Origin: Sphingomonadaceae bacterium
GTDB lineage: Bacteria > Pseudomonadota > Alphaproteobacteria > Sphingomonadales > Sphingomonadaceae
Length of the DNA stretch: 64,000 nucleotides
Direction: 5' to 3'
NCBI GenBank assembly: GCA_947476425.1
Contig: CANJQJ010000007.1
Span: 1-64,000 of the forward strand
Under the pieces are notes generated by a model. The model was not told where the DNA came from. It was given only the letters and a program-made list of their open reading frames with translations, and searched no databases. The position numbers were made by a program, and so were the translations under genes. Below are positions 1-64,000 of the stretch, one piece after another. The first letter of the stretch is position 1. Every line of letters begins with the position of its first letter.

Positions 1-194
1 CCCCGCAAACCATCGACCACACGCGACGAAATAGGCGCTGCGGATACGCTCGTCCTGATCAAACCGACAGTGCGTCAGGACGCCAATCCAGACCAACTAC
101 CGCTCCGTCATGAATACGATGGGCTAGACGCGCGAGATCGTCAATTCCGCACGTCGCATATCGGGAAGTGGACGCTGTTTCAAATGGGTCGAAT
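1..194. other. Left edge, no gene assigned
   Basis: No convincing gene. A plus-strand frame is open from the window edge to about 327, but it runs straight through the class A repeat and has no recognisable domain. A short minus-strand frame near the edge begins only at a TTG directly after an in-frame TAG. This stretch may be the end of something lying outside the window. Confidence 0.4.
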
Positions 195-330
195 CGTCAT
201 CCCGGCGGACGCCGGGATCCACGTTGCGGTGATCGTTCGATCGCGAGACCCGTGGGTCCCATGGATCCCGACTTCCGTCGGGATGACGAAGGGTGGCGTC
301 GGGATGACGAAGGGGGCGTCGGGATGACGG
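195..330. repeat. Class A palindromic (REP-like) repeat with tandem right arms
   Basis: Two imperfect hairpins: CGTCATCCCGGCGGACGCCG-type left arm and GATCCCGACTTCCGTCGGGA-type right arm, joined by a linker containing GACCCGTGGGTC. The distal end CGTCGGGATGACGAAGGG is repeated about three times in tandem (276-330). Near-identical copies occur at 57903-58019 (opposite orientation) and 62652-62745, so this is a dispersed chromosomal family. Confidence 0.85.
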
Positions 331-346
331 GGAGGCTATGCGACCG

Positions 347-991
347 TCAGATCACCGCTTCGGCGGTCTGCTGCTCGAATTCGTCGAGCGCGATCGGCAG
401 CATGAGCAGCAGGCCGGCCTGACCGCCGTTCACCCAGCGCACCTGCCCATTGAAGGGAAGCATGCGGCCACAACGGATTTCGAGATCCTGCCCGATGCGG
501 AGCGGCTGTCGTGTCTCGATCAGCAGTCCTCGACTTGAAACATTGCGGATGACCGCATCGACCGGACCGAATTCGCCCTGGATAGTCGCGGTGCGCGCAA
601 TCTTGTAGCGCGGCGCACGATCGGGCATCGCCGACGAACCGGGACCCTGGACGAGATGCGGCGGAAGTGGTTGGACGAACTGGATGCCGACCGCCATCTC
701 GCGCACCCAGCGTATGATTCCGATGATTTCCTCGCGCCCCTCGAAGATCAACCGCACGCGCTGATCGCACAGCAACGGATGCTCGCTCGTGCCTGCAGCG
801 CCGCTGGACGAAACATTGGTGAGCGAGAAATTTGTTTCCTGGCTACCGATGATCAGTCGAATGCGGCGATTATTTGCCTTGAATCGCGGTTCGGCACGAA
901 AAGGTGCGGCAGCCTCACCCGTAGCGGCACCACGACCCGACTGATTTTGACCGAAGGTACGGATACCGTTCTGATTCAGAAATGGCGACAT
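347..991 (-). CDS. Tandem PilZ domain protein
   Basis: Protein of 214 residues with two PilZ-like beta-barrel units, about residues 30-110 and 125-198. The first has an RxxxR motif (R32/R36) followed by NVSSSG (59-64), the usual c-di-GMP contact pattern with Asn for Asp. The second has NVSSRG (150-155) but its arginines are not in RxxxR spacing (R125, R128, R133), so it may be structural only. No signal peptide or membrane segment is seen, so it is expected to be a cytosolic c-di-GMP effector. The partner process is unknown. It lies alone, transcribed leftward from an AT-rich leader, with a tRNA and a chemoreceptor beyond, so a role in motility or attachment is only a guess. Confidence 0.8.
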   Translation of the reverse strand: MSPFLNQNGIRTFGQNQSGRGAATGEAAAPFRAEPRFKANNRRIRLIIGSQETNFSLTNVSSSGAAGTSEHPLLCDQRVRLIFEGREEIIGIIRWVREMAVGIQFVQPLPPHLVQGPGSSAMPDRAPRYKIARTATIQGEFGPVDAVIRNVSSRGLLIETRQPLRIGQDLEIRCGRMLPFNGQVRWVNGGQAGLLLMLPIALDEFEQQTAEAVI

Positions 992-1310
992 CTGACGCTT
1001 TCGAAGTTATACGCAGAACACTGCGTGCAATACATACCAAGATCTGTCGAATATAGTTTTTTTATTTCATGTAATTCTTGAATTGAACTTATACGATCCA
1101 TTGATTGGCAAAGGGTTAATAATGGCTATCGCCAGAAACTATACTGCTGTAAAAACGAAATGAATTACGCGTTAACCATGATCACGATGAATATATTGCG
1201 GATACTTAACTTTCCAACTGATTGCTGGGTTTGCGCCCGGCAAACACCGAGCCGCTTCGGTCGAAGCAGCGCTTGCTGACCGGCAGGAATTCAGATCGAC
1301 GTTAACGAAT
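992..1310. other. AT-rich intergenic region
   Basis: About 320 bases, clearly richer in A+T than the surroundings, with several GTTAAC/TTAACC words (around 1170 and 1300). It must hold the promoter of the leftward PilZ gene. No ORF with a ribosome binding site and no structured RNA could be recognised. Confidence 0.5.
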
Positions 1311-1387
1311 TGGCGACCCCGGCAGGGCTCGAACCTGCGACCTAGTGCTTAGAAGGCACTTGCTCTATCCTGCTGAGCTACGGGGTC
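1311..1387 (-). tRNA. tRNA-Arg(TCT)
   Basis: A complete 77-nt cloverleaf can be folded on the minus strand: acceptor GACCCCG/CGGGGTC, D arm GCTC...GAGC, anticodon stem AGTGC/GCACT with loop CTTCTAA (anticodon TCT, reading AGA), T arm GCAGG-TTCGAGC-CCTGC, discriminator G and an encoded CCA at 1311-1313. It decodes the rare arginine codon AGA/AGG class in this high-GC genome. Confidence 0.97.
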
Positions 1388-1537
1388 CCGGCGCGGGCAT
1401 ACCGCCGGCAACGGCAAAAATGCAACGGTGCATCCCCTACATATCATCCCGCTGTAAAAATTTTCGAATTTCCTCTTGCGCTTAGAGTTAATTAACCCTG
1501 ATCCTTCAAAAGCCCTCCAAGGATATAGAGGGTGACC

Positions 1538-3727
1538 ATGGGTTTAACGCGAGACCTCGATCGGCTGAAGCAGAGCAGGATTCCGCGCCTCGATGTCGCA
1601 CGAATTCAGGCTGCCCTGGCACGTATGGTGGCGGATCTCGTCGGACGAGTCGGTCGCGCCTCGCTTGAACGCACGGCATTCCTGGGTTTTGGAATCCAGG
1701 CGCTGATGCTGATCATACTCGGCATCGCCTCGGTAACGGCCATCTCAAGCGCGCTTGGCGACGTATCGGATCTCAACGGCGTGGTCCGGCAACAGCGGCT
1801 GCTGATCGACGCGCGCATTTCGGTTACCGAAGAAGGCGATCGGCTCAAGGCTTATGCGCTTCATCCGGCCACTACGGCGCAGGACGCCGCGCGCAAGGCA
1901 GTGCTCCAGACCGCCAAGACAGTCGGAATGGCAACGTCGGCAGCGATCACCCCGAAACAGATCGAAGCTCTCGAACATGCCAATCATCTGGCAGCAACCG
2001 GGCCAGCCGATTTCGAAAAGCTCGTTCGCGACCAGTCCCGGCTCACCGCCGACATCGATACGAAAATCTATGTCGAAGGTGCGTCGATCCAGAAGGCTCT
2101 CGACAGCTTTGTAGCGCAGGCAGTGAATTCGGGCGAAGCGGCCGCAGCCAGCAAGGCACATGAAGCCAGCGCCGGCTATGCACTGGTCCGCATCGCGATC
2201 GAGCGCTTCGTCGCCGATTCCTCGCCAGCCAACGTCCAGAATGCACGCGACCAGACGCTTGCGTTCGAGGAAGGCCTCAACGCGCTTTACGACGCTGCCC
2301 ATAACCCCGCATTGCGCGCGCAGGCCGACCAGGTGATCAAGCGCCTCATCCGATACGACCAGGCGTTTGAGGCGGTGATGACGCTGACCGCACGCCGCAA
2401 CCAATTGCTTGAGCACATGGCGCGCGACGAGCGGACGATCGGATTGGCCCTCACCACTGTCGGCGGCGAGGTCGACCAGATCCAGGACGGTGCGGCAAGC
2501 AATGCACGGCTTACGCTTGGCGCGCTCCTGAGCTTGTCGACCCTGCTGAGCATCATGGGGATCGCGTTCGTTTTCCTCGCTGGCATCGTCTGCCGCCGCG
2601 CCGTTACCCGCCCGATCGAACGCATTACCGCCCAGATGCAGCAGCTTGCCCAGGGCGAGCTCGATCATCAGGCGGAATTCACCGAGCGTTCCGATGAAGT
2701 TGGCGAAATGGCGCGTGCGCTCGAGATATTCCGGATCAATGCGATCGAGGTCACGCGGCTCCAGGGCGAGGAGGCAGCGCGTCTCGTCGCCCAGCGTCAT
2801 GCTGATCATGCCGCGCTGAATGCCGAGAAGCATGCCACCGAGGAACGCCAGCGAGTCAATGACGAGGCGGAGCAGGCCAAGCGCCGGATGCTCGCCGATC
2901 TCGCGGCGCGATTCGAAAACCACGTGGCGCGGGCGATGGATACGGTCGCCAAGGCGGCGCGCGACATCGATGCAGGCGCCAACCGTGTCGCAACGACGGT
3001 CGCCTCGAGCCGGCAGGTCGCGACCGAGGTTACTGCCGCCGCGATCGAGGCCAGCGCGAGCACATCGACGATCGCTGCGGCGACCGAGGAAATGAGTCTC
3101 TCGCTTCGCGAGGTATCGCACCAGGTTTCGGAATCGTCGCGCTTCGCTTCACGCGCCGTCGATCGAGTCGGGCTGACCGACCAGATCGTTACCGTGCTTG
3201 CGCGCGACGCCGCCGAAATCGGCCAAGTCGTCTCGCTGGTCCATGAGATTGCCCAGCAGGTGAACCTGCTCGCCCTCAACGCGACGATCGAAGCGAGCCG
3301 AGCCGGCGAAGCAGGCAGAGGCTTCGCGGTCGTAGCCGCCGAGGTAAAGTCGCTGGCGCAGCAGACCGCTGCCGCGACCACGCAGATCGGCGAGCGGGTC
3401 AGCTCGATCCAGGCCATCAGCCAGAATGCGATCCAGGCGATCAACGAGATCGGCCAGGTGATCGGAGAAATGGGCGTGCTGGCTTCGAGCGTGGCGACCG
3501 CCGTCGAACAGCAGGTCCACACCACTGCCGAGATCGCGCGCAACACAACGCTCGCGGCAGCCGGCACCGATCGCCTGACCGACCATCTCAAGCGAGTCCA
3601 GGAAGGCGTTGCGGTAAGCGGCGACGCCGCCGACCTTGCGCGCATCGCGGCCGGCGAAGTCAGCAGGCAGACCGAAGCCTTGCAAAGGGAAGTCGATGAT
3701 TTTCTCTCGACCGTGCGGGCGGCCTAA
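1538..3727 (+). CDS. Methyl-accepting chemotaxis protein
   Basis: A 729-residue receptor. A membrane segment lies near residues 44-66, followed by a long periplasmic helical sensor region. A second membrane segment (around 325-348) is followed by a HAMP linker ([14 protein letters not shown]), a charged coiled coil and the MCP signalling domain, whose hairpin tip reads [20 protein letters not shown] and binds CheA/CheW. The ligand is not predictable. The ATG at 1538 is preferred over the in-frame GTG at 1532, because the GTG overlaps the Shine-Dalgarno AGAGGGTG. The gene stands alone: no cheA, cheW or flagellar genes are near, so it is an orphan receptor feeding a chemotaxis array encoded elsewhere. 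There is no C-terminal CheR-tether pentapeptide. Confidence 0.93.
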
Positions 3728-3820
3728 ATATGTGCACCGCTTACACTTTTTTTACCTGGATATGCGAACCAGTTGCAGCAGGACGCGCGACGCCCGTTTC
3801 GGCCTCGGCTTGAGGAAAAG

Positions 3821-4165
3821 ATGAAATACCACGCACCCAAGCTGGCGATCATCGCTTTAACGGCATTCCCAGCGATTGCCCTGGCGGAACCGCGCTGGGA
3901 AGACGCGTGTAACCACATCATTGCCAAGCATCAGAGCTATCCGCGTTCGGCGCAAATCCGGGGCGATCAGGGGACGACGCGAATCAAGATCCTGGTGGAT
4001 GCCGACGGTCGAATCAGCCAGGTCCTGCTGGCGCAAAGCTCGGGATCGGCGATCCTCGACCGCCAGGCTCGCGAAGTCGTCATGGATCTCGGCAAGTTGC
4101 CGGCACCACCGATCGGCACGACATCTCTGCTCATCCCGATTGTCTGGCGGCTCGCCGACAATTAA
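3821..4165 (+). CDS. Small secreted TonB C-terminal-domain protein
   Basis: A 114-residue protein with an N-terminal signal peptide (hydrophobic LAIIALTAFPAIALA, cleavage likely after ALA) followed directly by a TonB_C-like fold: YPRSAQIRGDQGTTRIKILV, an ILDRQAREVV helix and a closing strand. It has no membrane anchor or proline-rich spacer, so it is not an energy-transducing TonB. Proteins of this type are periplasmic and their role is not established. The start at 3821 has a strong GAGGAAAAG Shine-Dalgarno. It stands alone between a chemoreceptor and a holin-like gene. Confidence 0.75.
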   Translation: MKYHAPKLAIIALTAFPAIALAEPRWEDACNHIIAKHQSYPRSAQIRGDQGTTRIKILVDADGRISQVLLAQSSGSAILDRQAREVVMDLGKLPAPPIGTTSLLIPIVWRLADN

Positions 4166-4244
4166 GCCGCATAGCGAAAAAGAACTTTCCTACAGCTACG
4201 CGAATCACCTATATGCATATTCCTACTGATGCAGGAGTTTGGAT

Positions 4245-4655
4245 ATGGACATTCTCGCAGGTATTATCGGCCCGATCGCCGGCCTGATCGACAAGATCAT
4301 CCCCGATCCGCAAGCGCGCGACCAGGCGAAGCTCGAGCTGCTCAAGCTCCAGGGCAGCCAGGACATGGACACGCTCAAGACCCAGCTTTCCGCGATCGTC
4401 ACCGAGGCGCAATCGACCGATCCCTGGACCAGCCGGGCCCGGCCGAGCTTCCTCTACGTCATGTACGTCCTGCTGCTGTGGGCGATACCGATGGGGTTGA
4501 TCGCAGCCACGCAGCCGCAACTGGCGCGCAACATCGCGGAGGGAATGAACGCCTATCTGAACGGCATTCCCGACTCGCTCTACACGCTCTTCGGGACTGG
4601 CTATCTGGGCTATACGGCGGCGCGAAGCTGGGGCAAGTCACGCGGCGACAAGTAA
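4245..4655 (+). CDS. GTA-type holin family protein (3TM)
   Basis: A 136-residue protein resembling the three-TM holin family that releases gene transfer agents in Rhodobacterales (PF11351 type). An amphipathic N-terminus (AGIIGPIAGLIDKIIP) precedes a charged helix, then hydrophobic segments near residues 68-89 (FLYVMYVLLLWAIPMGLIAA) and 107-126, and a basic tail. The conserved STDPWTSRARPSFLY region sits just before the first full membrane segment. The ATG at 4245 is chosen because AGGAG lies 7 bases upstream; an in-frame TTG at 4239 is too close. No endolysin, capsid or tail genes are adjacent, so this is a stand-alone copy. A role in pore formation is inferred from the family only. Confidence 0.75.
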   Translation: MDILAGIIGPIAGLIDKIIPDPQARDQAKLELLKLQGSQDMDTLKTQLSAIVTEAQSTDPWTSRARPSFLYVMYVLLLWAIPMGLIAATQPQLARNIAEGMNAYLNGIPDSLYTLFGTGYLGYTAARSWGKSRGDK

Positions 4656-4675
4656 GTATCGGAGCCTGCCAGACC

Positions 4676-5017
4676 ATGACCAGCCTCGCCCTCCTGATGA
4701 TCTCGAACATCTTCATGACGATCGCCTGGTACGGGAATCTCAAATTCCCGGCCGCGCCGATGTGGATCGCGATCCTCGTGTCGTGGGGCATCGCACTGGT
4801 CGAATATTGCTTCGCGGTACCAGCCAACCGGATCGGCTACGCCAGCGGGCTTTCAGCGGGCCAGCTCAAGATCATGCAGGAAGTGATCACGCTGGGGGTA
4901 TTCGCGATTTTCGCGACCGTGGTGCTGAAGGAGCCGATCAGCTGGCGCTTTGCCGGGGCCTTCGCCTGCCTGATCGGCGCAGCGGCATTCATGTTCGTCG
5001 GACGCAGCCACGCCTGA
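4676..5017 (+). CDS. DUF486 / DMT-family small membrane protein
   Basis: A 113-residue integral membrane protein with four predicted helices (about 3-22, 27-47, 65-85, 90-110). It matches the DUF486 family, a half-size relative of drug/metabolite transporters. Typical features present are NIFMTIAWYGNLKF near the start, a central EYCFAVPANRIGY motif and a C-terminal LIGAAAFMF helix. Half-size DMT proteins usually act as dimers; no substrate is known. GGAG lies about 12 bases before the ATG and the gene begins 20 bases after the holin stop, so the two may be co-transcribed. Confidence 0.85.
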   Translation: MTSLALLMISNIFMTIAWYGNLKFPAAPMWIAILVSWGIALVEYCFAVPANRIGYASGLSAGQLKIMQEVITLGVFAIFATVVLKEPISWRFAGAFACLIGAAAFMFVGRSHA

Positions 5018-5069
5018 CCTGAATTTTTCTGATGATGCGATATGCGGGAAGTTCGTAACGAATTGGACC

Positions 5070-5104
5070 GCGCCGCCGCCTGATTGAAGTGAAGGTGGCG
5101 GCGC
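5070..5104. other. Strong hairpin in the hslV leader
   Basis: GCGCCGCCGCC (5070-5080) pairs with GGTGGCGGCGC (5094-5104) around a 13-base loop, 46 bases upstream of the hslV ATG. There is no following T-run, so it is not a classical terminator. It may be a DUF486 3' end or a structured 5' leader of hslV. Confidence 0.45.
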
Positions 5105-5150
5105 ACCATATCCGGGTTCGGAAACAATCGAGCGGGGCTTTTAGGCAAAT

Positions 5151-5699
5151 ATGGGCGACATCCCCAAATGGCATGGCACCACGATCCTCGCGGTGCGCAA
5201 GAACGGCAAGGTGGTGGTCGCGGGTGACGGGCAGGTTTCGCTCGGCAATACCGTGATCAAGCCAAACGCCAAAAAGGTGCGACGGCTTGGCGACGGATCG
5301 GTGATCGGCGGTTTTGCCGGCGCAACCGCTGATGCGTTCACGCTGTTCGAGCGACTGGAATCAAAGCTTGAACGGCATGGCGGCCAATTGATGCGTGCCG
5401 CCGTCGAACTGGCGAAGGATTGGCGGACCGACAAATATCTCCGCAACCTCGAAGCGATGATGGCAGTGGCGGACAAGCATGTGACGCTGATCCTGACTGG
5501 CAATGGCGACGTTCTGGAACCTGTCGATGGTCTCGCGGCGATCGGATCGGGCGGAAATTTCGCTTTGGCCGCCGCCCGCGCGCTGATGGAATATGAGGAC
5601 GATGCCGAAACGCTGGCCCGCAAGGCGATGGCAGTAGCCGCTGACATATGCGTCTACACCAACGGCAATCTGACCGTGGAAACGCTGGACGCGGAGTGA
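5151..5699 (+). CDS. hslV: ATP-dependent protease peptidase subunit HslV
   Basis: Proteolytic subunit of the HslUV (ClpQY) complex, 182 residues. The conserved [20 protein letters not shown] block is present. By alignment with E. coli HslV, whose mature protein begins at TT, the catalytic N-terminal threonine is Thr10, so the nine-residue prefix MGDIPKWHG must be removed. The conserved [14 protein letters not shown] segment and a C-terminal VETLDAE tail are also present. It forms a hexameric chamber capped by HslU, encoded immediately downstream after a repeat. No clear RpoH-type promoter could be identified, although hslVU is a heat-shock operon in relatives. Confidence 0.97.
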
Positions 5700-5701
5700 T
5701 C

Positions 5702-5788
5702 CGTCATCCCGGCGAAAGCTGGGATCTCCCTTACCTTCTCACCGCCGGACGAAGGCAGTGAGATCCCAGCTTTCGCTGGGACGACGAG
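5702..5788. repeat. Palindromic repeat between hslV and hslU (class A short form)
   Basis: Arms CGTCATCCCGGCGAAAGCTG and GATCCCAGCTTTCGCTGGGA flank a short centre. The element fills the entire hslV-hslU gap. The same form is found at 42563-42643 between the two metH genes. Confidence 0.85.
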
Positions 5789-5796
5789 AGATTAGA

Positions 5797-7098
5797 ATGA
5801 ACGAAAACCTCACGCCCAAGGCAATTGTTGCAGCACTCGACGCGCATATCGTCGGGCAGAAGGACGCCAAGCGCGCGGTCGCGGTCGCCATGCGCAATCG
5901 GTGGCGGCGACAGCGGCTGCCCGAAGCGCTGCGCGACGAGGTGACGCCGAAGAATATCCTGATGATCGGCCCAACCGGCTGCGGCAAGACCGAGATCAGC
6001 CGGCGCCTGGCGAAGCTTGCCGACGCGCCTTTCGTCAAGGTCGAGGCGACCAAGTTCACCGAAGTCGGCTATGTCGGCCGCGACGTCGAGCAGATCGCGC
6101 GCGACCTGGTAGAGGAAGCCGTGCGGCTCGAGAAAGAGCGCCGCCGCGCTGCAGTCAAGGACAAGGCGGAGGAAGCCGCGCTCGCTCGGCTGCTCGACGC
6201 GCTGGTCGGCAAGGATGCGAGCGCCGCAACCCGCGAAGCCTTTACCCAGCGATTTCGCGATGGCCTGCTCGACGAGAAGGAAATCGAGGTCGAACTCGAC
6301 GATAGCGGCGGCATGCCATTCGAGGTGCCGGGCATGGGCGGGCAGATCGGGATGATCAACCTCAGCGACATGATGGGCAAGCTCGCCGGCGGTGGTCGCA
6401 CCAAGCGGCGCAAGCTGCCCGTACGCGCGGCATGGATCAAGCTGGTCGACGAGGAGGCCGACAAGCGCCTCGACCAGGACGAGGTCAGCCGGACGGCTCT
6501 GGCGGACGCGGAGGCCAATGGCATCGTGTTCCTCGATGAGATCGACAAGATCGCGGTCAGCGACGTCCGTGGCGGATCGGTAAGCCGCGAGGGCGTCCAG
6601 CGCGACCTGCTGCCGCTGATCGAGGGCACCACGGTTTCGACCAAATATGGGCCGATGAAGACCGACCACATCCTCTTCATCGCTTCGGGCGCGTTCCACG
6701 TCGCCAAGCCGAGTGACCTGTTGCCGGAGTTGCAGGGACGCCTTCCGATCCGGGTGGAGCTGAAGGCGCTGACCGAGGAGGATTTCGTCCGCATACTTTC
6801 GGACACGCGCGCCTCGCTCACCGAGCAATATCGAGCCTTGATCGCGACCGAGGGCGTCGAGATCAGCTTCACCGAAGACGGCATCCGCGCGATCGCCCGC
6901 ATCGCCGCGGAAGTGAACAGCCAGCTCGAGAATATCGGCGCGCGTCGGCTTTCGACGGTGATGGAGAAGCTGCTGGAAGACGTCAGCTTCGACGCCGAGG
7001 ATCGCAAGGGTGAGACGCTGGTCGTCGACGCGGCCTATGTCGATGCGCAGCTGAAGGAAATCGCGCGGAACACGGATCTGAGCAAATACGTGTTGTGA
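5797..7098 (+). CDS. hslU: ATP-dependent unfoldase HslU
   Basis: AAA+ ATPase of the HslUV protease, 433 residues. Order: N-domain with [20 protein letters not shown], Walker A GPTGCGKT, the GYVGRDVE pore loop, the intermediate (I) domain with its Met/Gly-rich stretch, Walker [11 protein letters not shown], sensor regions, and the C-terminal LSKYVL tail that docks into HslV. The ATG at 5797 is supported by homology, since the protein begins [15 protein letters not shown]. Transcription must read through the repeat separating it from hslV. Substrates are misfolded proteins and, in relatives, specific regulators. Confidence 0.97.
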
Positions 7099-7190
7099 GT
7101 GAGCACATTTTACTATTTAATTCAATGACCTAATCTGTACCCCCGGCTCAAAGGGGGGACCAGGCGAGATGCGGACAAGCCTTGCAATTC

Positions 7191-7207
7191 GTATCGCTAT
7201 GCGATAC
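7191..7207. promoter_or_regulatory. Putative HigA operator palindrome
   Basis: GTATCGC-TAT-GCGATAC is a perfect inverted repeat with a 3-base centre, lying 9 bases before the higB start. HigA antitoxins bind inverted repeats of this layout over the higBA promoter, so it is read as the autoregulatory operator. Binding is inferred. Confidence 0.6.
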
Positions 7208-7215
7208 AGGCGATC

Positions 7216-7442
7216 ATGATCGTCAGTTTCAAGCACAAGGGCCTGGAACTGCTCTATCGGACGGGTTCCACCCGTGGAGTGCAGGCCAGTCACGCGGAGA
7301 AGCTTCACCGCATCCTGTCTGCGCTCGACAAGGCGACTGAACCGGCGGACCTGGGCGTGCCCAATTACCGCCTTCATCCCCTAAGGTGACCTGCACGGTC
7401 ACTGGTCGATCTGAGTTGGTCGATTATCAGGACTATCATTGA
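7216..7442 (+). pseudogene. higB: Decayed HigB-type toxin
   Basis: The N-terminal half reads as a clear HigB/RelE-superfamily toxin (MIVSFKHKGLELLYRTGSTR, then NYRLHPL) but then meets a TGA. The continuation exists in other frames: GDLHGHWSI follows after a loss of about two bases, and the family-typical C-terminus LVDYQDYH-stop (ending 7442) follows after a deletion of roughly 50 bases. That deletion removed the beta strands between HWS and the final VDYQDYH. This destroys the RNase fold, so the toxin should be inactive. The operator upstream and higA downstream are intact. HigB toxins cleave mRNA on the ribosome. Confidence 0.85.
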
Positions 7443-7454
7443 GGCGCATGAGCG

Positions 7455-7736
7455 ATGATGAAGAACCCCTGCCATCCCGGTGAAATACTTCGGGAAGATG
7501 TATTCGAACCGCTCGGTCTGAGCGTCACCGAAGCGGCGCGGCGGCTGGGGATGTCGCGGGTAGCACTATCGCGGGTGCTGAATTGCCGGGCGGCAGTGAG
7601 CGCCGATCTCGCAATCCGGCTGGAGCGGGCGGGCGTCAGCTCGGCACGCTTCTGGCTCGATCTCCAGTCCGCCTGGGACCTGGCACAGGCTCTCAAACAT
7701 GAGCAGCCGCCGGTCGAAAGGCTTCAGGCGGCTTGA
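7455..7736 (+). CDS. higA: HigA-family antitoxin (XRE)
   Basis: A 93-residue protein starting MMKNPCHPGEILREDVFEPL, the hallmark N-terminus of HigA antitoxins. It is followed by a helix-turn-helix (VTEAARRLGMSRVALSRVLN) and a dimerisation tail containing SARFWLDLQSAWDL. GAGG lies about 10 bases before the ATG. It should still bind DNA and could repress its own operator at 7191-7207. Because the adjacent toxin is broken, it is now an orphan antitoxin or simple repressor, and might neutralise a HigB encoded elsewhere. Confidence 0.92.
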   Translation: MMKNPCHPGEILREDVFEPLGLSVTEAARRLGMSRVALSRVLNCRAAVSADLAIRLERAGVSSARFWLDLQSAWDLAQALKHEQPPVERLQAA

Positions 7737-7768
7737 ACCCGCACTCGATGGCTCGCGCGGGAAATTAA

Positions 7769-7790
7769 GGCCCCGGTTTTAGCCGGGGCC
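7769..7790. terminator. Bidirectional terminator-like hairpin
   Basis: GGCCCCGG-TTTTAG-CCGGGGCC lies between the convergent higA and DEAD-box helicase genes. The flanks are A/T rich (TTAA on the left, CTATTTAT on the right), so it could serve both strands, though neither side has a long T-run. Confidence 0.7.
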
Positions 7791-7799
7791 CTATTTATC

Positions 7800-9122
7800 T
7801 TACCGTCCGCCGGTCTTCCTGACCGCGCCGGCATGGGAGCCGACGCCGCGCGCGCGCTTTGGCGGGAAGCGGCGCTTGGGGGCCTCGGCATCGCGTGCCG
7901 GGGCGCCGTGACCGCGATTTCCTTCGAAGCGACGACCACCGTCGCCGGGCTTTGACGGCGCTGGCTTGGGCAGCTTCGCGGCTTCCTCGAGGAAATTCTC
8001 GGGGAGCGGCATGACCGTTGGCTTGACGCGAGTCAGCTTTTCGATCTGGCGGAGGAAAGGACGCTCGTCGTCAGCCACGAATGCCATCGCGATGCCGGTG
8101 GCGCCGGCGCGCGCGGTGCGGCCGATGCGGTGGACATATTGCTCGGCGACGTTGGGCAGCTCGAAGTTGAACACATGACTGATGCCGCCGACGTCGATGC
8201 CACGCGCGGCGATGTCGGTCGCGACCAGGATGCGGATGTCACCCGAGCGGAACGCTGCCAACGCGGCTTCACGCTGGGGCTGGCTCTTGTTGCCGTGGAT
8301 CGCGGCGGCACGAATGCCCGCTGCCGCGAGGTTCTTCACGACGCGATCGGCGCCATGCTTGGTGCGTGTGAAGACGAGCGCACGCTCGATTGGCTCGCTC
8401 TTGAGCAGGATGGTGAGCAGCGCCTGCTTTTCGCCCTGGTTGACGAAGGTGGCATATTGATCGACTCGCTCGGCGGTGGTGGCCGCAGGCGCGACCGAGA
8501 CCTTGACCGGATCGGTGAGGAAGCGATCGCCGAGCTCGGCAATCGTCTTCGGCATCGTTGCCGAGAAGAAAAGACTCTGGCGCTTCTTGGGAAGCAGCTG
8601 GTCGACGCGCTTGAGCGCATGGATGAAGCCGAGATCGAGCATCTGGTCGGCTTCGTCGAGGACGAAGATCTCGACATTGCGGAGCGAGAGCGCGCGCTGG
8701 TCGATCAGGTCGAGCAGACGGCCTGGCGTTGCGACGAGAATGTCGACGCCCTGCCCCATCTGGCGGATCTGGCGATTGATCGGCACGCCGCCGAATACGA
8801 CTGCAACGGTCAGCTTGAGGAACTTGCCGTAATCCTCGAAGCTCTGCGCAATCTGGCTGGCGAGTTCACGCGTCGGCGCGAGGACCAGCATGCGGCAGGA
8901 ACCAGGGACGCGATGCTTGGCGTTTTCGGTAAGCCGCTGAAGCGCCGGCAGTGCGAAAGCCGCGGTCTTGCCGGTGCCGGTCTGCGCGATGCCGCACAGA
9001 TCGCGGCCTTCCAGCAGCGCAGGAATGCCCTGCACCTGGATCGGCGTCGGCTTGTCGTAACCCTTTGCGGCAAGCGCCTTCAGGATCGGCTCGGCAAGAC
9101 CAAGCTGGGTGAAATTTGTCAA
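7800..9122 (-). CDS. DEAD-box RNA helicase, RhlE-like
   Basis: About 440 residues with all the family motifs: Q motif (GYDKPTPIQ), motif I AQTGTGKT, Ia PTRELASQ, motif II VLDEADQML, motif III FSATM, and motif VI YVHRIGRTARAG. A basic, Gly/Arg-rich tail probably binds RNA. It unwinds structured RNA during ribosome assembly or mRNA decay, often at low temperature. The N-terminus is uncertain: no ATG lies in frame upstream, and the TTG at 9122 (LTNFTQLGLAEPILK) matches where homologues begin; another TTG lies at 9245. It is monocistronic and divergent from nfu across a 300-base gap. Confidence 0.93.
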   Translation of the reverse strand: MTNFTQLGLAEPILKALAAKGYDKPTPIQVQGIPALLEGRDLCGIAQTGTGKTAAFALPALQRLTENAKHRVPGSCRMLVLAPTRELASQIAQSFEDYGKFLKLTVAVVFGGVPINRQIRQMGQGVDILVATPGRLLDLIDQRALSLRNVEIFVLDEADQMLDLGFIHALKRVDQLLPKKRQSLFFSATMPKTIAELGDRFLTDPVKVSVAPAATTAERVDQYATFVNQGEKQALLTILLKSEPIERALVFTRTKHGADRVVKNLAAAGIRAAAIHGNKSQPQREAALAAFRSGDIRILVATDIAARGIDVGGISHVFNFELPNVAEQYVHRIGRTARAGATGIAMAFVADDERPFLRQIEKLTRVKPTVMPLPENFLEEAAKLPKPAPSKPGDGGRRFEGNRGHGAPARDAEAPKRRFPPKRARGVGSHAGAVRKTGGR

Positions 9123-9426
9123 AATTGTATCGCTTTCAAATTTATGCTTCGCCGCACGCAAAAATGCGCGCAGACCTGCGGTGTCAAATGGACGACCCGC
9201 GTGAAAAGGGAAGCCTGAAGCCAAAACGCCCGAGGCGGAGCGCAACCTTGCCCTTGAAAGGCGAGATGTTCACGCAGCTCCGACCGGATAATCGCAAGCG
9301 CGGCTATCGGCGTTGCGGCGCATATGCATGAGAATATGCAAAAAAGAAAGCCCTAAAGCGGAATAGATGGTCGAAGCGCGGCTTCCTTCCCTTGATCCCG
9401 GGCATGTTTACGCCCAAATGCGATGC
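9123..9426. other. Divergent promoter region between helicase and nfu
   Basis: No gene or clear RNA structure is seen in this 304-base gap. It must hold promoters for both flanking genes. An A-rich patch (around 9330-9350) and the absence of any T-run hairpin fit a promoter region. The helicase may have a long leader, as DEAD-box genes often do. Confidence 0.4.
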
Positions 9427-9996
9427 ATGCTCATAGAAACAGAAACCACGCCCAACCCGGCGACGCTGAAATTCCTTCCCGGCCATATCGTCATGACCGC
9501 TGGCACGCGCGACTTCGCGGATGCGGAGGAGGCCGACGCCTCCCCCCTCGCCGCCGCGCTGTTCAGCCTCGGCGACGTCACCGGGGTATTCTTCGGCAAG
9601 GACTTCATATCGGTCACGGTCGGGCCAGGCAGCGACTGGCGCCAAGTTAAGCCCGAAGTGCTTACGATCCTGCTCGATCATTTCGCGAGCGAGGCCCCGC
9701 TGTTCACGGCTGGAAGGGCTGGCGACATCGCAATCCCGGCGGATGATTTCGACGATGATCCGGCAGACGAGGATATCGTCGAGCAGATCAAGGAACTGAT
9801 CGAGACGCGTGTTCGCCCTGCGGTTGCGCGCGACGGCGGCGACATCGTCTATCGCGGCTTCCGCCAGGGCACGGTGTATCTTGCGATGCACGGCGCCTGC
9901 TCCGGTTGCCCGTCATCGACGGCGACGCTCAAGAACGGCATCGAATCGCTGCTCAAGCATTATGTCCCGGAAGTAAGCGAAGTCCGCGCAATCTGA
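9427..9996 (+). CDS. Iron-sulfur scaffold protein, NfuA-like
   Basis: A 189-residue protein with an N-terminal Nfu_N domain (ETTPNPATLKFLPG, residues 5-18) and a C-terminal NifU-like domain containing the CxxC motif CSGC near residue 159, which binds a bridging [4Fe-4S] cluster between two subunits. It delivers clusters to apo-enzymes. The ATG at 9427 matches homologues that begin M(F/L)IxTExTPNP; in-frame ATGs exist slightly upstream (9418, 9367) but add non-conserved residues. No strong Shine-Dalgarno is visible. The nitroreductase-like gene follows after 26 bases. Confidence 0.92.
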   Translation: MLIETETTPNPATLKFLPGHIVMTAGTRDFADAEEADASPLAAALFSLGDVTGVFFGKDFISVTVGPGSDWRQVKPEVLTILLDHFASEAPLFTAGRAGDIAIPADDFDDDPADEDIVEQIKELIETRVRPAVARDGGDIVYRGFRQGTVYLAMHGACSGCPSSTATLKNGIESLLKHYVPEVSEVRAI

Positions 9997-10022
9997 ATCC
10001 GGTCACTGGGAGGGAATGGGAA

Positions 10023-10613
10023 ATGGGGAAACCCTTGCCTGACGCTGCGCTTGACCAACTGTTTCGCACGGCGCGCACGTATAATGGCTATTCCGACGAG
10101 CCAGTTACCGAAGTTGAAATGCGCGCGATCTACAAGCTGCTGAAGATGGGGCCGACGTCGGCCAACTGCCAGCCGCTCCGGATCCTGTGGTGCGTTTCGC
10201 CCGAGGCAAAGCAGACGCTTGCAGCGCTCGCGCTGCCGGCGAATGGCGAAAAGATCCGCAAGGCGCCGGTTACGGCGATCCTGGGCATGGACATGGCGTT
10301 CTACGAAAAACTGCCTCAACTATTCCCGCATGCCGACGCGCGCAGCTGGTTCACCAGCAACGCAGCGCTGAGCGAGGCCACGGCGTTTCGTAACAGTTCG
10401 CTGCAGGGCGCGTATTTCATCCTGGCGGCGCGCGCGCTGGGGCTCGATACCGGGCCGATGTCGGGTTTCGACAATGCGGCGGTGGACGAGGCGTTTTTTG
10501 CGGGAACGACGATCAAGTCCAACTTCATATCGACGCTCGGCCATGGCGACGCCTCGACGATCTTCCCGAGAAGCCCGCGTCCGTCGTTCGAGGACATGAA
10601 CAAGATTGCATGA
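10023..10613 (+). CDS. Nitroreductase family protein, RutE/HadB type
   Basis: A 196-residue FMN-dependent oxidoreductase of the subgroup containing malonic semialdehyde reductase RutE. Seen: N-terminal ALDQLFRTARTYNGY, KMGPTSANCQPLRILWC (FMN phosphate and ring contacts), central NSSLQGAYFILAARALGLDTGP, and C-terminal LGHGDASTIFPRSPR. It would use NAD(P)H to reduce a semialdehyde or nitro compound; no rut pyrimidine-degradation genes are nearby, so the substrate is open. A strong GGAGGGAA Shine-Dalgarno precedes the ATG at 10023. It is probably transcribed with nfu. Confidence 0.88.
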   Translation: MGKPLPDAALDQLFRTARTYNGYSDEPVTEVEMRAIYKLLKMGPTSANCQPLRILWCVSPEAKQTLAALALPANGEKIRKAPVTAILGMDMAFYEKLPQLFPHADARSWFTSNAALSEATAFRNSSLQGAYFILAARALGLDTGPMSGFDNAAVDEAFFAGTTIKSNFISTLGHGDASTIFPRSPRPSFEDMNKIA

Positions 10614-10706
10614 TCATCAGGATAATGCGCCGGGCTTCAGTGTCCGTATAGATCGCGGCGTCCGCCGTGATATGAGACAAGTCGCTCGGGACGATCGCAA
10701 GAACTG

Positions 10707-11315
10707 ATGATGCATCTCGCCATTTCCACCGCTACCGCCGCTTGCTCGGCCGCCCTGATCGACGGCGAGATATTGATCGCCGAACGGCACGAGACGGTTG
10801 GACGCGGCCATGCCGAGCGACTGATCCCGATGATAGAAAGCCTGCCGGGCAAGGGGCGAGCCGACATGATCTGGGTCGATTGCGGGCCGGGCAGCTTTAC
10901 CGGCGTTCGAGTGGGCCTTGCCGCAGCGCGCGCCCTGGCCCTGGCGTGGGAGATCCCGCTGGCGGGCTTTTCGTCGCTGGCTCTGCTTGCGGCGGGAGTT
11001 GACGACTGCGACGATGAAACGATCGGCATTGCCACCCCGGGCGGGCATGGCGAACTCTTCGTGCAGAGCTTCACACGCTTTCCATTGGCACCGGCCGGCG
11101 CCTTTGCCGCGCTCACGCCCGGGGCGGCGGCAGGGCATCTCCTCGACCGGCTTGTGATAGGCGCAGGCGCGGCGGCTCTGGTCGAGGCGCGCGGATATGG
11201 CGAAGCACGCGACATGCTGCCGCGCGCGGCCGATGCCGGGCGACTGCCGGCAGCGCTGCGGTCGCTCGCGCCTATCCCGATCTACGGCCGCGCACCGGAT
11301 GCGGTTGCGAAATGA
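10707..11315 (+). CDS. tsaB: tRNA t6A biosynthesis protein TsaB
   Basis: A 202-residue ASKHA-fold protein. It has LAISTATAACSAALIDG at the start and the family signature GPGSFTGVRVGLAAARALAL (residues 51-70). TsaB is the non-catalytic partner of TsaD/TsaE in forming N6-threonylcarbamoyl-adenosine at position 37 of ANN-decoding tRNAs. Tandem ATGs (10707, 10710) make the exact start ambiguous by one residue. Its stop overlaps the rimI start by four bases (ATGA), a translational coupling common for this pair. Confidence 0.95.
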   Translation: MMHLAISTATAACSAALIDGEILIAERHETVGRGHAERLIPMIESLPGKGRADMIWVDCGPGSFTGVRVGLAAARALALAWEIPLAGFSSLALLAAGVDDCDDETIGIATPGGHGELFVQSFTRFPLAPAGAFAALTPGAAAGHLLDRLVIGAGAAALVEARGYGEARDMLPRAADAGRLPAALRSLAPIPIYGRAPDAVAK

Positions 11316-11806
11316 TCGGCGAAGTCGGCCCCGAAGCGATCGACGGGATCATGGAGGTCATGGAGCAAGCCTTTGACGGCGGATTTGGCGAGGCATGGAA
11401 CCGCGGGCAGTGTCTCGGCATTCTGGGACTCCCGGGCGTCTGGATGACGCTCGAGCGAGACGATGACGGCGCCCGGGGCTTTGCGCTCGCGCGCGTGACG
11501 CTCGATGAGGCCGAGTTGCTCTTGATAGCAGTGAAGCCTGCATTTCGAGGTCAGGGCGTCGGCGCGCGATTGCTCGACGAGGTTATCCGATCGGCTGCCC
11601 GACGTGGCGCATCCAGGATTCACCTCGAAGTCCGAGACGGCAATGATGCGCTTCGACTCTACAGCAGTTCAGGATTTCAGCAGGTCGGGCGCAGGCGCGG
11701 ATATTATACCGGAAGCCACGGCCAGACATATGATGCACTTACACTGATGCGGTCCACAAATGACCCGGGCGGCCCGAAGCGGGACAATGGCCAAGGTTGC
11801 GTTTGA
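11312..11806 (+). CDS. rimI: Ribosomal protein bS18 N-acetyltransferase RimI-like
   Basis: A 164-residue GNAT enzyme. The acetyl-CoA pyrophosphate loop reads FRGQGVGARLL (about residues 75-85). The beta-5/alpha-4 region DGNDALRLYSSSGFQQVGRR and the final RGYYTG motif are typical of RimI, which acetylates the N-terminal alanine of ribosomal protein S18. The overlap with tsaB supports the RimI identity over another GNAT. It carries an extra hydrophilic C-terminal tail of about 15 residues. Confidence 0.9.
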   Translation: MIGEVGPEAIDGIMEVMEQAFDGGFGEAWNRGQCLGILGLPGVWMTLERDDDGARGFALARVTLDEAELLLIAVKPAFRGQGVGARLLDEVIRSAARRGASRIHLEVRDGNDALRLYSSSGFQQVGRRRGYYTGSHGQTYDALTLMRSTNDPGGPKRDNGQGCV

Positions 11807-11881
11807 TAAAAAATGGCGCGATATCCGGGCGCGCAGGAACAATCATTCTTGCAATAACCAAATAAAAACACGGGTAGCAAC

Positions 11882-12295
11882 ATGACAAACCAAGGCGCGA
11901 TAATCGAATCCTTGTTAACCCTGACAGCGGACATCGTTTCCGCACATGTCAGCAACAACAGCGTAGCAGTGGCGGACCTGCCCGCACTGATCCAGAATAT
12001 TCACAATGCGCTGGCTAATGTGGGCGAAGCGGCTCCGCAGGTCGAATCGAAGCTTGAGCCTGCAGTTTCCATCCGGTCTTCGATCAAGCCGGACTATATT
12101 GTCTGTCTTGAGGACGGCAAGAAGCTCAAGATGCTCAAGCGGCACTTGATGACTCAGTACCAGATGACCCCGGAGCAGTACCGCGCCAAGTGGAACTTGC
12201 CGGCAGAGTATCCAATGGTTGCCCCTAATTATGCCGAGCAGCGCCGCATGCTCGCCAAGCAAATCGGCCTCGGCAAACGGCGCGGCAAGCGCTGA
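11882..12295 (+). CDS. MucR/Ros family transcriptional regulator
   Basis: A 137-residue regulator of the MucR/Ros family, which in alphaproteobacteria controls exopolysaccharide, motility and cell-cycle-linked genes by binding AT-rich DNA. The core is [20 protein letters not shown] (residues 72-91) followed by [18 protein letters not shown] and a basic KRRGKR tail. Of the four zinc ligands of Ros (CxxC...H...H), only C75 and H88 are kept; D78 replaces the second Cys and the last His is replaced (QY at 92-93). The fold may therefore bind Asp-coordinated zinc or none, as some MucR homologues do. The gene is monocistronic. Confidence 0.93.
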
Positions 12296-12309
12296 TCGGA
12301 GTCGGTCCG

Positions 12310-12339
12310 GCCGGTGATGTCAAAAATGGCATCGCCGGC
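12310..12339. other. Stem-loop after mucR
   Basis: GCCGGTGATG pairs with CATCGCCGGC around a 10-base A-rich loop, 15 bases after the mucR stop. It lacks a T-run, so it is a possible transcript end or processing signal rather than a proven intrinsic terminator. Confidence 0.4.
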
Positions 12340-12434
12340 TTCCGTCTGCGCCGGAAACCTTGTACTTCATTCGGCGAAGGGTTGCCGGATAACGGCGCCC
12401 GAATGAACGTGCCGAGAGCAAGACAAGGAATCGG

Positions 12435-12857
12435 ATGCCTCGCAAGATCGACGTCGAAGCCCTGTGTGCAGAGAAGGGCTTGCGAATAACAGAGCAGCGG
12501 CGCGTTATTGCGCAGGTGCTGTCGGAAGCCGAGGATCATCCCGATGTCGAGGCGCTGCACGCGCGCGCCTCCGCGATCGACTCGGGCATCTCGATTGCAA
12601 CAGTGTACCGGACCGTCCGCCTTTTCGAGGAAGCTGGCATTCTCGAACGCCATGATTTCGGCGATGGGCGTGCGCGCTACGAGACTTCACCGGAGGTCCA
12701 TCACGATCATCTTATCGACGTCGAGACCGGCCGCGTCATCGAATTCGCGGATCCGGAGATCGAGGTGATGCAACGCCAGATTGCGGAGCGTCTCGGCTTC
12801 CGGCTGGTGGATCATCGGCTGGAACTTTACGGCGTCCCGCTCAACCGCAAAGACTGA
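12435..12857 (+). CDS. fur: Ferric uptake regulator Fur
   Basis: A 140-residue Fur-family repressor. The winged helix includes [15 protein letters not shown] and [19 protein letters not shown]. The metal-binding region has [16 protein letters not shown]. The C-terminal CxxC zinc pairs of E. coli Fur are missing, which is usual for alphaproteobacterial Fur/Mur. It could therefore sense iron or manganese. miaB, an iron-sulfur enzyme, starts 11 bases downstream and is probably co-transcribed. No convincing Fur box was found upstream by eye. Confidence 0.93.
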
Positions 12858-12868
12858 AGGAACGCTGC

Positions 12869-14216
12869 TTGAGCCCCACTGCTCCCAGGCGCCTTCCCAA
12901 AACGGTTCACGTTAAATCGTTCGGCTGCCAGATGAACGTCTATGACGGCCAGCGGATGACCGAATTGCTGGAAGCCGAAGGCATGACCGCTGTCGCCGAG
13001 GGCGAATCAGCGGATCTCGTCGTGCTCAACACATGCCACATCCGCGAACGGGCTTCCGAGAAGGTATATTCGGACATCGGCCGGATCGTGAAGCGCGCCG
13101 GGGCCGACAAGCCACTCATCGCCGTAGCGGGCTGCGTGGCGCAGGCCGAAGGCCGCGAGATCAGCGCACGCGCCCCCGCGGTTGATATAGTCGTCGGACC
13201 GCAGGCCTATCACCGGCTGCCCGCTCTCGTGGCGGAGGCTGCCGGAGGCAAGCGCGCGCTCGATACGGACATGCCGCTCGTATCGAAATTTGACCTGCTG
13301 CCCGCGCGGCGGCGGCAGGGGCCGAGTTCCTTCCTCACCGTCCAGGAAGGATGCGACAAATTCTGCACCTATTGCGTCGTGCCCTACACGCGAGGCGCTG
13401 AAGTGTCGCGACCCTGGGCTGCGGTGATCGACGAGGCGAAGGCGCTTGTCGATGCCGGCGCATGCGAGATCACGCTGCTCGGGCAGAATGTCAACGCGTG
13501 GACCGGCGAGGACGAAGCCGGGCGCATGCAAGGGCTCGACGGGCTCATCCGCGCGCTCGACCGGCTCCCGGGCCTTGCGCGGATCCGCTATATGACGAGC
13601 CACCCCAATGACATGACCGACGGGCTGATCGAAGCACATCGCGACGTCGAAAAGCTCATGCCATTCCTTCACCTTCCCGTCCAATCGGGGAGCGATCGAA
13701 TCCTCAAGGCAATGAACCGCAGCCACGACAGCGAAAGCTATGCACGAATCATCGACAAGGTTCGAATCGCTCGGCCCGACATCGCTATTTCCGGCGATTT
13801 CATCGTGGGATTCCCGGGCGAAACCGATGCGGAGTTCGAGGACACGCTGAAGCTGGTCGAGCGGATCGGCTACGCACAGGCCTTCTCGTTCAAATATTCG
13901 CCGCGACCGGGCACCCCCGCCGCGACAATGGACGACCAGGTGCCGCCCGCAGTGATGGACGAACGGCTGCAGCGCCTCCAGGGGGCGCTCAACAGGCAGC
14001 AACACGCCTTCAACGATACGATATTCGGCCGCACCATTTCGGTGCTGATCGAGCGTGACGGCAAGAAACCGGGGCAGCGCATCGGCAAATCGCCATGGCT
14101 GCAATCGATCGTGCTTGAAACCGACGCGCCAGTAGGTACGCTGCTGGATGTCACGATCGTTTCATCGGGCCCCAACAGCTTGAACGGTGTTGCCGCCCCC
14201 CAACTTGAAAGGCTTT

Positions 14217-14227
<11 letters not shown>
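12869..14227 (+). CDS. miaB: tRNA-2-methylthio-N6-dimethylallyladenosine synthase MiaB
   Basis: A 452-residue radical-SAM methylthiotransferase that adds a methylthio group to i6A37 of tRNAs. The N-terminal UPF0004 domain has the three auxiliary-cluster cysteines (FGCQMN, NTCHIRE, AGCVAQ). The radical-SAM CxxxCxxC is [18 protein letters not shown]-terminal TRAM domain (residues about 375-450) binds tRNA. The start is TTG at 12869, with GAAGGAACG upstream, and matches homologue length. The end overlaps phoH by 11 bases. Confidence 0.96.
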
Positions 14228-15220
<993 letters not shown>

Positions 15221-15221
<1 letters not shown>

Positions 15222-15733
15222 TGATCGATGTCGCCGTCCTCGTTACCGAGCATTGGCCTTCCGGTGACGACTGGGAGGCGCTGGCGGTCGGCGCGGTCAA
15301 TGCCGCGTTGCTGAAGACGCCGCATGGCGACCTGATCACGAGCCCGGTTGCGGTCGAGGTATCGGTGAAGTTCGCGGATGATGGCGAGGTCCATGCGCTC
15401 AATGCCAGCTATCGCGGCAAGGACAGGCCGACGAACGTCCTGTCGTTCCCGATGGTGCAGGTCGACCTCCTCGACGGGCTCGATCTCGGCGACGACGACG
15501 GCGAGGTGCTGCTCGGCGACATCATCCTCGCCGAAGGCGTGTGCCGGCGCGAGGCGGCGGACAAGGCGACGTCGATGACCAATCATGCTACCCACCTGAT
15601 TGTCCACGGCACCCTACATTTGCTAGGCTATGACCATATCGAAGACGCACAGGCAGAGGCAATGGAAGCAATCGAGCGCGAAGCGCTTGCGACGCTTGGC
15701 ATCGCAGACCCCTATGCGATCGACGATGATTGA
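15221..15733 (+). CDS. ybeY: Endoribonuclease YbeY
   Basis: A 170-residue zinc-dependent endoribonuclease needed for 16S rRNA maturation. The signature HLIVHGTLHLLGYDH gives the HxxxHxxxxxH zinc site. YRGKDRPTNVLSFP is the other family block. The ATG overlaps the ybeZ stop, so translation is coupled. An acidic insertion (DGLDLGDDDGEVLLGD) is typical of alphaproteobacterial homologues. Confidence 0.96.
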
Positions 15734-15757
15734 CCAACGGGGCCTAAAAGCAGGATC

Positions 15758-16666
15758 ATGCCAGACGATTCCAGTACCAGCGACGCTCCAGGCGGCGGAC
15801 GATTATGGCGCGGATTGCGCCATCTTCTTTTCGGCGACGGCATAGAGCCAAGCCTCCGCGACCAGATCGAGGAGGTGATCGAAGAACATGAAGGTCATGA
15901 CAATCAGGGATCGTCCGGCAATGGCGACCTGACGCCAGTCGAACGACAGATGCTGCGCAACCTGCTGCACTTCGGGGAGCGTACCGTCGGCGACATCGGC
16001 GTGCCGCGCGGCGAAATCATCGCCGTTCCCGAGACGATCAGCTTCGAGGAACTGGTGGCCGCATTTGCCGATGCCGGTCACAGTCGTCTTCCGGTATATT
16101 GCGAGGATCTCGATCATGTCGTCGGCATGGTCCATATCAAGGACGTATTCGCGATCCTTGCCGCCAAATCGGAACCACCCGCGACGATCGCGCCACTGAT
16201 TCGCGAGCCGCGCTACGTACCCGAATCGATGGGCGTGCTCGATTTGCTTGCCGAGATGCGCGCGACACGGACGCACCTCGCGATTGTGCTCGACGAATAT
16301 TCCGGCACCGAGGGGCTGGTGACGATCGAGGACCTCGTCGAGGAAATCGTCGGAGAGATTGAAGACGAACATGACGAGGCGCCACAGGCGCTGTTTCATC
16401 CGATCGACGGCGGCTGCTGGGACGCCGATGCGCGTGCGGAGCTCGAAGACGTCGCTGAAGCGATCGATCCAAGGCTCGCCGAGATCGAGGAAGATGTCGA
16501 TACACTTGGCGGCCTCGCCTCCGTACTCGCGGGCCATGTCCCGCAGCCGGGCGAGATCGTCGATCATGCCAGCGGCTGGCGGCTCGAGATAATCGAGGGC
16601 GATGCCCGGCGCGTGCTGCGCCTGCGACTGCACCCGCCGGTCACTTCGCACGAAGAGGACAAGTAG
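15758..16666 (+). CDS. corC: CBS / CorC_HlyC domain protein
   Basis: A 302-residue cytosolic protein of the CorC (YbeX) family: acidic N-terminal segment, two CBS domains (about residues 80-200, with [20 protein letters not shown] and [20 protein letters not shown]) and a C-terminal CorC_HlyC FAD/PCMH-like domain (residues 220-295). It has been linked to magnesium/cobalt efflux and to ribosome-related stress. It follows ybeY as in the conserved ybeZ-ybeY-ybeX-lnt cluster, but here lnt is separated by a sugar dehydrogenase gene. Confidence 0.93.
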
Positions 16667-16671
16667 GACCA

Positions 16672-17994
16672 ATGCCCGATCGTACCATCCGACTTGCCGT
16701 CCTCGGCCTGTTCATCCTGTCCGTACTTGTTGGCGGATATCTTTATCTGACGGGCGGCGGCGCAAGGCTTTCGATCGCGGACGTCACTGGATCAAGGCCG
16801 ACATTGGCTGGGCCGGATCGGCGATTCGTGCCCGTCGTGAAAGTTCCCAAGGCGGTGGGCTGGACCGGCAATGCTACGCCGGTCGCCGCCACTGGGCTTA
16901 CGGTAAAGGCGTTCGCGCAAGGGCTCGATCATCCACGCTGGATGCTGGTTCTCCCAAATGGCGATGTGCTTGTTGCCGAATCCAATGGGCCACGAAGCAA
17001 GGCAAGCGGCGGGATACGCGGCTGGTTCGAACGCAAGTTCATGCAACGGGCGGGTGCCGGCGGCGTGTCGGCCGATCATATCACACTGCTGCGCGATACC
17101 AATGGCGACGGCGTTGCCGATTTCCGCTCGGTGCTGGTCGCTGGATTGAACGCACCGTTCGGCATGGCGCTGGTCGGCGACCAGCTTTACGTCGCCGATA
17201 ACGATGCGTTGCTGCGCTTTCCATTCAAACCGGGCGAGAACAGGATCGATGCCAAGCCCGAAAAGATCGTCGCCTTGCCCGCCGGTGGCCACTGGACGCG
17301 AAGCCTCGTTCCCAACGCGGACGGGACGAGGCTGTACGTGGGAGTGGGATCCGCCAGCAACATCGCCGAAGGCGGGCTGGAAGCCGAGACGAACCGTGCT
17401 GCGGTGCTCGAGGTCGATATCAAGAGCAAGGATTTCCGCGTCTATGCCACTGGCCTGCGCAATCCTGTCGGCATGGCATGGGAACCGGAAAACAAGGACT
17501 TGTGGGTCGTCGTCAATGAACGGGACGAACTCGGCTCCGATCTCGTCCCCGATTATCTGACGCTCGTCGAGTTCGGCGGAAATTACGGCTGGCCCTGGTA
17601 TTATTGGGGAGGAAACGTTGATCCTCGTGTGCCCGAGCCCGATCAGGACATCCGGCAATATATCAATCGGCCTGATTATGCGCTGGGCCCCCACGTTGCC
17701 GCGCTCGGGCTGACGTTCGCCGCCGGTGCCAAGCTCGGCCCCGCGTTCGCAAACGGCGCATTTATCGGCCTTCACGGCTCATGGAATCGCCGTCCGCTAT
17801 CGGGGTACAAGGTCATATTCGTTCCGTTCGCCAAAGGGCGCCCCAAGGGCATGCCGGTCGATGTGCTGAGGGGATTCCTTAATGCCGACGAACAAGCGCG
17901 AGGCCGACCGGTCGGCGTCGTCATCGACAGCAAAGGTGCGCTTCTCGTCGCGGACGATGTCGGCAACCGGATCTGGCGGGTGACAACCAAGTGA
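16672..17994 (+). CDS. PQQ-type sugar/sorbosone dehydrogenase-like protein
   Basis: A 440-residue protein with an N-terminal membrane anchor (about residues 6-27) and a six-bladed beta-propeller of the soluble glucose/sorbosone dehydrogenase family. Supporting blocks are LDHPRWMLVLPNGDVLVAES, a calcium-like loop DTNGDGVAD, GHWTRSLVPNADGTRLYVGV, ATGLRNPVGMAWEP, NYGWPWYYWGG and HGSWNR. It would oxidise an aldose with PQQ in the periplasm, held by the anchor; substrate is unknown. It begins 5 bases after corC and overlaps the lnt GTG by four bases, so it is embedded in a core operon where it is not normally found. Confidence 0.85.
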   Translation: MPDRTIRLAVLGLFILSVLVGGYLYLTGGGARLSIADVTGSRPTLAGPDRRFVPVVKVPKAVGWTGNATPVAATGLTVKAFAQGLDHPRWMLVLPNGDVLVAESNGPRSKASGGIRGWFERKFMQRAGAGGVSADHITLLRDTNGDGVADFRSVLVAGLNAPFGMALVGDQLYVADNDALLRFPFKPGENRIDAKPEKIVALPAGGHWTRSLVPNADGTRLYVGVGSASNIAEGGLEAETNRAAVLEVDIKSKDFRVYATGLRNPVGMAWEPENKDLWVVVNERDELGSDLVPDYLTLVEFGGNYGWPWYYWGGNVDPRVPEPDQDIRQYINRPDYALGPHVAALGLTFAAGAKLGPAFANGAFIGLHGSWNRRPLSGYKVIFVPFAKGRPKGMPVDVLRGFLNADEQARGRPVGVVIDSKGALLVADDVGNRIWRVTTK

Positions 17995-19526
17995 CGCAAT
18001 CTCGTACCCTGGCGAAGGCCGGGGATCGAAACCGGTCACGCAATTGGACCCCGGCTGTTGCCCTGGGACTGGGGATGGCCTCCGCCGCGGGATTCGCACC
18101 GCTCAACTGGTGGTTGCTGAGCCTGATCTGCCTTGCCGGGCTGATTGCCCTGATCGAACGCGCCAAGACACTGCGACGCGCGCTTGCCACTGGATGGCTG
18201 TTCGGACTGGGCCATTTCGTCATCGGGCTCAACTGGATCGCGACCGCCTTCTACTACCAGGACGCAATGCCCCACTGGCTCGGCTGGATCGCGGTGGTCC
18301 TGGTCTCGCTGTTCTTCGCCATATATCCAGCGGTGGCGACTGGACTGGCGTGGCGATGGGGGCGACGGTCGTCGCTGGTTTCACTGTGCCTCGCGCTCGC
18401 TATAGCCTGGATCGTCACGGAATGGCTCCGCGCGACATTGTTCACCGGCTTTGCCTGGAATCCGCTTGGCGTGATGCTGGTCGACATCGGCAAGCCCGCG
18501 CGGTGGATCGGTACATACGGACTTTCGGCTATTGTGATCCTGACCGCCGGGGCGATTGCCGGGCTCGGCGTCCGCAAGTGGCGCGAGGCGGCCTGGCTCG
18601 CATTGCCGCTGGCGACCTGCGCGATAATTTCGTGGGCGATACCGCCGGCGCCACCGCCCCGCCCCGACTCGATCTGGCTTCATGTCGTCCAGCCCGACAT
18701 CAATCAAAACGAGAAGTGGGATGAGGCGCTTGCCGCGCGCAACTACAAGCGGCTCGCAGGATTGACGGGCAAGCCCACGGCACATGCCCGCCTCATCCTC
18801 TGGCCCGAAGCCGCGATCCCCGACTATCTCGACGAAGAGCCCTGGGCGCGCGAGCGACTGGCAGGGCTGCTCGGCCCGCACGATCTGCTGCTGACGGGGG
18901 GCAATGATCTCGTCTACGACAAGGCGGGCAAGCTGGTCGCTGCCCACAACAGCCTGTTCGCTGTCGATTCGCAGGCGCGCGTGCTTGCCCGCTACGATAA
19001 GGCGCACCTTGTACCCTATGGCGAATATCTCCCGATGCGTCCGATATTGTCGGCACTCGGGCTGTCGCGCCTCGCACCCGGCGATTTCGATTTTCTCGCA
19101 GGCCCCGGACCACGGACGCTGATAGTGCCGGGATTCGGAAAGATCGGCATCCAGATCTGCTACGAGATGATTTTCTCCGGACAGGTGGTGGACAAGCACA
19201 ACCGCCCGGACTTCATCTTCAACCCCTCGAACGATGCCTGGTTCGGTGGATGGGGTCCCCCACAGCATCTGGCCCAGGCACGGTTGCGGGCGATCGAGGA
19301 AGGTCTTCCCATCGTCCGTTCGACTCCAACCGGGATTTCAGCGGTCGTCGATGCGGATGGCCGCATCATCGACCAGCTGGCGTGGCATCAGCCCGGCGCA
19401 ATCGACGCGAAATTGCCGGGAGCCCTGCCACCAACGCTCTTTTCGCGCTTCGGCAACGTGCTGCCCTTCCTGTTCGCGGCACTGCTCGCCCTTATCCTGA
19501 TTGCAGTCCGGCGCGGCGCGCGTTAA
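17991..19526 (+). CDS. lnt: Apolipoprotein N-acyltransferase Lnt
   Basis: A 511-residue inner-membrane enzyme that adds the third acyl chain to the N-terminal cysteine of lipoproteins. It has several N-terminal membrane helices and a periplasmic nitrilase-like domain with the catalytic triad visible as Glu in LILWPEAAIP, Lys in YDKAHLVPYGEY and Cys in GIQICYEMIF. A last helix lies near 490-508. The GTG start overlaps the preceding stop. Residues about 5-26 are encoded by a class B palindromic repeat (18003-18069); the next in-frame ATG (18075) would remove part of the first helix, so the GTG is preferred. Confidence 0.94.
   Translation: MTQSRTLAKAGDRNRSRNWTPAVALGLGMASAAGFAPLNWWLLSLICLAGLIALIERAKTLRRALATGWLFGLGHFVIGLNWIATAFYYQDAMPHWLGWIAVVLVSLFFAIYPAVATGLAWRWGRRSSLVSLCLALAIAWIVTEWLRATLFTGFAWNPLGVMLVDIGKPARWIGTYGLSAIVILTAGAIAGLGVRKWREAAWLALPLATCAIISWAIPPAPPPRPDSIWLHVVQPDINQNEKWDEALAARNYKRLAGLTGKPTAHARLILWPEAAIPDYLDEEPWARERLAGLLGPHDLLLTGGNDLVYDKAGKLVAAHNSLFAVDSQARVLARYDKAHLVPYGEYLPMRPILSALGLSRLAPGDFDFLAGPGPRTLIVPGFGKIGIQICYEMIFSGQVVDKHNRPDFIFNPSNDAWFGGWGPPQHLAQARLRAIEEGLPIVRSTPTGISAVVDADGRIIDQLAWHQPGAIDAKLPGALPPTLFSRFGNVLPFLFAALLALILIAVRRGAR
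18003..18069. repeat. Class B palindromic repeat read within lnt
   Basis: Left arm TACCCTGGCGAAGGCCGGGG and right arm GGACCCCGGCTGTTGCCCTG match, with some decay, the intergenic class B elements at 20804-20870 and 31534-31601. Here the copy lies inside the 5' end of the lnt reading frame. Confidence 0.6.
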
Positions 19527-19531
19527 GGGCG

Positions 19532-19551
19532 ACATAAGGAAAGCTTTATAT
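19532..19551. promoter_or_regulatory. Putative SahR-type operator upstream of metK
   Basis: ACATAAGGAAAGCTTTATAT matches 17 of 20 positions of the perfect palindrome at 45621-45640 that precedes the ArsR-methyltransferase-metF-metH operon. It lies 38 bases before the metK start and 6 bases after the lnt stop. Co-regulation by the same ArsR-type protein is inferred from the match. Confidence 0.65.
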
Positions 19552-19589
19552 CCCGCTATCGGCGAGAGCCGTCTGCAGTAAGGATCGTC

Positions 19590-20795
19590 ATGCGCAGCAA
19601 TTATCTCTTCACCTCGGAAAGCGTCTCCGAAGGCCATCCCGACAAGGTCGCCGACCAGATTTCGGATGCGATCGTGGACCTCTTCCTGTCGAAGGATCCG
19701 GAAGCGCGAATCGCTTGCGAAACGCTGACCACTACCCAGCTGGTGGTGCTGGCGGGCGAAATCCGCTGCAAAGGCGTCTATGAGGATGGCGCTTGGGCGC
19801 CGGGCGCGCTTGACGAGATCGAGCAAGCGGTCCGAGCCACGGTGAAGCGGATCGGATATGAGCAGGACGGTTTCCACTGGGAGACCTTCAAGTTCCAGAA
19901 CCATCTTCACGGCCAATCGGCGCATATCGCGCAGGGCGTGGATGCCAGCGGCAACAAGGATGAAGGCGCAGGCGACCAGGGCATCATGTTCGGTTTTGCT
20001 TGTGACGAGACCCCCGACCTGATGCCGGCTACACTCTATTACAGCCACAAGATCCTCGAACGCATGGCCGCCGACCGTCATTCGGGCGCTGCACCGTTCC
20101 TCGAACCCGATGCCAAGAGCCAGGTTACGCTCCGCTTCGAGAATGGCGTGCCCGCTGCCGCCACCGCGATCGTCGTCTCGACCCAGCACGCCAAGGGCTA
20201 TGATGAAGGCGCCGGGGAAGCTGAACTGAAGGCCTATGTGAAGAAAGTCATTGCCGAGATCCTGCCCGCAAAGCTGCTTTCCGAGGCAACCGAATATCAC
20301 ATCAACCCGACCGGCAGTTTCGAGATTGGCGGCCCCGACGGCGACGCCGGGCTGACCGGGCGCAAGATCATCGTCGACACCTACGGCGGTGCAGCCCCAC
20401 ACGGCGGCGGCGCCTTTTCCGGCAAGGATCCGACGAAGGTCGATCGCTCGGCAGCTTATATCACCCGATATCTCGCCAAGAATATCGTCGCGGCGGGCCT
20501 CGCCAAGCGTTGCACCATCCAACTCGCCTACGCGATCGGCGTGTCGAAGCCGCTGTCGCTCTATGTCAACACGCACGGCACGGGCACTGTCGATGACGCC
20601 CGGATCGAGGATGCGATCACGCGGATGGAATCGCTCGGCGGCCTGACGCCGCGCGGCATTCGGACACATCTCGGCCTCAACAAGCCGATCTACCAGAAGA
20701 CCGCGGCTTATGGCCATTTCGGCCGCAAGCCCGAAGGCGACTTCTTCCCGTGGGAGAAGACCGATCTGGCTGATGCGCTGAAGGCTGCGTTGTAA
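19590..20795 (+). CDS. metK: S-adenosylmethionine synthetase
   Basis: A 401-residue enzyme making SAM from ATP and methionine. Signature blocks: [32 protein letters not shown] and [19 protein letters not shown] (phosphate and metal binding). The N-terminus [12 protein letters not shown] fits homologues. The 63-base leader carries a SahR-like operator rather than a recognisable SAM riboswitch. The gene is separated from lnt and from the next gene by its own promoter region and a repeat, so it is probably monocistronic. Confidence 0.97.
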
Positions 20796-20803
20796 GCGCT
20801 TCA

Positions 20804-20870
20804 CGTACCCCGGCGCAGACCGGGGTCTAGTTTCAATGTTGCGACTGGACCCCGGCCTGCGCCGGGGTAC
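20804..20870. repeat. Class B palindromic repeat between metK and the acyl-CoA ligase gene
   Basis: Two hairpins: TACCCCGGCGCAGACCGGGG and GGACCCCGGCCTGCGCCGGG, separated by about 25 bases. The AAGG that acts as ribosome binding site of the next gene directly follows the right arm. Confidence 0.85.
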
Positions 20871-20878
20871 AAGGTGAC

Positions 20879-22378
20879 ATGAGCAACATCTACGCCCCAT
20901 TCGCCTCTGCCGCCGAGGCCGCAGGCGATCGCCCATTCATCACCGAGGGCGATAGCGTCCGCCTGCGCTACAGCGATCTCGACGCTGCCACCGCGACCTA
21001 TGCAGCCGCACTGACGTTGGCGGGCGCCACGCCCGGCGATCGGATCGTCGTGCAGATCGAAAAATCGGTCGAAAATGTCCTGCTCTATCTCGGCGCATTG
21101 CGGGCCGGGCTGGTCTATGTGCCTCTCAACACCGCCTACACCGCTGCCGAGCTCGACTATTTCATCGGTGATGCCGAGCCGGCGATCGTGGTGTGCGATC
21201 CGGCCAAGGCCGAAGCGATCGGCCCGGTATCGGGAAAGGCAGTTCTGCTTACGCTGGGTGCAGACGGATGCGGCACGCTTGCCGACGGCCTGATGCCAGT
21301 ACCCTTTGCCACTGTCGTGCGTGGGTCGGACGACCTCGCCGCAATCCTCTACACTTCAGGCACGACCGGCCGCTCCAAGGGCGCGATGCTCAGCCACGGC
21401 AACCTCGCATCGAACGCGCTCGTGCTTAAGGATCACTGGCGCTGGCAGGACGGCGACGTGCTGATCCATGCGCTGCCCATCTACCATGTCCATGGGCTGT
21501 TCGTGGCGATCCACGGAGCCCTGCTCAACGGCTCGACGATGCTTTTCCACAAAAGCTTCGATGCGGATGCCGTGCTCGCCGATTTCGCACGAGCGACGAT
21601 CCTGATGGGCGTTCCGACCTTCTATGTCCGACTCGCGGCACACCCCGGGCTTACCCGCGAGGCATGCTCACCGATGCGCCTCTTCATCAGCGGGTCCGCG
21701 CCACTGCTCGAGGCAACGTTCACCGAGTTCGCCGAGAAGAGCGGCAAGTCGATCCTCGAACGCTACGGCATGACCGAAGCGGGGATGATCACCTCAAACC
21801 CCTATGAGGGCGAACGGGTCGCGGGAACCGTCGGCTATGCACTCCCCGGCGTTTCAGTCCGCGTCAGCGACGAGCAGGGACGCGAAGTCGCGCACGGCAC
21901 TCCCGGCGTACTCGAAATGAAGGGACCCAACCTCTTCAAAGGCTATTGGCACAATCCGGACAAGACCGCCGAGGAGCATCGCGACGACGGCTATTTCGTC
22001 ACCGGCGATATTGCCATCATGGCCGAGGATGGCCGCGTCAGCATCGTCGGACGCGCCAAGGACCTGATCATCGCCGGCGGGTTCAACGTCTACCCCAAGG
22101 AGATCGAACTCGCGATCGATGCCGTGCCCGGCATCGGCGAAAGCGCGGTGATCGGCGTGCCCCATCCGGATCTCGGCGAGGCGGTGGTCGCCATCGCGAC
22201 GCGCAACGTGGGGAGCAATATAGACGAAGACAACGTCCTCGCCACGATTGCGGACAAGCTTGCACGCTTCAAGCAACCCCGGCGTGTCATATTCGTCGAT
22301 GCACTTCCCCGCAACGCAATGGGCAAGGTCCAGAAGGCCTCTCTCCGCGAAACACATGCGGGAATGTTTGCCCGCTAG
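20879..22378 (+). CDS. Malonyl-CoA synthetase-like acyl-CoA ligase
   Basis: A 499-residue member of the AMP-forming (ANL) superfamily. P-loop YTSGTTGRSKGAML, ALPIYHVHGLFVAIHGALL, adenine motif ERYGMTEAGMI, GYFVTGDIA, hinge GRAKDLIIAGGFNVYPKEIE and catalytic Lys near the end (NAMGKVQKASLRE). The PIYHVHGLF and ERYGMTE context is closest to MatB malonate-CoA ligases. Malonate as substrate is inferred from this resemblance; no malonate decarboxylase gene (matA) is adjacent, so another short dicarboxylate is possible. Confidence 0.85.
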   Translation: MSNIYAPFASAAEAAGDRPFITEGDSVRLRYSDLDAATATYAAALTLAGATPGDRIVVQIEKSVENVLLYLGALRAGLVYVPLNTAYTAAELDYFIGDAEPAIVVCDPAKAEAIGPVSGKAVLLTLGADGCGTLADGLMPVPFATVVRGSDDLAAILYTSGTTGRSKGAMLSHGNLASNALVLKDHWRWQDGDVLIHALPIYHVHGLFVAIHGALLNGSTMLFHKSFDADAVLADFARATILMGVPTFYVRLAAHPGLTREACSPMRLFISGSAPLLEATFTEFAEKSGKSILERYGMTEAGMITSNPYEGERVAGTVGYALPGVSVRVSDEQGREVAHGTPGVLEMKGPNLFKGYWHNPDKTAEEHRDDGYFVTGDIAIMAEDGRVSIVGRAKDLIIAGGFNVYPKEIELAIDAVPGIGESAVIGVPHPDLGEAVVAIATRNVGSNIDEDNVLATIADKLARFKQPRRVIFVDALPRNAMGKVQKASLRETHAGMFAR

Positions 22379-22457
22379 TCGTTTTCACGAGCGGAATCCG
22401 AAAAAAGCATGCGCGAGTGCCTCGCCTGTGGAGATCGCGCCTGATATGCGGCGCGCC

Positions 22458-23150
22458 ATGTCTGATCCAACCACCATCCGCCGTCTCTATGGCAGGCGAC
22501 AGGGGCACGCCTTGCGCTCAGGCCAGGCCGCCCTAGTCGATGAACTTCTCCCACAGATTTCAATTCCCGAAAGCGGTCCGATTACCGCTGAAACCCTGTT
22601 CGGCGACGCCGTGGGATCGGGGCGTCCCCTCGAACTGGAAATCGGATTCGGCAGTGGCGAGCATCTCGCCGGCCTCGCATCGATGCGGCCCGATCATGGC
22701 TTCATCGGCTGCGAGCCCTTTCTCAACGGCGTCGTCGGCGCGCTTGTCCATGTCGAGCGACTGGAACTGGACAATGTCCGCATCCACATGGGCGATGCGC
22801 TCGAGGTGCTCGAGCGTCTGCCGGATGCATCGCTGGACCGCGCCTATCTGCTTCATCCCGATCCATGGCCAAAGGCGCGCCACGCCAAGCGCCGCTTCAT
22901 GAACAGTGGGCCAATTGATCTCATCGCGGCCAAGCTCAAGCCAGGCTGTGAATTCCGCTTCGGAACAGATCATCCGGTCTATTGCCGCTGGGCGATGATG
23001 GTGATGGACCAGAGCCCGCATTTCGAATGGATCGCCAGCACGCCGCAGGATTTCCTCGTGAGGCCCGACGACTGGCCCGAGACGCGATACGAGGCGAAGG
23101 CCCGGCGCCTTGGCCACGAGGTCTGGTATTTCAGGTATCGGCGCCGCTGA
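22458..23150 (+). CDS. trmB: tRNA (guanine-N7-)-methyltransferase TrmB
   Basis: A 230-residue SAM-dependent enzyme that makes m7G46 in tRNA. It has RRLYGRRQGHALRSGQ at the start, LEIGFGSGEHL (SAM motif I), and LHPDPWPKARHAKRRFMN, the TrmB signature. The ATG at 22458 gives the family length; another ATG lies at 22446. It follows the ligase gene after about 80 bases and ends before a convergent BLUF-like gene. Confidence 0.95.
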   Translation: MSDPTTIRRLYGRRQGHALRSGQAALVDELLPQISIPESGPITAETLFGDAVGSGRPLELEIGFGSGEHLAGLASMRPDHGFIGCEPFLNGVVGALVHVERLELDNVRIHMGDALEVLERLPDASLDRAYLLHPDPWPKARHAKRRFMNSGPIDLIAAKLKPGCEFRFGTDHPVYCRWAMMVMDQSPHFEWIASTPQDFLVRPDDWPETRYEAKARRLGHEVWYFRYRRR

Positions 23151-23173
23151 GACCGCGGAAATCGCAGACTGCT

Positions 23174-23596
23174 TCAAGCGTGCGAATAATCCTGCGAGAC
23201 GAACTCATCCATAAGCCGCAGCAACTTGTTAACGCCCGATTTTCCGGGACGATCTATTTCGCGAAGCGGTAGCGCTATGGCTTGCGCCACATATTGCGAT
23301 GCTCCTGCATATGCGATCGCCCAGCGGGCGAAGCGGCGCTGGCTGATCGGTCCTTCGCTCAGCGTGACGATATCGGTGTGACGCGGGTCGCGCCTGATCT
23401 TTAGCTTCAGCTGATCGATCGCCTTTTCATCGCCCTCGATGTAATGGGCAAAATACTCGCCGGTGAAGATCAGCGCCCCGGTCAGCGACGAGGCGTTGTT
23501 CCACCGTCGCGAGGCGGCGATGATATCGGCCATTGCGGCCTCCGCATCCGCAGGCGGGACCAGGCAACGGCTCACATGTAGCCAGTGAACTTCCAT
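23174..23596 (-). CDS. BLUF-domain protein lacking the photochemical Tyr and Gln
   Basis: A 140-residue protein with a full BLUF fold: VSR, then AASRRWNNASSLTGALIFTG, YFAHYIEG, RRDPRHTDIVTL and RRFARWAIAY. In photoactive BLUF domains a Tyr precedes VSR and a Gln lies three residues before EG. Here these are His7 and His51; the flavin-binding Asn (N33) and a Trp (W92) remain, and the conserved Met is Ile94. Normal BLUF photochemistry should not be possible. A C-terminal extension of about 40 residues follows. ATG 23596 places the domain at the very N-terminus; an ATG at 23647 would add 17 non-conserved residues. Single domain, partner unknown. Confidence 0.85.
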   Translation of the reverse strand: MEVHWLHVSRCLVPPADAEAAMADIIAASRRWNNASSLTGALIFTGEYFAHYIEGDEKAIDQLKLKIRRDPRHTDIVTLSEGPISQRRFARWAIAYAGASQYVAQAIALPLREIDRPGKSGVNKLLRLMDEFVSQDYSHA

Positions 23597-23703
23597 GCTG
23601 CCGACATCCCAGAATGCGAGGCTCCATGCTATCCGCAATGTTCCCATTAGTAGTTGTCCGCTGCGGTCTGGACGCGGCTCGGCAAGTCGCTCTAGATGAG
23701 CCG

Positions 23704-24246
23704 ATGATCGACATCCGCCTCGCCCGACCCGACGACATCGATGCGCTCGCCCAGCTCAAACTCGAAACCTTCCGCGAAACCTTCATCGCAGGCTTCGCCA
23801 TACCCTATCCCCCCGCCGACCTCGCGATCTTCGAAGAGAAGGCATATAGCCCCGCATCGATCGCGATCGAACTAGCGGATGCCGCGATCACCACCTGGAT
23901 AGCGGAACGCGACGGTCGCTTGCTCGGCTACGCCAAGATTGGCCCCTGCCACCTGCCCCACCCCGAGGCACGGCCGGAACATGGCGAACTCTACCAGCTC
24001 TATGTGCGCGGCGAAGCTCAGGGGCTGGGGCTCGGCAGCCTCCTACTGACCCACGCGCTTGACCATCTCGCGGTGACGCGTCCCGGTCCGGTTTGGCTGG
24101 GGGTCTGGTCGGGCAACCTCAAGGCGCAGGAAGTGTACGTGAAGCGCGGTTTCTCGAAGGTCGGCGAATATCGGTTTCCGGTGGGCACCTGGTACGACGA
24201 GGAGTATATTTTCCGGCGGGATCAGCGAGAGACTGGCCTGTCGTAG
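23704..24246 (+). CDS. GNAT family N-acetyltransferase
   Basis: A 180-residue acetyltransferase. It begins IDIRLARPDDIDALAQLKLE. The acetyl-CoA loop is VRGEAQGLGLGSLLL, followed by NLKAQEVYVKRGFSKVGEY. Substrate is not predictable; the FRETFIAG/YSPASIA region resembles spermidine/diamine or peptide acetyltransferases only loosely. Its 3' end overlaps the convergent GH130-like gene by 25 bases. It is divergent from the BLUF-like gene. Confidence 0.85.
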   Translation: MIDIRLARPDDIDALAQLKLETFRETFIAGFAIPYPPADLAIFEEKAYSPASIAIELADAAITTWIAERDGRLLGYAKIGPCHLPHPEARPEHGELYQLYVRGEAQGLGLGSLLLTHALDHLAVTRPGPVWLGVWSGNLKAQEVYVKRGFSKVGEYRFPVGTWYDEEYIFRRDQRETGLS

Positions 24247-25130
24247 ACCGCGATCCGCGCGCGCATCAGCCTGCGGTCCTCCAGCGAATACCACAATGAT
24301 ATGCCACCATCCTCGACGAGCGCGGATGCTGCGAAAGCGATATCGGTGGCGGCGCGGTCTTCCGGGGGAGGCGGCATCAGCACCGGTTCGACGCCCCGCC
24401 CTGTCACCTTGCTGAAATCGGGGGCGAAGCTGATCCAGCCGATCCGCCAGCGCGCATCTACCGTCGCGCCATTGTAGAACATCACAGGATCATGATCGCC
24501 GAATCGCACGATCGGCCCGGTCGATAGGTGCCAATTGTCCCAGCTGTCCTCCCGCACCGTAAACGGATCGGGGAGCACTTCCCATTCGCCATCAAGGCTC
24601 TTCGCGCGCGCGACGCCGATACGCGACGCATTTTGCTGTGCATATTCGTAGAAAAGCAGCCAATCGCCGCCCGGAAGCTCGGCGAGAGTCGCTTCCTTGA
24701 TATTTCCGGCCCCTTCGGGTGCCTTCAGCGCGACATGGCTCTTCTCAAGATGAAGCAGGTCCCGCCCGCGCGCGACGAGCAGCGAGCCTTGGCGCCGGGT
24801 TTCCTCGACGCCTGTATAAAAGACCAGCACCTGGTGATCACCCCGCGCCAATGTGGGGTCCTCCACCCCGCCGGCGTCGAAGCAATCGGGACCAGGGGTG
24901 ATCGCCGGCTTGGCATCAAGCTTGAGATGGATACCGTCCGGTGACTCTCCGCAAAAGATGATCCCCGTTGGATCATCAGCCCCCAACGGACACGGAACAC
25001 CGCGCACCAATGCGCAGTAACTTCCCCGCTTTCGCCAGATATAGGGGCTCATCCAGTCCATTTTCGCCATCTTGGGCGGAAGATCCAGCACCAGTTCGGC
25101 AACTTCGGAGACGATATAGGCTGGCATCAT
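24222..25130 (-). CDS. GH130-like beta-propeller glycoside hydrolase/phosphorylase
   Basis: A 302-residue protein with a five-bladed beta-propeller of the GH130/GH43-like type. It shows repeated blade motifs, including [20 protein letters not shown] with the acidic ED pair, [26 protein letters not shown] and [11 protein letters not shown]130 enzymes phosphorolyse or hydrolyse beta-mannosides. It has no signal peptide, so it acts in the cytosol. It starts with tandem ATGs preceded by AGGGAG and overlaps the SDR stop (ATGA), so the two form an operon, presumably for a sugar. Confidence 0.72.
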
Positions 25131-25894
25131 GCTCCCTGTGCGATGCTGAGCGACAGACCGCCATCGATCGTGACGGTCGTGCCGGTGATATAGTCTGCGG
25201 CGGGCGAAAGCAGGAAGGCGACGAGTTCGGCGACTTCCTCGGGGCGACCCGCCCTGCCCCACGGTATCGCCGCCTCCTGGCTATGAAGAAATGCCGGATC
25301 AGCCAGCGCATGCGCATTCATCGGGGTCAGGATCATGCCGGGCGCGACGCCGTTGACCGCGATCCGGCGGGGCGCGAGTTCGAGTGCGAGCGTGGTGGTG
25401 AGTTGGGAAAGTCCGCCCTTGGCAGAATCATAATCGATTCCGCCGGCGCGGGGGGCATGTTCGTGGATCGAGGAGATATTTACGATCTTTGCGCATATCG
25501 CATCCCCTAAACCGCGCACGAAGCGGCGGCAGGTGAGGAAGGGACCGTAAAGATCGGCACGCACGACCCGGTCGAACTGCGCCAGCGCCATGTCAGCAAG
25601 CTTTACGCCGCTCATGTTGAGCCCCGCCGAGTTGACGAGCCATGTCGCGGTGCCGAAGGTCTTTTCGCATGCGCCAAATAATGCCTCCACCGCAGCCTCG
25701 TCCGAAACGTCGGTCTGCACCGCAATAGCCCTGCAACCAGCGGCCTCAACTGCGGCCACGGTGCGAGCAGCGCCCTCCTCGTCCCGCAGATAAGTGATTG
25801 CAATGGCAGCACCCGCGCGCGCCAGCCGGGCCGCGCAGGCCGCGCCGATGCCAGATTCAGCGCCGGTAACGACGGCTATGGGGTTGCTCTCCAT
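25127..25894 (-). CDS. Short-chain dehydrogenase/reductase
   Basis: A 255-residue classical SDR. Cofactor loop TGAESGIG, D in QTDVSD, LVNSAG (normally NNAG), catalytic Ser in NISSIHEH and the YxxxK pair in YDSAKGGL. It has [16 protein letters not shown] near the end, similar to glucose 1-dehydrogenase-like SDRs. First gene of a two-gene operon with the GH130-like enzyme, so a sugar or sugar-derived ketone is a reasonable substrate guess. Confidence 0.88.
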
Positions 25895-26039
25895 TCCATC
25901 GTCGAACGAAGCTGGCGGTGGAATGTTGCATGCTTGCTCCCCCCAGCGATATCAACTATAGCGACCGCGTTCTCTCGACATTGGTAACTCTGCCGAGGTC
26001 GGGGCCGGAAGGCTCCGACGCCAGAAGGTGTTTGCATTT

Positions 26040-26564
26040 ATGACCGATATCGCTGCGATTGCGGAGTTGATTGAGCCCGAGGCCAAGGCCCTGGGGCTTT
26101 CGCTCGTGCGCGTCGCGCTGTTCGGCGGCAGGACGGATCCAACGCTGCAGATCATGGCCGAGCGGCCCGACACGCGCCAGCTCGCGCTCTCGGACTGCGA
26201 GGCCCTTTCGCGGCGAATTTCCGACATACTCGATGCAAACGACCCGATCGAATTCGCCTATCGGCTTGAAGTCAGCTCGCCCGGCATCGATCGTCCGCTG
26301 ACCCGGCCACAGGATTATACCGACTGGGCAGGCTTCGATGCGCGCATCAAGCTCAGCGAGCCGGTCGAGGGACGCAAGCAGTTCGACGGACAAATCATCG
26401 CCCGCGATGGCGAAATGGTCACTTTTTATGTAGAACGCATGGGTGAGATCGCCGTGCCGCTGGCCAAGATCGCCAGCGCAAAGCTGATCCTGACCGATGC
26501 ACTGCTCAAGGCTACCGCGCCGCTCTCAGCCGAGGGCGCGGACAAGATTTCAACGGAAGGGTAA
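26040..26564 (+). CDS. rimP: Ribosome maturation factor RimP
   Basis: A 174-residue protein needed for 30S subunit maturation. RimP_N (to about 85) contains RLEVSSPGIDRPL, the family hallmark, followed by the SH3-like C-terminal domain (DYTDWAGFDARIKL...). The ATG at 26040 has AGAAGGTG ending about 9 bases upstream; a GTG at 26028 overlaps that Shine-Dalgarno. First gene of the conserved rimP-nusA-ylxR-infB operon; nusA starts 7 bases after its stop. Confidence 0.95.
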   Translation: MTDIAAIAELIEPEAKALGLSLVRVALFGGRTDPTLQIMAERPDTRQLALSDCEALSRRISDILDANDPIEFAYRLEVSSPGIDRPLTRPQDYTDWAGFDARIKLSEPVEGRKQFDGQIIARDGEMVTFYVERMGEIAVPLAKIASAKLILTDALLKATAPLSAEGADKISTEG

Positions 26565-26571
26565 CGACAAC

Positions 26572-28185
26572 ATGGCCACCGCCATTTCCGCCAACAAGGC
26601 CGAACTCCTCGCCATCGCAGATGCGGTTGCACGCGAGAAGCTGATCGATCGCGAAATCGTCATCGAGGCAATGGAAGACGCAATCCAGCGCGCCGCCCGC
26701 GCCCGCTACGGCGCCGAGAACGACATCCGCGCCAAGATCGACCCCAAGAGCGGCGACATGCGGCTCTGGCGCGTCGTCGAAGTGGTCGACCTGGTCGACG
26801 ACTATTTCAAGCAGGTCTCGGTCGCAGACGCCCAGAAGCTGCAGAAGGGTGCGGAGCTCGGCGACTATATTGTCGATCCGCTGCCCCCGATCGAATTCGG
26901 TCGCATCGCCGCGCAGGCCGCCAAGCAAGTGATCTTCCAGAAGGTCCGCGACGCCGAGCGCGAGCGCCAGCATGAGGAATTCAAGGATCGCGTCGGCGAG
27001 ATCATCACCGGCGTCGTAAAGCGTGTCGAGTTCGGCCATGTCGTCGTCGATCTCGGCCGTGCAGAAGGCGTGATCCGCCGCGACCAGCAGATCCCGCGCG
27101 AAGTCGTTCGCGTCGGGGATCGCATTCGTTCGCTGATCCTCAACGTACGTCGCGAGAGCCGCGGCCCGCAGATCTTCCTGAGCCGCGCGCATCCGGACTT
27201 CATGAAGAAGCTCTTCGCGCAGGAAGTTCCCGAAATCTACGACGGCGTCATCGAGATCAAGGCAGCTGCACGCGATCCCGGCAGCCGCGCCAAGATCGGC
27301 GTGATCAGCCACGATGGCTCGATCGATCCAGTCGGCGCATGCGTCGGCATGAAGGGCAGCCGCGTCCAGGCAGTCGTCCAGGAAATGCAGGGCGAGAAGA
27401 TCGACATCATTCCCTGGTCGCCCGATCTCGCGACCTTCGTCGTCAATGCGCTGCAGCCAGCGCAGGTCGCCCGCGTCGTAATCGACGAGGAAGACAGCCG
27501 CATCGAAGTCGTCGTTCCCGATGACCAGCTTTCGCTCGCAATCGGTCGTCGTGGCCAGAATGTCCGCCTCGCCTCCCAGCTGACTGGCTCGGCAATCGAC
27601 ATCCTGACCGAGGCGGATGCAAGCGAGAAGCGCCAGAAGGAATTCGTCGAACGTTCGGAGATGTTCCAGAACGAGCTCGACGTCGACGAGACACTGGCAC
27701 AGCTGCTCGTCGCCGAAGGTTTCGGCGCGCTCGAAGAAGTGGCCTATGTCGATCCCGGCGAGCTTTCGACGATCGAGGGCTTCGACGAGGAACTGGCTGC
27801 AGAACTCCAGAATCGTGCGCAGGAAGCGCTCGATCGCCGCGAAGTGGTTGCGCGCGAAGAGCGCCAGGCCCTTGGCGTCGAGGACGCGCTGGCCGCGCTG
27901 CCATATCTCAACGAGGCGATGCTCGTCACGCTGGGCAAGGCCGGGATCAAGACGCTCGACGATCTCGCCGACCTGGCGACCGACGAACTGATCCAGAAGA
28001 AGCGCCCCGAACAGCGCCGCAGGGCGGAAAGCACGACCCAGCGCACTGAAGACAAGGGTGGGGTACTCGCCGAATATGGCCTGAGCGAAGAGCAGGGCAA
28101 CGAAATCATCATGGCGGCCCGCGCTCACTGGTTCGAAGATGAAGCGACTGTCGGGGAGGACGCGAATGCGGAAACTCCCCAATGA
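26572..28185 (+). CDS. nusA: Transcription termination/antitermination factor NusA
   Basis: A 537-residue RNA-polymerase-associated factor. N-terminal RNAP-binding domain (to about 135), S1 domain (VGEIITGVVKRVEFGHVVVD), two KH domains (VGACVGMKGSRVQAVVQEM; LAIGRRGQNVRLASQLTG), and C-terminal acidic helix-hairpin-helix repeats (from about 350). It controls pausing, termination and antitermination at rRNA operons. Overlaps the following ylxR frame by about 20 bases if the upstream ylxR start is used. Confidence 0.96.
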   Translation: MATAISANKAELLAIADAVAREKLIDREIVIEAMEDAIQRAARARYGAENDIRAKIDPKSGDMRLWRVVEVVDLVDDYFKQVSVADAQKLQKGAELGDYIVDPLPPIEFGRIAAQAAKQVIFQKVRDAERERQHEEFKDRVGEIITGVVKRVEFGHVVVDLGRAEGVIRRDQQIPREVVRVGDRIRSLILNVRRESRGPQIFLSRAHPDFMKKLFAQEVPEIYDGVIEIKAAARDPGSRAKIGVISHDGSIDPVGACVGMKGSRVQAVVQEMQGEKIDIIPWSPDLATFVVNALQPAQVARVVIDEEDSRIEVVVPDDQLSLAIGRRGQNVRLASQLTGSAIDILTEADASEKRQKEFVERSEMFQNELDVDETLAQLLVAEGFGALEEVAYVDPGELSTIEGFDEELAAELQNRAQEALDRREVVAREERQALGVEDALAALPYLNEAMLVTLGKAGIKTLDDLADLATDELIQKKRPEQRRRAESTTQRTEDKGGVLAEYGLSEEQGNEIIMAARAHWFEDEATVGEDANAETPQ

Positions 28186-28942
28186 GCCGCTAGGTTCAAG
28201 ACAGGGCAGAACGCATCCTGGTGAAGACCAGGGTGCGGAAGCAACATCGGAAATGGATCCCGGCCTGCCCCGGGATACGATGTCGAGCCATGTTCCCGAG
28301 CGAAAGTGCATCCTTACCGGCACGCACGGACCGCGCGCAGGCCTGATCCGGCTTGCACTTGGCCCGGACGGCAGCATTGCGCCCGATATCAAGGCGCGTG
28401 CCCCCGGGCGCGGCGCATGGATCGGCGTGGATCGTGCAACGCTTGAAGTCGCGATCGCCAAGGGAAAGCTCAAGGGCGCGTTGGCGCGCGCATTCAAGAC
28501 TGGCGACATCATCATTCCCGACGACCTGCCGCAGCGGATCGAGGATGCGCTTGCCCGCGCGACGCTCGATCGGCTCGGTCTCGAAGCGCGCTCCGGCAAG
28601 CTGCTGACTGGATCAGACAAGATTGCCGAAGCCGCGCGCAAGGGCAATGTCACGCTGATGCTGCATGCAGCAGACGCCGCCGAGGATGGCTGCCGCAAGC
28701 TCGATCAGGCGATGCGCGTTGGCAATGATATCGAGGGTAGCGGCCTGCGGGGACTCGTAATTCCGGCAGACCGCTCCATATTGGCGATGGCGCTCGGGCG
28801 CGAAAATGTAGTACATATCGCGATCATCGCGGCGGAGGCTTCCGCACGCGTTCTTGATTCGTTGTCGCGATGGCGCGGATTTATTGGACGAAATGACGAT
28901 GCCGGGCCTTGCGAAGCAGCTTCGCACGGTCAAGCGGCATAA
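28166..28942 (+). CDS. YlxR/DUF448 RNA-binding protein with L7Ae-like half
   Basis: A 258-residue protein. The YlxR domain (PERKCILTG, then IKARAPGRGAWI) is followed by an L7Ae/L30e-like region (SGKLLTGSDKIAEAARKG, LGRENVVHIAI). YlxR proteins bind RNA and in some bacteria affect RNase P or transcription. The ATG at 28166 has GGGGAGG upstream and begins MRKLPNEPL, as in relatives, but about 23 codons between this and the YlxR domain come from a class B repeat. An ATG at 28280, just before the domain, is the alternative start. Confidence 0.85.
   Translation: MRKLPNEPLGSRQGRTHPGEDQGAEATSEMDPGLPRDTMSSHVPERKCILTGTHGPRAGLIRLALGPDGSIAPDIKARAPGRGAWIGVDRATLEVAIAKGKLKGALARAFKTGDIIIPDDLPQRIEDALARATLDRLGLEARSGKLLTGSDKIAEAARKGNVTLMLHAADAAEDGCRKLDQAMRVGNDIEGSGLRGLVIPADRSILAMALGRENVVHIAIIAAEASARVLDSLSRWRGFIGRNDDAGPCEAASHGQAA
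28212..28279. repeat. Class B palindromic repeat inside the ylxR reading frame
   Basis: CATCCTGGTGAAGACCAGGG and ATCCCGGCCTGCCCCGGGAT are the two hairpins, in the same order and spacing as the intergenic copies. The insertion keeps the frame open between the N-terminal MRKLPNEPL and the YlxR domain. Confidence 0.7.
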
Positions 28943-28973
28943 CGATTTTTGAGTGAAGGGTTCGGGTTTCTAG

Positions 28974-31529
28974 ATGAGCGATAACGACAAGCCGAAATTG
29001 GGAATGCGCGCGCCTCTGGGCCTCAAGCGCACGGTCGAGACGGGCCAGGTGAAGCAGAGCTTCAGCCACGGCCGCTCGAACACCGTGGTCGTCGAGGTGA
29101 AGCGTCGCCGCATGCTCGGCAAGCCAGGTGAGGCCGATCATGCGCCCGAGGTCGAAGCCCCCGCACCTGCCCCCGCGCCAGCGCCTGCACCGGTCGCTGC
29201 GAAGCCTGTCACGCAGCAGCCTCGCCCGGTTGCGCCACGCCCCAACGTAGGCAACGACCTCCTCTCCCGCCAGGAGCTTCAAACGAAGCTGCTGCGCGAG
29301 GCCGACGAATCACGCATGAACGCGCTCGAGGAAGCTCGTCGCCGCGAAGAGCGTCGCCGCGCCGAGGAAAATCGCCGCGCCGAAGACGTCCGGCAGAACC
29401 CGCAGGATTATCCCACTCCGGTGGAAGCTCCCACACCAGCCGAGGCCGAGCCGGAAATGGCGACTGCAGCGGCAGCGGCACCCCCAGTGGCCGAGGAAGC
29501 AGCAACTCCAGTCGCAGCCGAAGCAGAGGCTGGCGCACGCGGGGCAGCCCCTCCTCCGCGCCGCTTCACGCCTGTCGCGGCGCCCAAGCGTCCCGAACCG
29601 CCGGCACGTCCCTCACGTGGCCGTGGCGTCGATGAGCGCCGCCAGTCCGGCAAGCTGACCGTCACCAAGGCACTCGACGATGGCGATGGCGCCCGCGCCC
29701 GCTCGCTCGCCGCGCTCAAGCGTGCGCGTGAAAAGGACAAGCGTTCCCACATGGGCGGCGGCGTCCAGGCCAAGCAGATCCGCGACGTTGTCGTGCCGGA
29801 AGCAATCACCGTCCAGGAGCTTGCCAACCGAATGGCCGAACGCGGCGCGGACCTGGTCAAGGCGCTCTTCAAGATGGGCAGTCCAGTCACCGTCAACCAG
29901 ACGATCGACCAGGATACCGCTGAGCTGCTCGTCACCGAATTCGGCCACAACATCAAGCGCGTGTCCGATGCCGACATCGATCTGGTTTCGGACGAGGATG
30001 TCGATGCCAACGAGACGCTGACGCCACGTGCGCCGGTGGTCACGATCATGGGTCATGTCGATCACGGCAAGACCTCGCTGCTCGACGCGCTGCGCGGCAC
30101 CGACGTTGCCGGCGGCGAAGCCGGTGGCATCACGCAGCATATCGGCGCCTATCAGGTGACGATGAAGGACGGATCGAAAATCACGTTCCTCGATACGCCT
30201 GGCCATGAAGCGTTCAGCGACATGCGTTCGCGTGGCGCCAACGTCACCGATATCGTCGTGATCGTGGTCGCCGCCGATGACGGCATCCGTCCGCAGACCA
30301 TCGAGGCAATCTCGCACACCAAGGCGGCCGGCGTGCCGATGATCATCGCGATCAACAAGTGCGACAAGCCCGGCGGCAATCCCAAGAAGGTCCGCGAGGA
30401 ACTGCTCCAGTACGACGTCCAGGTCGAATATATGGGCGGCGACGTGCAGGATGTCGAAGTCTCCGCGCTCAAGAAAACCGGGCTCGACGACCTGATCGAC
30501 AAGATCCAGCTCCAGGCCGAAATTCTCGACCTCAAGGCCAATCCGGATCGGCCTGCCGAAGGTTCAGTGATCGAAGCCACGCTCGACAAGGGCCGTGGTC
30601 CGGTCGCCACGATCCTCGTCAGCCGCGGCACGCTTCGCGTCGGCGACATCTTCGTGGTCGGCGCCGAAAGCGGCAAGGTTCGCGCGATGGTCGATGACAA
30701 GGGCCGCCAGGTCAAGGAAGCCGGCCCCTCAGTACCGGTCGAAGTGCTCGGTCTTTCGGGCGTTCCGGCAGCGGGCGACCAGCTCTCCGTCGTCGAGAAC
30801 GAAGCCCGTGCCCGCGAAGTCGCGGCGTATCGCGCCTCGGTGATCCTGAAGAAGCGCACGACTTCAGCCCCGGCCAGCCTGGAGACGATGTTCTCCGCGC
30901 TCAAGGAGAAGAAGGCACAGGAATATCCGGTGGTGGTCAAGGCCGATGCCCAAGGCTCGGTCGAGGCGATCGTCAGCTCGCTCAACAAGATCTCGACCGA
31001 CGATATCCGCGTTCGCATCCTGCATTCGGGCGTTGGCGGCATCACCGAGAGCGACGTGACGCTGGCTTCCGCCAGCCGTGCGCCGATCATCGGCTTCAAT
31101 GTCCGTCCCAATGCCAAGGCGCGAGAAATCGCGGCTCGTGAAGGCGTTGCGCTGAAATATTACGACGTGATCTATGATCTGCTCGACGATATCCGCGCCG
31201 CGCTGATCGGTCAGCTCGGGCCCGAGTTTTTCGAGACGGTCGTCGGCCGCGCCGAAATCCGCGAGGTCTTCTCGGCGGGCAAGCATGGCAAGGCTGCCGG
31301 ACTGCTCGTGCTCGAAGGCTATATCCGCCAGAAGCTGCGCGCTCGCGTCATGCGCGACGATGTCATCATCTACAACGGCCAGATCTCTTCGCTCCGTCGC
31401 TTCAAGGACGACGTCCCCGAAGTCCGGGCAGGCCTCGAATGCGGCATCACGCTGGATTCGACGACCGACATCAAGCCGGGCGACATCGTCGAGACGTTCG
31501 AAGTGGAAGAGCGCGAACGGACGCTTTGA
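28974..31529 (+). CDS. infB: Translation initiation factor IF-2
   Basis: An 851-residue GTPase that places initiator tRNA on the 30S subunit. Long low-complexity N-terminus (Ala/Pro/Glu-rich, residues about 45-210) with a charged RREERRRAEENRRAED helix, IF2_N (VPEAITVQELANRMAERGAD), then the G domain: G1 GHVDHGKTSLL, G3 DTPGHEAF, G4 NKCD. C-terminal domains II-IV finish the protein. Starts about 30 bases after ylxR. Confidence 0.97.
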   Translation: MSDNDKPKLGMRAPLGLKRTVETGQVKQSFSHGRSNTVVVEVKRRRMLGKPGEADHAPEVEAPAPAPAPAPAPVAAKPVTQQPRPVAPRPNVGNDLLSRQELQTKLLREADESRMNALEEARRREERRRAEENRRAEDVRQNPQDYPTPVEAPTPAEAEPEMATAAAAAPPVAEEAATPVAAEAEAGARGAAPPPRRFTPVAAPKRPEPPARPSRGRGVDERRQSGKLTVTKALDDGDGARARSLAALKRAREKDKRSHMGGGVQAKQIRDVVVPEAITVQELANRMAERGADLVKALFKMGSPVTVNQTIDQDTAELLVTEFGHNIKRVSDADIDLVSDEDVDANETLTPRAPVVTIMGHVDHGKTSLLDALRGTDVAGGEAGGITQHIGAYQVTMKDGSKITFLDTPGHEAFSDMRSRGANVTDIVVIVVAADDGIRPQTIEAISHTKAAGVPMIIAINKCDKPGGNPKKVREELLQYDVQVEYMGGDVQDVEVSALKKTGLDDLIDKIQLQAEILDLKANPDRPAEGSVIEATLDKGRGPVATILVSRGTLRVGDIFVVGAESGKVRAMVDDKGRQVKEAGPSVPVEVLGLSGVPAAGDQLSVVENEARAREVAAYRASVILKKRTTSAPASLETMFSALKEKKAQEYPVVVKADAQGSVEAIVSSLNKISTDDIRVRILHSGVGGITESDVTLASASRAPIIGFNVRPNAKAREIAAREGVALKYYDVIYDLLDDIRAALIGQLGPEFFETVVGRAEIREVFSAGKHGKAAGLLVLEGYIRQKLRARVMRDDVIIYNGQISSLRRFKDDVPEVRAGLECGITLDSTTDIKPGDIVETFEVEERERTL

Positions 31530-31533
31530 CCAT

Positions 31534-31601
31534 GCGCCCCGGCAAATTGCCGGGGCCCGGTAGCAACGCTGATACTGGACCCCGGCCTTTGCCGGGGTAC
31601 C
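31534..31601. repeat. Class B palindromic repeat between infB and rbfA
   Basis: Hairpins CCCCGGCAAATTGCCGGGG and GGACCCCGGCCTTTGCCGGG fill the gap. There is no T-run, so read-through into rbfA is expected, but the structure could stabilise the infB end or act as a processing point. Confidence 0.85.
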
Positions 31602-31615
31602 TTTGAGAGGTAGCC

Positions 31616-32008
31616 ATGCGCAAAAACGAAACCCCCGAGGGCAAGACGGTTCGCCTGCTTCGCGTCGGCGAGCAGGTACGCCATGCGCTTTCGGAGGTGC
31701 TGATGCGTGGCGAGGTGCGTGATGAGACGCTCACCAGCCACATGGTATCGATCACGGAAGTTCGCATGTCTCCGGACCTGCGCCACGCCACTGCATTCGT
31801 GAAACCGCTGCTCGGCGCCGACGAAGCTGCCGTCATCAAGGCGCTGCGCACCAACACCGCCTATCTCCAGAGCGAAGTCGCGCGGCGGGTGAACACCAAA
31901 TATGCGGCGAAGCTGAAATTCCTTCCGGATGAGAGCTTCGACCAGGGCAGCCACATCGATGCGCTGCTCCGCGATCCCAAGGTCGCGCAGGATTTGCAGC
32001 GGGAATAG
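31616..32008 (+). CDS. rbfA: Ribosome-binding factor A
   Basis: A 130-residue KH-like protein that binds the 30S subunit and helps mature the 16S rRNA 5' end. Conserved: [33 protein letters not shown] and [17 protein letters not shown]. Start supported by GAGAGG about 6 bases upstream. Continues the infB operon across a repeat. Confidence 0.95.
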
Positions 32009-32059
32009 CGGGGAGCGCTCAGCTTTCGTTCAGGCGGTTCGCGATAGCGTTCGGCCATT

Positions 32060-32482
32060 ATGAAAAGGCTGATCCTTCCACTCCTCGCGGGCGCACTCCT
32101 TGCATCGGGCTGCGCCGCGACCGAACGCCCTCCGGCACGCGCCGGAGAGCAGGCTTCGATCCCGTTCCTCAACCATGGCGGTGTCTATAACTGGACCGCC
32201 GACGGCAATGAGGCGCTTTATATCGAGGATGACTTCCACCGCTGGTACCATGCGACGCTGTTTGGTCCGTGCAGCCGATTGCCATTTTCGGAGACAATCG
32301 GTTTCGAAACGCGCGGCTCGGATACGCTGGACAATTTCGGCACGGTCGTGGTGCACGGCGAGCGTTGCCCGATCCGCACTTTCGTGAACAGCGCCCCACC
32401 GCCCAAGGAAATGAAGCGCCACAAGCGCGGTCGCGGTGCGAGTTCGGACTCCGAGGCTGACAGGGAGCCCGCGGCCCGCTAA
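32060..32482 (+). CDS. Putative lipoprotein inserted between rbfA and truB (DUF6491-like)
   Basis: A 140-residue protein. Signal peptide with lipobox LLASGC (Cys18) directs it to lipidation. The mature part has FLNHGGVYNWTADGNEALYI, two further Cys (in GPCSRLPF and GERCPIRTF) that may form a disulfide, and a charged low-complexity tail. The layout resembles the DUF6491 family; function unknown. It lies in the translation operon, with 50 bases after rbfA and 9 before truB, an unusual place for an envelope protein. Confidence 0.75.
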   Translation: MKRLILPLLAGALLASGCAATERPPARAGEQASIPFLNHGGVYNWTADGNEALYIEDDFHRWYHATLFGPCSRLPFSETIGFETRGSDTLDNFGTVVVHGERCPIRTFVNSAPPPKEMKRHKRGRGASSDSEADREPAAR

Positions 32483-32491
32483 GCGGCGCCG

Positions 32492-33385
32492 ATGCATGGC
32501 TGGATCATCATCGACAAACCCATCGGCCCGGGCTCGACCCAGGTCGTCTCGGCGGTCAAGCGCGCGCTGCGCGTCGGCGGCTACGGGAAATACAAGGTCG
32601 GCCATGGCGGAACGCTGGATCCGCTGGCATCCGGCGTGCTGCCGGTGGCGATCGGCGAGGCGACCAAGCTCTCGGGTCGAATGCTGGATGCCGACAAGAT
32701 CTATGATTTCACGATCGGCTTCGGGGTGCAGACCGACACGCTCGATGGCGAAGGCGTGGCGATCGCGACAAGCGACGTACGCCCCAGCCTCGCCGCGGTG
32801 GAGATGGTGCTGCCGCGGTTCACTGGCCCGATCGAGCAGATGCCGCCAGCCTATTCCGCGCTCAAGATCGACGGCAAGCGCGCCTATGATCTCGCGCGTG
32901 CCGGCGAGGAGGTCGTGCTCGCGACGCGCAACGTCACGATCCATGAACTGACGGTCCACCGGGACGGCGATGACGGGCAGTTGCAATCCGTCACGCTCAC
33001 GGCGCGCGTCTCAAAGGGCACCTATATCCGTAGCCTGGCGCGGGATATCGCGCTGGCGGTTGGCACGGTCGGCCATGTCACCATGCTCCGGCGGACCAAG
33101 GCCGGTCCGTTCACGCTGGAATCAGCGATTTCACTGGACAAGCTCTCGGAAATGGCTAAGGAGCCCGCCCTTGAACAACTTCTCTTGCCGCTGACGGCAG
33201 GGCTGGACGACATCCCGGCTCTATACGTCTCCCCCGATCAGGCAAGGGCGCTCCGCCAGGGGCGAAAACTGATCGGGATCGCTGCCGCACCCGGGCTCAG
33301 CCTTGCGATGGAAGGGAATTCTCCCGTCGCGCTGGTCGAACTCGATGGCCCGGAACTCCGGGTGGTTCGCGGCTTCAACCCGTAG
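32492..33385 (+). CDS. truB: tRNA pseudouridine(55) synthase TruB
   Basis: A 297-residue enzyme making pseudouridine 55 in the T loop of tRNAs. Catalytic Asp in [16 protein letters not shown]. Also conserved are [20 protein letters not shown] and [15 protein letters not shown]-terminal PUA-like part is retained. The ATG lies 9 bases after the lipoprotein stop with no strong Shine-Dalgarno, so coupling to the upstream gene is likely. Confidence 0.95.
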
Positions 33386-33401
33386 AAACGAAAGGAAGAC
33401 G

Positions 33402-33671
33402 ATGTCGATTACTGCAGAGCGCAAGGAAGCGCTGATCAAGGAACATGCCCGCGCCGAGAATGACACGGGTTCGCCCGAAGTCCAGGTCGCTATCCTTACC
33501 GAACGCATCATCAACCTGACCGAGCATTTCAAGGGCCACGCCAAGGACAACCACTCCCGCCGCGGCCTGCTCATGATGGTCAACAAGCGCCGCAGCCTGC
33601 TTGATTATCTCAAGCGCGAGGACTCGGGACGCTACAGCGAACTGATCGCGAAGCTCGGCCTTCGCAAGTAA
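33402..33671 (+). CDS. rpsO: 30S ribosomal protein S15
   Basis: An 89-residue protein binding 16S rRNA helices 20-22. Complete S15 signature: [34 protein letters not shown] and [18 protein letters not shown] lies about 6 bases before ATG 33402. It ends the operon segment and is followed 9 bases later by an intrinsic terminator, then pnp. Confidence 0.98.
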
Positions 33672-33680
33672 GAATAAGGA

Positions 33681-33703
33681 CGGCCTCCGAACGGAGGCCG
33701 TTT
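33681..33703 (+). terminator. Intrinsic terminator after rpsO
   Basis: CGGCCTCCG-AA-CGGAGGCCG followed by TTTCT. It lies 9 bases after the rpsO stop. Its modest T-run suggests partial read-through into pnp, as is common for rpsO-pnp. Confidence 0.85.
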
Positions 33704-33770
33704 CTGATTCCGGCCAGGCGCAATCCGGCGTGTGGCAGGACAGGCGGGGGAATCAGAATCCCGTCAAAAG

Positions 33771-33824
33771 GCGGACCAATCGGGTCCGCAAACTCGAGAG
33801 GCCCCGATCGCATAGGGCGATCGG
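33771..33824 (+). promoter_or_regulatory. Two hairpins in the pnp leader
   Basis: GCGGACC-AATCG-GGTCCGC (33771-33789) and CCGATCGC-ATAGG-GCGATCGG (33804-33824) lie 15-70 bases before the pnp start. In E. coli the pnp leader forms an RNase III-cleaved stem through which PNPase represses itself. A similar role here is inferred from position and structure only. Confidence 0.5.
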
Positions 33825-33839
33825 AGACAAGGAAATCCA

Positions 33840-36188
33840 ATGTTCAAAATTCATCGTGAAGAAATCCAGTGGGGCGAACAGACGCTCGTTCTGGAAACGG
33901 GGCAGGTTGCCCGCCAGGCTGACGGCGCCGTAATGGCGACGCTCGGCGAAACCGTCGTGCTCTGCGCGGTCACCGCCGCCAAGTCGGTCAAGGAAGGGCA
34001 GGATTTCTTCCCGCTCACCGTCCACTACCAGGAAAAATATTCGGCCGCCGGACGCATTCCGGGCGGCTTCTTCAAGCGCGAGCGCGGCGCGACAGAAAAG
34101 GAAACGCTGGTCAGCCGCCTGATCGACCGTCCGATCCGCCCGCTCTTCCCAGAGGGTTTCTACAACGAAATCAACGTCATCTGCCAGGTCCTGAGCTATG
34201 ACGGCGAGAACGAGCCCGACATCCTCGCGATGGTCGCCGCTTCCGCCGCCCTGACGCTCTCCGGCGTGCCCTTCATGGGCCCGATCGCGGCGGCCCGCGT
34301 CGGCTATGTCGATGGCGAATATATCCTCAATCCGAACAACGACCAGATCAAGGCAGGCGATCTCGATCTCGTCGTCGCCGGCACCGGCAACGCAGTGATG
34401 ATGGTGGAATCGGAAGCCAAGGAGCTTTCCGAAGAGGTCATGCTCGGCGCCGTGATGTTCGCGCATCGTGGTTGCCAGAAGGTCATCGGAGCGATCATCA
34501 AGCTCGCCGAGAAGGCTGCCAAGGATCCTTGGGAAATGGCCCCGCAGGCCGATCTCACTGCCGCCAAGAAGAAGCTCGAGAAGCTCATCGGCAAGGACAT
34601 CACCGCTGCCTACAAGCTGACCGACAAGTCGGCCCGCTCGAACGCGCTCAACTCGGCTCGCGCCAAGGCCAAGGAAGCCTTCGCTTCCGAAGCCCCGCAG
34701 GACCAGATGGCGGCAATGAAGCTCGTCAAGAAGCTCGAAGCCGAGATCGTTCGCGGCGCCATCCTCAAGGACGGCCAGCGCATCGACGGACGCAACACGA
34801 AGCAGATCCGCCCGATCGAGGCGATGGTCCACTTCCTGCCGCGCGCCCATGGTTCCGCGCTCTTCACGCGTGGCGAGACCCAGTCGATTTGCTCGACGAC
34901 GCTTGGCACCAAGGAAGCCGAACAGATGGTCGATGGCCTCAATGGCCTCAGCTACGAGCGTTTCCTGCTCCACTACAACTTCCCGCCCTACTCGGTCGGT
35001 GAAGTCGGCCGCTTCGGCGCTCCCGGTCGTCGTGAAGTCGGTCATGGCAAGCTCGCCTGGCGCGCGCTGCACCCGATCCTGCCCTCAATGGAGGAGTTCC
35101 CGTACACGATCCGCGTACTCTCCGACATTACCGAGTCCAACGGCTCCTCGTCGATGGCAACGGTCTGCGGCGGTTCGCTCTCGATGATGGACGCTGGCGT
35201 TCCGCTCAAGCGTCCGGTGTCGGGTATCGCGATGGGCCTCATCCTCGAGGGCAAGAAGTTTGCGGTCATCTCCGACATCCTCGGCGACGAGGATCATCTC
35301 GGCGACATGGACTTCAAGGTTGCGGGCACGTCCGAAGGCATCACCACGATGCAGATGGACATCAAGATCGCCGGCATCACCGAGGAGATCTTCACGACCG
35401 CACTGATGCAGGCGAAGGAAGGCCGCGCGCACATCCTTGGCGAAATGGCCAAGGCGCTCGACCATACCCGTACCGAGCTCTCGGCGCATGCGCCGCGGAT
35501 CGAGACGATGTCGGTTCCCAAGGACAAGATCCGCGACATCATCGGCACCGGCGGCAAGGTCATCCGCGAGATCGTGGCGACCACCGGCGCCAAAGTCGAT
35601 ATCGACGACGACGGCACCGTCAAGATCAGCTCGTCCGACCCCGAGAAGATCGAGGCCGCACGCAACTGGATCTATGGCATCGTCGCCGAGCCTGAAGTGG
35701 GCAAGGTCTACACCGGCAAGGTCGTCAACCTCGTCGATTTCGGCGCTTTCGTGAACTTCATGGGTGGCAAGGACGGTCTCGTCCACGTTTCCGAAATGAA
35801 GAACGAGCGCGTCGCATCTCCGAAGGACGTCGTAACCGAAGGCCAGGAGGTCAAGGTCAAGGTCCTCGAGATCGATCCGCGCGGCAAGGTTCGCCTGTCG
35901 ATGCGCGTCGTCGACCAGGAGACCGGCGAGGAACTTCCAGACACCCGTCCCCCGCGTGAAGCGCGCGAAGGCGGCGATCGTCCACGTGGCGGCGACCGTG
36001 ATCGCGGCCCGCGCCGTGATGGCGGTGACCGTGGTCCCCGCCGTGAAGGCGGCGGTGGCGGTGGCGAGCGCGGCCCGCGCCGCGACGGCGGAGACCGCGG
36101 CCCCCGCCGCGAGCGTGCCGAAGGCGCCAAGGACGAAGGCCCCGAGCCCGAGTTCGCACCCGCTTTCCTGAAGCGCGACGACGACTGA
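33840..36188 (+). CDS. pnp: Polynucleotide phosphorylase
   Basis: A 782-residue 3'-5' phosphorolytic exoribonuclease. Two RNase PH-like domains (first about 1-220; second with [11 protein letters not shown] and the catalytic region [19 protein letters not shown]), an alpha-helical linker, a KH domain ([14 protein letters not shown]) and an S1 domain ([19 protein letters not shown]). The C-terminal tail (about 700-770) is a repeated [15 protein letters not shown]-type Arg/Gly-rich region that should bind RNA or degradosome partners. AAGGAA precedes the ATG. Strong terminator downstream. Confidence 0.97.
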
Positions 36189-36212
36189 TCTCCGGATCAT
36201 CGGAAAAAATGG

Positions 36213-36238
36213 AAAGGGCCCCGAAAGGGGCCCTTTTT
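36213..36238 (+). terminator. Intrinsic terminator after pnp
   Basis: AAAGGGCCCC-GAAA-GGGGCCCTTT with a five-T run. A textbook rho-independent terminator closing the rimP-to-pnp region. Confidence 0.95.
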
Positions 36239-36307
36239 GTTTGAGAAAAGCAATACGGATCAGGGCATCTCACGCATCTATGCAGGATATCGAGGCCAAC
36301 TCACCAG

Positions 36308-36589
36308 ATGGAGATACCCATACCTGTCATATCTCTGTTCTTCGGTATCGTTATACGGATGTATCATGACGACCATCCACCGCCGCATTTCCACGCTGCC
36401 TATCAGGGCTTCGAAGCCTTTATAGCGATTGCGACCGGCGAGATCATTGTTGGCAATCTCCCAATCAAGGCTACGCGCATCGTTCGTCAGTGGGCACTGG
36501 ACCATGAAGCCGAACTCATGGCAAACTGGCGACGCGGCGAAGCGCTTTTGCCGATGGAGTTGATCCAAGGTGCCGACCTCGATGATTAA
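36308..36589 (+). CDS. DUF4160 family protein
   Basis: A 93-residue protein with the DUF4160 hallmark: ISLFFGIVIRMYHDDHPPPHFHAAY (short form HDDHPPPHFHA), then GEIIVGNLPIKATRIVRQWA. The clustered His/Asp suggests metal or nucleotide binding, but no activity is established. Overlaps the downstream DUF2442 gene by 8 bases. DUF4160-DUF2442 pairs recur in bacterial genomes in a toxin-antitoxin-like arrangement; that function is unproven. Confidence 0.85.
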   Translation: MEIPIPVISLFFGIVIRMYHDDHPPPHFHAAYQGFEAFIAIATGEIIVGNLPIKATRIVRQWALDHEAELMANWRRGEALLPMELIQGADLDD

Positions 36590-36845
36590 GCTCATAGCAA
36601 TTCACCCGGCTGGCAAATCAGCGCTCGATCTAACCTTTAGCGATGCTGCCACCGCTCGCTGGTCTGCGGTCGACTTGATCGCCCGCAACACAGATTTAAC
36701 CGCGCCGCTCGCGGATCCCGCCTATTTCTCACGAGCTTTCATCGAGGCGGGCGCCCTCGCATGGCCCAACGGATTGGAACTGTCGCCCGCAGCGCTGTAT
36801 CGAAAGCTCAAGGAAGCGGGCGCCTTGCACAAAGCGGCAGCCTGA
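36582..36845 (+). CDS. DUF2442 family protein
   Basis: An 87-residue protein similar to DUF2442 (LTFSDAATARWSAVDLI, then AYFSRAFIEAGALAWPNGLE, the latter typical). It ends in an Ala-rich helix. The start at 36582 overlaps the DUF4160 stop and has CCAAGG about 11 bases upstream; a GTG at 36570 is possible. Partner of the DUF4160 gene; function unknown. Confidence 0.85.
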   Translation: MIKLIAIHPAGKSALDLTFSDAATARWSAVDLIARNTDLTAPLADPAYFSRAFIEAGALAWPNGLELSPAALYRKLKEAGALHKAAA

Positions 36846-36933
36846 CGCTCCGAGCTCGAGCTCACAGCGCGGGCGATTCCCATCGGGTCGACAAGTCATT
36901 GTTATTGCGTTATAGAATGCGCAAGGAGTTGGC

Positions 36934-37329
36934 ATGACGACGTCACAAGAGCTAATTGACGCGAAAATCGCGGCCAGCGACGCGCGGACCGATTCGAAGT
37001 TTGCCAAGCTTATCGGTCGATCGGATACCCAGTTCGCTCAACTTATGGGCGGCACCGAAACCAAATTTGCGCAAGTGCTCGCCCAATTCGACGTAATGAA
37101 CCAGAGACTCGATCACATCGAGGCTGAGCAATAGGTCGCTAAGTCCAACCTCGCCAGCAGCCACACCAGCATCCGCACGGCAATATGGGGTGCGACGTCC
37201 ATCGTTATTGGATCCATGATCGGCATCCTGGCGCTGCTGGCGACAGTAGTGCCTTGGGCCTTTGACGTCGGCGGCGGAATCCACGACCAGGTCAGTCGCG
37301 AAATTACAGCGCAAATGGCGCGACGCTAA
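36934..37329 (+). pseudogene. Coiled-coil membrane protein gene interrupted by an amber codon
   Basis: The first frame encodes 66 residues with near-repeats (TDSKFAKLIGRSDTQFAQLM; GTETKFAQVLAQFD), a likely coiled coil, ending EAEQ-TAG at 37132-37134. In the same frame, translation beyond the TAG gives SNLASSHTSIRTAIWG, a hydrophobic helix SIVIGSMIGILALLATVVPW and a short tail ending at TAA 37329. Together this is a 131-residue coiled-coil plus membrane-helix protein broken by one nonsense codon. AAGGAG precedes the ATG. Either a recent pseudogene, a functional soluble N-terminal fragment, or a suppressed amber. Confidence 0.75.
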
Positions 37330-37350
37330 GATAGCTCATATGGGAAGAGT

Positions 37351-37696
37351 GGGGGGCTTCTGTTGCCCGGTGCCCCCCGTACCGCTGGAATCCGCTTCTG
37401 TTGCCCGGTGCGGCCCGGACCGCGCTTAAGCCTTGTAACCTAGTTCCCGTGAGGGCGTTCAGTTACGCAGCAATCGCGAGCGCCTCATTATCGTTGGCAC
37501 TTGTAGGTTTTGAACGGTTTTGCGGCGCATTCAGGCCGGGCAAAAATATCGTCTTTTAACACACGTCGATCCTGCTTCGGCCCCGTCAGAAGGCCCTGCT
37601 TTCACAAGGCTTTGTGGTGGAGCCGCCGGGTACTGCCCCCGGGTCCGTTGAGTCTATTACACGACATCATTTATCACCATAGCCGGCAAGCCGGCA
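37351..37696 (-). ncRNA. ssrA: Transfer-messenger RNA, circularly permuted two-piece form
   Basis: Read on the minus strand. The acceptor piece comes first (about 37696-37615), ending CGGCTCC-ACCA. A 30-base intervening segment (37614-37585) would be removed. The coding piece begins at 37584 with GGGGCCG, which pairs with the acceptor CGGCTCC. The tag frame at 37498-37463 encodes ANDNEALAIAA and a TAA stop. Pseudoknot-like segments follow to about 37351, closed by GGGGGGC...GCCCCCC. The permuted layout is the alphaproteobacterial type. tmRNA with SmpB rescues stalled ribosomes and marks the peptide for ClpXP. Piece ends are estimates. Confidence 0.94.
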
Positions 37697-37702
37697 GGGA
37701 GG

Positions 37703-37731
37703 CATATAGGTGCGACCATCCGCTTTGTCAT
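37703..37731 (-). promoter_or_regulatory. ssrA promoter
   Basis: On the minus strand ATGACA (37731-37726) and TATATG (37708-37703) are separated by 17 bases, giving a start near 37696, where the acceptor piece begins. The -35 lies in a decayed class A repeat arm. Confidence 0.6.
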
Positions 37732-37770
37732 CCCCGCGATGGAACGCGCGGGAATCCGCAAGCGTAGTGG

Positions 37771-37799
37771 TTGACAGAATCGGGCCCGCCTTGTAGCAG
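37771..37799 (+). promoter_or_regulatory. Possible rplU promoter
   Basis: TTGACA (37771-37776), 17-base spacer, TAGCAG (37794-37799), 76 bases before the rplU ATG. The -35 is perfect and the -10 is weak. Confidence 0.5.
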
Positions 37800-37875
37800 C
37801 CCACTTCCCGCGCGGGGTAAGGGCCGTGAGCCTTTTGCTTTGCGCGAAACATCTTTTGAAGAAGTGATGAGGCCA

Positions 37876-38214
37876 ATGTTCGCAATCGTGCGCACGGGCG
37901 GCAAGCAGTATCGCGTTGCCGCCGGAGATAAGATCGCCGTCGAGAAGCTGCCAGGCGAGGCGGGTGAAACCGTGTCGCTGGGCGATGTCCTGCTCGCGGG
38001 CGAAGGCAGCGAGCTGCAGTCGGTCGAAGGCCTCATCGTTTCGGCGGAAATCATCGCCCAGGCGAAGAGCGAGAAGGTGATCGTTTTCAAGAAGCGTCGC
38101 CGTCACAATTATCGCCGCAAGAACGGCCATCGTCAGCGCCTGACGATTCTCCGCATCACCGCGATTGGCGATCATAAGGCAGCGCCGGCGGCAGACGCCG
38201 CAGCGCAAGCCTGA
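37876..38214 (+). CDS. rplU: 50S ribosomal protein L21
   Basis: A 112-residue ribosomal protein. Begins [14 protein letters not shown] with [11 protein letters not shown] and the signature [16 protein letters not shown]. The C-terminus has an Ala-rich extension ([10 protein letters not shown]) usual in alphaproteobacteria. The ATG at 37876 is set by the conserved N-terminus; earlier in-frame starts lie in the repeat. rpmA follows after 23 bases. Confidence 0.97.
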
Positions 38215-38237
38215 TCGCAGCGAAGGGAGTTTAGAAA

Positions 38238-38507
38238 ATGGCACATAAGAAAGCAGGCGGCTCTTCGCGCAATGGTCGCGATTCGGCAGGCCGCCGCCTC
38301 GGCGTCAAGAAGTTCGGTGGCCAGGAAGTGATTGGTGGCAACATCCTCGTCCGCCAGCGTGGCACCCGGATTTATCCGGGACGTAATGTCGGCATGGGCA
38401 AGGACCACACGCTGTTCGCGCTCACCGAAGGTCGCGTCGCCTTCCATGAAGGCAAGCTTGGCCGGAAATATGTAAGCGTCGACGTACAGGCCCTCGCGGC
38501 CGAATAA
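38238..38507 (+). CDS. rpmA: 50S ribosomal protein L27
   Basis: An 89-residue protein beginning [20 protein letters not shown], the L27 N-terminus that reaches the peptidyl-transferase centre, then [16 protein letters not shown] and [19 protein letters not shown] lies upstream. Forms the conserved rplU-rpmA operon. Confidence 0.98.
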
Positions 38508-38571
38508 TCGGGCGAACCTGAATATGGGTCGCCTTGAGGGCGACCCGAACATCCGCCAAGCCGGATGCAAG

Positions 38572-38600
38572 GGGAGCGGGTTTCGACCGGCTCCCTTTTT
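38572..38600 (+). terminator. Terminator after rpmA
   Basis: GGGAGCGGG-TTTCGA-CCGGCTCCC (one internal mismatch) followed by TTTTT. A second hairpin GGGTCGCC-TTGA-GGGCGACCC lies just before it (38526-38546). Confidence 0.85.
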
Positions 38601-38671
38601 CGTGTCTCCCTCGTTAGTTGTCGTACCGCTGTAACCTAAAAATGGCACAGCGACGGTGAGGGAGAGTTTTG

Positions 38672-39220
38672 ATGTTTACGCGTACTTCGCGTCTGTTGCT
38701 GCGTCCCGGCTGGATCGAGGATGCCCCGGCCCTTGCCCGGGCGATCGATGATGCCGCCATCGCCAAAAGCCTCGTCCGGATGCCCTGGCCCTACAAGGTC
38801 GAGGATGCCGCGCGGTACCTGACAAGCCAGCGTGATCCCGTGTTGCCGAATCTCGTGATCCTGCGTCGGACGCTGGGCGCGCCCCAGTTGATCGGCAGCA
38901 CCGGATTCGCGCGCACCAATGACGGCGAAGTCGAGTTGGGCTTCTGGATCACCCGGGCATGCTGGGGTCTCGGATTCGCGACCGAAGCCTGCCGCGCAAT
39001 GCTGGATATCGCCCGGCATGCGCTTGGGCTCGAGGAAATCGTCGCTGCATCGTTCACATCGAACGTCGCAGCGCATCACGTGTTGGCAAAACTTGGCTTC
39101 GTTCCCGCTGGTCAGACCTTGCTGCACTGCACCGCACGTGATGCTTTGCTTCCCGCGCTTCGCTTCCGTCGCCCCTTCAAAGAAGGCACGAACGCGTGGC
39201 AAGCCCGGCTTGCCGCCTGA
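38672..39220 (+). CDS. RimJ-like GNAT acetyltransferase
   Basis: A 182-residue protein of the RimJ/RimL acetyltransferase subgroup: TSRLLLRPGWIEDAPAL at the start, GFWITRACWGLGFATEACRA (acetyl-CoA loop) and NVAAHHVLAKLGFVPAG. GGGAGAG precedes the ATG. The substrate may be a protein N-terminus, but none is indicated. In many genomes such a gene follows rplU-rpmA, so it may act on a ribosomal protein; that is inference. Confidence 0.88.
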   Translation: MFTRTSRLLLRPGWIEDAPALARAIDDAAIAKSLVRMPWPYKVEDAARYLTSQRDPVLPNLVILRRTLGAPQLIGSTGFARTNDGEVELGFWITRACWGLGFATEACRAMLDIARHALGLEEIVAASFTSNVAAHHVLAKLGFVPAGQTLLHCTARDALLPALRFRRPFKEGTNAWQARLAA

Positions 39221-39343
39221 TTTTTTCGAATTAGGTCTTTGGCAAACCGGGAAATTGCGAGCTATAATGAAAGGCAGTTCAGCGATCGGCCAGCCTGGCA
39301 ATCATCGGGTGGCGGTCGTGTTCAGGGAAACGGGGACCTTGAA

Positions 39344-39940
39344 ATGATTTCTGTCCTTCGCACGCGATTGCCACAAAAAGAGAGCCGTGAGGTGGCGCTT
39401 GCCGCAGCTCGGGAAATCCTCATCGAGCAGGGCCCCCAAGCTGTCACGCTCAAGGCCGTCGCCGCCCGAATCGGACGAACGCATGCTAATGTCCTTCATC
39501 ATTTCGGGTCGGCGCGCGGTCTGCAAACCGCGCTGGCCAGTTGCATCGGCCAGCATGTAACGCAGAAGATCGGCGAGGCCGTGTTGAGCGTCCGGCGCGG
39601 CGAGGCTGATCCGCGAGCGATCGTCGATCTTGCCTTCGACGCATTTGCCAAGGAAGGCGCCGGCCCGCTCTGCTCCTGGATGGCGCTGACCGGCAATGTC
39701 GAAGCGCTCGCGCCGATCCTCAAGGCGATCCACACGATGGTGGATGGCCTTGAGGACCCTGGTCACACGATGGTGCCGCAGATCACGCTTGCGCTCACCC
39801 TGACCGCACTCGGCGATACCCTGCTCGGCGGCCCGATGGCTGAAGAGCTCGGCCTCGCGCGTGACTCGGCCCGCGAAATCGCGTTGCGACAGCTGATGTC
39901 GATGGTCGGGCCTGACTATGGCAAGAAGGCCGCAGCCTGA
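39344..39940 (+). CDS. TetR family transcriptional regulator
   Basis: A 198-residue regulator. The helix-turn-helix is VTLKAVAARIGRTHANVLHHFG (core IGRTHANVLHHF) near residues 35-57; the rest is an all-helical ligand domain. ATG 39344 gives a short leader before the HTH. No divergent partner: it is convergent with metH and follows a GNAT gene, so its target is not evident. Confidence 0.88.
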   Translation: MISVLRTRLPQKESREVALAAAREILIEQGPQAVTLKAVAARIGRTHANVLHHFGSARGLQTALASCIGQHVTQKIGEAVLSVRRGEADPRAIVDLAFDAFAKEGAGPLCSWMALTGNVEALAPILKAIHTMVDGLEDPGHTMVPQITLALTLTALGDTLLGGPMAEELGLARDSAREIALRQLMSMVGPDYGKKAAA

Positions 39941-39956
39941 GCCGGGTAGCAGTGAC

Positions 39957-42545
<2,589 letters not shown>

Positions 42546-42562
42546 GGACTTCTCAATTTCAT

Positions 42563-42643
42563 CGTCATCCCAGCGAAAGCTGGGATCTCACTTCTAACGT
42601 CTCGCCCAAGGCAAGAAGATCCCAGCTTTCGCTGGGATGACGG
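42563..42643. repeat. Palindromic repeat between the two metH genes (class A short form)
   Basis: Arms CGTCATCCCAGCGAAAGCTG and GATCCCAGCTTTCGCTGGGA, nearly identical to the copy between hslV and hslU. It ends right at the stop codon of the upstream metH part. Confidence 0.88.
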
Positions 42644-42644
42644 A

Positions 42645-43706
42645 CTATGCAGCAATCGTCATCGGATCGAGTCCCGAAAGCCGCGTTGCCACCAGCGGGT
42701 GCGGGATCGCCCGAGGGGGTTTGCCCGCAACCGCCGCTGCCATAGCCGCGATATGTGCCGGGGTCGTGCCGCAGCAGCCGCCGACGACGTTGATCAGCCG
42801 CTCGTCCGCCCAATCCTCGATCTTGTTGCCGGTCTCGTCGGGCTGTTCGTCATAAGCGCCGAGATCGTTCGGCAATCCTGCATTCGGGTAGATCATCACC
42901 AGCGCATCGGCGATCCGCGAGATCGTCTGCACATAGGGGCGAAGCTGATCCGCCCCGAAGGCGCAGTTGAGCCCGATCGTCAGCGGATGCGAATGGCGCA
43001 CACTGTACCAGAAAGCCTCTACGCTGTGCCCGGACAAGTTGCGCCCCGACATATCGGTGATCGTCATCGACAACATGATCGGGATCTCGATCCCGCGCCG
43101 ATCGGCCTCATCGAACACCGCCATGATCGCTGCCTTCGCGTTTAGCGTGTCGAACACAGTCTCGATCAGGATGAAATCGCAACCGCCCTCCATGAGCGCG
43201 CCGATCTGGTCCGCATAAACGTCGCGCATCGTATCGAATTCGACAGCGCGATAGCCCGGATCATTAACGTCGGGCGACAGCGACAGCGTCTTGTTGGTCG
43301 GTCCGATCGCGCCAGCCACGAAGCGAGGACGTCCATCCCTGTCCTGATATTCGTCAGCGCACTTCCGCGCGATATGTGCCGACGCAAGGTTGATCTCGCG
43401 AACGAGATGCTCAGCGCCATAATCGCCCTGGCTGATCGTGTTGGCGTTGAAGGTGTTTGTCGAGACGATGTCGGACCCCGCATCGAGATAGGCACGCGTT
43501 ATCGCCTCGATGACGTCAGGCCGCGTGATCGCGAGCATGTCGTTATTGCCCTTCTGATCATGGCTGAGATCGAGCGTGCCACGATAATCCGCCTCCTCGA
43601 GCTTGTAGCTCTGGATCATCGTCCCGAACGCGCCATCGGTAAGCAGGATGCGCTTGGCCGCCTCGATGCGAAACAGCGCGGCGGCCGTGGAGGATTTCAA
43701 TGTCAT
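42645..43706 (-). CDS. metH: Methionine synthase homocysteine-binding subunit (MetH N-terminal part)
   Basis: A 353-residue homocysteine S-methyltransferase barrel. LLTDGAFGTMIQ at the start, and the zinc cysteines are in GLNCAFG and GGCCGTTP. It binds and activates homocysteine for methylation by the B12 part encoded next. The ATG at 43706 overlaps the metF stop by four bases. Alphaproteobacteria often carry MetH in two polypeptides like this. Confidence 0.95.
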   Translation of the reverse strand: MTLKSSTAAALFRIEAAKRILLTDGAFGTMIQSYKLEEADYRGTLDLSHDQKGNNDMLAITRPDVIEAITRAYLDAGSDIVSTNTFNANTISQGDYGAEHLVREINLASAHIARKCADEYQDRDGRPRFVAGAIGPTNKTLSLSPDVNDPGYRAVEFDTMRDVYADQIGALMEGGCDFILIETVFDTLNAKAAIMAVFDEADRRGIEIPIMLSMTITDMSGRNLSGHSVEAFWYSVRHSHPLTIGLNCAFGADQLRPYVQTISRIADALVMIYPNAGLPNDLGAYDEQPDETGNKIEDWADERLINVVGGCCGTTPAHIAAMAAAVAGKPPRAIPHPLVATRLSGLDPMTIAA

Positions 43707-44650
43707 GATGCGATACCCTTGATCCGTCGATCGTCCTTCGCGCGATGCCCCAGCAGGTGGCAGATCGCATAAGCGAGTTCGGCGCGATTGAGCGTGTAGA
43801 AGTGGAAATGGCGCACGCCGCCCGCGTAGAGCCGGCGGCACATCTCGGCCGCGATCGTTGCCGCGACGAGCTGGCGCGCGCCGGGCATGTCGTCGAGGCC
43901 TTCGAACAGCCGGTCCATCCAGGCCGGGATCGCAGCCCCGCACGCAGCCGCGAACTTGCGCGTCTGCGCGACGTTCGAGACCGGCAGGATTCCCGGAACG
44001 ATCTCAGCATCGATGCCAGCCGCGGCCACCTTGTCGCGGAAACGGAAAAAGGTTTCGGGTGCGAAGAAGAACTGCGTGATCGCACGCGACGCCCCCGCAT
44101 CGAGCTTCGCCTTAAGATTGTCGAGATCAGCCTGCGGGCTCGCCGAATCGGGATGGCATTCTGGATAGGCCGCGATCGATATCTCAAACGGCGCGATCTT
44201 GTGGAGCCCGGCGACAAGCGCAGCGGCATTGGCATAGCCTTGCGGATGCGGCTCGAACTTCGCGCCCAGCACTGGCGGATCGCCGCGCAGCGCGACGATA
44301 TGCCGAACCCCTGCCGCCCAATATTCGCGAGCGATGGCGTCGATTTCATCGCGCGTGGCATCGACGCAGGTGAGGTGAGCGGCCGCCGGCATCGTCGTTT
44401 CCCGTACGATACGTTCAACGGTCGCATGGGTCCGCTCGCGGGTCGAGCCGCCGGCACCATAGGTGACTGACACGAACCGCGGAGCAAGCGGCGCCAATGA
44501 CTCGATCGCCGACCACAGGTTCTCTTCCATCTTCGCCGTCTTGGGCGGGAAGAATTCGAACGAAACCGCCGCGTCGCCCGCCAGATCGGCGAACAGCGGC
44601 GCATCATTCGCGCGGCGCGCTTCCTCGACTGGGTTCAGATCGGACGTCAT
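43703..44650 (-). CDS. metF: 5,10-methylenetetrahydrofolate reductase
   Basis: A 315-residue FAD enzyme that makes 5-methyl-THF for MetH. VSFEFFPPKTAKMEENLW (catalytic Glu region), SVTYGAGGSTRERTH, HLTCVDATRDEI, ALRGDPP and ITQFFFAPETFFRF are all typical. Start overlaps the stop of the ArsR-methyltransferase gene (ATGA), so the four genes form one tightly coupled operon. Confidence 0.96.
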   Translation of the reverse strand: MTSDLNPVEEARRANDAPLFADLAGDAAVSFEFFPPKTAKMEENLWSAIESLAPLAPRFVSVTYGAGGSTRERTHATVERIVRETTMPAAAHLTCVDATRDEIDAIAREYWAAGVRHIVALRGDPPVLGAKFEPHPQGYANAAALVAGLHKIAPFEISIAAYPECHPDSASPQADLDNLKAKLDAGASRAITQFFFAPETFFRFRDKVAAAGIDAEIVPGILPVSNVAQTRKFAAACGAAIPAWMDRLFEGLDDMPGARQLVAATIAAEMCRRLYAGGVRHFHFYTLNRAELAYAICHLLGHRAKDDRRIKGIAS

Positions 44651-45609
44651 GCTGCAGCCTCCTGTTGGCCAGATTGCCCGGGGCGATGGCCGAGCCAGAG
44701 CTTGACTGTCAATTCACCCCCTTTGAGTTGCTGGTTCTTCGCCGCTTCCAATCCGGCGGCGGCAAACCAGCCCTGAATCTGTTCATCCGCAAATCCCAGC
44801 CGGGCGTGCGCGTCCCGCGTGCGCAACTCCTCGCGCTCATGCGGGGCAAAATCGACGATCAGCAGCCGCCCTCCGGGAGCCAGCAGGCGCGCGGCCTCGC
44901 TGATCGCCGCGGCGGGTTGCTGGGCATAGTGGAGCACCTGATGGAGAATGACTGTATCGGCGCCCCGGCTCGCCAGCGGCAGCGCGTAGAGATCGCCCTG
45001 GCGAAGCTCGACCCGCTCGAGGCCGGCCGCCGCCAACTTGGAACGCGCAAGGCGCAACATTTCAGGGCTGCGGTCGATTCCGATCGAACGTGTCGCCCTC
45101 GATGCCAGCAATTCGAGCATCCGCCCGGTCCCGGTCCCGAGATCGACGAGCAGCCCGACCGGCTCATTGTCCAGCGCCTCGACAATCGCAGCTTCTACTG
45201 CGCTTTCCGGCACGTGAAGCGAGCGTATTGCATCCCAATCAGCGGCATGCGCATCGAAATAGGCTTCCGCCGCCATCTGGCGATCCGCGCGCACCGCGGC
45301 GAGACGAGCGATATCGGCAACGGTCCAGTGATCGCCGCCGCTCTCCTCGGTCCATGTATCGATCGCTTCGAGCACTGGCAGCGTGCGCGCCTCCATCCCG
45401 AGACCGAGGAATACCCAGCTCCCTTCCTTGCGGCGTCGCGCAAGACCGGCATCGGCCAGGATCTTGACGTGGCGCGACACACGCGGCTGGCTTTGGCCGA
45501 GCACTTGCGCCAGTTCACCGACCGACAACTCCATCGCCCGGAGCAAGCCCAGGATGCGAAGTCGCGTCGGATCGGCAAGTGCGCGGAAGATCGAGAGCGC
45601 CAGTTTCAT
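44647..45609 (-). CDS. ArsR-type regulator fused to a SAM-dependent methyltransferase (SahR-like)
   Basis: A 320-residue fusion. The N-terminal ArsR winged helix (IFRALADPTRLRILGLL; VGELAQVLGQSQPRVSRHVKIL, core GQSQPRVSRH) is followed by a class I methyltransferase domain (LLVDLGTGTGRMLELL; HQVLHYAQQPAAAI; LAPGGRLLIVDF). No ArsR metal-binding Cys are present. Such fusions sit with metF/metH in alphaproteobacteria and correspond to the SahR type of SAM-cycle regulator, whose ligand is S-adenosylhomocysteine. The methyltransferase fold probably serves as SAM/SAH sensor. First gene of the operon; a perfect palindrome lies 12 bases upstream. Confidence 0.88.
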   Translation of the reverse strand: MKLALSIFRALADPTRLRILGLLRAMELSVGELAQVLGQSQPRVSRHVKILADAGLARRRKEGSWVFLGLGMEARTLPVLEAIDTWTEESGGDHWTVADIARLAAVRADRQMAAEAYFDAHAADWDAIRSLHVPESAVEAAIVEALDNEPVGLLVDLGTGTGRMLELLASRATRSIGIDRSPEMLRLARSKLAAAGLERVELRQGDLYALPLASRGADTVILHQVLHYAQQPAAAISEAARLLAPGGRLLIVDFAPHEREELRTRDAHARLGFADEQIQGWFAAAGLEAAKNQQLKGGELTVKLWLGHRPGQSGQQEAAA

Positions 45610-45620
45610 GATCGGGTCGC

Positions 45621-45640
45621 ATATAAAGAAATCTTTATAT
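45621..45640. promoter_or_regulatory. Operator palindrome for the met operon (SahR-like)
   Basis: ATATAAAGAAATCTTTATAT is a perfect 9+9 inverted repeat with a 2-base centre, in the mlaA/arsR divergent gap, 12 bases from the regulator start. AT-rich in a GC-rich genome and repeated upstream of metK, so it is read as the binding site of the ArsR-methyltransferase protein. Confidence 0.8.
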
Positions 45641-45711
45641 CATGTCAATCGGCTTGTGTCCGCGCTGCCTTGCATGGCAGGCAGCAGCATCTTCATGGAG
45701 TGCAGTAATCG

Positions 45712-46503
45712 ATGCGCGCGAAATCCGCCTGCCTGGCCCTTATGTTGCTCGCCGGTTGCAGTACGCCCGGTGAAAACCGACTGGCGGAACGCGACCCGCT
45801 TGAAAAGTTCAATCGTGGCGTCTGGCAATTCAACCAGGCAGTCGACAAGGCGGCGCTCAGGCCGACCACGATGGTATACCGCACGGTGACCCCGGTTCCC
45901 GCACGTCGCGGAATTTCAAGCGCCCTTTCGAATCTCTCCGAGCCGTTTTCGTTCGTCAACAACTTGTTGCAGGGAAAGCCCAAGCGGGCGGCCCGCAATC
46001 TCGAGCGTTTCCTGATCAACAGCACGATCGGCGTAGGCGGCCTGGCGGATCACGCGACCAACCTTGGGGTCGCAAGCGCCGGCGAGGATTTCGGCCAGAC
46101 CCTCGCGGTATGGGGTGCCAATGGCGGGCCTTATCTCGTGCTGCCGATCCTTGGACCTTCTACGCTGCGGGACGGCGTCGGCCAGGCCGTTGCGTTGTTC
46201 GCGGATCCCTACCAGATCACCAAGCGAAGCATCGGGCTGACCACTACCGAATTGTACGGCATCTACGGCGCGCAGGTCATAATCATCCGTTCGAACCTGA
46301 TCGACAGCGGCACCGAGAGCTTCCTGAAGACCAGCCTCGATCCCTATGCGGCAGCGCGATCAGCCTATCTTCAGCGGCGTGCAGCACAAATTCGCGATAC
46401 GGAAAATGATCCTACCGCAGGCGCCGTTGACGATATGTCGGCCGATTCCGCGCCTGAAGCCGTTGGCGCAGAACAGGAAACTACTCCGCCGGCACCTCAA
46501 TGA
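45712..46503 (+). CDS. mlaA: MlaA (VacJ) family outer-membrane lipoprotein
   Basis: A 263-residue lipoprotein with lipobox LLAGC (Cys16). Conserved MlaA blocks: RDPLEKFNRGVWQFN, GNLLQGKP-like NNLLQGKPKRAARNLERFLIN, GEDFGQTLAVWGANGGPYLVLPILGPSTLRDG (core GPYLVLPILGPSTLRDG). It removes mislocalised phospholipids from the outer leaflet and hands them to the Mla transport chain, which is not encoded here. A hydrophilic Pro/Glu-rich tail follows residue 225. Confidence 0.93.
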   Translation: MRAKSACLALMLLAGCSTPGENRLAERDPLEKFNRGVWQFNQAVDKAALRPTTMVYRTVTPVPARRGISSALSNLSEPFSFVNNLLQGKPKRAARNLERFLINSTIGVGGLADHATNLGVASAGEDFGQTLAVWGANGGPYLVLPILGPSTLRDGVGQAVALFADPYQITKRSIGLTTTELYGIYGAQVIIIRSNLIDSGTESFLKTSLDPYAAARSAYLQRRAAQIRDTENDPTAGAVDDMSADSAPEAVGAEQETTPPAPQ

Positions 46504-46640
46504 CTACCGAAACAAGAGACATTGCATCCCGCGCCGCAAAACGATATGGAGGCGCTGCATGTTTCGGGGGGAAACACGTCTTGCATCGGTAAGTCACCGT
46601 TCGTTCATTCATTTTCCCAGATTTTAAGGAGGGTACGCCC

Positions 46641-46877
46641 ATGAAGAAGATTGCTATTCTTTCGCTCGTTGCCGCCGCATCGCTGAGCCTGGTTGCCTGC
46701 TCGAAGAGCGAGCCGGAAGCTGCAAACGCTGTAAACGCAGTCGAAGCCAATGCCGCTGCCGACGTCAACGCTGCTGACGCTGCTGCTGCCAATGCTACCG
46801 ACGCTGCAGCCAATGCGGTTGACGCTGCTGCCAATGCTACCGACGCTGCTGCAAACGCAGTTAACGCCGCTAAGTAA
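46641..46877 (+). CDS. Small alanine-heptad lipoprotein
   Basis: A 78-residue protein. Signal peptide with lipobox SLVAC (Cys20), short linker SKSEPEA, then about 50 residues of Ala/Asn/Asp built from heptads NATDAAA, NAVDAAA, NATDAAA, NAVNAAK. The DNA shows a 42-base tandem duplication (from 46782 and 46824). The last residue is Lys. Length, lipidation, alanine-rich heptads and terminal Lys recall Braun's lipoprotein, though no homology can be claimed. AAGGAGG lies 11 bases before the ATG, and a strong terminator follows, suggesting high expression. Confidence 0.85.
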   Translation: MKKIAILSLVAAASLSLVACSKSEPEAANAVNAVEANAAADVNAADAAAANATDAAANAVDAAANATDAAANAVNAAK

Positions 46878-46922
46878 GCGACGGTTTCGGGCCCCCTCGC
46901 GGGGCGCGAAAGCAAATAGATC

Positions 46923-46955
46923 AAGGGGCGCACCCGAAAGGGCACGCCCCTTTTT
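46923..46955 (+). terminator. Intrinsic terminator after the alanine-rich lipoprotein gene
   Basis: AAGGGGCG-CACCC-GAAA-GGGCA-CGCCCCTT with a run of Ts. Long, stable stem with a GAAA loop. Confidence 0.93.
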
Positions 46956-47004
46956 CACGTCTGGCGTTCGGGAACTCGCGCAAGCGTCCGGATAAACGCC
47001 GAAA

Positions 47005-49614
47005 TCAGACCAGGCTTTTCGAAACCTGCTCGAAAACGTCGCGCGACAGGCCCGGCGTCTCGACAATATGCCGCAACTCCGCTCGCATCATTTCGGCCCG
47101 CACTTCGTCGAATCGACGCCAGCGCCCAAGCGGCGGCACCAGCTTTGCAGCTGTCTGCGGATTCAACTTGTCGAGTTCGAGGACCTTCTCCGCGAGGAAG
47201 CGATAGCCCCGCCCGCTCAAATCATGGAAAGCGCGCTGGTTGAGCGTGAATGCGCCAACGAGCGATCGCACCCGATTGGGATTTGCGAGCGTGAAATCCG
47301 GATGTCCGGCAAGTTTCTCGACGGCATCGACCGTACCGGCGCGCGTCGAGAGCGCCTGGGTGGTGAACCATTTATCGAGAACAAGTGCATTGTCGCGATA
47401 GCGCCCGTAGAATGCGGCGAGCGCCTTTTCGCGCTCCGGGGCGATGCCATTCGCCAACGTGCCGAGCGCGCCCTGCCGGTCGGTCATGTTATCGGCCTGC
47501 TCGAACTGGCGGAAAGCGAGCTGCGCAGCATCCGGCGAGCCTGATGCAGCGATGAAGCCAAGCGACACCGATCGCAGCCGCCGAGCGCCCTTGGCGCCTG
47601 GAGCATATTCGTAGCGCCCGCCGATCGATCGTGAATATGACGCGCGCCAGAGATCCTCGAGCTCAGTGCCAATAGCGGACCGCAACGCTTCGCGTGCGAT
47701 CGCTATCCTCTCGGGATCGACGATCTGCATCTGGTCGCCGATGAACGCTTCGCTCGGCAACAGCAGCGCTTCGGCAACGAATGCCGCATCGAGCGACTGA
47801 TCGCCAAGGGTCAGGCGCACCGCCTCGATCACTGGCTCGTGATCCGCCTCACCCCTCGATACCGCATTGACCAGCGTGTCGAGCATCAACTGCTGCATCG
47901 CCTCGTAGCGCGCCAGCGGATCGTCGTCGCGCGCGGACAGGAAGGCAAGGTCGTCGCAGCTGCGATCCGCATCGACCACGACCGGAGCGGAAAAGCCGCG
48001 GTTGATCGACAGGATCGGACGCTCGGTGATTCCTTCGAACATGATCTCGTGCAATGGCTCGGCGAGCAGCACGAGTTGCTCGTCGCCAAGCCGCTCGCCG
48101 GTGAGTTCGCCGAACAATGCGATGCGCAGCGGGATCAGCATCGGCTGCTTGACCGGCTGCCCCGGCGTTACCGGCACGGTCTGCTCAAGCGTCAGCAAGG
48201 CGCGCCCACCGGCGGGCTGGTGTTCAAGCCGTGCCCGCACGCGCGGGGTACCCGCCTGGCTGTACCATAGCCGGAACTGGCCGAGATCCACGCCGCTCGT
48301 TTCCTCGAGCGCGGCGACGAAATCCTCGCAGGTGACCGCCTCGCCGTCATGTCGTTCGAAATAGAGATCGCAGCCAGCCCGGAATTTCTGCGGCCCCAGC
48401 ATGGTGTGGAGCATCCGGATCACTTCGGCGCCCTTGTTATAGACCGTCGCGGTGTAGAAATTCGAGATCTCGATATAGGATTCCGGGCGCACCGGATGCG
48501 CGAGCGGCCCCGAATCCTCCGGGAATTGCGCGGCGCGCAGCGTCCGCACATTTTCGATCCGGTTGACCGCCTGGCTGCCCTGGTCCGCCGAAAACTGCTG
48601 GTCGCGGAAAACCGTAAAGCCTTCCTTCAGCGACAGCTGGAACCAGTCGCGGCAGGTGACGCGATTGCCCGACCAGTTGTGGAAATATTCATGCGCGACG
48701 ACGCCGGCCACCGCATCATAATCAAGGTCGGTCGCCGTATCGGGATCGGCGAGGATGTAGCGAGAATTGAAGATATTGAGGCTCTTGTTCTCCATCGCGC
48801 CGAAATTGAAATCGGCAACCGCGACGATGTTGAACGTAGCGAGGTCATATTCCCGGCCATAGGCGCTCTCATCCCACTGCATCGACAGCTTCAGCGCTGC
48901 CATCGCATGCTCGGTACGCGGCAGATCCTCAGCCTTCACCCAGATCGCCAGTTCCACCTGCTTGCCGGAGCGCGTCGCGAAACTCTCGCGATTGGCGGCG
49001 AGATCGGCTGCGACGAGCGCGAAAAGATAGCTCGGCTTTGGATAGGGATCGTGCCATTCCGCCCAATGCCGCCGCACACCGTGCAGCGTCGGCAAATCCC
49101 CGCCGCCGACCTTGTCGCCGTTGGAGAGCAGCACGGGAAAACGATGCTTGTCCGCCTCCATCCGCACCGTGTAGCTCGACAGGATATCCGGCCGGTCAGG
49201 GAAGAATGTGATCCGCCGAAAGCCTTCGGGCTCGCACTGCGTGCACAATATGCCGCCGCTCGCATAAAGCCCCATCAGTTGAGAGTTCTGCTCGGGAATG
49301 AGTTCGACCTCGGTTTCGACGATGTGGCGATCGCCCAGCAGGTCGATAAGCAGGGCGCTACCGTCGATCCGCCAGCTATCCGCCTCGGCCGCGCCATCGA
49401 TGCGCACGTCGAGCGGCACCAGGCCGTCACCTTCAAGGCGCAGGGGATGGCTATGCCGTCCTGCCCTGACAACAGTGAGCCGCGCTCGCACCCGTGTCGC
49501 GACTGGATCGAGCAAAAAGTCGAGGACGACCTCGGGCACCAGCCATTCGGGAGGGTTATAATTTTCCCGGCGATGGACGGCGGGCGATGCGGGAGCGGTG
49601 CGGGCGTCAGACAT
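47005..49614 (-). CDS. pepN: Aminopeptidase N
   Basis: An 869-residue M1 zinc aminopeptidase. N-terminal beta domain, the exopeptidase motif FGAMENKSLN, zinc site HEYFHNWSGNRVTCRDWFQL (HExxH plus the downstream Glu in KEGFTVFRDQQF), then a helical C-terminal domain. It removes N-terminal residues from peptides in the cytosol. Size and motif order match E. coli PepN. Monocistronic and convergent with the lipoprotein gene. Confidence 0.96.
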   Translation of the reverse strand: MSDARTAPASPAVHRRENYNPPEWLVPEVVLDFLLDPVATRVRARLTVVRAGRHSHPLRLEGDGLVPLDVRIDGAAEADSWRIDGSALLIDLLGDRHIVETEVELIPEQNSQLMGLYASGGILCTQCEPEGFRRITFFPDRPDILSSYTVRMEADKHRFPVLLSNGDKVGGGDLPTLHGVRRHWAEWHDPYPKPSYLFALVAADLAANRESFATRSGKQVELAIWVKAEDLPRTEHAMAALKLSMQWDESAYGREYDLATFNIVAVADFNFGAMENKSLNIFNSRYILADPDTATDLDYDAVAGVVAHEYFHNWSGNRVTCRDWFQLSLKEGFTVFRDQQFSADQGSQAVNRIENVRTLRAAQFPEDSGPLAHPVRPESYIEISNFYTATVYNKGAEVIRMLHTMLGPQKFRAGCDLYFERHDGEAVTCEDFVAALEETSGVDLGQFRLWYSQAGTPRVRARLEHQPAGGRALLTLEQTVPVTPGQPVKQPMLIPLRIALFGELTGERLGDEQLVLLAEPLHEIMFEGITERPILSINRGFSAPVVVDADRSCDDLAFLSARDDDPLARYEAMQQLMLDTLVNAVSRGEADHEPVIEAVRLTLGDQSLDAAFVAEALLLPSEAFIGDQMQIVDPERIAIAREALRSAIGTELEDLWRASYSRSIGGRYEYAPGAKGARRLRSVSLGFIAASGSPDAAQLAFRQFEQADNMTDRQGALGTLANGIAPEREKALAAFYGRYRDNALVLDKWFTTQALSTRAGTVDAVEKLAGHPDFTLANPNRVRSLVGAFTLNQRAFHDLSGRGYRFLAEKVLELDKLNPQTAAKLVPPLGRWRRFDEVRAEMMRAELRHIVETPGLSRDVFEQVSKSLV

Positions 49615-49766
49615 GCTTTCGCTCTATAGTGCCCGGATTGCGGATGAAAGCCCCGACCGCACGGTCGTTTTTGCCCCCGCGTTTTACCTTCGCACTCCAG
49701 CCTGTTGCCGGTCTTCTGCAAAAAGTCCGGTTTCCGCGATTGCAGGAATGACGGTAGGGAAGACTC

Positions 49767-50552
49767 ATGCTCCAACTCCTGATCTTCGGCCCGGGCTATA
49801 CCGCCAAACGCATTGCCGCGCTGTGGGATGCGCGTGGCGCGCGAATCACTTTCATCGGCCGATCGTTACTCGACGACTCGGCTGCCGTGGCCGGTCTCAT
49901 CGCTGGCGCCACGCACATATTGTCTTCGGTGCCGCCCGAGGCGGATCATGATCCAGTCCTCGCGCGATACGCCGCCGAAATCGCTGCTGCACCGGCCAGC
50001 TGGATCGGTTATCTCTCCTCCACCGGGGTTTATGGCGACAGCGGCGGCGCGTGGATCGACGAGGGAACGCCGGTTGGTGGCCGCCGACCCGCTCGCAATG
50101 CGGCCGACCTCGCCTGGAACGCGATCCACCCTGAAACGCGCGTCTTCCGCCTGCCGGGCATCTATGGCCCTGGCCGCTCCGCCCTCGACAGGCTTACCGA
50201 GGGCAAGGCACACCGGATCGACCTGCCCGGCCAGGTGTTCAGCCGGATCCATGTCGACGATATTGCCTCCGGGGTGATGGCCAGCATCGATGGCGGGCCT
50301 GCGGGGATCTACAATCTCGCCGACGATCATCCCGCACCGCAGAACGACGTCATCAGCCACGCGGCACGCCTGCTTGGCATGCCGGTCCCACCGCTGCTGA
50401 GCCTCGAAGCCGCACAGCTTTCGCCGCTGGCGCGCGCTTTCTACGCGGAAAACCGTCGTGTCTCGAATGGCAAGGCCAAGCGCCTGCTCAGCTGGCGCCC
50501 CAGATACTCGGACTATCGCACGGGACTAGCCTCCTGTAAAACAATGGGATAA
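49767..50552 (+). CDS. NAD(P)-binding epimerase-like protein (YeeZ type)
   Basis: A 261-residue extended-SDR protein. It begins LLIFGPGYTAKRIAAL, a GxGxxA-like cofactor loop, then YLSSTGVYGDSGGAWIDE, FRLPGIYGPGRSALDRL and SRIHVDDIASGVMASIDG. The usual YxxxK is not evident, so catalysis may differ or be absent. It resembles the YeeZ group of nucleoside-sugar epimerase-like proteins of unknown substrate. The DUF481 gene starts 39 bases after its stop. Confidence 0.8.
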   Translation: MLQLLIFGPGYTAKRIAALWDARGARITFIGRSLLDDSAAVAGLIAGATHILSSVPPEADHDPVLARYAAEIAAAPASWIGYLSSTGVYGDSGGAWIDEGTPVGGRRPARNAADLAWNAIHPETRVFRLPGIYGPGRSALDRLTEGKAHRIDLPGQVFSRIHVDDIASGVMASIDGGPAGIYNLADDHPAPQNDVISHAARLLGMPVPPLLSLEAAQLSPLARAFYAENRRVSNGKAKRLLSWRPRYSDYRTGLASCKTMG

Positions 50553-50591
50553 TATATGTGATCGTTGCGCCGGGCGCGAACGGAGAAACCC

Positions 50592-51506
50592 ATGATGCTC
50601 GTCTTGCCAGTCTTGCTGGCGATTTCTACCGAAGCCGTGCCACCTTCTGCCGAGTTGCCGGCATCCGTTCGGGATCTTGCTGCCGCTGCGTGGGCGGCTG
50701 GTGACGAGGCCGGGCTGAATGCGATCATCAAGGCCGCACGCGCAGCATGGCCAAAGGCGGGCCCGCAGATAGACGACCTTGCCGCCGAATATGCAACGCG
50801 CATCGAGGAAAAGCGCGCTTCTGCGGCCCGCGCCCGGACCGATCAGCTCGCTACCGCGTCGATGTTCCAGAACTGGAAGGGCGAGATCGAGCTCGGTGGA
50901 TCCTGGTCGACTGGCAGCACCGACCTGCTGGCGCTGTATGGCGCCGCGCGATTCGAACGCGAGGGTTTCAAGTGGCAGCATAGTCTTTCAGGCCGGATCG
51001 ATTTCCAGCAATCCGCTGGCAAGACCACTGCGGATCGCCTCAACGTCAGTTGGCAGCCCGGATATAAATTCAGCGATGGGCTGTTCACCTATGGCCTCGG
51101 CCAGTTCGAACATGACAGCCTGCTCGGCTATCAGGGGCGCTACACGCTGAGCGCTGGCATCGGTTACACGCTGCTCGCGACACCATCCGCCAAGCTCAGT
51201 CTCACCGGGGGTCCGGCAATTCGCCACATCGACTATGTCGGAGCGGGTTCGAGCGACCAGGCCGCCGGGCGTGCTTCGCTCGCATTTCGCTGGAAGCTGT
51301 CGCCGACGCTCAATATCCTTCAGGATGCCTCGGTCTATGCAGAGGGCAGCGAGACCAGCGCACTCTCGTCGACCGCATTCGAGACCAGCCTGTTCCGCAA
51401 GCTCAAGGCGCGCCTGTCATGGGACGTGCAGTATGAGAAGGCCCAACTCGTCAGCCAGGCCCCGGTCGACACGACAAGCCGGGCAACGCTGGTGTACAAC
51501 TTCTAG
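50592..51506 (+). CDS. DUF481 outer-membrane protein
   Basis: A 304-residue protein with a signal peptide (MMLVLPVLLAIST), a short helical N-terminal part (residues 20-80) and a DUF481 beta barrel: WKGEIELGGSWSTGSTDLLA, RLNVSWQPGYKF, GRYTLSAGIGYTLL, ending with the typical aromatic C-terminus LVYNF. It should sit in the outer membrane; function unknown. GGAGAAA lies upstream of ATG 50592. Confidence 0.85.
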   Translation: MMLVLPVLLAISTEAVPPSAELPASVRDLAAAAWAAGDEAGLNAIIKAARAAWPKAGPQIDDLAAEYATRIEEKRASAARARTDQLATASMFQNWKGEIELGGSWSTGSTDLLALYGAARFEREGFKWQHSLSGRIDFQQSAGKTTADRLNVSWQPGYKFSDGLFTYGLGQFEHDSLLGYQGRYTLSAGIGYTLLATPSAKLSLTGGPAIRHIDYVGAGSSDQAAGRASLAFRWKLSPTLNILQDASVYAEGSETSALSSTAFETSLFRKLKARLSWDVQYEKAQLVSQAPVDTTSRATLVYNF

Positions 51507-51523
51507 AGTTTTCCCCCCAGAAT

Positions 51524-52189
51524 TCAGTCCGAATCCCCTGTTCCCGCCAGCGCAAGGAACATTGGCCACATCCGCTCGAAATCGTCGCGCATCATCTCCT
51601 CGGTCCAGATCTGCCCGCTCGCGAGCGCTTGCCAGCGCGGGCCTTCAGCGACGAGGCGGAGCAGCGCGTCGCGCCACAACGGCGCTGGCCCGGGCTTGAG
51701 TTGGCCGGCCGCCTGCGCCGCCTCGACCAGCCGATCGAGCGGATCGCTGAGATCGGTCGGCAGTGGCGGGACGCCGGTCCGCGCCGAAGTCGCCTCCCAG
51801 ATCACAATCCGCTGCAGATCGAGCGCAAGCGGCGTGAGCACGAAATGGCAATGCGCCTGTGCGGTCCGGCGAAGCGCAGTCAGCGCATCGTCGGATGGCC
51901 GCACCACCGCACGCGCTTGTTCGGCCAGGATTGCGATCTGCCGCTCGACCACGCTCAGGAACAGGTTCTGCTTGTCGATGTAACGCCGGTAAATGGCACT
52001 GCGAGTCACCTTGGCAACTTCGGCGATGCGCTCGATCGAAGCCCCGGCACAACCATTGGTACGAAACTCCTGCAACGCAGCCGCAAGGATATCCTGCTCA
52101 AGATTTTGTGCCTCGCTTGTCGATGGGCGCCCGGCGCGACGACGCCTGGGGTAGCCGTCAGGAACAGATGGATTGGGCGTGGTCGACAT
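51524..52189 (-). CDS. TetR family transcriptional regulator
   Basis: A 221-residue TetR protein. A basic leader (YPRRRRAGRPSTSEA) precedes the HTH GASIERIAEVAKVTRSAIYRRY (core AEVAKVTRSAIYRRY). TetR_C-like helical domain follows. ATG 52189 is used; an ATG at 52219 adds ten residues. It is divergent from the FAD oxidoreductase across a 186-base gap, the usual arrangement for a local repressor of that gene. Confidence 0.88.
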   Translation of the reverse strand: MSTTPNPSVPDGYPRRRRAGRPSTSEAQNLEQDILAAALQEFRTNGCAGASIERIAEVAKVTRSAIYRRYIDKQNLFLSVVERQIAILAEQARAVVRPSDDALTALRRTAQAHCHFVLTPLALDLQRIVIWEATSARTGVPPLPTDLSDPLDRLVEAAQAAGQLKPGPAPLWRDALLRLVAEGPRWQALASGQIWTEEMMRDDFERMWPMFLALAGTGDSD

Positions 52190-52375
52190 AATTGACTTTC
52201 GATACTTGTAAGAAATCAAAAACTAACCCGAAACCGCTTCGAGCGCGAGCGCTACCCGGCGTTTTAATTATACAGTTTGTCGCTTTTATCTTTGCTTTCA
52301 CGTTTAAGCGCCTTATCGCAAGCTGTGCGATATGAGTCGGCAAGGCGATAGCGCCGCCGGGATGGGAGAATCTGG
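52190..52375. promoter_or_regulatory. Divergent promoter region of tetR and the FAD oxidoreductase
   Basis: AT-rich gap containing TTTTAATTATACAGTTTG and several A/T tracts. No unambiguous long palindrome could be assigned as the TetR operator by eye. Confidence 0.4.
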
Positions 52376-53959
52376 ATGTCTGATAGCTATGATGTTGTAA
52401 TCGCCGGCGCGGGCCACAATTCGCTGATCGTTGGCTGCTACCTCGCCAAGGCCGGACTCAAGGTCTGCATTGCTGAACGCAAGGAAAAGGCGGGCGGCAG
52501 CGTCGCGACCGACGAAATCACTGGCGCCGGCTTCAAGCAGGATGTCTGTTCGGTGTCGCATTCGATGCTGATGGGCAATCCGCTCATTCGCAATGACGAG
52601 CTCGAACTCATGTCGAAGTTCGGCCTAGCATATGCCAATCCCGAGAAGATGACCGCGTTATTCTTCGACGATGGCTCGATTCTCGAGTTCTTCAGCGATC
52701 TCGATCGCACATGTGCCTCGATGGCCAAGATCTCGCCCAAGGACGCGGTGAACTTCCGCAACTTCTGCACCATGGTCGACCAGACGATGGATATGCTTGT
52801 GATGGGCATGTACTCGGTGCCGCCATCCGCTTCGGTGCAGGCGATGATGCTCGAAGGCTCCCCGGAGGGGCAGGAGATGATGCGCCTCCAGCAGATCAGC
52901 GCATGGGACCTGATCTGCGAATGGATCGAGCATCCGAAGATCCGCATCGCGCTCGCGCGTTACGCCTCGGAAGCAATGCTCAATCCGTTCGACAACGGCA
53001 CCGGCTTCGGCTTCTACGTCATCCTTCCCTACATGTACCGCTTCGGCACCGGCATCTGCGTCGGCGGCTCCGGCGCGCTCGCGGAATCACTGGTGCGCTG
53101 CTTCGAGCATCATGGCGGCACGATTCGGCTCAACAGCGAGGTCAAGCAGATCCTGCTTGAGAATGGCGAGGCCAAGGGCCTGGTCTTCACCGACGGCAGC
53201 AGCATTCGCGGCACGAAGGCGGTGGTCGCTGGCCTGCACGTTGCACAGATCTTCCCTGACATGGTGCCTGGGTTCGATCTTCCGAGCGGCTTCCAGCATC
53301 GCATCGACACGCTGAAATATGCCGATTTCCAGCCGATGACGGTCAATATCTCGCTCAATGAGCCGCTCAAGTTCAAGATCGGCCAGGGCATTGATGACTT
53401 CTTCTGGGTCGAGCGCTCGCACTCCGACGTCGATGAATTCCGCAAGGGCTTCCTCGATCTGCAATGCGGCATTCCGATCCGCGACTATAGCTGCTGGGTC
53501 CAGCAGTTCCGCGCCGATCCGACTCGCGTTCCAGAGGGCAAGGGCACCGTCCACATCTACGCCTTCCTGCCGCTCGACCTGAAGGATGGCGGGCGCGAGA
53601 AGTGGGACGAGATCGGCGCCGAGATGGCGGACAAGCTGATCGACGATCTGCGCCAGCAGGTCACCAACCTGACCGACGACAATATTATCGGCATGCACTT
53701 CCGCACCCCGCTGGACATCACGCGCTACAACACCGCGCTGGTCAACGGCGACATCCAGCATCTCGGCTTCTTCAGCTGGCAGCTCGGCGGCAATCGCCCC
53801 GTGCCGGGCTGGGGCCAGTACAAGATGCCCGTCCCCAAGCTCTACATGACCGCGGGATCGACCCATCCGGGCGGCGGCGTCACCGGCGGCCCAGGCCGCA
53901 ACGCGACGCAGGTGATCATGGAAGATCTCGGCCTCGATTTCGAAAAGGTGTGCGGATGA
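52376..53959 (+). CDS. FAD-dependent oxidoreductase, phytoene dehydrogenase/CrtO-like
   Basis: A 527-residue flavoprotein. FAD fold VVIAGAGHNSLIVGCYLAKAG at the start, ERKEKAGGSVAT, and the C-terminal FAD signature GSTHPGGGVTGGPGRNATQV. The family includes phytoene desaturases, CrtO ketolases and PYROXD2-like enzymes; the substrate here cannot be named, but an unsaturated lipid or isoprenoid is likely. It overlaps the downstream 77-residue gene by four bases and is divergent from tetR. Confidence 0.85.
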   Translation: MSDSYDVVIAGAGHNSLIVGCYLAKAGLKVCIAERKEKAGGSVATDEITGAGFKQDVCSVSHSMLMGNPLIRNDELELMSKFGLAYANPEKMTALFFDDGSILEFFSDLDRTCASMAKISPKDAVNFRNFCTMVDQTMDMLVMGMYSVPPSASVQAMMLEGSPEGQEMMRLQQISAWDLICEWIEHPKIRIALARYASEAMLNPFDNGTGFGFYVILPYMYRFGTGICVGGSGALAESLVRCFEHHGGTIRLNSEVKQILLENGEAKGLVFTDGSSIRGTKAVVAGLHVAQIFPDMVPGFDLPSGFQHRIDTLKYADFQPMTVNISLNEPLKFKIGQGIDDFFWVERSHSDVDEFRKGFLDLQCGIPIRDYSCWVQQFRADPTRVPEGKGTVHIYAFLPLDLKDGGREKWDEIGAEMADKLIDDLRQQVTNLTDDNIIGMHFRTPLDITRYNTALVNGDIQHLGFFSWQLGGNRPVPGWGQYKMPVPKLYMTAGSTHPGGGVTGGPGRNATQVIMEDLGLDFEKVCG

Positions 53960-54189
53960 AGCTGTTCAGCAAGGACGGGGTCGAGATGATGGACGTGAAG
54001 TCCATCACCGCCGATGGCGATCGCCTCGTCCTCAAAGGCAAGATGATGGGGGCGATGGCGGCGACGATCTACGTCGCCCCCGAGGATCTGTGGAGCGCCT
54101 TCAAGCTATTCCCGTGGGCGGTGAAGCTGCGCATGCCGCTGCTCCTGCTCAAGGGCTGGCAGGCGAGCCGCAGGAAGGCAGCGAAGTAG
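53956..54189 (+). CDS. Small conserved-looking partner protein of the FAD oxidoreductase
   Basis: A 77-residue basic protein. Residues 1-45 look like a small beta-rich unit (VKSITADGDRLVLKGKMMGA; MAATIYVAPEDLW). The C-terminal 30 residues form an amphipathic/hydrophobic helix (KLRMPLLLLKGWQASRRKAAK), possibly membrane-associating. I do not recognise the family. ATG overlaps the oxidoreductase TGA, so the two are translationally coupled and probably work together. Confidence 0.72.
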   Translation: MKLFSKDGVEMMDVKSITADGDRLVLKGKMMGAMAATIYVAPEDLWSAFKLFPWAVKLRMPLLLLKGWQASRRKAAK

Positions 54190-54268
54190 AGCATAGTGCG
54201 ACAAAATCGCTTCAACCTGAAATCATCCTGATCTAAAGCTTGGGTCGTGCCCACCGGGAGACCCCGCG

Positions 54269-55096
54269 ATGCAGCCACCACCGACCGCGAGCGCGGGATT
54301 CCTGGTCTATCGTCATCGGCTGGTCACGCGCCTCTGGCACTGGATCAACGCGGTCACCGTCTTCGTCATGCTGATGAGCGGGTTGATGATCTTCAACGCC
54401 CATCCCCGACTATATTGGGGGCAATATGGCGCGAATTTCGACACACCCTGGCTCGAGATCGGATCGACCGCGGACACCGGCTACCTGAGCATCGGTAACG
54501 TCGCTATCCCGACCACCGGCGTGCTCGGCTACTGGACCAGCAAGGATGGCGACATCCAGCATTGGGCCTTCCCGGGCTGGGCGACGATCCCGTCGGGTTA
54601 TAGCCTCTCGAGCGCGCGGCGCTGGCACCTGAGCTTCGCCTGGATCCTCGCACTCGGCATAATCGGCTACTGGACGGCGAGCCTGGTCAACGGCCACATC
54701 CGGCGCGACCTGTTGCCGAAGCCCGACGAACTGGCGCCCCGGCACATCTGGCACGACATCAAGTCGCATGCCCGGCTCCGTTTTCCGACCGGGACCGCAG
54801 CACTGCGCTATAATATCCTCCAGAAAATCGCTTATGTCGGCGTATTGTTCGGCCTGCTGCCGATCATCATCCTGACCGGTCTCACCATGTCACCCGCAAT
54901 GGATGCGGCATGGCCCTGGCTTCTCCAGCTTTTCGGCGGCCGGGCCTCTGCGCGTTCGATCCATTTCATCGCGGCGATGCTGATCCTCGCCTTCATCCTG
55001 GTGCATCTGCTGATGGTTCTGCTCGCCGGTCCCTTCAACGAGATACGATCGATGATCACTGGCCGGTATCGCGTGCCGCTGGACCGCGAATCATGA
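54269..55096 (+). CDS. Cytochrome b561-type membrane subunit
   Basis: A 275-residue integral membrane protein of the cytochrome b/b6 (b561-like) family. Helices near 20-43 (HRLVTRLWHWINAVTVFVML with two His), 120-142 (ARRWHLSFAWILALGIIGY), 192-213 and 233-255 (SIHFIAAMLILAFILVHLL with His pairs). A periplasmic loop of about 75 residues lies between helices 1 and 2. It should carry two b hemes and pass electrons to or from the molybdopterin protein encoded next (ATGA overlap). Confidence 0.88.
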   Translation: MQPPPTASAGFLVYRHRLVTRLWHWINAVTVFVMLMSGLMIFNAHPRLYWGQYGANFDTPWLEIGSTADTGYLSIGNVAIPTTGVLGYWTSKDGDIQHWAFPGWATIPSGYSLSSARRWHLSFAWILALGIIGYWTASLVNGHIRRDLLPKPDELAPRHIWHDIKSHARLRFPTGTAALRYNILQKIAYVGVLFGLLPIIILTGLTMSPAMDAAWPWLLQLFGGRASARSIHFIAAMLILAFILVHLLMVLLAGPFNEIRSMITGRYRVPLDRES

Positions 55097-55836
55097 TCAC
55101 CCGCCGCACTCTCATCGCAGCGAGCGGTGGCCTGCTCGTCGCTGGCTGCGACAAGCTCGACAGCAGTCCAGCTTTCCGAAGGACGCTGCGCCTGGGCGAA
55201 AAGCTCAGCTTTCGCGCCCAGCGGCTGATCAGCGATCGCGCCGCGCTCGCACCCGAATTTCGGCCCGAGCAGCGATCGCCGATCTTCCGCGCCAACGGCA
55301 CTCGCCTGCCCGCCGGCGAGGCCTATGCAGCGCATGCCGCGAACGGCTTTGCCGACTGGCGACTCGTGATAGACGGCCTCGTCGCCCGCCCGCTGTCGAT
55401 GTCGATGGCTGCGATCCGATCGATGCCGCATCGTAGCCAGATCACCCGCCACGATTGCGTCGAGGGCTGGAGCGCGATCGGCAAGTGGACCGGCGTCCCG
55501 CTCAAGCTGTTGCTCGATCATGCAGGTGTCCGTCCGGCTGCCCGCTACGCGGTGTTCCTCTGTGCCGATGGCTTCGGCGCCACGCCTTATTATGAATCGA
55601 TCGACCTCATCGATGCGCTTCATCCCCAGACGATCCTCGCCTGGGCGCTCAACGATGCGCTGCTGCCGATCCCCAACGGCGCCCCGCTTCGCCTCCGTGT
55701 CGAGCGCATGCTCGGCTACAAACACGCCAAATATCTGGAGCGAATCGAGCTTGTCGATCGCCTCGACGGCCTTGCCGGCGGCCGCGGCGGCTATTGGGAA
55801 GACAAGAGCGATTATGAATGGTACGCGGGCATCTGA
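55093..55836 (+). CDS. Molybdopterin-dependent oxidoreductase (sulfite-oxidase fold), Tat lipoprotein
   Basis: A 247-residue protein. N-terminus MITRRTLIAASGG carries a Tat-like twin-Arg and LLVAGC a lipobox (Cys19), so it is exported folded and lipid-anchored. The sulfite-oxidase-like fold has the molybdenum ligand Cys122 in RHDCVEGWS, then YAVFLCADGFGATPYYESID and RMLGYKHAKYLERIEL. With the cytochrome b it resembles a MsrPQ/YedYZ-like two-component system, but the substrate is not defined. Confidence 0.86.
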   Translation: MITRRTLIAASGGLLVAGCDKLDSSPAFRRTLRLGEKLSFRAQRLISDRAALAPEFRPEQRSPIFRANGTRLPAGEAYAAHAANGFADWRLVIDGLVARPLSMSMAAIRSMPHRSQITRHDCVEGWSAIGKWTGVPLKLLLDHAGVRPAARYAVFLCADGFGATPYYESIDLIDALHPQTILAWALNDALLPIPNGAPLRLRVERMLGYKHAKYLERIELVDRLDGLAGGRGGYWEDKSDYEWYAGI

Positions 55837-55887
55837 ACGATCATCCTCCCGGAAACGGGAGGAATTATCCGGCCGTACTGGATCCCG

Positions 55888-57897
55888 ATGAAACCCCTCC
55901 TCCTCATCCTCGCACTTATTCCCGCGATCGCGCATGCCGATGGCGATATCATCGTCACCGGACAGGGGCTCGATCCCGCGAAGGGCGATGCCGCTTATGA
56001 TCGCATCACCATCGACCGCGATACGCTGCTGCAATCAGCCAGCGGCCGGCTCGAAGACGCTCTGCGCGATGCCGCCGGCTTCCAGCAGTTCCGTCGCTCG
56101 GATGCGCGCTCCGCGCACCCAACCAGCCAGGGCGCGAGCCTGCGCGGTCTCGGCGGCAACGCATCGTCGCGCGCGCTGGTGCTGCTCGACGGGGTGCCGC
56201 TGGCCGACCCCTTCGGCGGCTGGATAAACTGGTCAGCAATCGATCTTGCCCGGCTTTCCAGCGTCGAGATCACGCGCGGCGGTGGCAGCGGCAGCGCTGG
56301 CCCGGGCGCGCTTGCCGGCACGATCGCGCTCCAGAGCCTCGTCGCGAGCGCTGATCCGGTGGTGGAAGCCGAAGCGCTCTATGGCAGCCATGATTCGGTC
56401 GACGCGCGCGCGCTGGCAGCCGGGCAGATCGGATCGGGCCACGTCATGCTCTCGGCCCATTATGCGCGGGGCGACGGCTTCGTGCCGATAATCGCCAGCC
56501 AGCGCGGCCCGGCAGATGTCGCAGCACCCTATGAGCAAGCGAGTCTCGCTGGTCGCGCCGTCTTCCCGGTCGGCGAAGGGGTCGAGCTCCAGGCAAATGG
56601 CCTGCTCTTCACCGACGATCGCACGCGCGGCACCGCCTTCACCGCCAACCAAAGCAAGGGCGCCGATGCCAGCCTGCGCCTCGTCGGGCGCGGCGCGTGG
56701 AACTGGGAGGCATCGACCTGGATCCAGTCGCGCGATTTCGCCAGCCAGTTCGCCAGCGTGAACGCAGCACGCACAACCTCGACACTCACGCTCGATCAAT
56801 ATTCCGTTCCGGCCACCGGCCTCGGCGCTCGCTTCGAGCTGAGCCCGCCGCTCGGCGAACATGCCGAACTCCGCCTGGGCGGCGATCTCCACCAGAATGA
56901 AGGGCAGACCAGGGAGCATTATCTGTTCACCAACGGTGTGCCCGCCAACGGACGCGAGGCCGGCGGACGGACGCGTACGGCGGGCGCGTTCGCGGATTTG
57001 ACGCTCCAGCCGACCGATACGCTTACCCTTACCGGCGGTGGCCGCATTGATCGCTGGTGGATCGAGAATGGTTTCCTCCACCAGCATACGCTGGCCGGCG
57101 CCACGCTTCCCGGCACCGCCAGTTTCGCCGATCGCTCCGGCACCGAAACTTCCGGCCGCGCAGGCATCGCATGGCAACTCACCGACACGATCAAGCTTCG
57201 CAGCGCCGCCTATCTCGGCTGGCGCCTGCCGACTCTCAACGAACTCTACCGTCCCTTTCGCGTCGGCAATGACGCCACCGCCGCCAATCCGCTGCTCAGC
57301 CCCGAACGTCTCAAGGGCATCGATGCTGGCTTCGACTGGCGCCCCCTCCCCGGCCTGACCGTCGCCGCCACGGCCTTCTTGAACCAGCTCGACAACGCGA
57401 TCACCAACGTGACACTCTCTTCCGGCCCGGCCGGCACGCAGCGCAAGCGCCAGAATGTCGATGCTGTTCGCTCGCAAGGCGTCGAACTCGAAGCCAATTA
57501 TGTGCAGGGGCCGTGGTCGTTCGGGCTCGACTATGCCTATGTCGACGCCCGGGTCCACGCCTCAGGCGCCGCCGCGCCACTTAACGGCTTGCGCCCGGCG
57601 CAGACGCCGAAACACCAGGCCAGCGCGCATCTCGGCTGGAGCAAGGGCGAACGGACCGCCGCGCTGGTCGTACGCTATGTCGCCCGCCAGTTCGAGGACG
57701 ATCAGAACAGCCGCTCGCTCGCCGACGCGGTCACGCTCGATGCGAGCCTCGCCTGGCCGGTCTGGCAGGGCCTCAGCCTCGTCGCCCGCGCCGAAAACAT
57801 CACCGACACCCGCGTCGAAGCCACGATCAGCAGCGCAAACATCATCGAACGCGCAACGCCGCAGAGCTTCTGGCTTGGGCTACGCTACCGGTTGTGA
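55888..57897 (+). CDS. TonB-dependent receptor
   Basis: A 669-residue outer-membrane receptor. Signal peptide to about residue 17, TonB-box-like DIIVTGQG, plug domain (SQGASLRGLGGNASSRALVL; LLDGVPLADPFGGWINWSAI), then a 22-strand-type barrel ending in SFWLGLRYRL with aromatic/Leu C-terminus. Substrate unknown; no Fur box or B12 riboswitch is evident upstream. It lies 51 bases after the molybdoenzyme gene, following a CCTCCCG-GAAA-CGGGAGG hairpin (about 55846-55863). Confidence 0.92.
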   Translation: MKPLLLILALIPAIAHADGDIIVTGQGLDPAKGDAAYDRITIDRDTLLQSASGRLEDALRDAAGFQQFRRSDARSAHPTSQGASLRGLGGNASSRALVLLDGVPLADPFGGWINWSAIDLARLSSVEITRGGGSGSAGPGALAGTIALQSLVASADPVVEAEALYGSHDSVDARALAAGQIGSGHVMLSAHYARGDGFVPIIASQRGPADVAAPYEQASLAGRAVFPVGEGVELQANGLLFTDDRTRGTAFTANQSKGADASLRLVGRGAWNWEASTWIQSRDFASQFASVNAARTTSTLTLDQYSVPATGLGARFELSPPLGEHAELRLGGDLHQNEGQTREHYLFTNGVPANGREAGGRTRTAGAFADLTLQPTDTLTLTGGGRIDRWWIENGFLHQHTLAGATLPGTASFADRSGTETSGRAGIAWQLTDTIKLRSAAYLGWRLPTLNELYRPFRVGNDATAANPLLSPERLKGIDAGFDWRPLPGLTVAATAFLNQLDNAITNVTLSSGPAGTQRKRQNVDAVRSQGVELEANYVQGPWSFGLDYAYVDARVHASGAAAPLNGLRPAQTPKHQASAHLGWSKGERTAALVVRYVARQFEDDQNSRSLADAVTLDASLAWPVWQGLSLVARAENITDTRVEATISSANIIERATPQSFWLGLRYRL

Positions 57898-57902
57898 TCA
57901 CC

Positions 57903-58019
57903 CGTCATCCCGACGAAAGTCGGGATCCATGGGACCCACAGGTCTGGCTATCGAGAAACCACCGCAACGTGGATCCCGGCGTCCGCCGGGATGACGAAGG
58001 GCTGGCGCCGGGATGACGA
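57903..58019. repeat. Class A palindromic repeat (inverse orientation)
   Basis: Same arms as the copy at 195-330 but inverted, including the GGGACCCAC centre and an extra tandem arm at the end (GCGCCGGGATGACG). It lies between convergent TonB-dependent receptor and crtZ genes. Confidence 0.88.
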
Positions 58020-58034
58020 TTTAGGCGCCGGGGC

Positions 58035-58508
58035 CTACTGTTCCGCCTTCAATCGCGCCTTCAATTTCGCTGCGGGCGGCGCATAGAGGAATCCGAAGCT
58101 CACCGTCCCCTCTTTCGACTCGACGGCATGATGCAGCCGGTGACCCTGGACGAGCCGCTTCATATAGGCCGATCGCGCCACATAATGGTGCGAGACACGC
58201 TTGTGGACGATAACATCGTGGAAAATGAAATAGATCGCCCCATAAGCCGCAATCCCGCCGCCGATCCAGGCGTAGGATGCCCCGTGGCCAAGCCCGATGC
58301 CCCACCAGAACAGCGCGATCGATGGCACCGCGAAGATCGCAGCGTAGAGATCATTCGCCTCAAACATTCCGGTACGCGGCCGATGATGGCTTTCGTGGAG
58401 GAACCAGCCGGGGCCGTGCATCAGCCAGCGATGCGCGCCATAGGCGAATCCCTCCATCAGCGCGACGGTGGCGAGGAACAGCAAGGGTCCGGCAAGATGG
58501 TGCATCAT
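58035..58508 (-). CDS. crtZ: Beta-carotene hydroxylase CrtZ
   Basis: A 157-residue membrane di-iron hydroxylase that adds 3-hydroxyl groups to beta-ionone rings (beta-carotene to zeaxanthin). The histidine clusters are all present: HRWLMH (26-31), HESHH (38-42), HDVIVHKRVSHH (97-108) and HRLHH (123-127). Four hydrophobic helices. No other crt gene is adjacent, so the rest of the pathway is elsewhere. Fits the yellow xanthophyll pigmentation typical of sphingomonads. Confidence 0.94.
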   Translation of the reverse strand: MMHHLAGPLLFLATVALMEGFAYGAHRWLMHGPGWFLHESHHRPRTGMFEANDLYAAIFAVPSIALFWWGIGLGHGASYAWIGGGIAAYGAIYFIFHDVIVHKRVSHHYVARSAYMKRLVQGHRLHHAVESKEGTVSFGFLYAPPAAKLKARLKAEQ

Positions 58509-58557
58509 GCTTCTATAGCCCTTCGTTCATTGCCGCGTCACCTCGCCGATGCTTATA

Positions 58558-58620
58558 GTTTCAGCACCCCGACGAAAGCCGGGATCCAGTAGCTGCGCTG
58601 GAGTAGCGACAGTGCGGAAT
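58558..58620. repeat. Decayed class A palindromic repeat
   Basis: CCCCGACGAAAGCCGGGATC and a distal GCGGAATGACG arm; the second hairpin is eroded (GCTGCGCTGGAGTAGCGAC). Confidence 0.65.
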
Positions 58621-58626
58621 GACGAT

Positions 58627-58965
58627 ATGACAAGGATCAAACGAACGATGCGCGTGCCGCTTTCTGCTCTCCTGCTCAGCACCCTCCTCGCTTCCTGCGC
58701 CCCGGTAACGCCCGAAGCGCGGATTCGCGTCGCGCTCACCGATGCCGGGCTCGACAAGGAGATAGCGGCCTGCATGGCGGAGCGCATGGTCGATCGCCTC
58801 ACGATCGCGCAGCTCCGCAAACTCTCGTCGCTGTCGAAGCTCCGCGAAGCCGATATCCGCATGATGTCGATCGGCGAGTTCCTCCACCGCATCCGCGCGC
58901 TCGGCGATCCCGAGATCCTCAAGGTCGTCACCAAGGCGGGGCTCGGCTGCGCAATCGCGGTATGA
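58627..58965 (+). CDS. Small hypothetical lipoprotein
   Basis: A 112-residue protein with a signal peptide and lipobox LLASC (Cys in SCAPVTPEA). The mature part is helical (RVALTDAGLDKEIAACMAER; LTIAQLRKLSSLSKLREADI) with three Cys. Family not recognised. ATG 58627 follows the repeat directly; ATG 58648 is an alternative that keeps the signal peptide. Confidence 0.7.
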   Translation: MTRIKRTMRVPLSALLLSTLLASCAPVTPEARIRVALTDAGLDKEIAACMAERMVDRLTIAQLRKLSSLSKLREADIRMMSIGEFLHRIRALGDPEILKVVTKAGLGCAIAV

Positions 58966-59063
58966 AGCCATCCCGCTAGTCCTTCTCCGGGCTTTCCTTG
59001 TGCGCCGCGATATGCTTTAGGCCTCGCCAACGTTAAGGGAATCGACAAGGACGGGCGTCTCCG

Positions 59064-60263
59064 ATGAACATTCACGAATATCAGGCCAAGGAACTCCTGG
59101 CCAAGTTCGGCGTGGCCATTCCGGCCGGCTATGCAGCTCTCAGTGTCGACGAAGCCGTCGCCGCAGCGGGCAAGCTTCCTGGGCCACTTTACGTCGTCAA
59201 GGCGCAGATCCACGCCGGCGGCCGTGGCAAGGGCAAGTTCAAGGAACTTGCCGCCGATGCGAAGGGCGGCGTACGTCTTTCGAAGACGCTCGATGAAGTC
59301 CGTGCCAACGCGACTGACATGCTCGGCAACACGCTTGTCACCATCCAGACCGGCGATGCAGGCAAGCAGGTCAACCGCCTGTACATCACCGATGGCGCCG
59401 ACATCGCGAAGGAATATTATTTCTCGATGCTCGTCGATCGCAAGACCGGCCGCATCGCGATGATCGTCTCCACCGAAGGCGGCATGGACATCGAGGAGGT
59501 CGCGCATTCGACCCCCGAGAAGATTCACACGATCATCATCGATCCTGTCGAAGGCTTCATGCCGCACCACGGCCGCGCCGTCGCCTTCGCGCTGAAGCTC
59601 AAGGGCGATCAGAACAAGCAGGCCGCCAAGCTCGCCGGCCAGCTCTACGAAGCCTTCATGGCGACCGACATGGCGATGCTCGAGGTCAACCCGCTGATCG
59701 AGACCACCGATGGCAAGATCCTCGTCCTCGACGCCAAGGTGAGCTTCGATTCGAACGCGCTCTTCCGGCATCCCGACATCTTCGCGCTTCGCGACGAGAG
59801 CGAGGAAGATCCGGCTGAAGTCGAAGCCTCGAAGTACGACCTCGCCTACATCAAGCTCGACGGCAACATCGGCTGCATGGTCAATGGCGCGGGTCTCGCG
59901 ATGGCGACGATGGACATCATCAAGCTCAATGGCGAATTCCCGGCCAACTTCCTCGACGTCGGCGGCGGCGCCACCAAGGAGAAGGTGACCGAGGCATTCA
60001 AGCTGATCCTCAGCGATCCGGCTGTGAAGGGCATCCTCGTCAACATCTTCGGCGGCATCATGCGCTGCGATGTCATCGCGGAAGGCATTGTCGCTGCGGC
60101 GAAGGAAGTGAATCTCTCGGTTCCGCTCGTCGTTCGCCTCGAAGGCACCAACGTCGCGCAGGGCAAGGACATCCTCGCGAATTCGGGGCTGCCGATCGTT
60201 GCTGCCGATGATCTTGGCGATGCCGCGAAGAAGATCGTGGCGCAGGTCAAGCAGGCCGCTTAA
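59064..60263 (+). CDS. sucC: Succinyl-CoA synthetase beta subunit
   Basis: A 399-residue ATP-grasp subunit of succinate-CoA ligase. [17 protein letters not shown] at the start, nucleotide-binding [21 protein letters not shown] and the C-terminal [15 protein letters not shown]. The partner sucD does not follow, unlike the common sucCD order; etfBA come next instead. It completes the TCA-cycle step only with SucD from another locus. Confidence 0.96.
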
Positions 60264-60282
60264 CGTAGGGCAATAAGCAGAA

Positions 60283-60360
60283 CGTCATCCCCGCGAACGG
60301 CGGGGACTCGTCTCCCCAACGCCTGCCGTCGCAGGCAGGCGAAGGGTGGCGGTGACGGCA
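60283..60360. repeat. Class A-like palindromic repeat between sucC and etfB
   Basis: CGTCATCCCCGCGAACGGCG left arm with a GCCTGCCG-TCG-CAGGCAGGC inner hairpin. The far arm is eroded to GGTGACGG. Confidence 0.7.
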
Positions 60361-60382
60361 AAAGTAGAGGAGGGACCACCAG

Positions 60383-61132
60383 ATGAAGATCCTCGTGCCC
60401 GTGAAGCGGGTCATCGATTATAACGTCAAGCCCCGGGTCAAGATGGACGGGAGCGGAGTCGATCTCGCCAACGTCAAGATGTCGATGAACCCGTTCGACG
60501 AAATTGCAGTCGAAGAGGCCCTCCGCCTCCGCGAAAAGGGCGTCGCGACCGAAGTCATCGCAGTCTCGATCGGCGAGCAGAAGTGCCAGGAAACGCTGCG
60601 CACCGCGCTTGCGATGGGTGCAGATCGCGCGATCCACGTCCTCGCCGAAGGTGATGTCGAGCCACTTGCGGTCGCCAAGATCCTCGCCAAGCTGGTCGAA
60701 GAGGAGGCCCCCGGCCTCGTCATCCTCGGCAAGCAGGCGATCGACGACGACAGCAACCAGACCGGCCAGATGCTCGCAGCCCTCACCGGCCGCCCGCAGG
60801 GCACTTTCGCGTCGAAGGTCGAGGTTGCGGGCGACACCGTCACCGTGACTCGCGAAGTCGATGGCGGCCTCGAGACCGTCGCGCTCAAGACCCCGGCGAT
60901 CATCACCACCGATCTTCGCCTCAACGAGCCGCGCTACGCTTCGCTGCCCAACATCATGAAGGCGAAGTCCAAGCCGCTCGCGCAGAAGACCCCGGCCGAT
61001 CTCGGCGTCGACATCACCCCGCGTCTCAAGACGCTTAAGGTGATCGAACCAGCCAAGCGCTCGGCGGGCATCAAGGTTGCGGATGTTGACGAGCTTGTAG
61101 CCAAGCTCAAGGCAATGGGAGTTGTGGCATGA
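60383..61132 (+). CDS. etfB: Electron transfer flavoprotein beta subunit
   Basis: A 249-residue subunit that binds AMP and docks acyl-CoA dehydrogenases. [54 protein letters not shown] and the recognition-loop region [20 protein letters not shown] are typical. GAGGAGGGA precedes the ATG. Its stop overlaps the etfA start (ATGA). Confidence 0.96.
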
Positions 61133-62058
61133 AGACGCTCGTCTGGGTCGAACATGACAGTGGCGCGGTCAAGGATTCGACGCTGGCCGTCGTAACCGCC
61201 GCTTCGAAGCTCGGCGAGGTGCATCTGCTCGTCGTTGGCCAGGGCGTCGATGGCGTCGCCGCCGCTGCCGCGCAGATCGCCGGCGTCGGCAAGGTCCACG
61301 TCGCCGATGGCGCTGCCTATGCCAACGCGCTTCCCGAAAACGTCGCGCCGCTCGTCGTTGACCTGATGGGTCATCACGATGCGTTCCTCGCGCCGGCCAC
61401 CGCTAACGGCAAGAACATCGCGCCGCGCGTCGCAGCCTTGCTCGACGTGATGCAGATCTCCGAGATCCTCTCGGTCGAAAGCGAAGACACCTTCACCCGC
61501 CCGACCTATGCTGGCAACGCGATCGCGACCGTCCAGTCGACCGACTCGAAGAAGGTGATCACGGTACGCGGCACTTCGTTCGAGAAGGCCGCCCGCGAAG
61601 GCGGCTCGGGCACGATCGAAGCCGTTTCCGGCCCCGCCGATTCCGGCCTGTCGAGTTTCGTCGGCGCCGAGATCTCGAAGTCGGAGCGTCCTGAGCTCAC
61701 CTCGGCGAAGATCATCGTTTCCGGCGGCCGCGCGCTCCAGAACAGCGAGAACTTCCATTCCATCATCGAACCGCTCGCCGACAAGCTCGGCGCCGCGGTC
61801 GGCGCCTCGCGCGCCGCTGTCGATGCCGGCTATGTCCCCAACGACTATCAGGTCGGCCAGACCGGCAAGATCGTCGCCCCGGAAGTCTATATCGCGATCG
61901 GCATCTCCGGCGCGATCCAGCATCTCGCCGGGATGAAGGACAGCAAGACGATCATCGCGATCAACAAGGACGAGGAAGCCCCGATCTTCCAGGTCGCCGA
62001 CCTCGGCCTCGTCGGCGATCTCTTCAAGATCGTCCCTGAACTGACCAGCAAGATCTGA
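61129..62058 (+). CDS. etfA: Electron transfer flavoprotein alpha subunit
   Basis: A 309-residue subunit carrying FAD. The C-terminal FAD-binding region is present: [39 protein letters not shown] (core [10 protein letters not shown]) and [17 protein letters not shown]-like [16 protein letters not shown]. EtfAB passes electrons from beta-oxidation and other dehydrogenases to ETF:ubiquinone oxidoreductase. Confidence 0.96.
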
Positions 62059-62082
62059 TCGCTCCGATCCACGCACATACGA

Positions 62083-62108
62083 AAGGGCGGCCCGCAACGG
62101 CCGCCCTT
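62083..62108. terminator. Bidirectional intrinsic terminator after etfA
   Basis: AAGGGCGGCC-CGCAAC-GGCCGCCCTT with flanking T and A runs. It serves etfA (+) and the convergent small gene ending at 62110 (-). Confidence 0.93.
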
Positions 62109-62109
62109 T

Positions 62110-62319
62110 TCAATTGGCCGGATCGACAACCTCGATCACGTCAAAGCGCGTGACGCCATAGACATGCCCCCGCAGCGTCCCCCGGCGCCCGACAAGCGGG
62201 TCTGCAACATGGTGGGCGATATCCAGGATGAAGATATCCTCGCGATCGATGTCGAGATAGAATCCATAGGCGGTCGGACGCATTATGCCGGTGAGCAGGC
62301 AGGTTCCATCGCGGCGCAT
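62110..62319 (-). CDS. Small protein divergent from an XRE regulator
   Basis: A 69-residue, probably OB/SH3-like all-beta protein ([20 protein letters not shown], then [20 protein letters not shown]). The [17 protein letters not shown] segment recalls DUF5818-type proteins of sphingomonads, tentatively. ATG 62319 is set by AGAGGAG 6 bases upstream. The promoter overlaps an 18-bp palindrome shared with the divergent regulator gene. Confidence 0.7.
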
Positions 62320-62335
62320 GACATCTCCTCTAGAA

Positions 62336-62353
62336 TAGGACATATATGTCCTA
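62336..62353. promoter_or_regulatory. 18-bp perfect palindrome operator
   Basis: TAGGACATATATGTCCTA, perfectly self-complementary, centred in the 68-base gap between two divergent small genes, one an XRE regulator. Likely autoregulatory operator. Confidence 0.78.
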
Positions 62354-62387
62354 GACGATCCGCCCGCGATAACCAACCCATCTCCTT

Positions 62388-62609
62388 ATGCGATGGGCAG
62401 AAACTGTAGGTAGCAACCTCAAGCGATGGCGTGATGCGCGCGATATGACGCAGGAGGATCTCGCTGCAGAAGCAAGCATTTCGATGCGGCATCTGGGCCG
62501 CCTCGAACGAGGCGAGGGCAATCCCACGCTCGACGTCCTGGAACGCTTGGCAAGCGTGCTGCACATTTCGGCGCAGGACTTCTTCGCGGCGGAGTCTCCG
62601 GCCCCTTAG
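62388..62609 (+). CDS. XRE-type helix-turn-helix regulator
   Basis: A 73-residue protein that is almost entirely an HTH_3 domain: VGSNLKRWRDARDMTQEDLA, SISMRHLGRLERGEGNPTLD, then ERLASVLHISAQDFF. It lacks a sensor domain. It is divergent from a 69-residue gene and likely represses both promoters through the central palindrome. No toxin-like partner is recognised. Confidence 0.88.
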   Translation: MRWAETVGSNLKRWRDARDMTQEDLAAEASISMRHLGRLERGEGNPTLDVLERLASVLHISAQDFFAAESPAP

Positions 62610-62651
62610 ACTCCGTTTCAGATCATATGAATCGTCATCGCGGCGCCTAAT

Positions 62652-62745
62652 CGTCATCCCGGCGGACGCCGGGATCCACGATACGGTGGTCCTCCGATCG
62701 CGAGACCCGTGGGTCCCATGGATCCCGACTTTCGTCGGGATGACG
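62652..62745. repeat. Class A palindromic repeat
   Basis: Nearly identical to the copy at 195-288, including GACCCGTGGGTCCCATGGAT. Differences are limited to the short central linker and a C/T in the right arm. Confidence 0.9.
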
Positions 62746-62781
62746 AAGCCGGGCATCGGGATCGCGGACAGGCTCCTTTTT

Positions 62782-62934
62782 CCCCTCCCTGACAAGGGAG
62801 GGGTTAGGGGTGGGTAGGCCGTGGCGGGGGCTCGAAGCCCCCGGCGGGGCCGGCTTTGCGGTGCGGTCGCGAAGAGGTCTTCGGGCGCGCAGACGCGCGT
62901 ACCCACCCCCAGCCCCTCCCTTGTCAGGGAGGGG
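62782..62934. repeat. Long inverted repeat element (35-bp arms)
   Basis: Arms 62782-62816 and 62900-62934 are reverse complements at 33 of 35 positions; each arm itself holds CCCCTCCCT-GACA-AGGGAGGGG. The 83-base centre is GC-rich with a further hairpin (GGGGGCTCGAAGCCCCC). No ORF inside. The right arm overlaps the nhaA 3' end. Confidence 0.85.
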
Positions 62935-64000
62935 AGTCAGAAGGCAAGTTCCGCCCCCTCGCCGCGAATCGCAGCCAGGCGTAGCCGGCCAGCGCCGACA
63001 GCAGCGATCCACCGAGCACGCCGATCCTAACGGCATTGCCATGCAGCGGATCGACAAAGGCCAGGCCGCCGATGAACAGGCTCATCGTGAAGCCGATCCC
63101 GCACAGCAGCGCCACGCCATAGACTTGCGACCAGCTGGCGCCCGATGGTCGAACGCCGAGCTTCAGCGCGATCGCGATTCGGATGCTTGCGAACACGCCG
63201 ATCTGCTTGCCGAGCAGCAGCCCAAGCGCGATGCCAAGCGGCAATGGCGCGGTCAGCGTGTCGAGGCCGATCGCACGCAGGTCGATCCCCGCGTTGGCGA
63301 AGCCGAACAGCGGCACGATGCCGAACGCCACCCACGGGGACAGACCATGTTCCAGCCGGTGAAGCGGCGAATCCTCGGCATCGGGCGCTGCTGGCGACGG
63401 CCGGAGCGGAATTGCCGTCGCGGCGAGCACGCCAGCCACTGTCGGATGCACGCCGGACAGCAGCACCGCCGCCCAAAGCGCGACCGCGAGCACCAGATAG
63501 GGCCATAGCAGCATCACGCCGCCGCGATTGAGCAGGAACATCGCTACCATGATCATCGCCGCGCCCAGCAATGCGGGCCCGCTGATCGCGGCGGTGTAGG
63601 CGAGTGCGATAATCACCACCGCGCCGAGATCATCGGCGATCGCTACCGTCGTCAGGAAGATCCGCAGCGATCCCGGCACGCGGCGCCCGAGCAGTGCAAG
63701 TACGCCGATCGCGAAGGCGATGTCGGTCGCGGCCGGGATCGCCCAGCCGCGCGCGAGCCCCGGATGGCTTCCCGCCACGGCCAGATAGACCAGCGCCGGC
63801 ACGGCCATTCCACCCGCCGCCGCGATCAGCGGAAGCGCTCGATCCGACCAGCGCGCCATATGGCCGTCGAGGAATTCGCGCTTGATATCGAGGCCGACCA
63901 GCAGGAAAAACAGGCTCATCAGCGCGTCGTTGATGAAATGATGCAGCGTCCAGCCGAACAGTTTCGTGCCGAGCAATCCGAAATAGGCATCGGCCAGCGC
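62924..64000 (-). CDS. nhaA: Na+/H+ antiporter NhaA (N-terminus beyond window)
   Basis: Partial: 358 codons visible to the right edge, frame still open there. Integral membrane sodium-proton antiporter. [42 protein letters not shown] and the ion-site TTVAIADDLGAVVIIALAY with the two Asp, and GKQIGVF are all family hallmarks. The last residues (LPSDSPP) and the TGA stop come from the right arm of an inverted repeat, so the C-terminus has been re-made by the insertion. Confidence 0.93.
   Translation of the reverse strand, partial: ALADAYFGLLGTKLFGWTLHHFINDALMSLFFLLVGLDIKREFLDGHMARWSDRALPLIAAAGGMAVPALVYLAVAGSHPGLARGWAIPAATDIAFAIGVLALLGRRVPGSLRIFLTTVAIADDLGAVVIIALAYTAAISGPALLGAAMIMVAMFLLNRGGVMLLWPYLVLAVALWAAVLLSGVHPTVAGVLAATAIPLRPSPAAPDAEDSPLHRLEHGLSPWVAFGIVPLFGFANAGIDLRAIGLDTLTAPLPLGIALGLLLGKQIGVFASIRIAIALKLGVRPSGASWSQVYGVALLCGIGFTMSLFIGGLAFVDPLHGNAVRIGVLGGSLLSALAGYAWLRFAARGRNLPSDSPP

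Follow-up and report, generated by a model that had tools for sequence, protein, structure and literature searches.

A predicted SahR regulon with operators before sahR-metF-metH, metK and ahcY in a Sphingomonadaceae genome

Background

The SahR regulon was reportedly first described by Novichkov et al. in 2014. In the account of Leyn et al. (2014, PMC4239095), SahR is an SAH-responsive regulator of the ArsR family with a 20-bp palindromic operator, and its core regulon, comprising sahR, ahcY, metH, metH2, metF and metK, was found in 7/7 Sphingomonadales. In Ensifer aridi, the motif precedes sahR, ahcY, metH, bhmT and metK, and the activity of the sahR promoter peaks in a sahR deletion, consistent with autorepression (PMC8877191). 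A distant homologue of SahR, the SamR protein of the Xanthomonadales, adjoins metH genes and has a 24-bp motif and a regulon that includes metK and metF and lacks ahcY. Leyn et al. left the effector of SamR open and favoured SAM, an inference drawn from the lack of SAM-cycle genes other than metK in that regulon (PMC4239095).

Here we describe the corresponding system in a Sphingomonadaceae bacterium, starting from a 64-kb window (the whole stretch of 64,000 nucleotides that was analysed) and extending to the 2,814,686-base assembly. The regulator family, the 20-bp palindromic operator and the core targets of the Sphingomonadales regulon are all matched, and no essential difference was seen in a comparison that took the published motif by its description and not letter by letter. 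The sites before sahR, ahcY, metH and metK in E. aridi likewise have their counterparts here, whereas no site surfaced for bhmT, an additional target in that species. SamR, by contrast, differs in both motif length and membership, the conserved word here being 20 bp long and one of its occurrences preceding ahcY. Since SahR has been published for 7/7 Sphingomonadales with the same members, we very probably see the already described regulon in one more genome. Beyond this confirmation, the regulon proved readable from raw sequence by way of one shared word, and the analysis adds an apparent parallel loss of regulator and sites in some genomes and, across a family, the positions of the operators relative to the likely promoters of sahR and ahcY.

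Results

The gene of the likely regulator is followed by metF and a two-part metH

The sahR gene (44647-45609, reverse strand) encodes a protein that joins a winged helix of the ArsR family to a methyltransferase-like domain of the SAM-dependent class I type (NF033788 HTH_metalloreg, PF01022 and PF08241); its placement in the ArsR family follows from the NF033788 score, 83.1 bits against a cut-off of 55, together with PF01022. Overlapping its stop codon is metF (43703-44650, reverse strand), encoding methylenetetrahydrofolate reductase, which was recognized by reading its translation directly and by comparison with the frames of relatives; frames 57-83% identical to it come after sahR in nearly all loci of other species. 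The metH gene follows in two parts, both on the reverse strand. The first (42645-43712, likely ATG at 43712) encodes the homocysteine S-methyltransferase domain (PF02574; it covers residues 7-355 of PRK09490, a model of methionine synthase), while the second (39957-42545) encodes the pterin-binding, B12-binding and activation domains (TIGR02082 above its cut-off, residues 339-1182 of the model).

Full-length orthologues of SahR are present in most of 60 relatives. Named relatives of the protein belong mostly to Sphingomonas and allied genera, and homologues extend to Zymomonas, Acidocella and Gluconacetobacter. In 30 relatives, the SAM-binding motif D-x-G-T-G-T-G-R and the helix-turn-helix recognition region QSQPRvSrH rank with the best-conserved parts of the protein, and methyltransferase motif I is intact in the SahR of the window (DLGTGTGR). 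A sequence search against solved structures returned ArsR and methyltransferase domains as separate chains, none of them named as an ArsR-methyltransferase fusion regulator.

The SahR proteins of Acetobacteraceae (for example Acidocella; loci L140, L142, L147, L167, L174 and L195) are 70-73% identical to that of the window, whereas many genomes of the family to which the window itself belongs have a SahR only 50-60% identical to it and thus farther from it than that of Acidocella. The Acidocella-type loci keep the operator and metF; an adjacent metH was not found in them. Horizontal exchange is a possible explanation for this closeness.

The operator words in the window and in the genome

The predicted operator of the sahR-metF-metH operon (45621-45640, reverse strand) was located by the 20-mer scan and by a TTGAC-like hexamer that keeps a near-fixed offset from it in relatives. 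A preliminary description of this DNA had called it a perfect palindrome. The word in fact consists of two perfect 9-bp arms flanking a non-palindromic AA (9/10 dyads). It had also been assigned, with the metK word, to the leader of a SAM-cycle gene, which holds for metK; the site at 45621 lies in the leader of sahR, the first gene of the operon, and fronts the regulator gene and not metF directly.

The predicted operator of metK, ACATAAGGAAAGCTTTATAT (19532-19551, forward strand), is identical to the sahR word at 17/20 positions and differs at 3/20. It occupies the space between lnt, encoding apolipoprotein N-acyltransferase (17991-19526, forward strand; TIGR00546 above its cut-off), and metK, encoding methionine adenosyltransferase (19590-20795, forward strand; TIGR01034, 472.8 bits with the cut-off at 309.4), and lies 5 nt past the lnt stop codon and 38 nt ahead of the metK ATG at 19590. 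The word is AT-rich in a window of 62.5% GC and is palindromic at just 6/10 dyads. At up to three mismatches, these two sites are the sole matches in the 64-kb window, and shuffled sequences lead one to expect none. In several relatives (metK leaders L104 of genome G003, L106 of G020 and L099 of G017), the left arm of the operator overlaps the end of lnt and supplies its stop codon (TAA).

At up to 3/20 mismatches, the 20-mer occurs at three places in the assembly, and the reversed control pattern at none. The three sites precede sahR, metK and ahcY, each in front of a SAM-cycle operon. The third lies outside the window on contig 23, 70 nt upstream of the GTG start codon of ahcY, the gene for S-adenosylhomocysteine hydrolase, which was identified from its translation and from counterparts 74-90% identical in relatives. 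When only the 16 informative positions were considered, five places in the whole genome matched with up to three mismatches, compared with one for the control; the two additional matches, each with 3/16 mismatches and lying near topA and near a transposase gene, were counted as background. Sites below the top three are not credible, as a search at up to 2/12 core mismatches returned 19 places, fewer than the 35 that the control gave. A matrix trained solely on sahR leaders of other species, and applied to 103 kb, gave 40.9 bits to the site before sahR, 36.0 to that before ahcY and 25.7 to that before metK, with the next best match at 13.4. The best operator of the three is thus that in the regulator's own leader and the weakest is that of metK; the metK and ahcY operators each depart from the family consensus at 2/16 positions. 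Because the ahcY site was found and the extra weak matches were taken as background, the credible sites in this regulon number three, and not two as first proposed. The check named at that time, a genome scan for a match before ahcY, was positive.

Conservation of the sites across the family

In a comparison of about 30 family genomes for each of sahR, metK and ahcY, a site with 0-4/16 mismatches precedes most copies of the three genes. Among 676 control segments matched in length, none came within 4 mismatches, the best having 5/16. In sahR leaders of other species, a site at up to 3/16 mismatches was found in 75 of the 78 that could be read, with metF the next gene in nearly all. The gap between lnt and metK is occupied by this 20-bp word in most SahR-bearing relatives, but by unrelated sequence in three genomes without SahR (G008, G014 and G026). 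Together with the 17/20 match and the genome scan, this conservation upholds the initial proposal that metK and the metF-metH operon share an operator.

In some genomes, regulator and sites appear to have been lost together. The three genomes just named, which are 99-100% complete, are without both a SahR orthologue and a site at metK and ahcY, while G017, also lacking SahR, has a metK site with 3/16 mismatches and an ahcY site with 5/16 that look like decayed remnants. There are exceptions: G013 and G033 possess SahR yet have no site at metK or ahcY, and G025, a draft assembly of 380 contigs, has the sites while SahR was not found in it. The association between presence of the regulator and presence of sites is modest, with a Fisher p of 0.011-0.068 depending on threshold and gene and uncorrected for relatedness.

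A few loci show other arrangements. In L021 (genome G035), L139 and L146, a sahR about 76% identical to that of the window has no leader site; metF-metH is not found near sahR in L139 and L146, and G035 keeps its metK and ahcY sites. In these loci, sahR appears to have become detached from the rest of its operon. In L042 (G031), the SahR match contains an in-frame TGA and the sites at sahR (3/16) and ahcY (6/16) are degraded, so that this regulon is possibly being lost.

Position of the operators relative to likely promoters

Upstream of sahR, 24 of 28 genomes have a TTGAC-like -35 hexamer that begins 5-9 nt ahead of the operator. In the window, the -35-like TTGACA (45648-45643) and the -10-like TATATG (45625-45620) are separated by a 17-nt spacer, and the operator occupies this spacer and covers the -10-like box. 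A consensus promoter scanner that accepts only -10 boxes ending in T reported no promoter at sahR. At ahcY the arrangement is different: TTGC directly follows the operator in 18 of 22 genomes, and a TA-rich -10-like hexamer, starting with TA in most, lies 17 nt past the TTGC hexamer, so that the operator abuts a -35-like box. The geometry at both genes fits occlusion of RNA polymerase. Around the metK operator no sigma-70-like promoter pair was found, and a TTGAC-like hexamer just before the operator was seen in none of 23 genomes.

Discussion

The domain matches, the operator in its own leader and the published SahR all make it likely that the regulator is the ArsR-methyltransferase protein, as had been suggested from the window alone. 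We infer that SahR acts as a repressor at three 20-bp operators, those of sahR-metF-metH, metK and ahcY. When bound, it would block RNA polymerase, covering the -10 box at sahR and abutting the -35 box at ahcY; at metK the operator lies in the short gap downstream of lnt. As SAH builds up, it would probably bind the methyltransferase-like domain and cause SahR to leave the DNA, upon which SAH removal (AhcY), remethylation (MetF and MetH) and SAM synthesis (MetK) would rise jointly. Of this scheme, the sequences themselves show the sites and how they are conserved, the regulator gene and the promoter-like geometry. By analogy with the described homologues, SahR would bind DNA and repress, with SAH as its effector and the fused domain as the place where SAH binds. 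We assign the SahR/SAH repressor explanation as a whole, at metK, ahcY and sahR, a probability of roughly 0.9.

As the weakest of the three sites, and one that includes a -10-like TTATAT, the metK word could be a chance AT-rich resemblance or a mere promoter element. We regard this as very improbable, given that the word recurs between lnt and metK in SahR-bearing relatives and gives way to unrelated sequence in the three SahR-less genomes, and that the control segments offer nothing comparable; both the scan of the whole genome and the comparison within the family led us to reject chance resemblance, and the metK word is in all likelihood a binding site for SahR. Still less plausible, to the point of being negligible, is control of these genes by a leader riboswitch for SAM or SAH, with the DNA word being incidental. 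Riboswitches do exert such control in other Proteobacteria, as with SAM-SAH at metK in the Rhodobacterales (PMC4239095). With Rfam covariance models at gathering thresholds, however, neither the window nor the leaders of metK and ahcY gave a riboswitch match, and nor did the metK and ahcY leaders of family genomes without SahR or its sites; scans of the entire genome for SAM_alpha, SAM-SAH and SAH returned nothing either, and carry little weight as they were run without a positive control. With the leaders of this genome and of its SahR-less or site-less relatives all empty, no earlier riboswitch state is visible, and the suggestion that the regulator replaced a SAM riboswitch finds no support.

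A rather more serious competitor, although still an unlikely one, retains the same operators and regulator and takes the signal to be SAM or the SAM/SAH ratio, with SAM as co-repressor, as has been proposed for SamR. A methyltransferase fold with an intact motif I could in principle bind either SAM or SAH, and for SamR, whose effector they left open, Leyn et al. preferred SAM (PMC4239095). That preference rested on missing SAM-cycle genes, which is not the situation here, and the described SahR responds to SAH (PMC4239095). Because ahcY is a target, SAH is the likelier signal. The 'SAM regulon' of the preliminary description thus stands as a regulon of the SAM cycle and not as one that senses SAM. 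It is also conceivable, although we consider it slightly more doubtful again, that the SahR domain senses the SAM/SAH ratio or is still catalytic, in which case one protein would be both methylation-index sensor and repressor, acting at three promoters with differing operator geometry.

Apart from the regulon, the window contains a two-piece permuted tmRNA gene of the alphaproteobacterial type (37387-37735, reverse strand).
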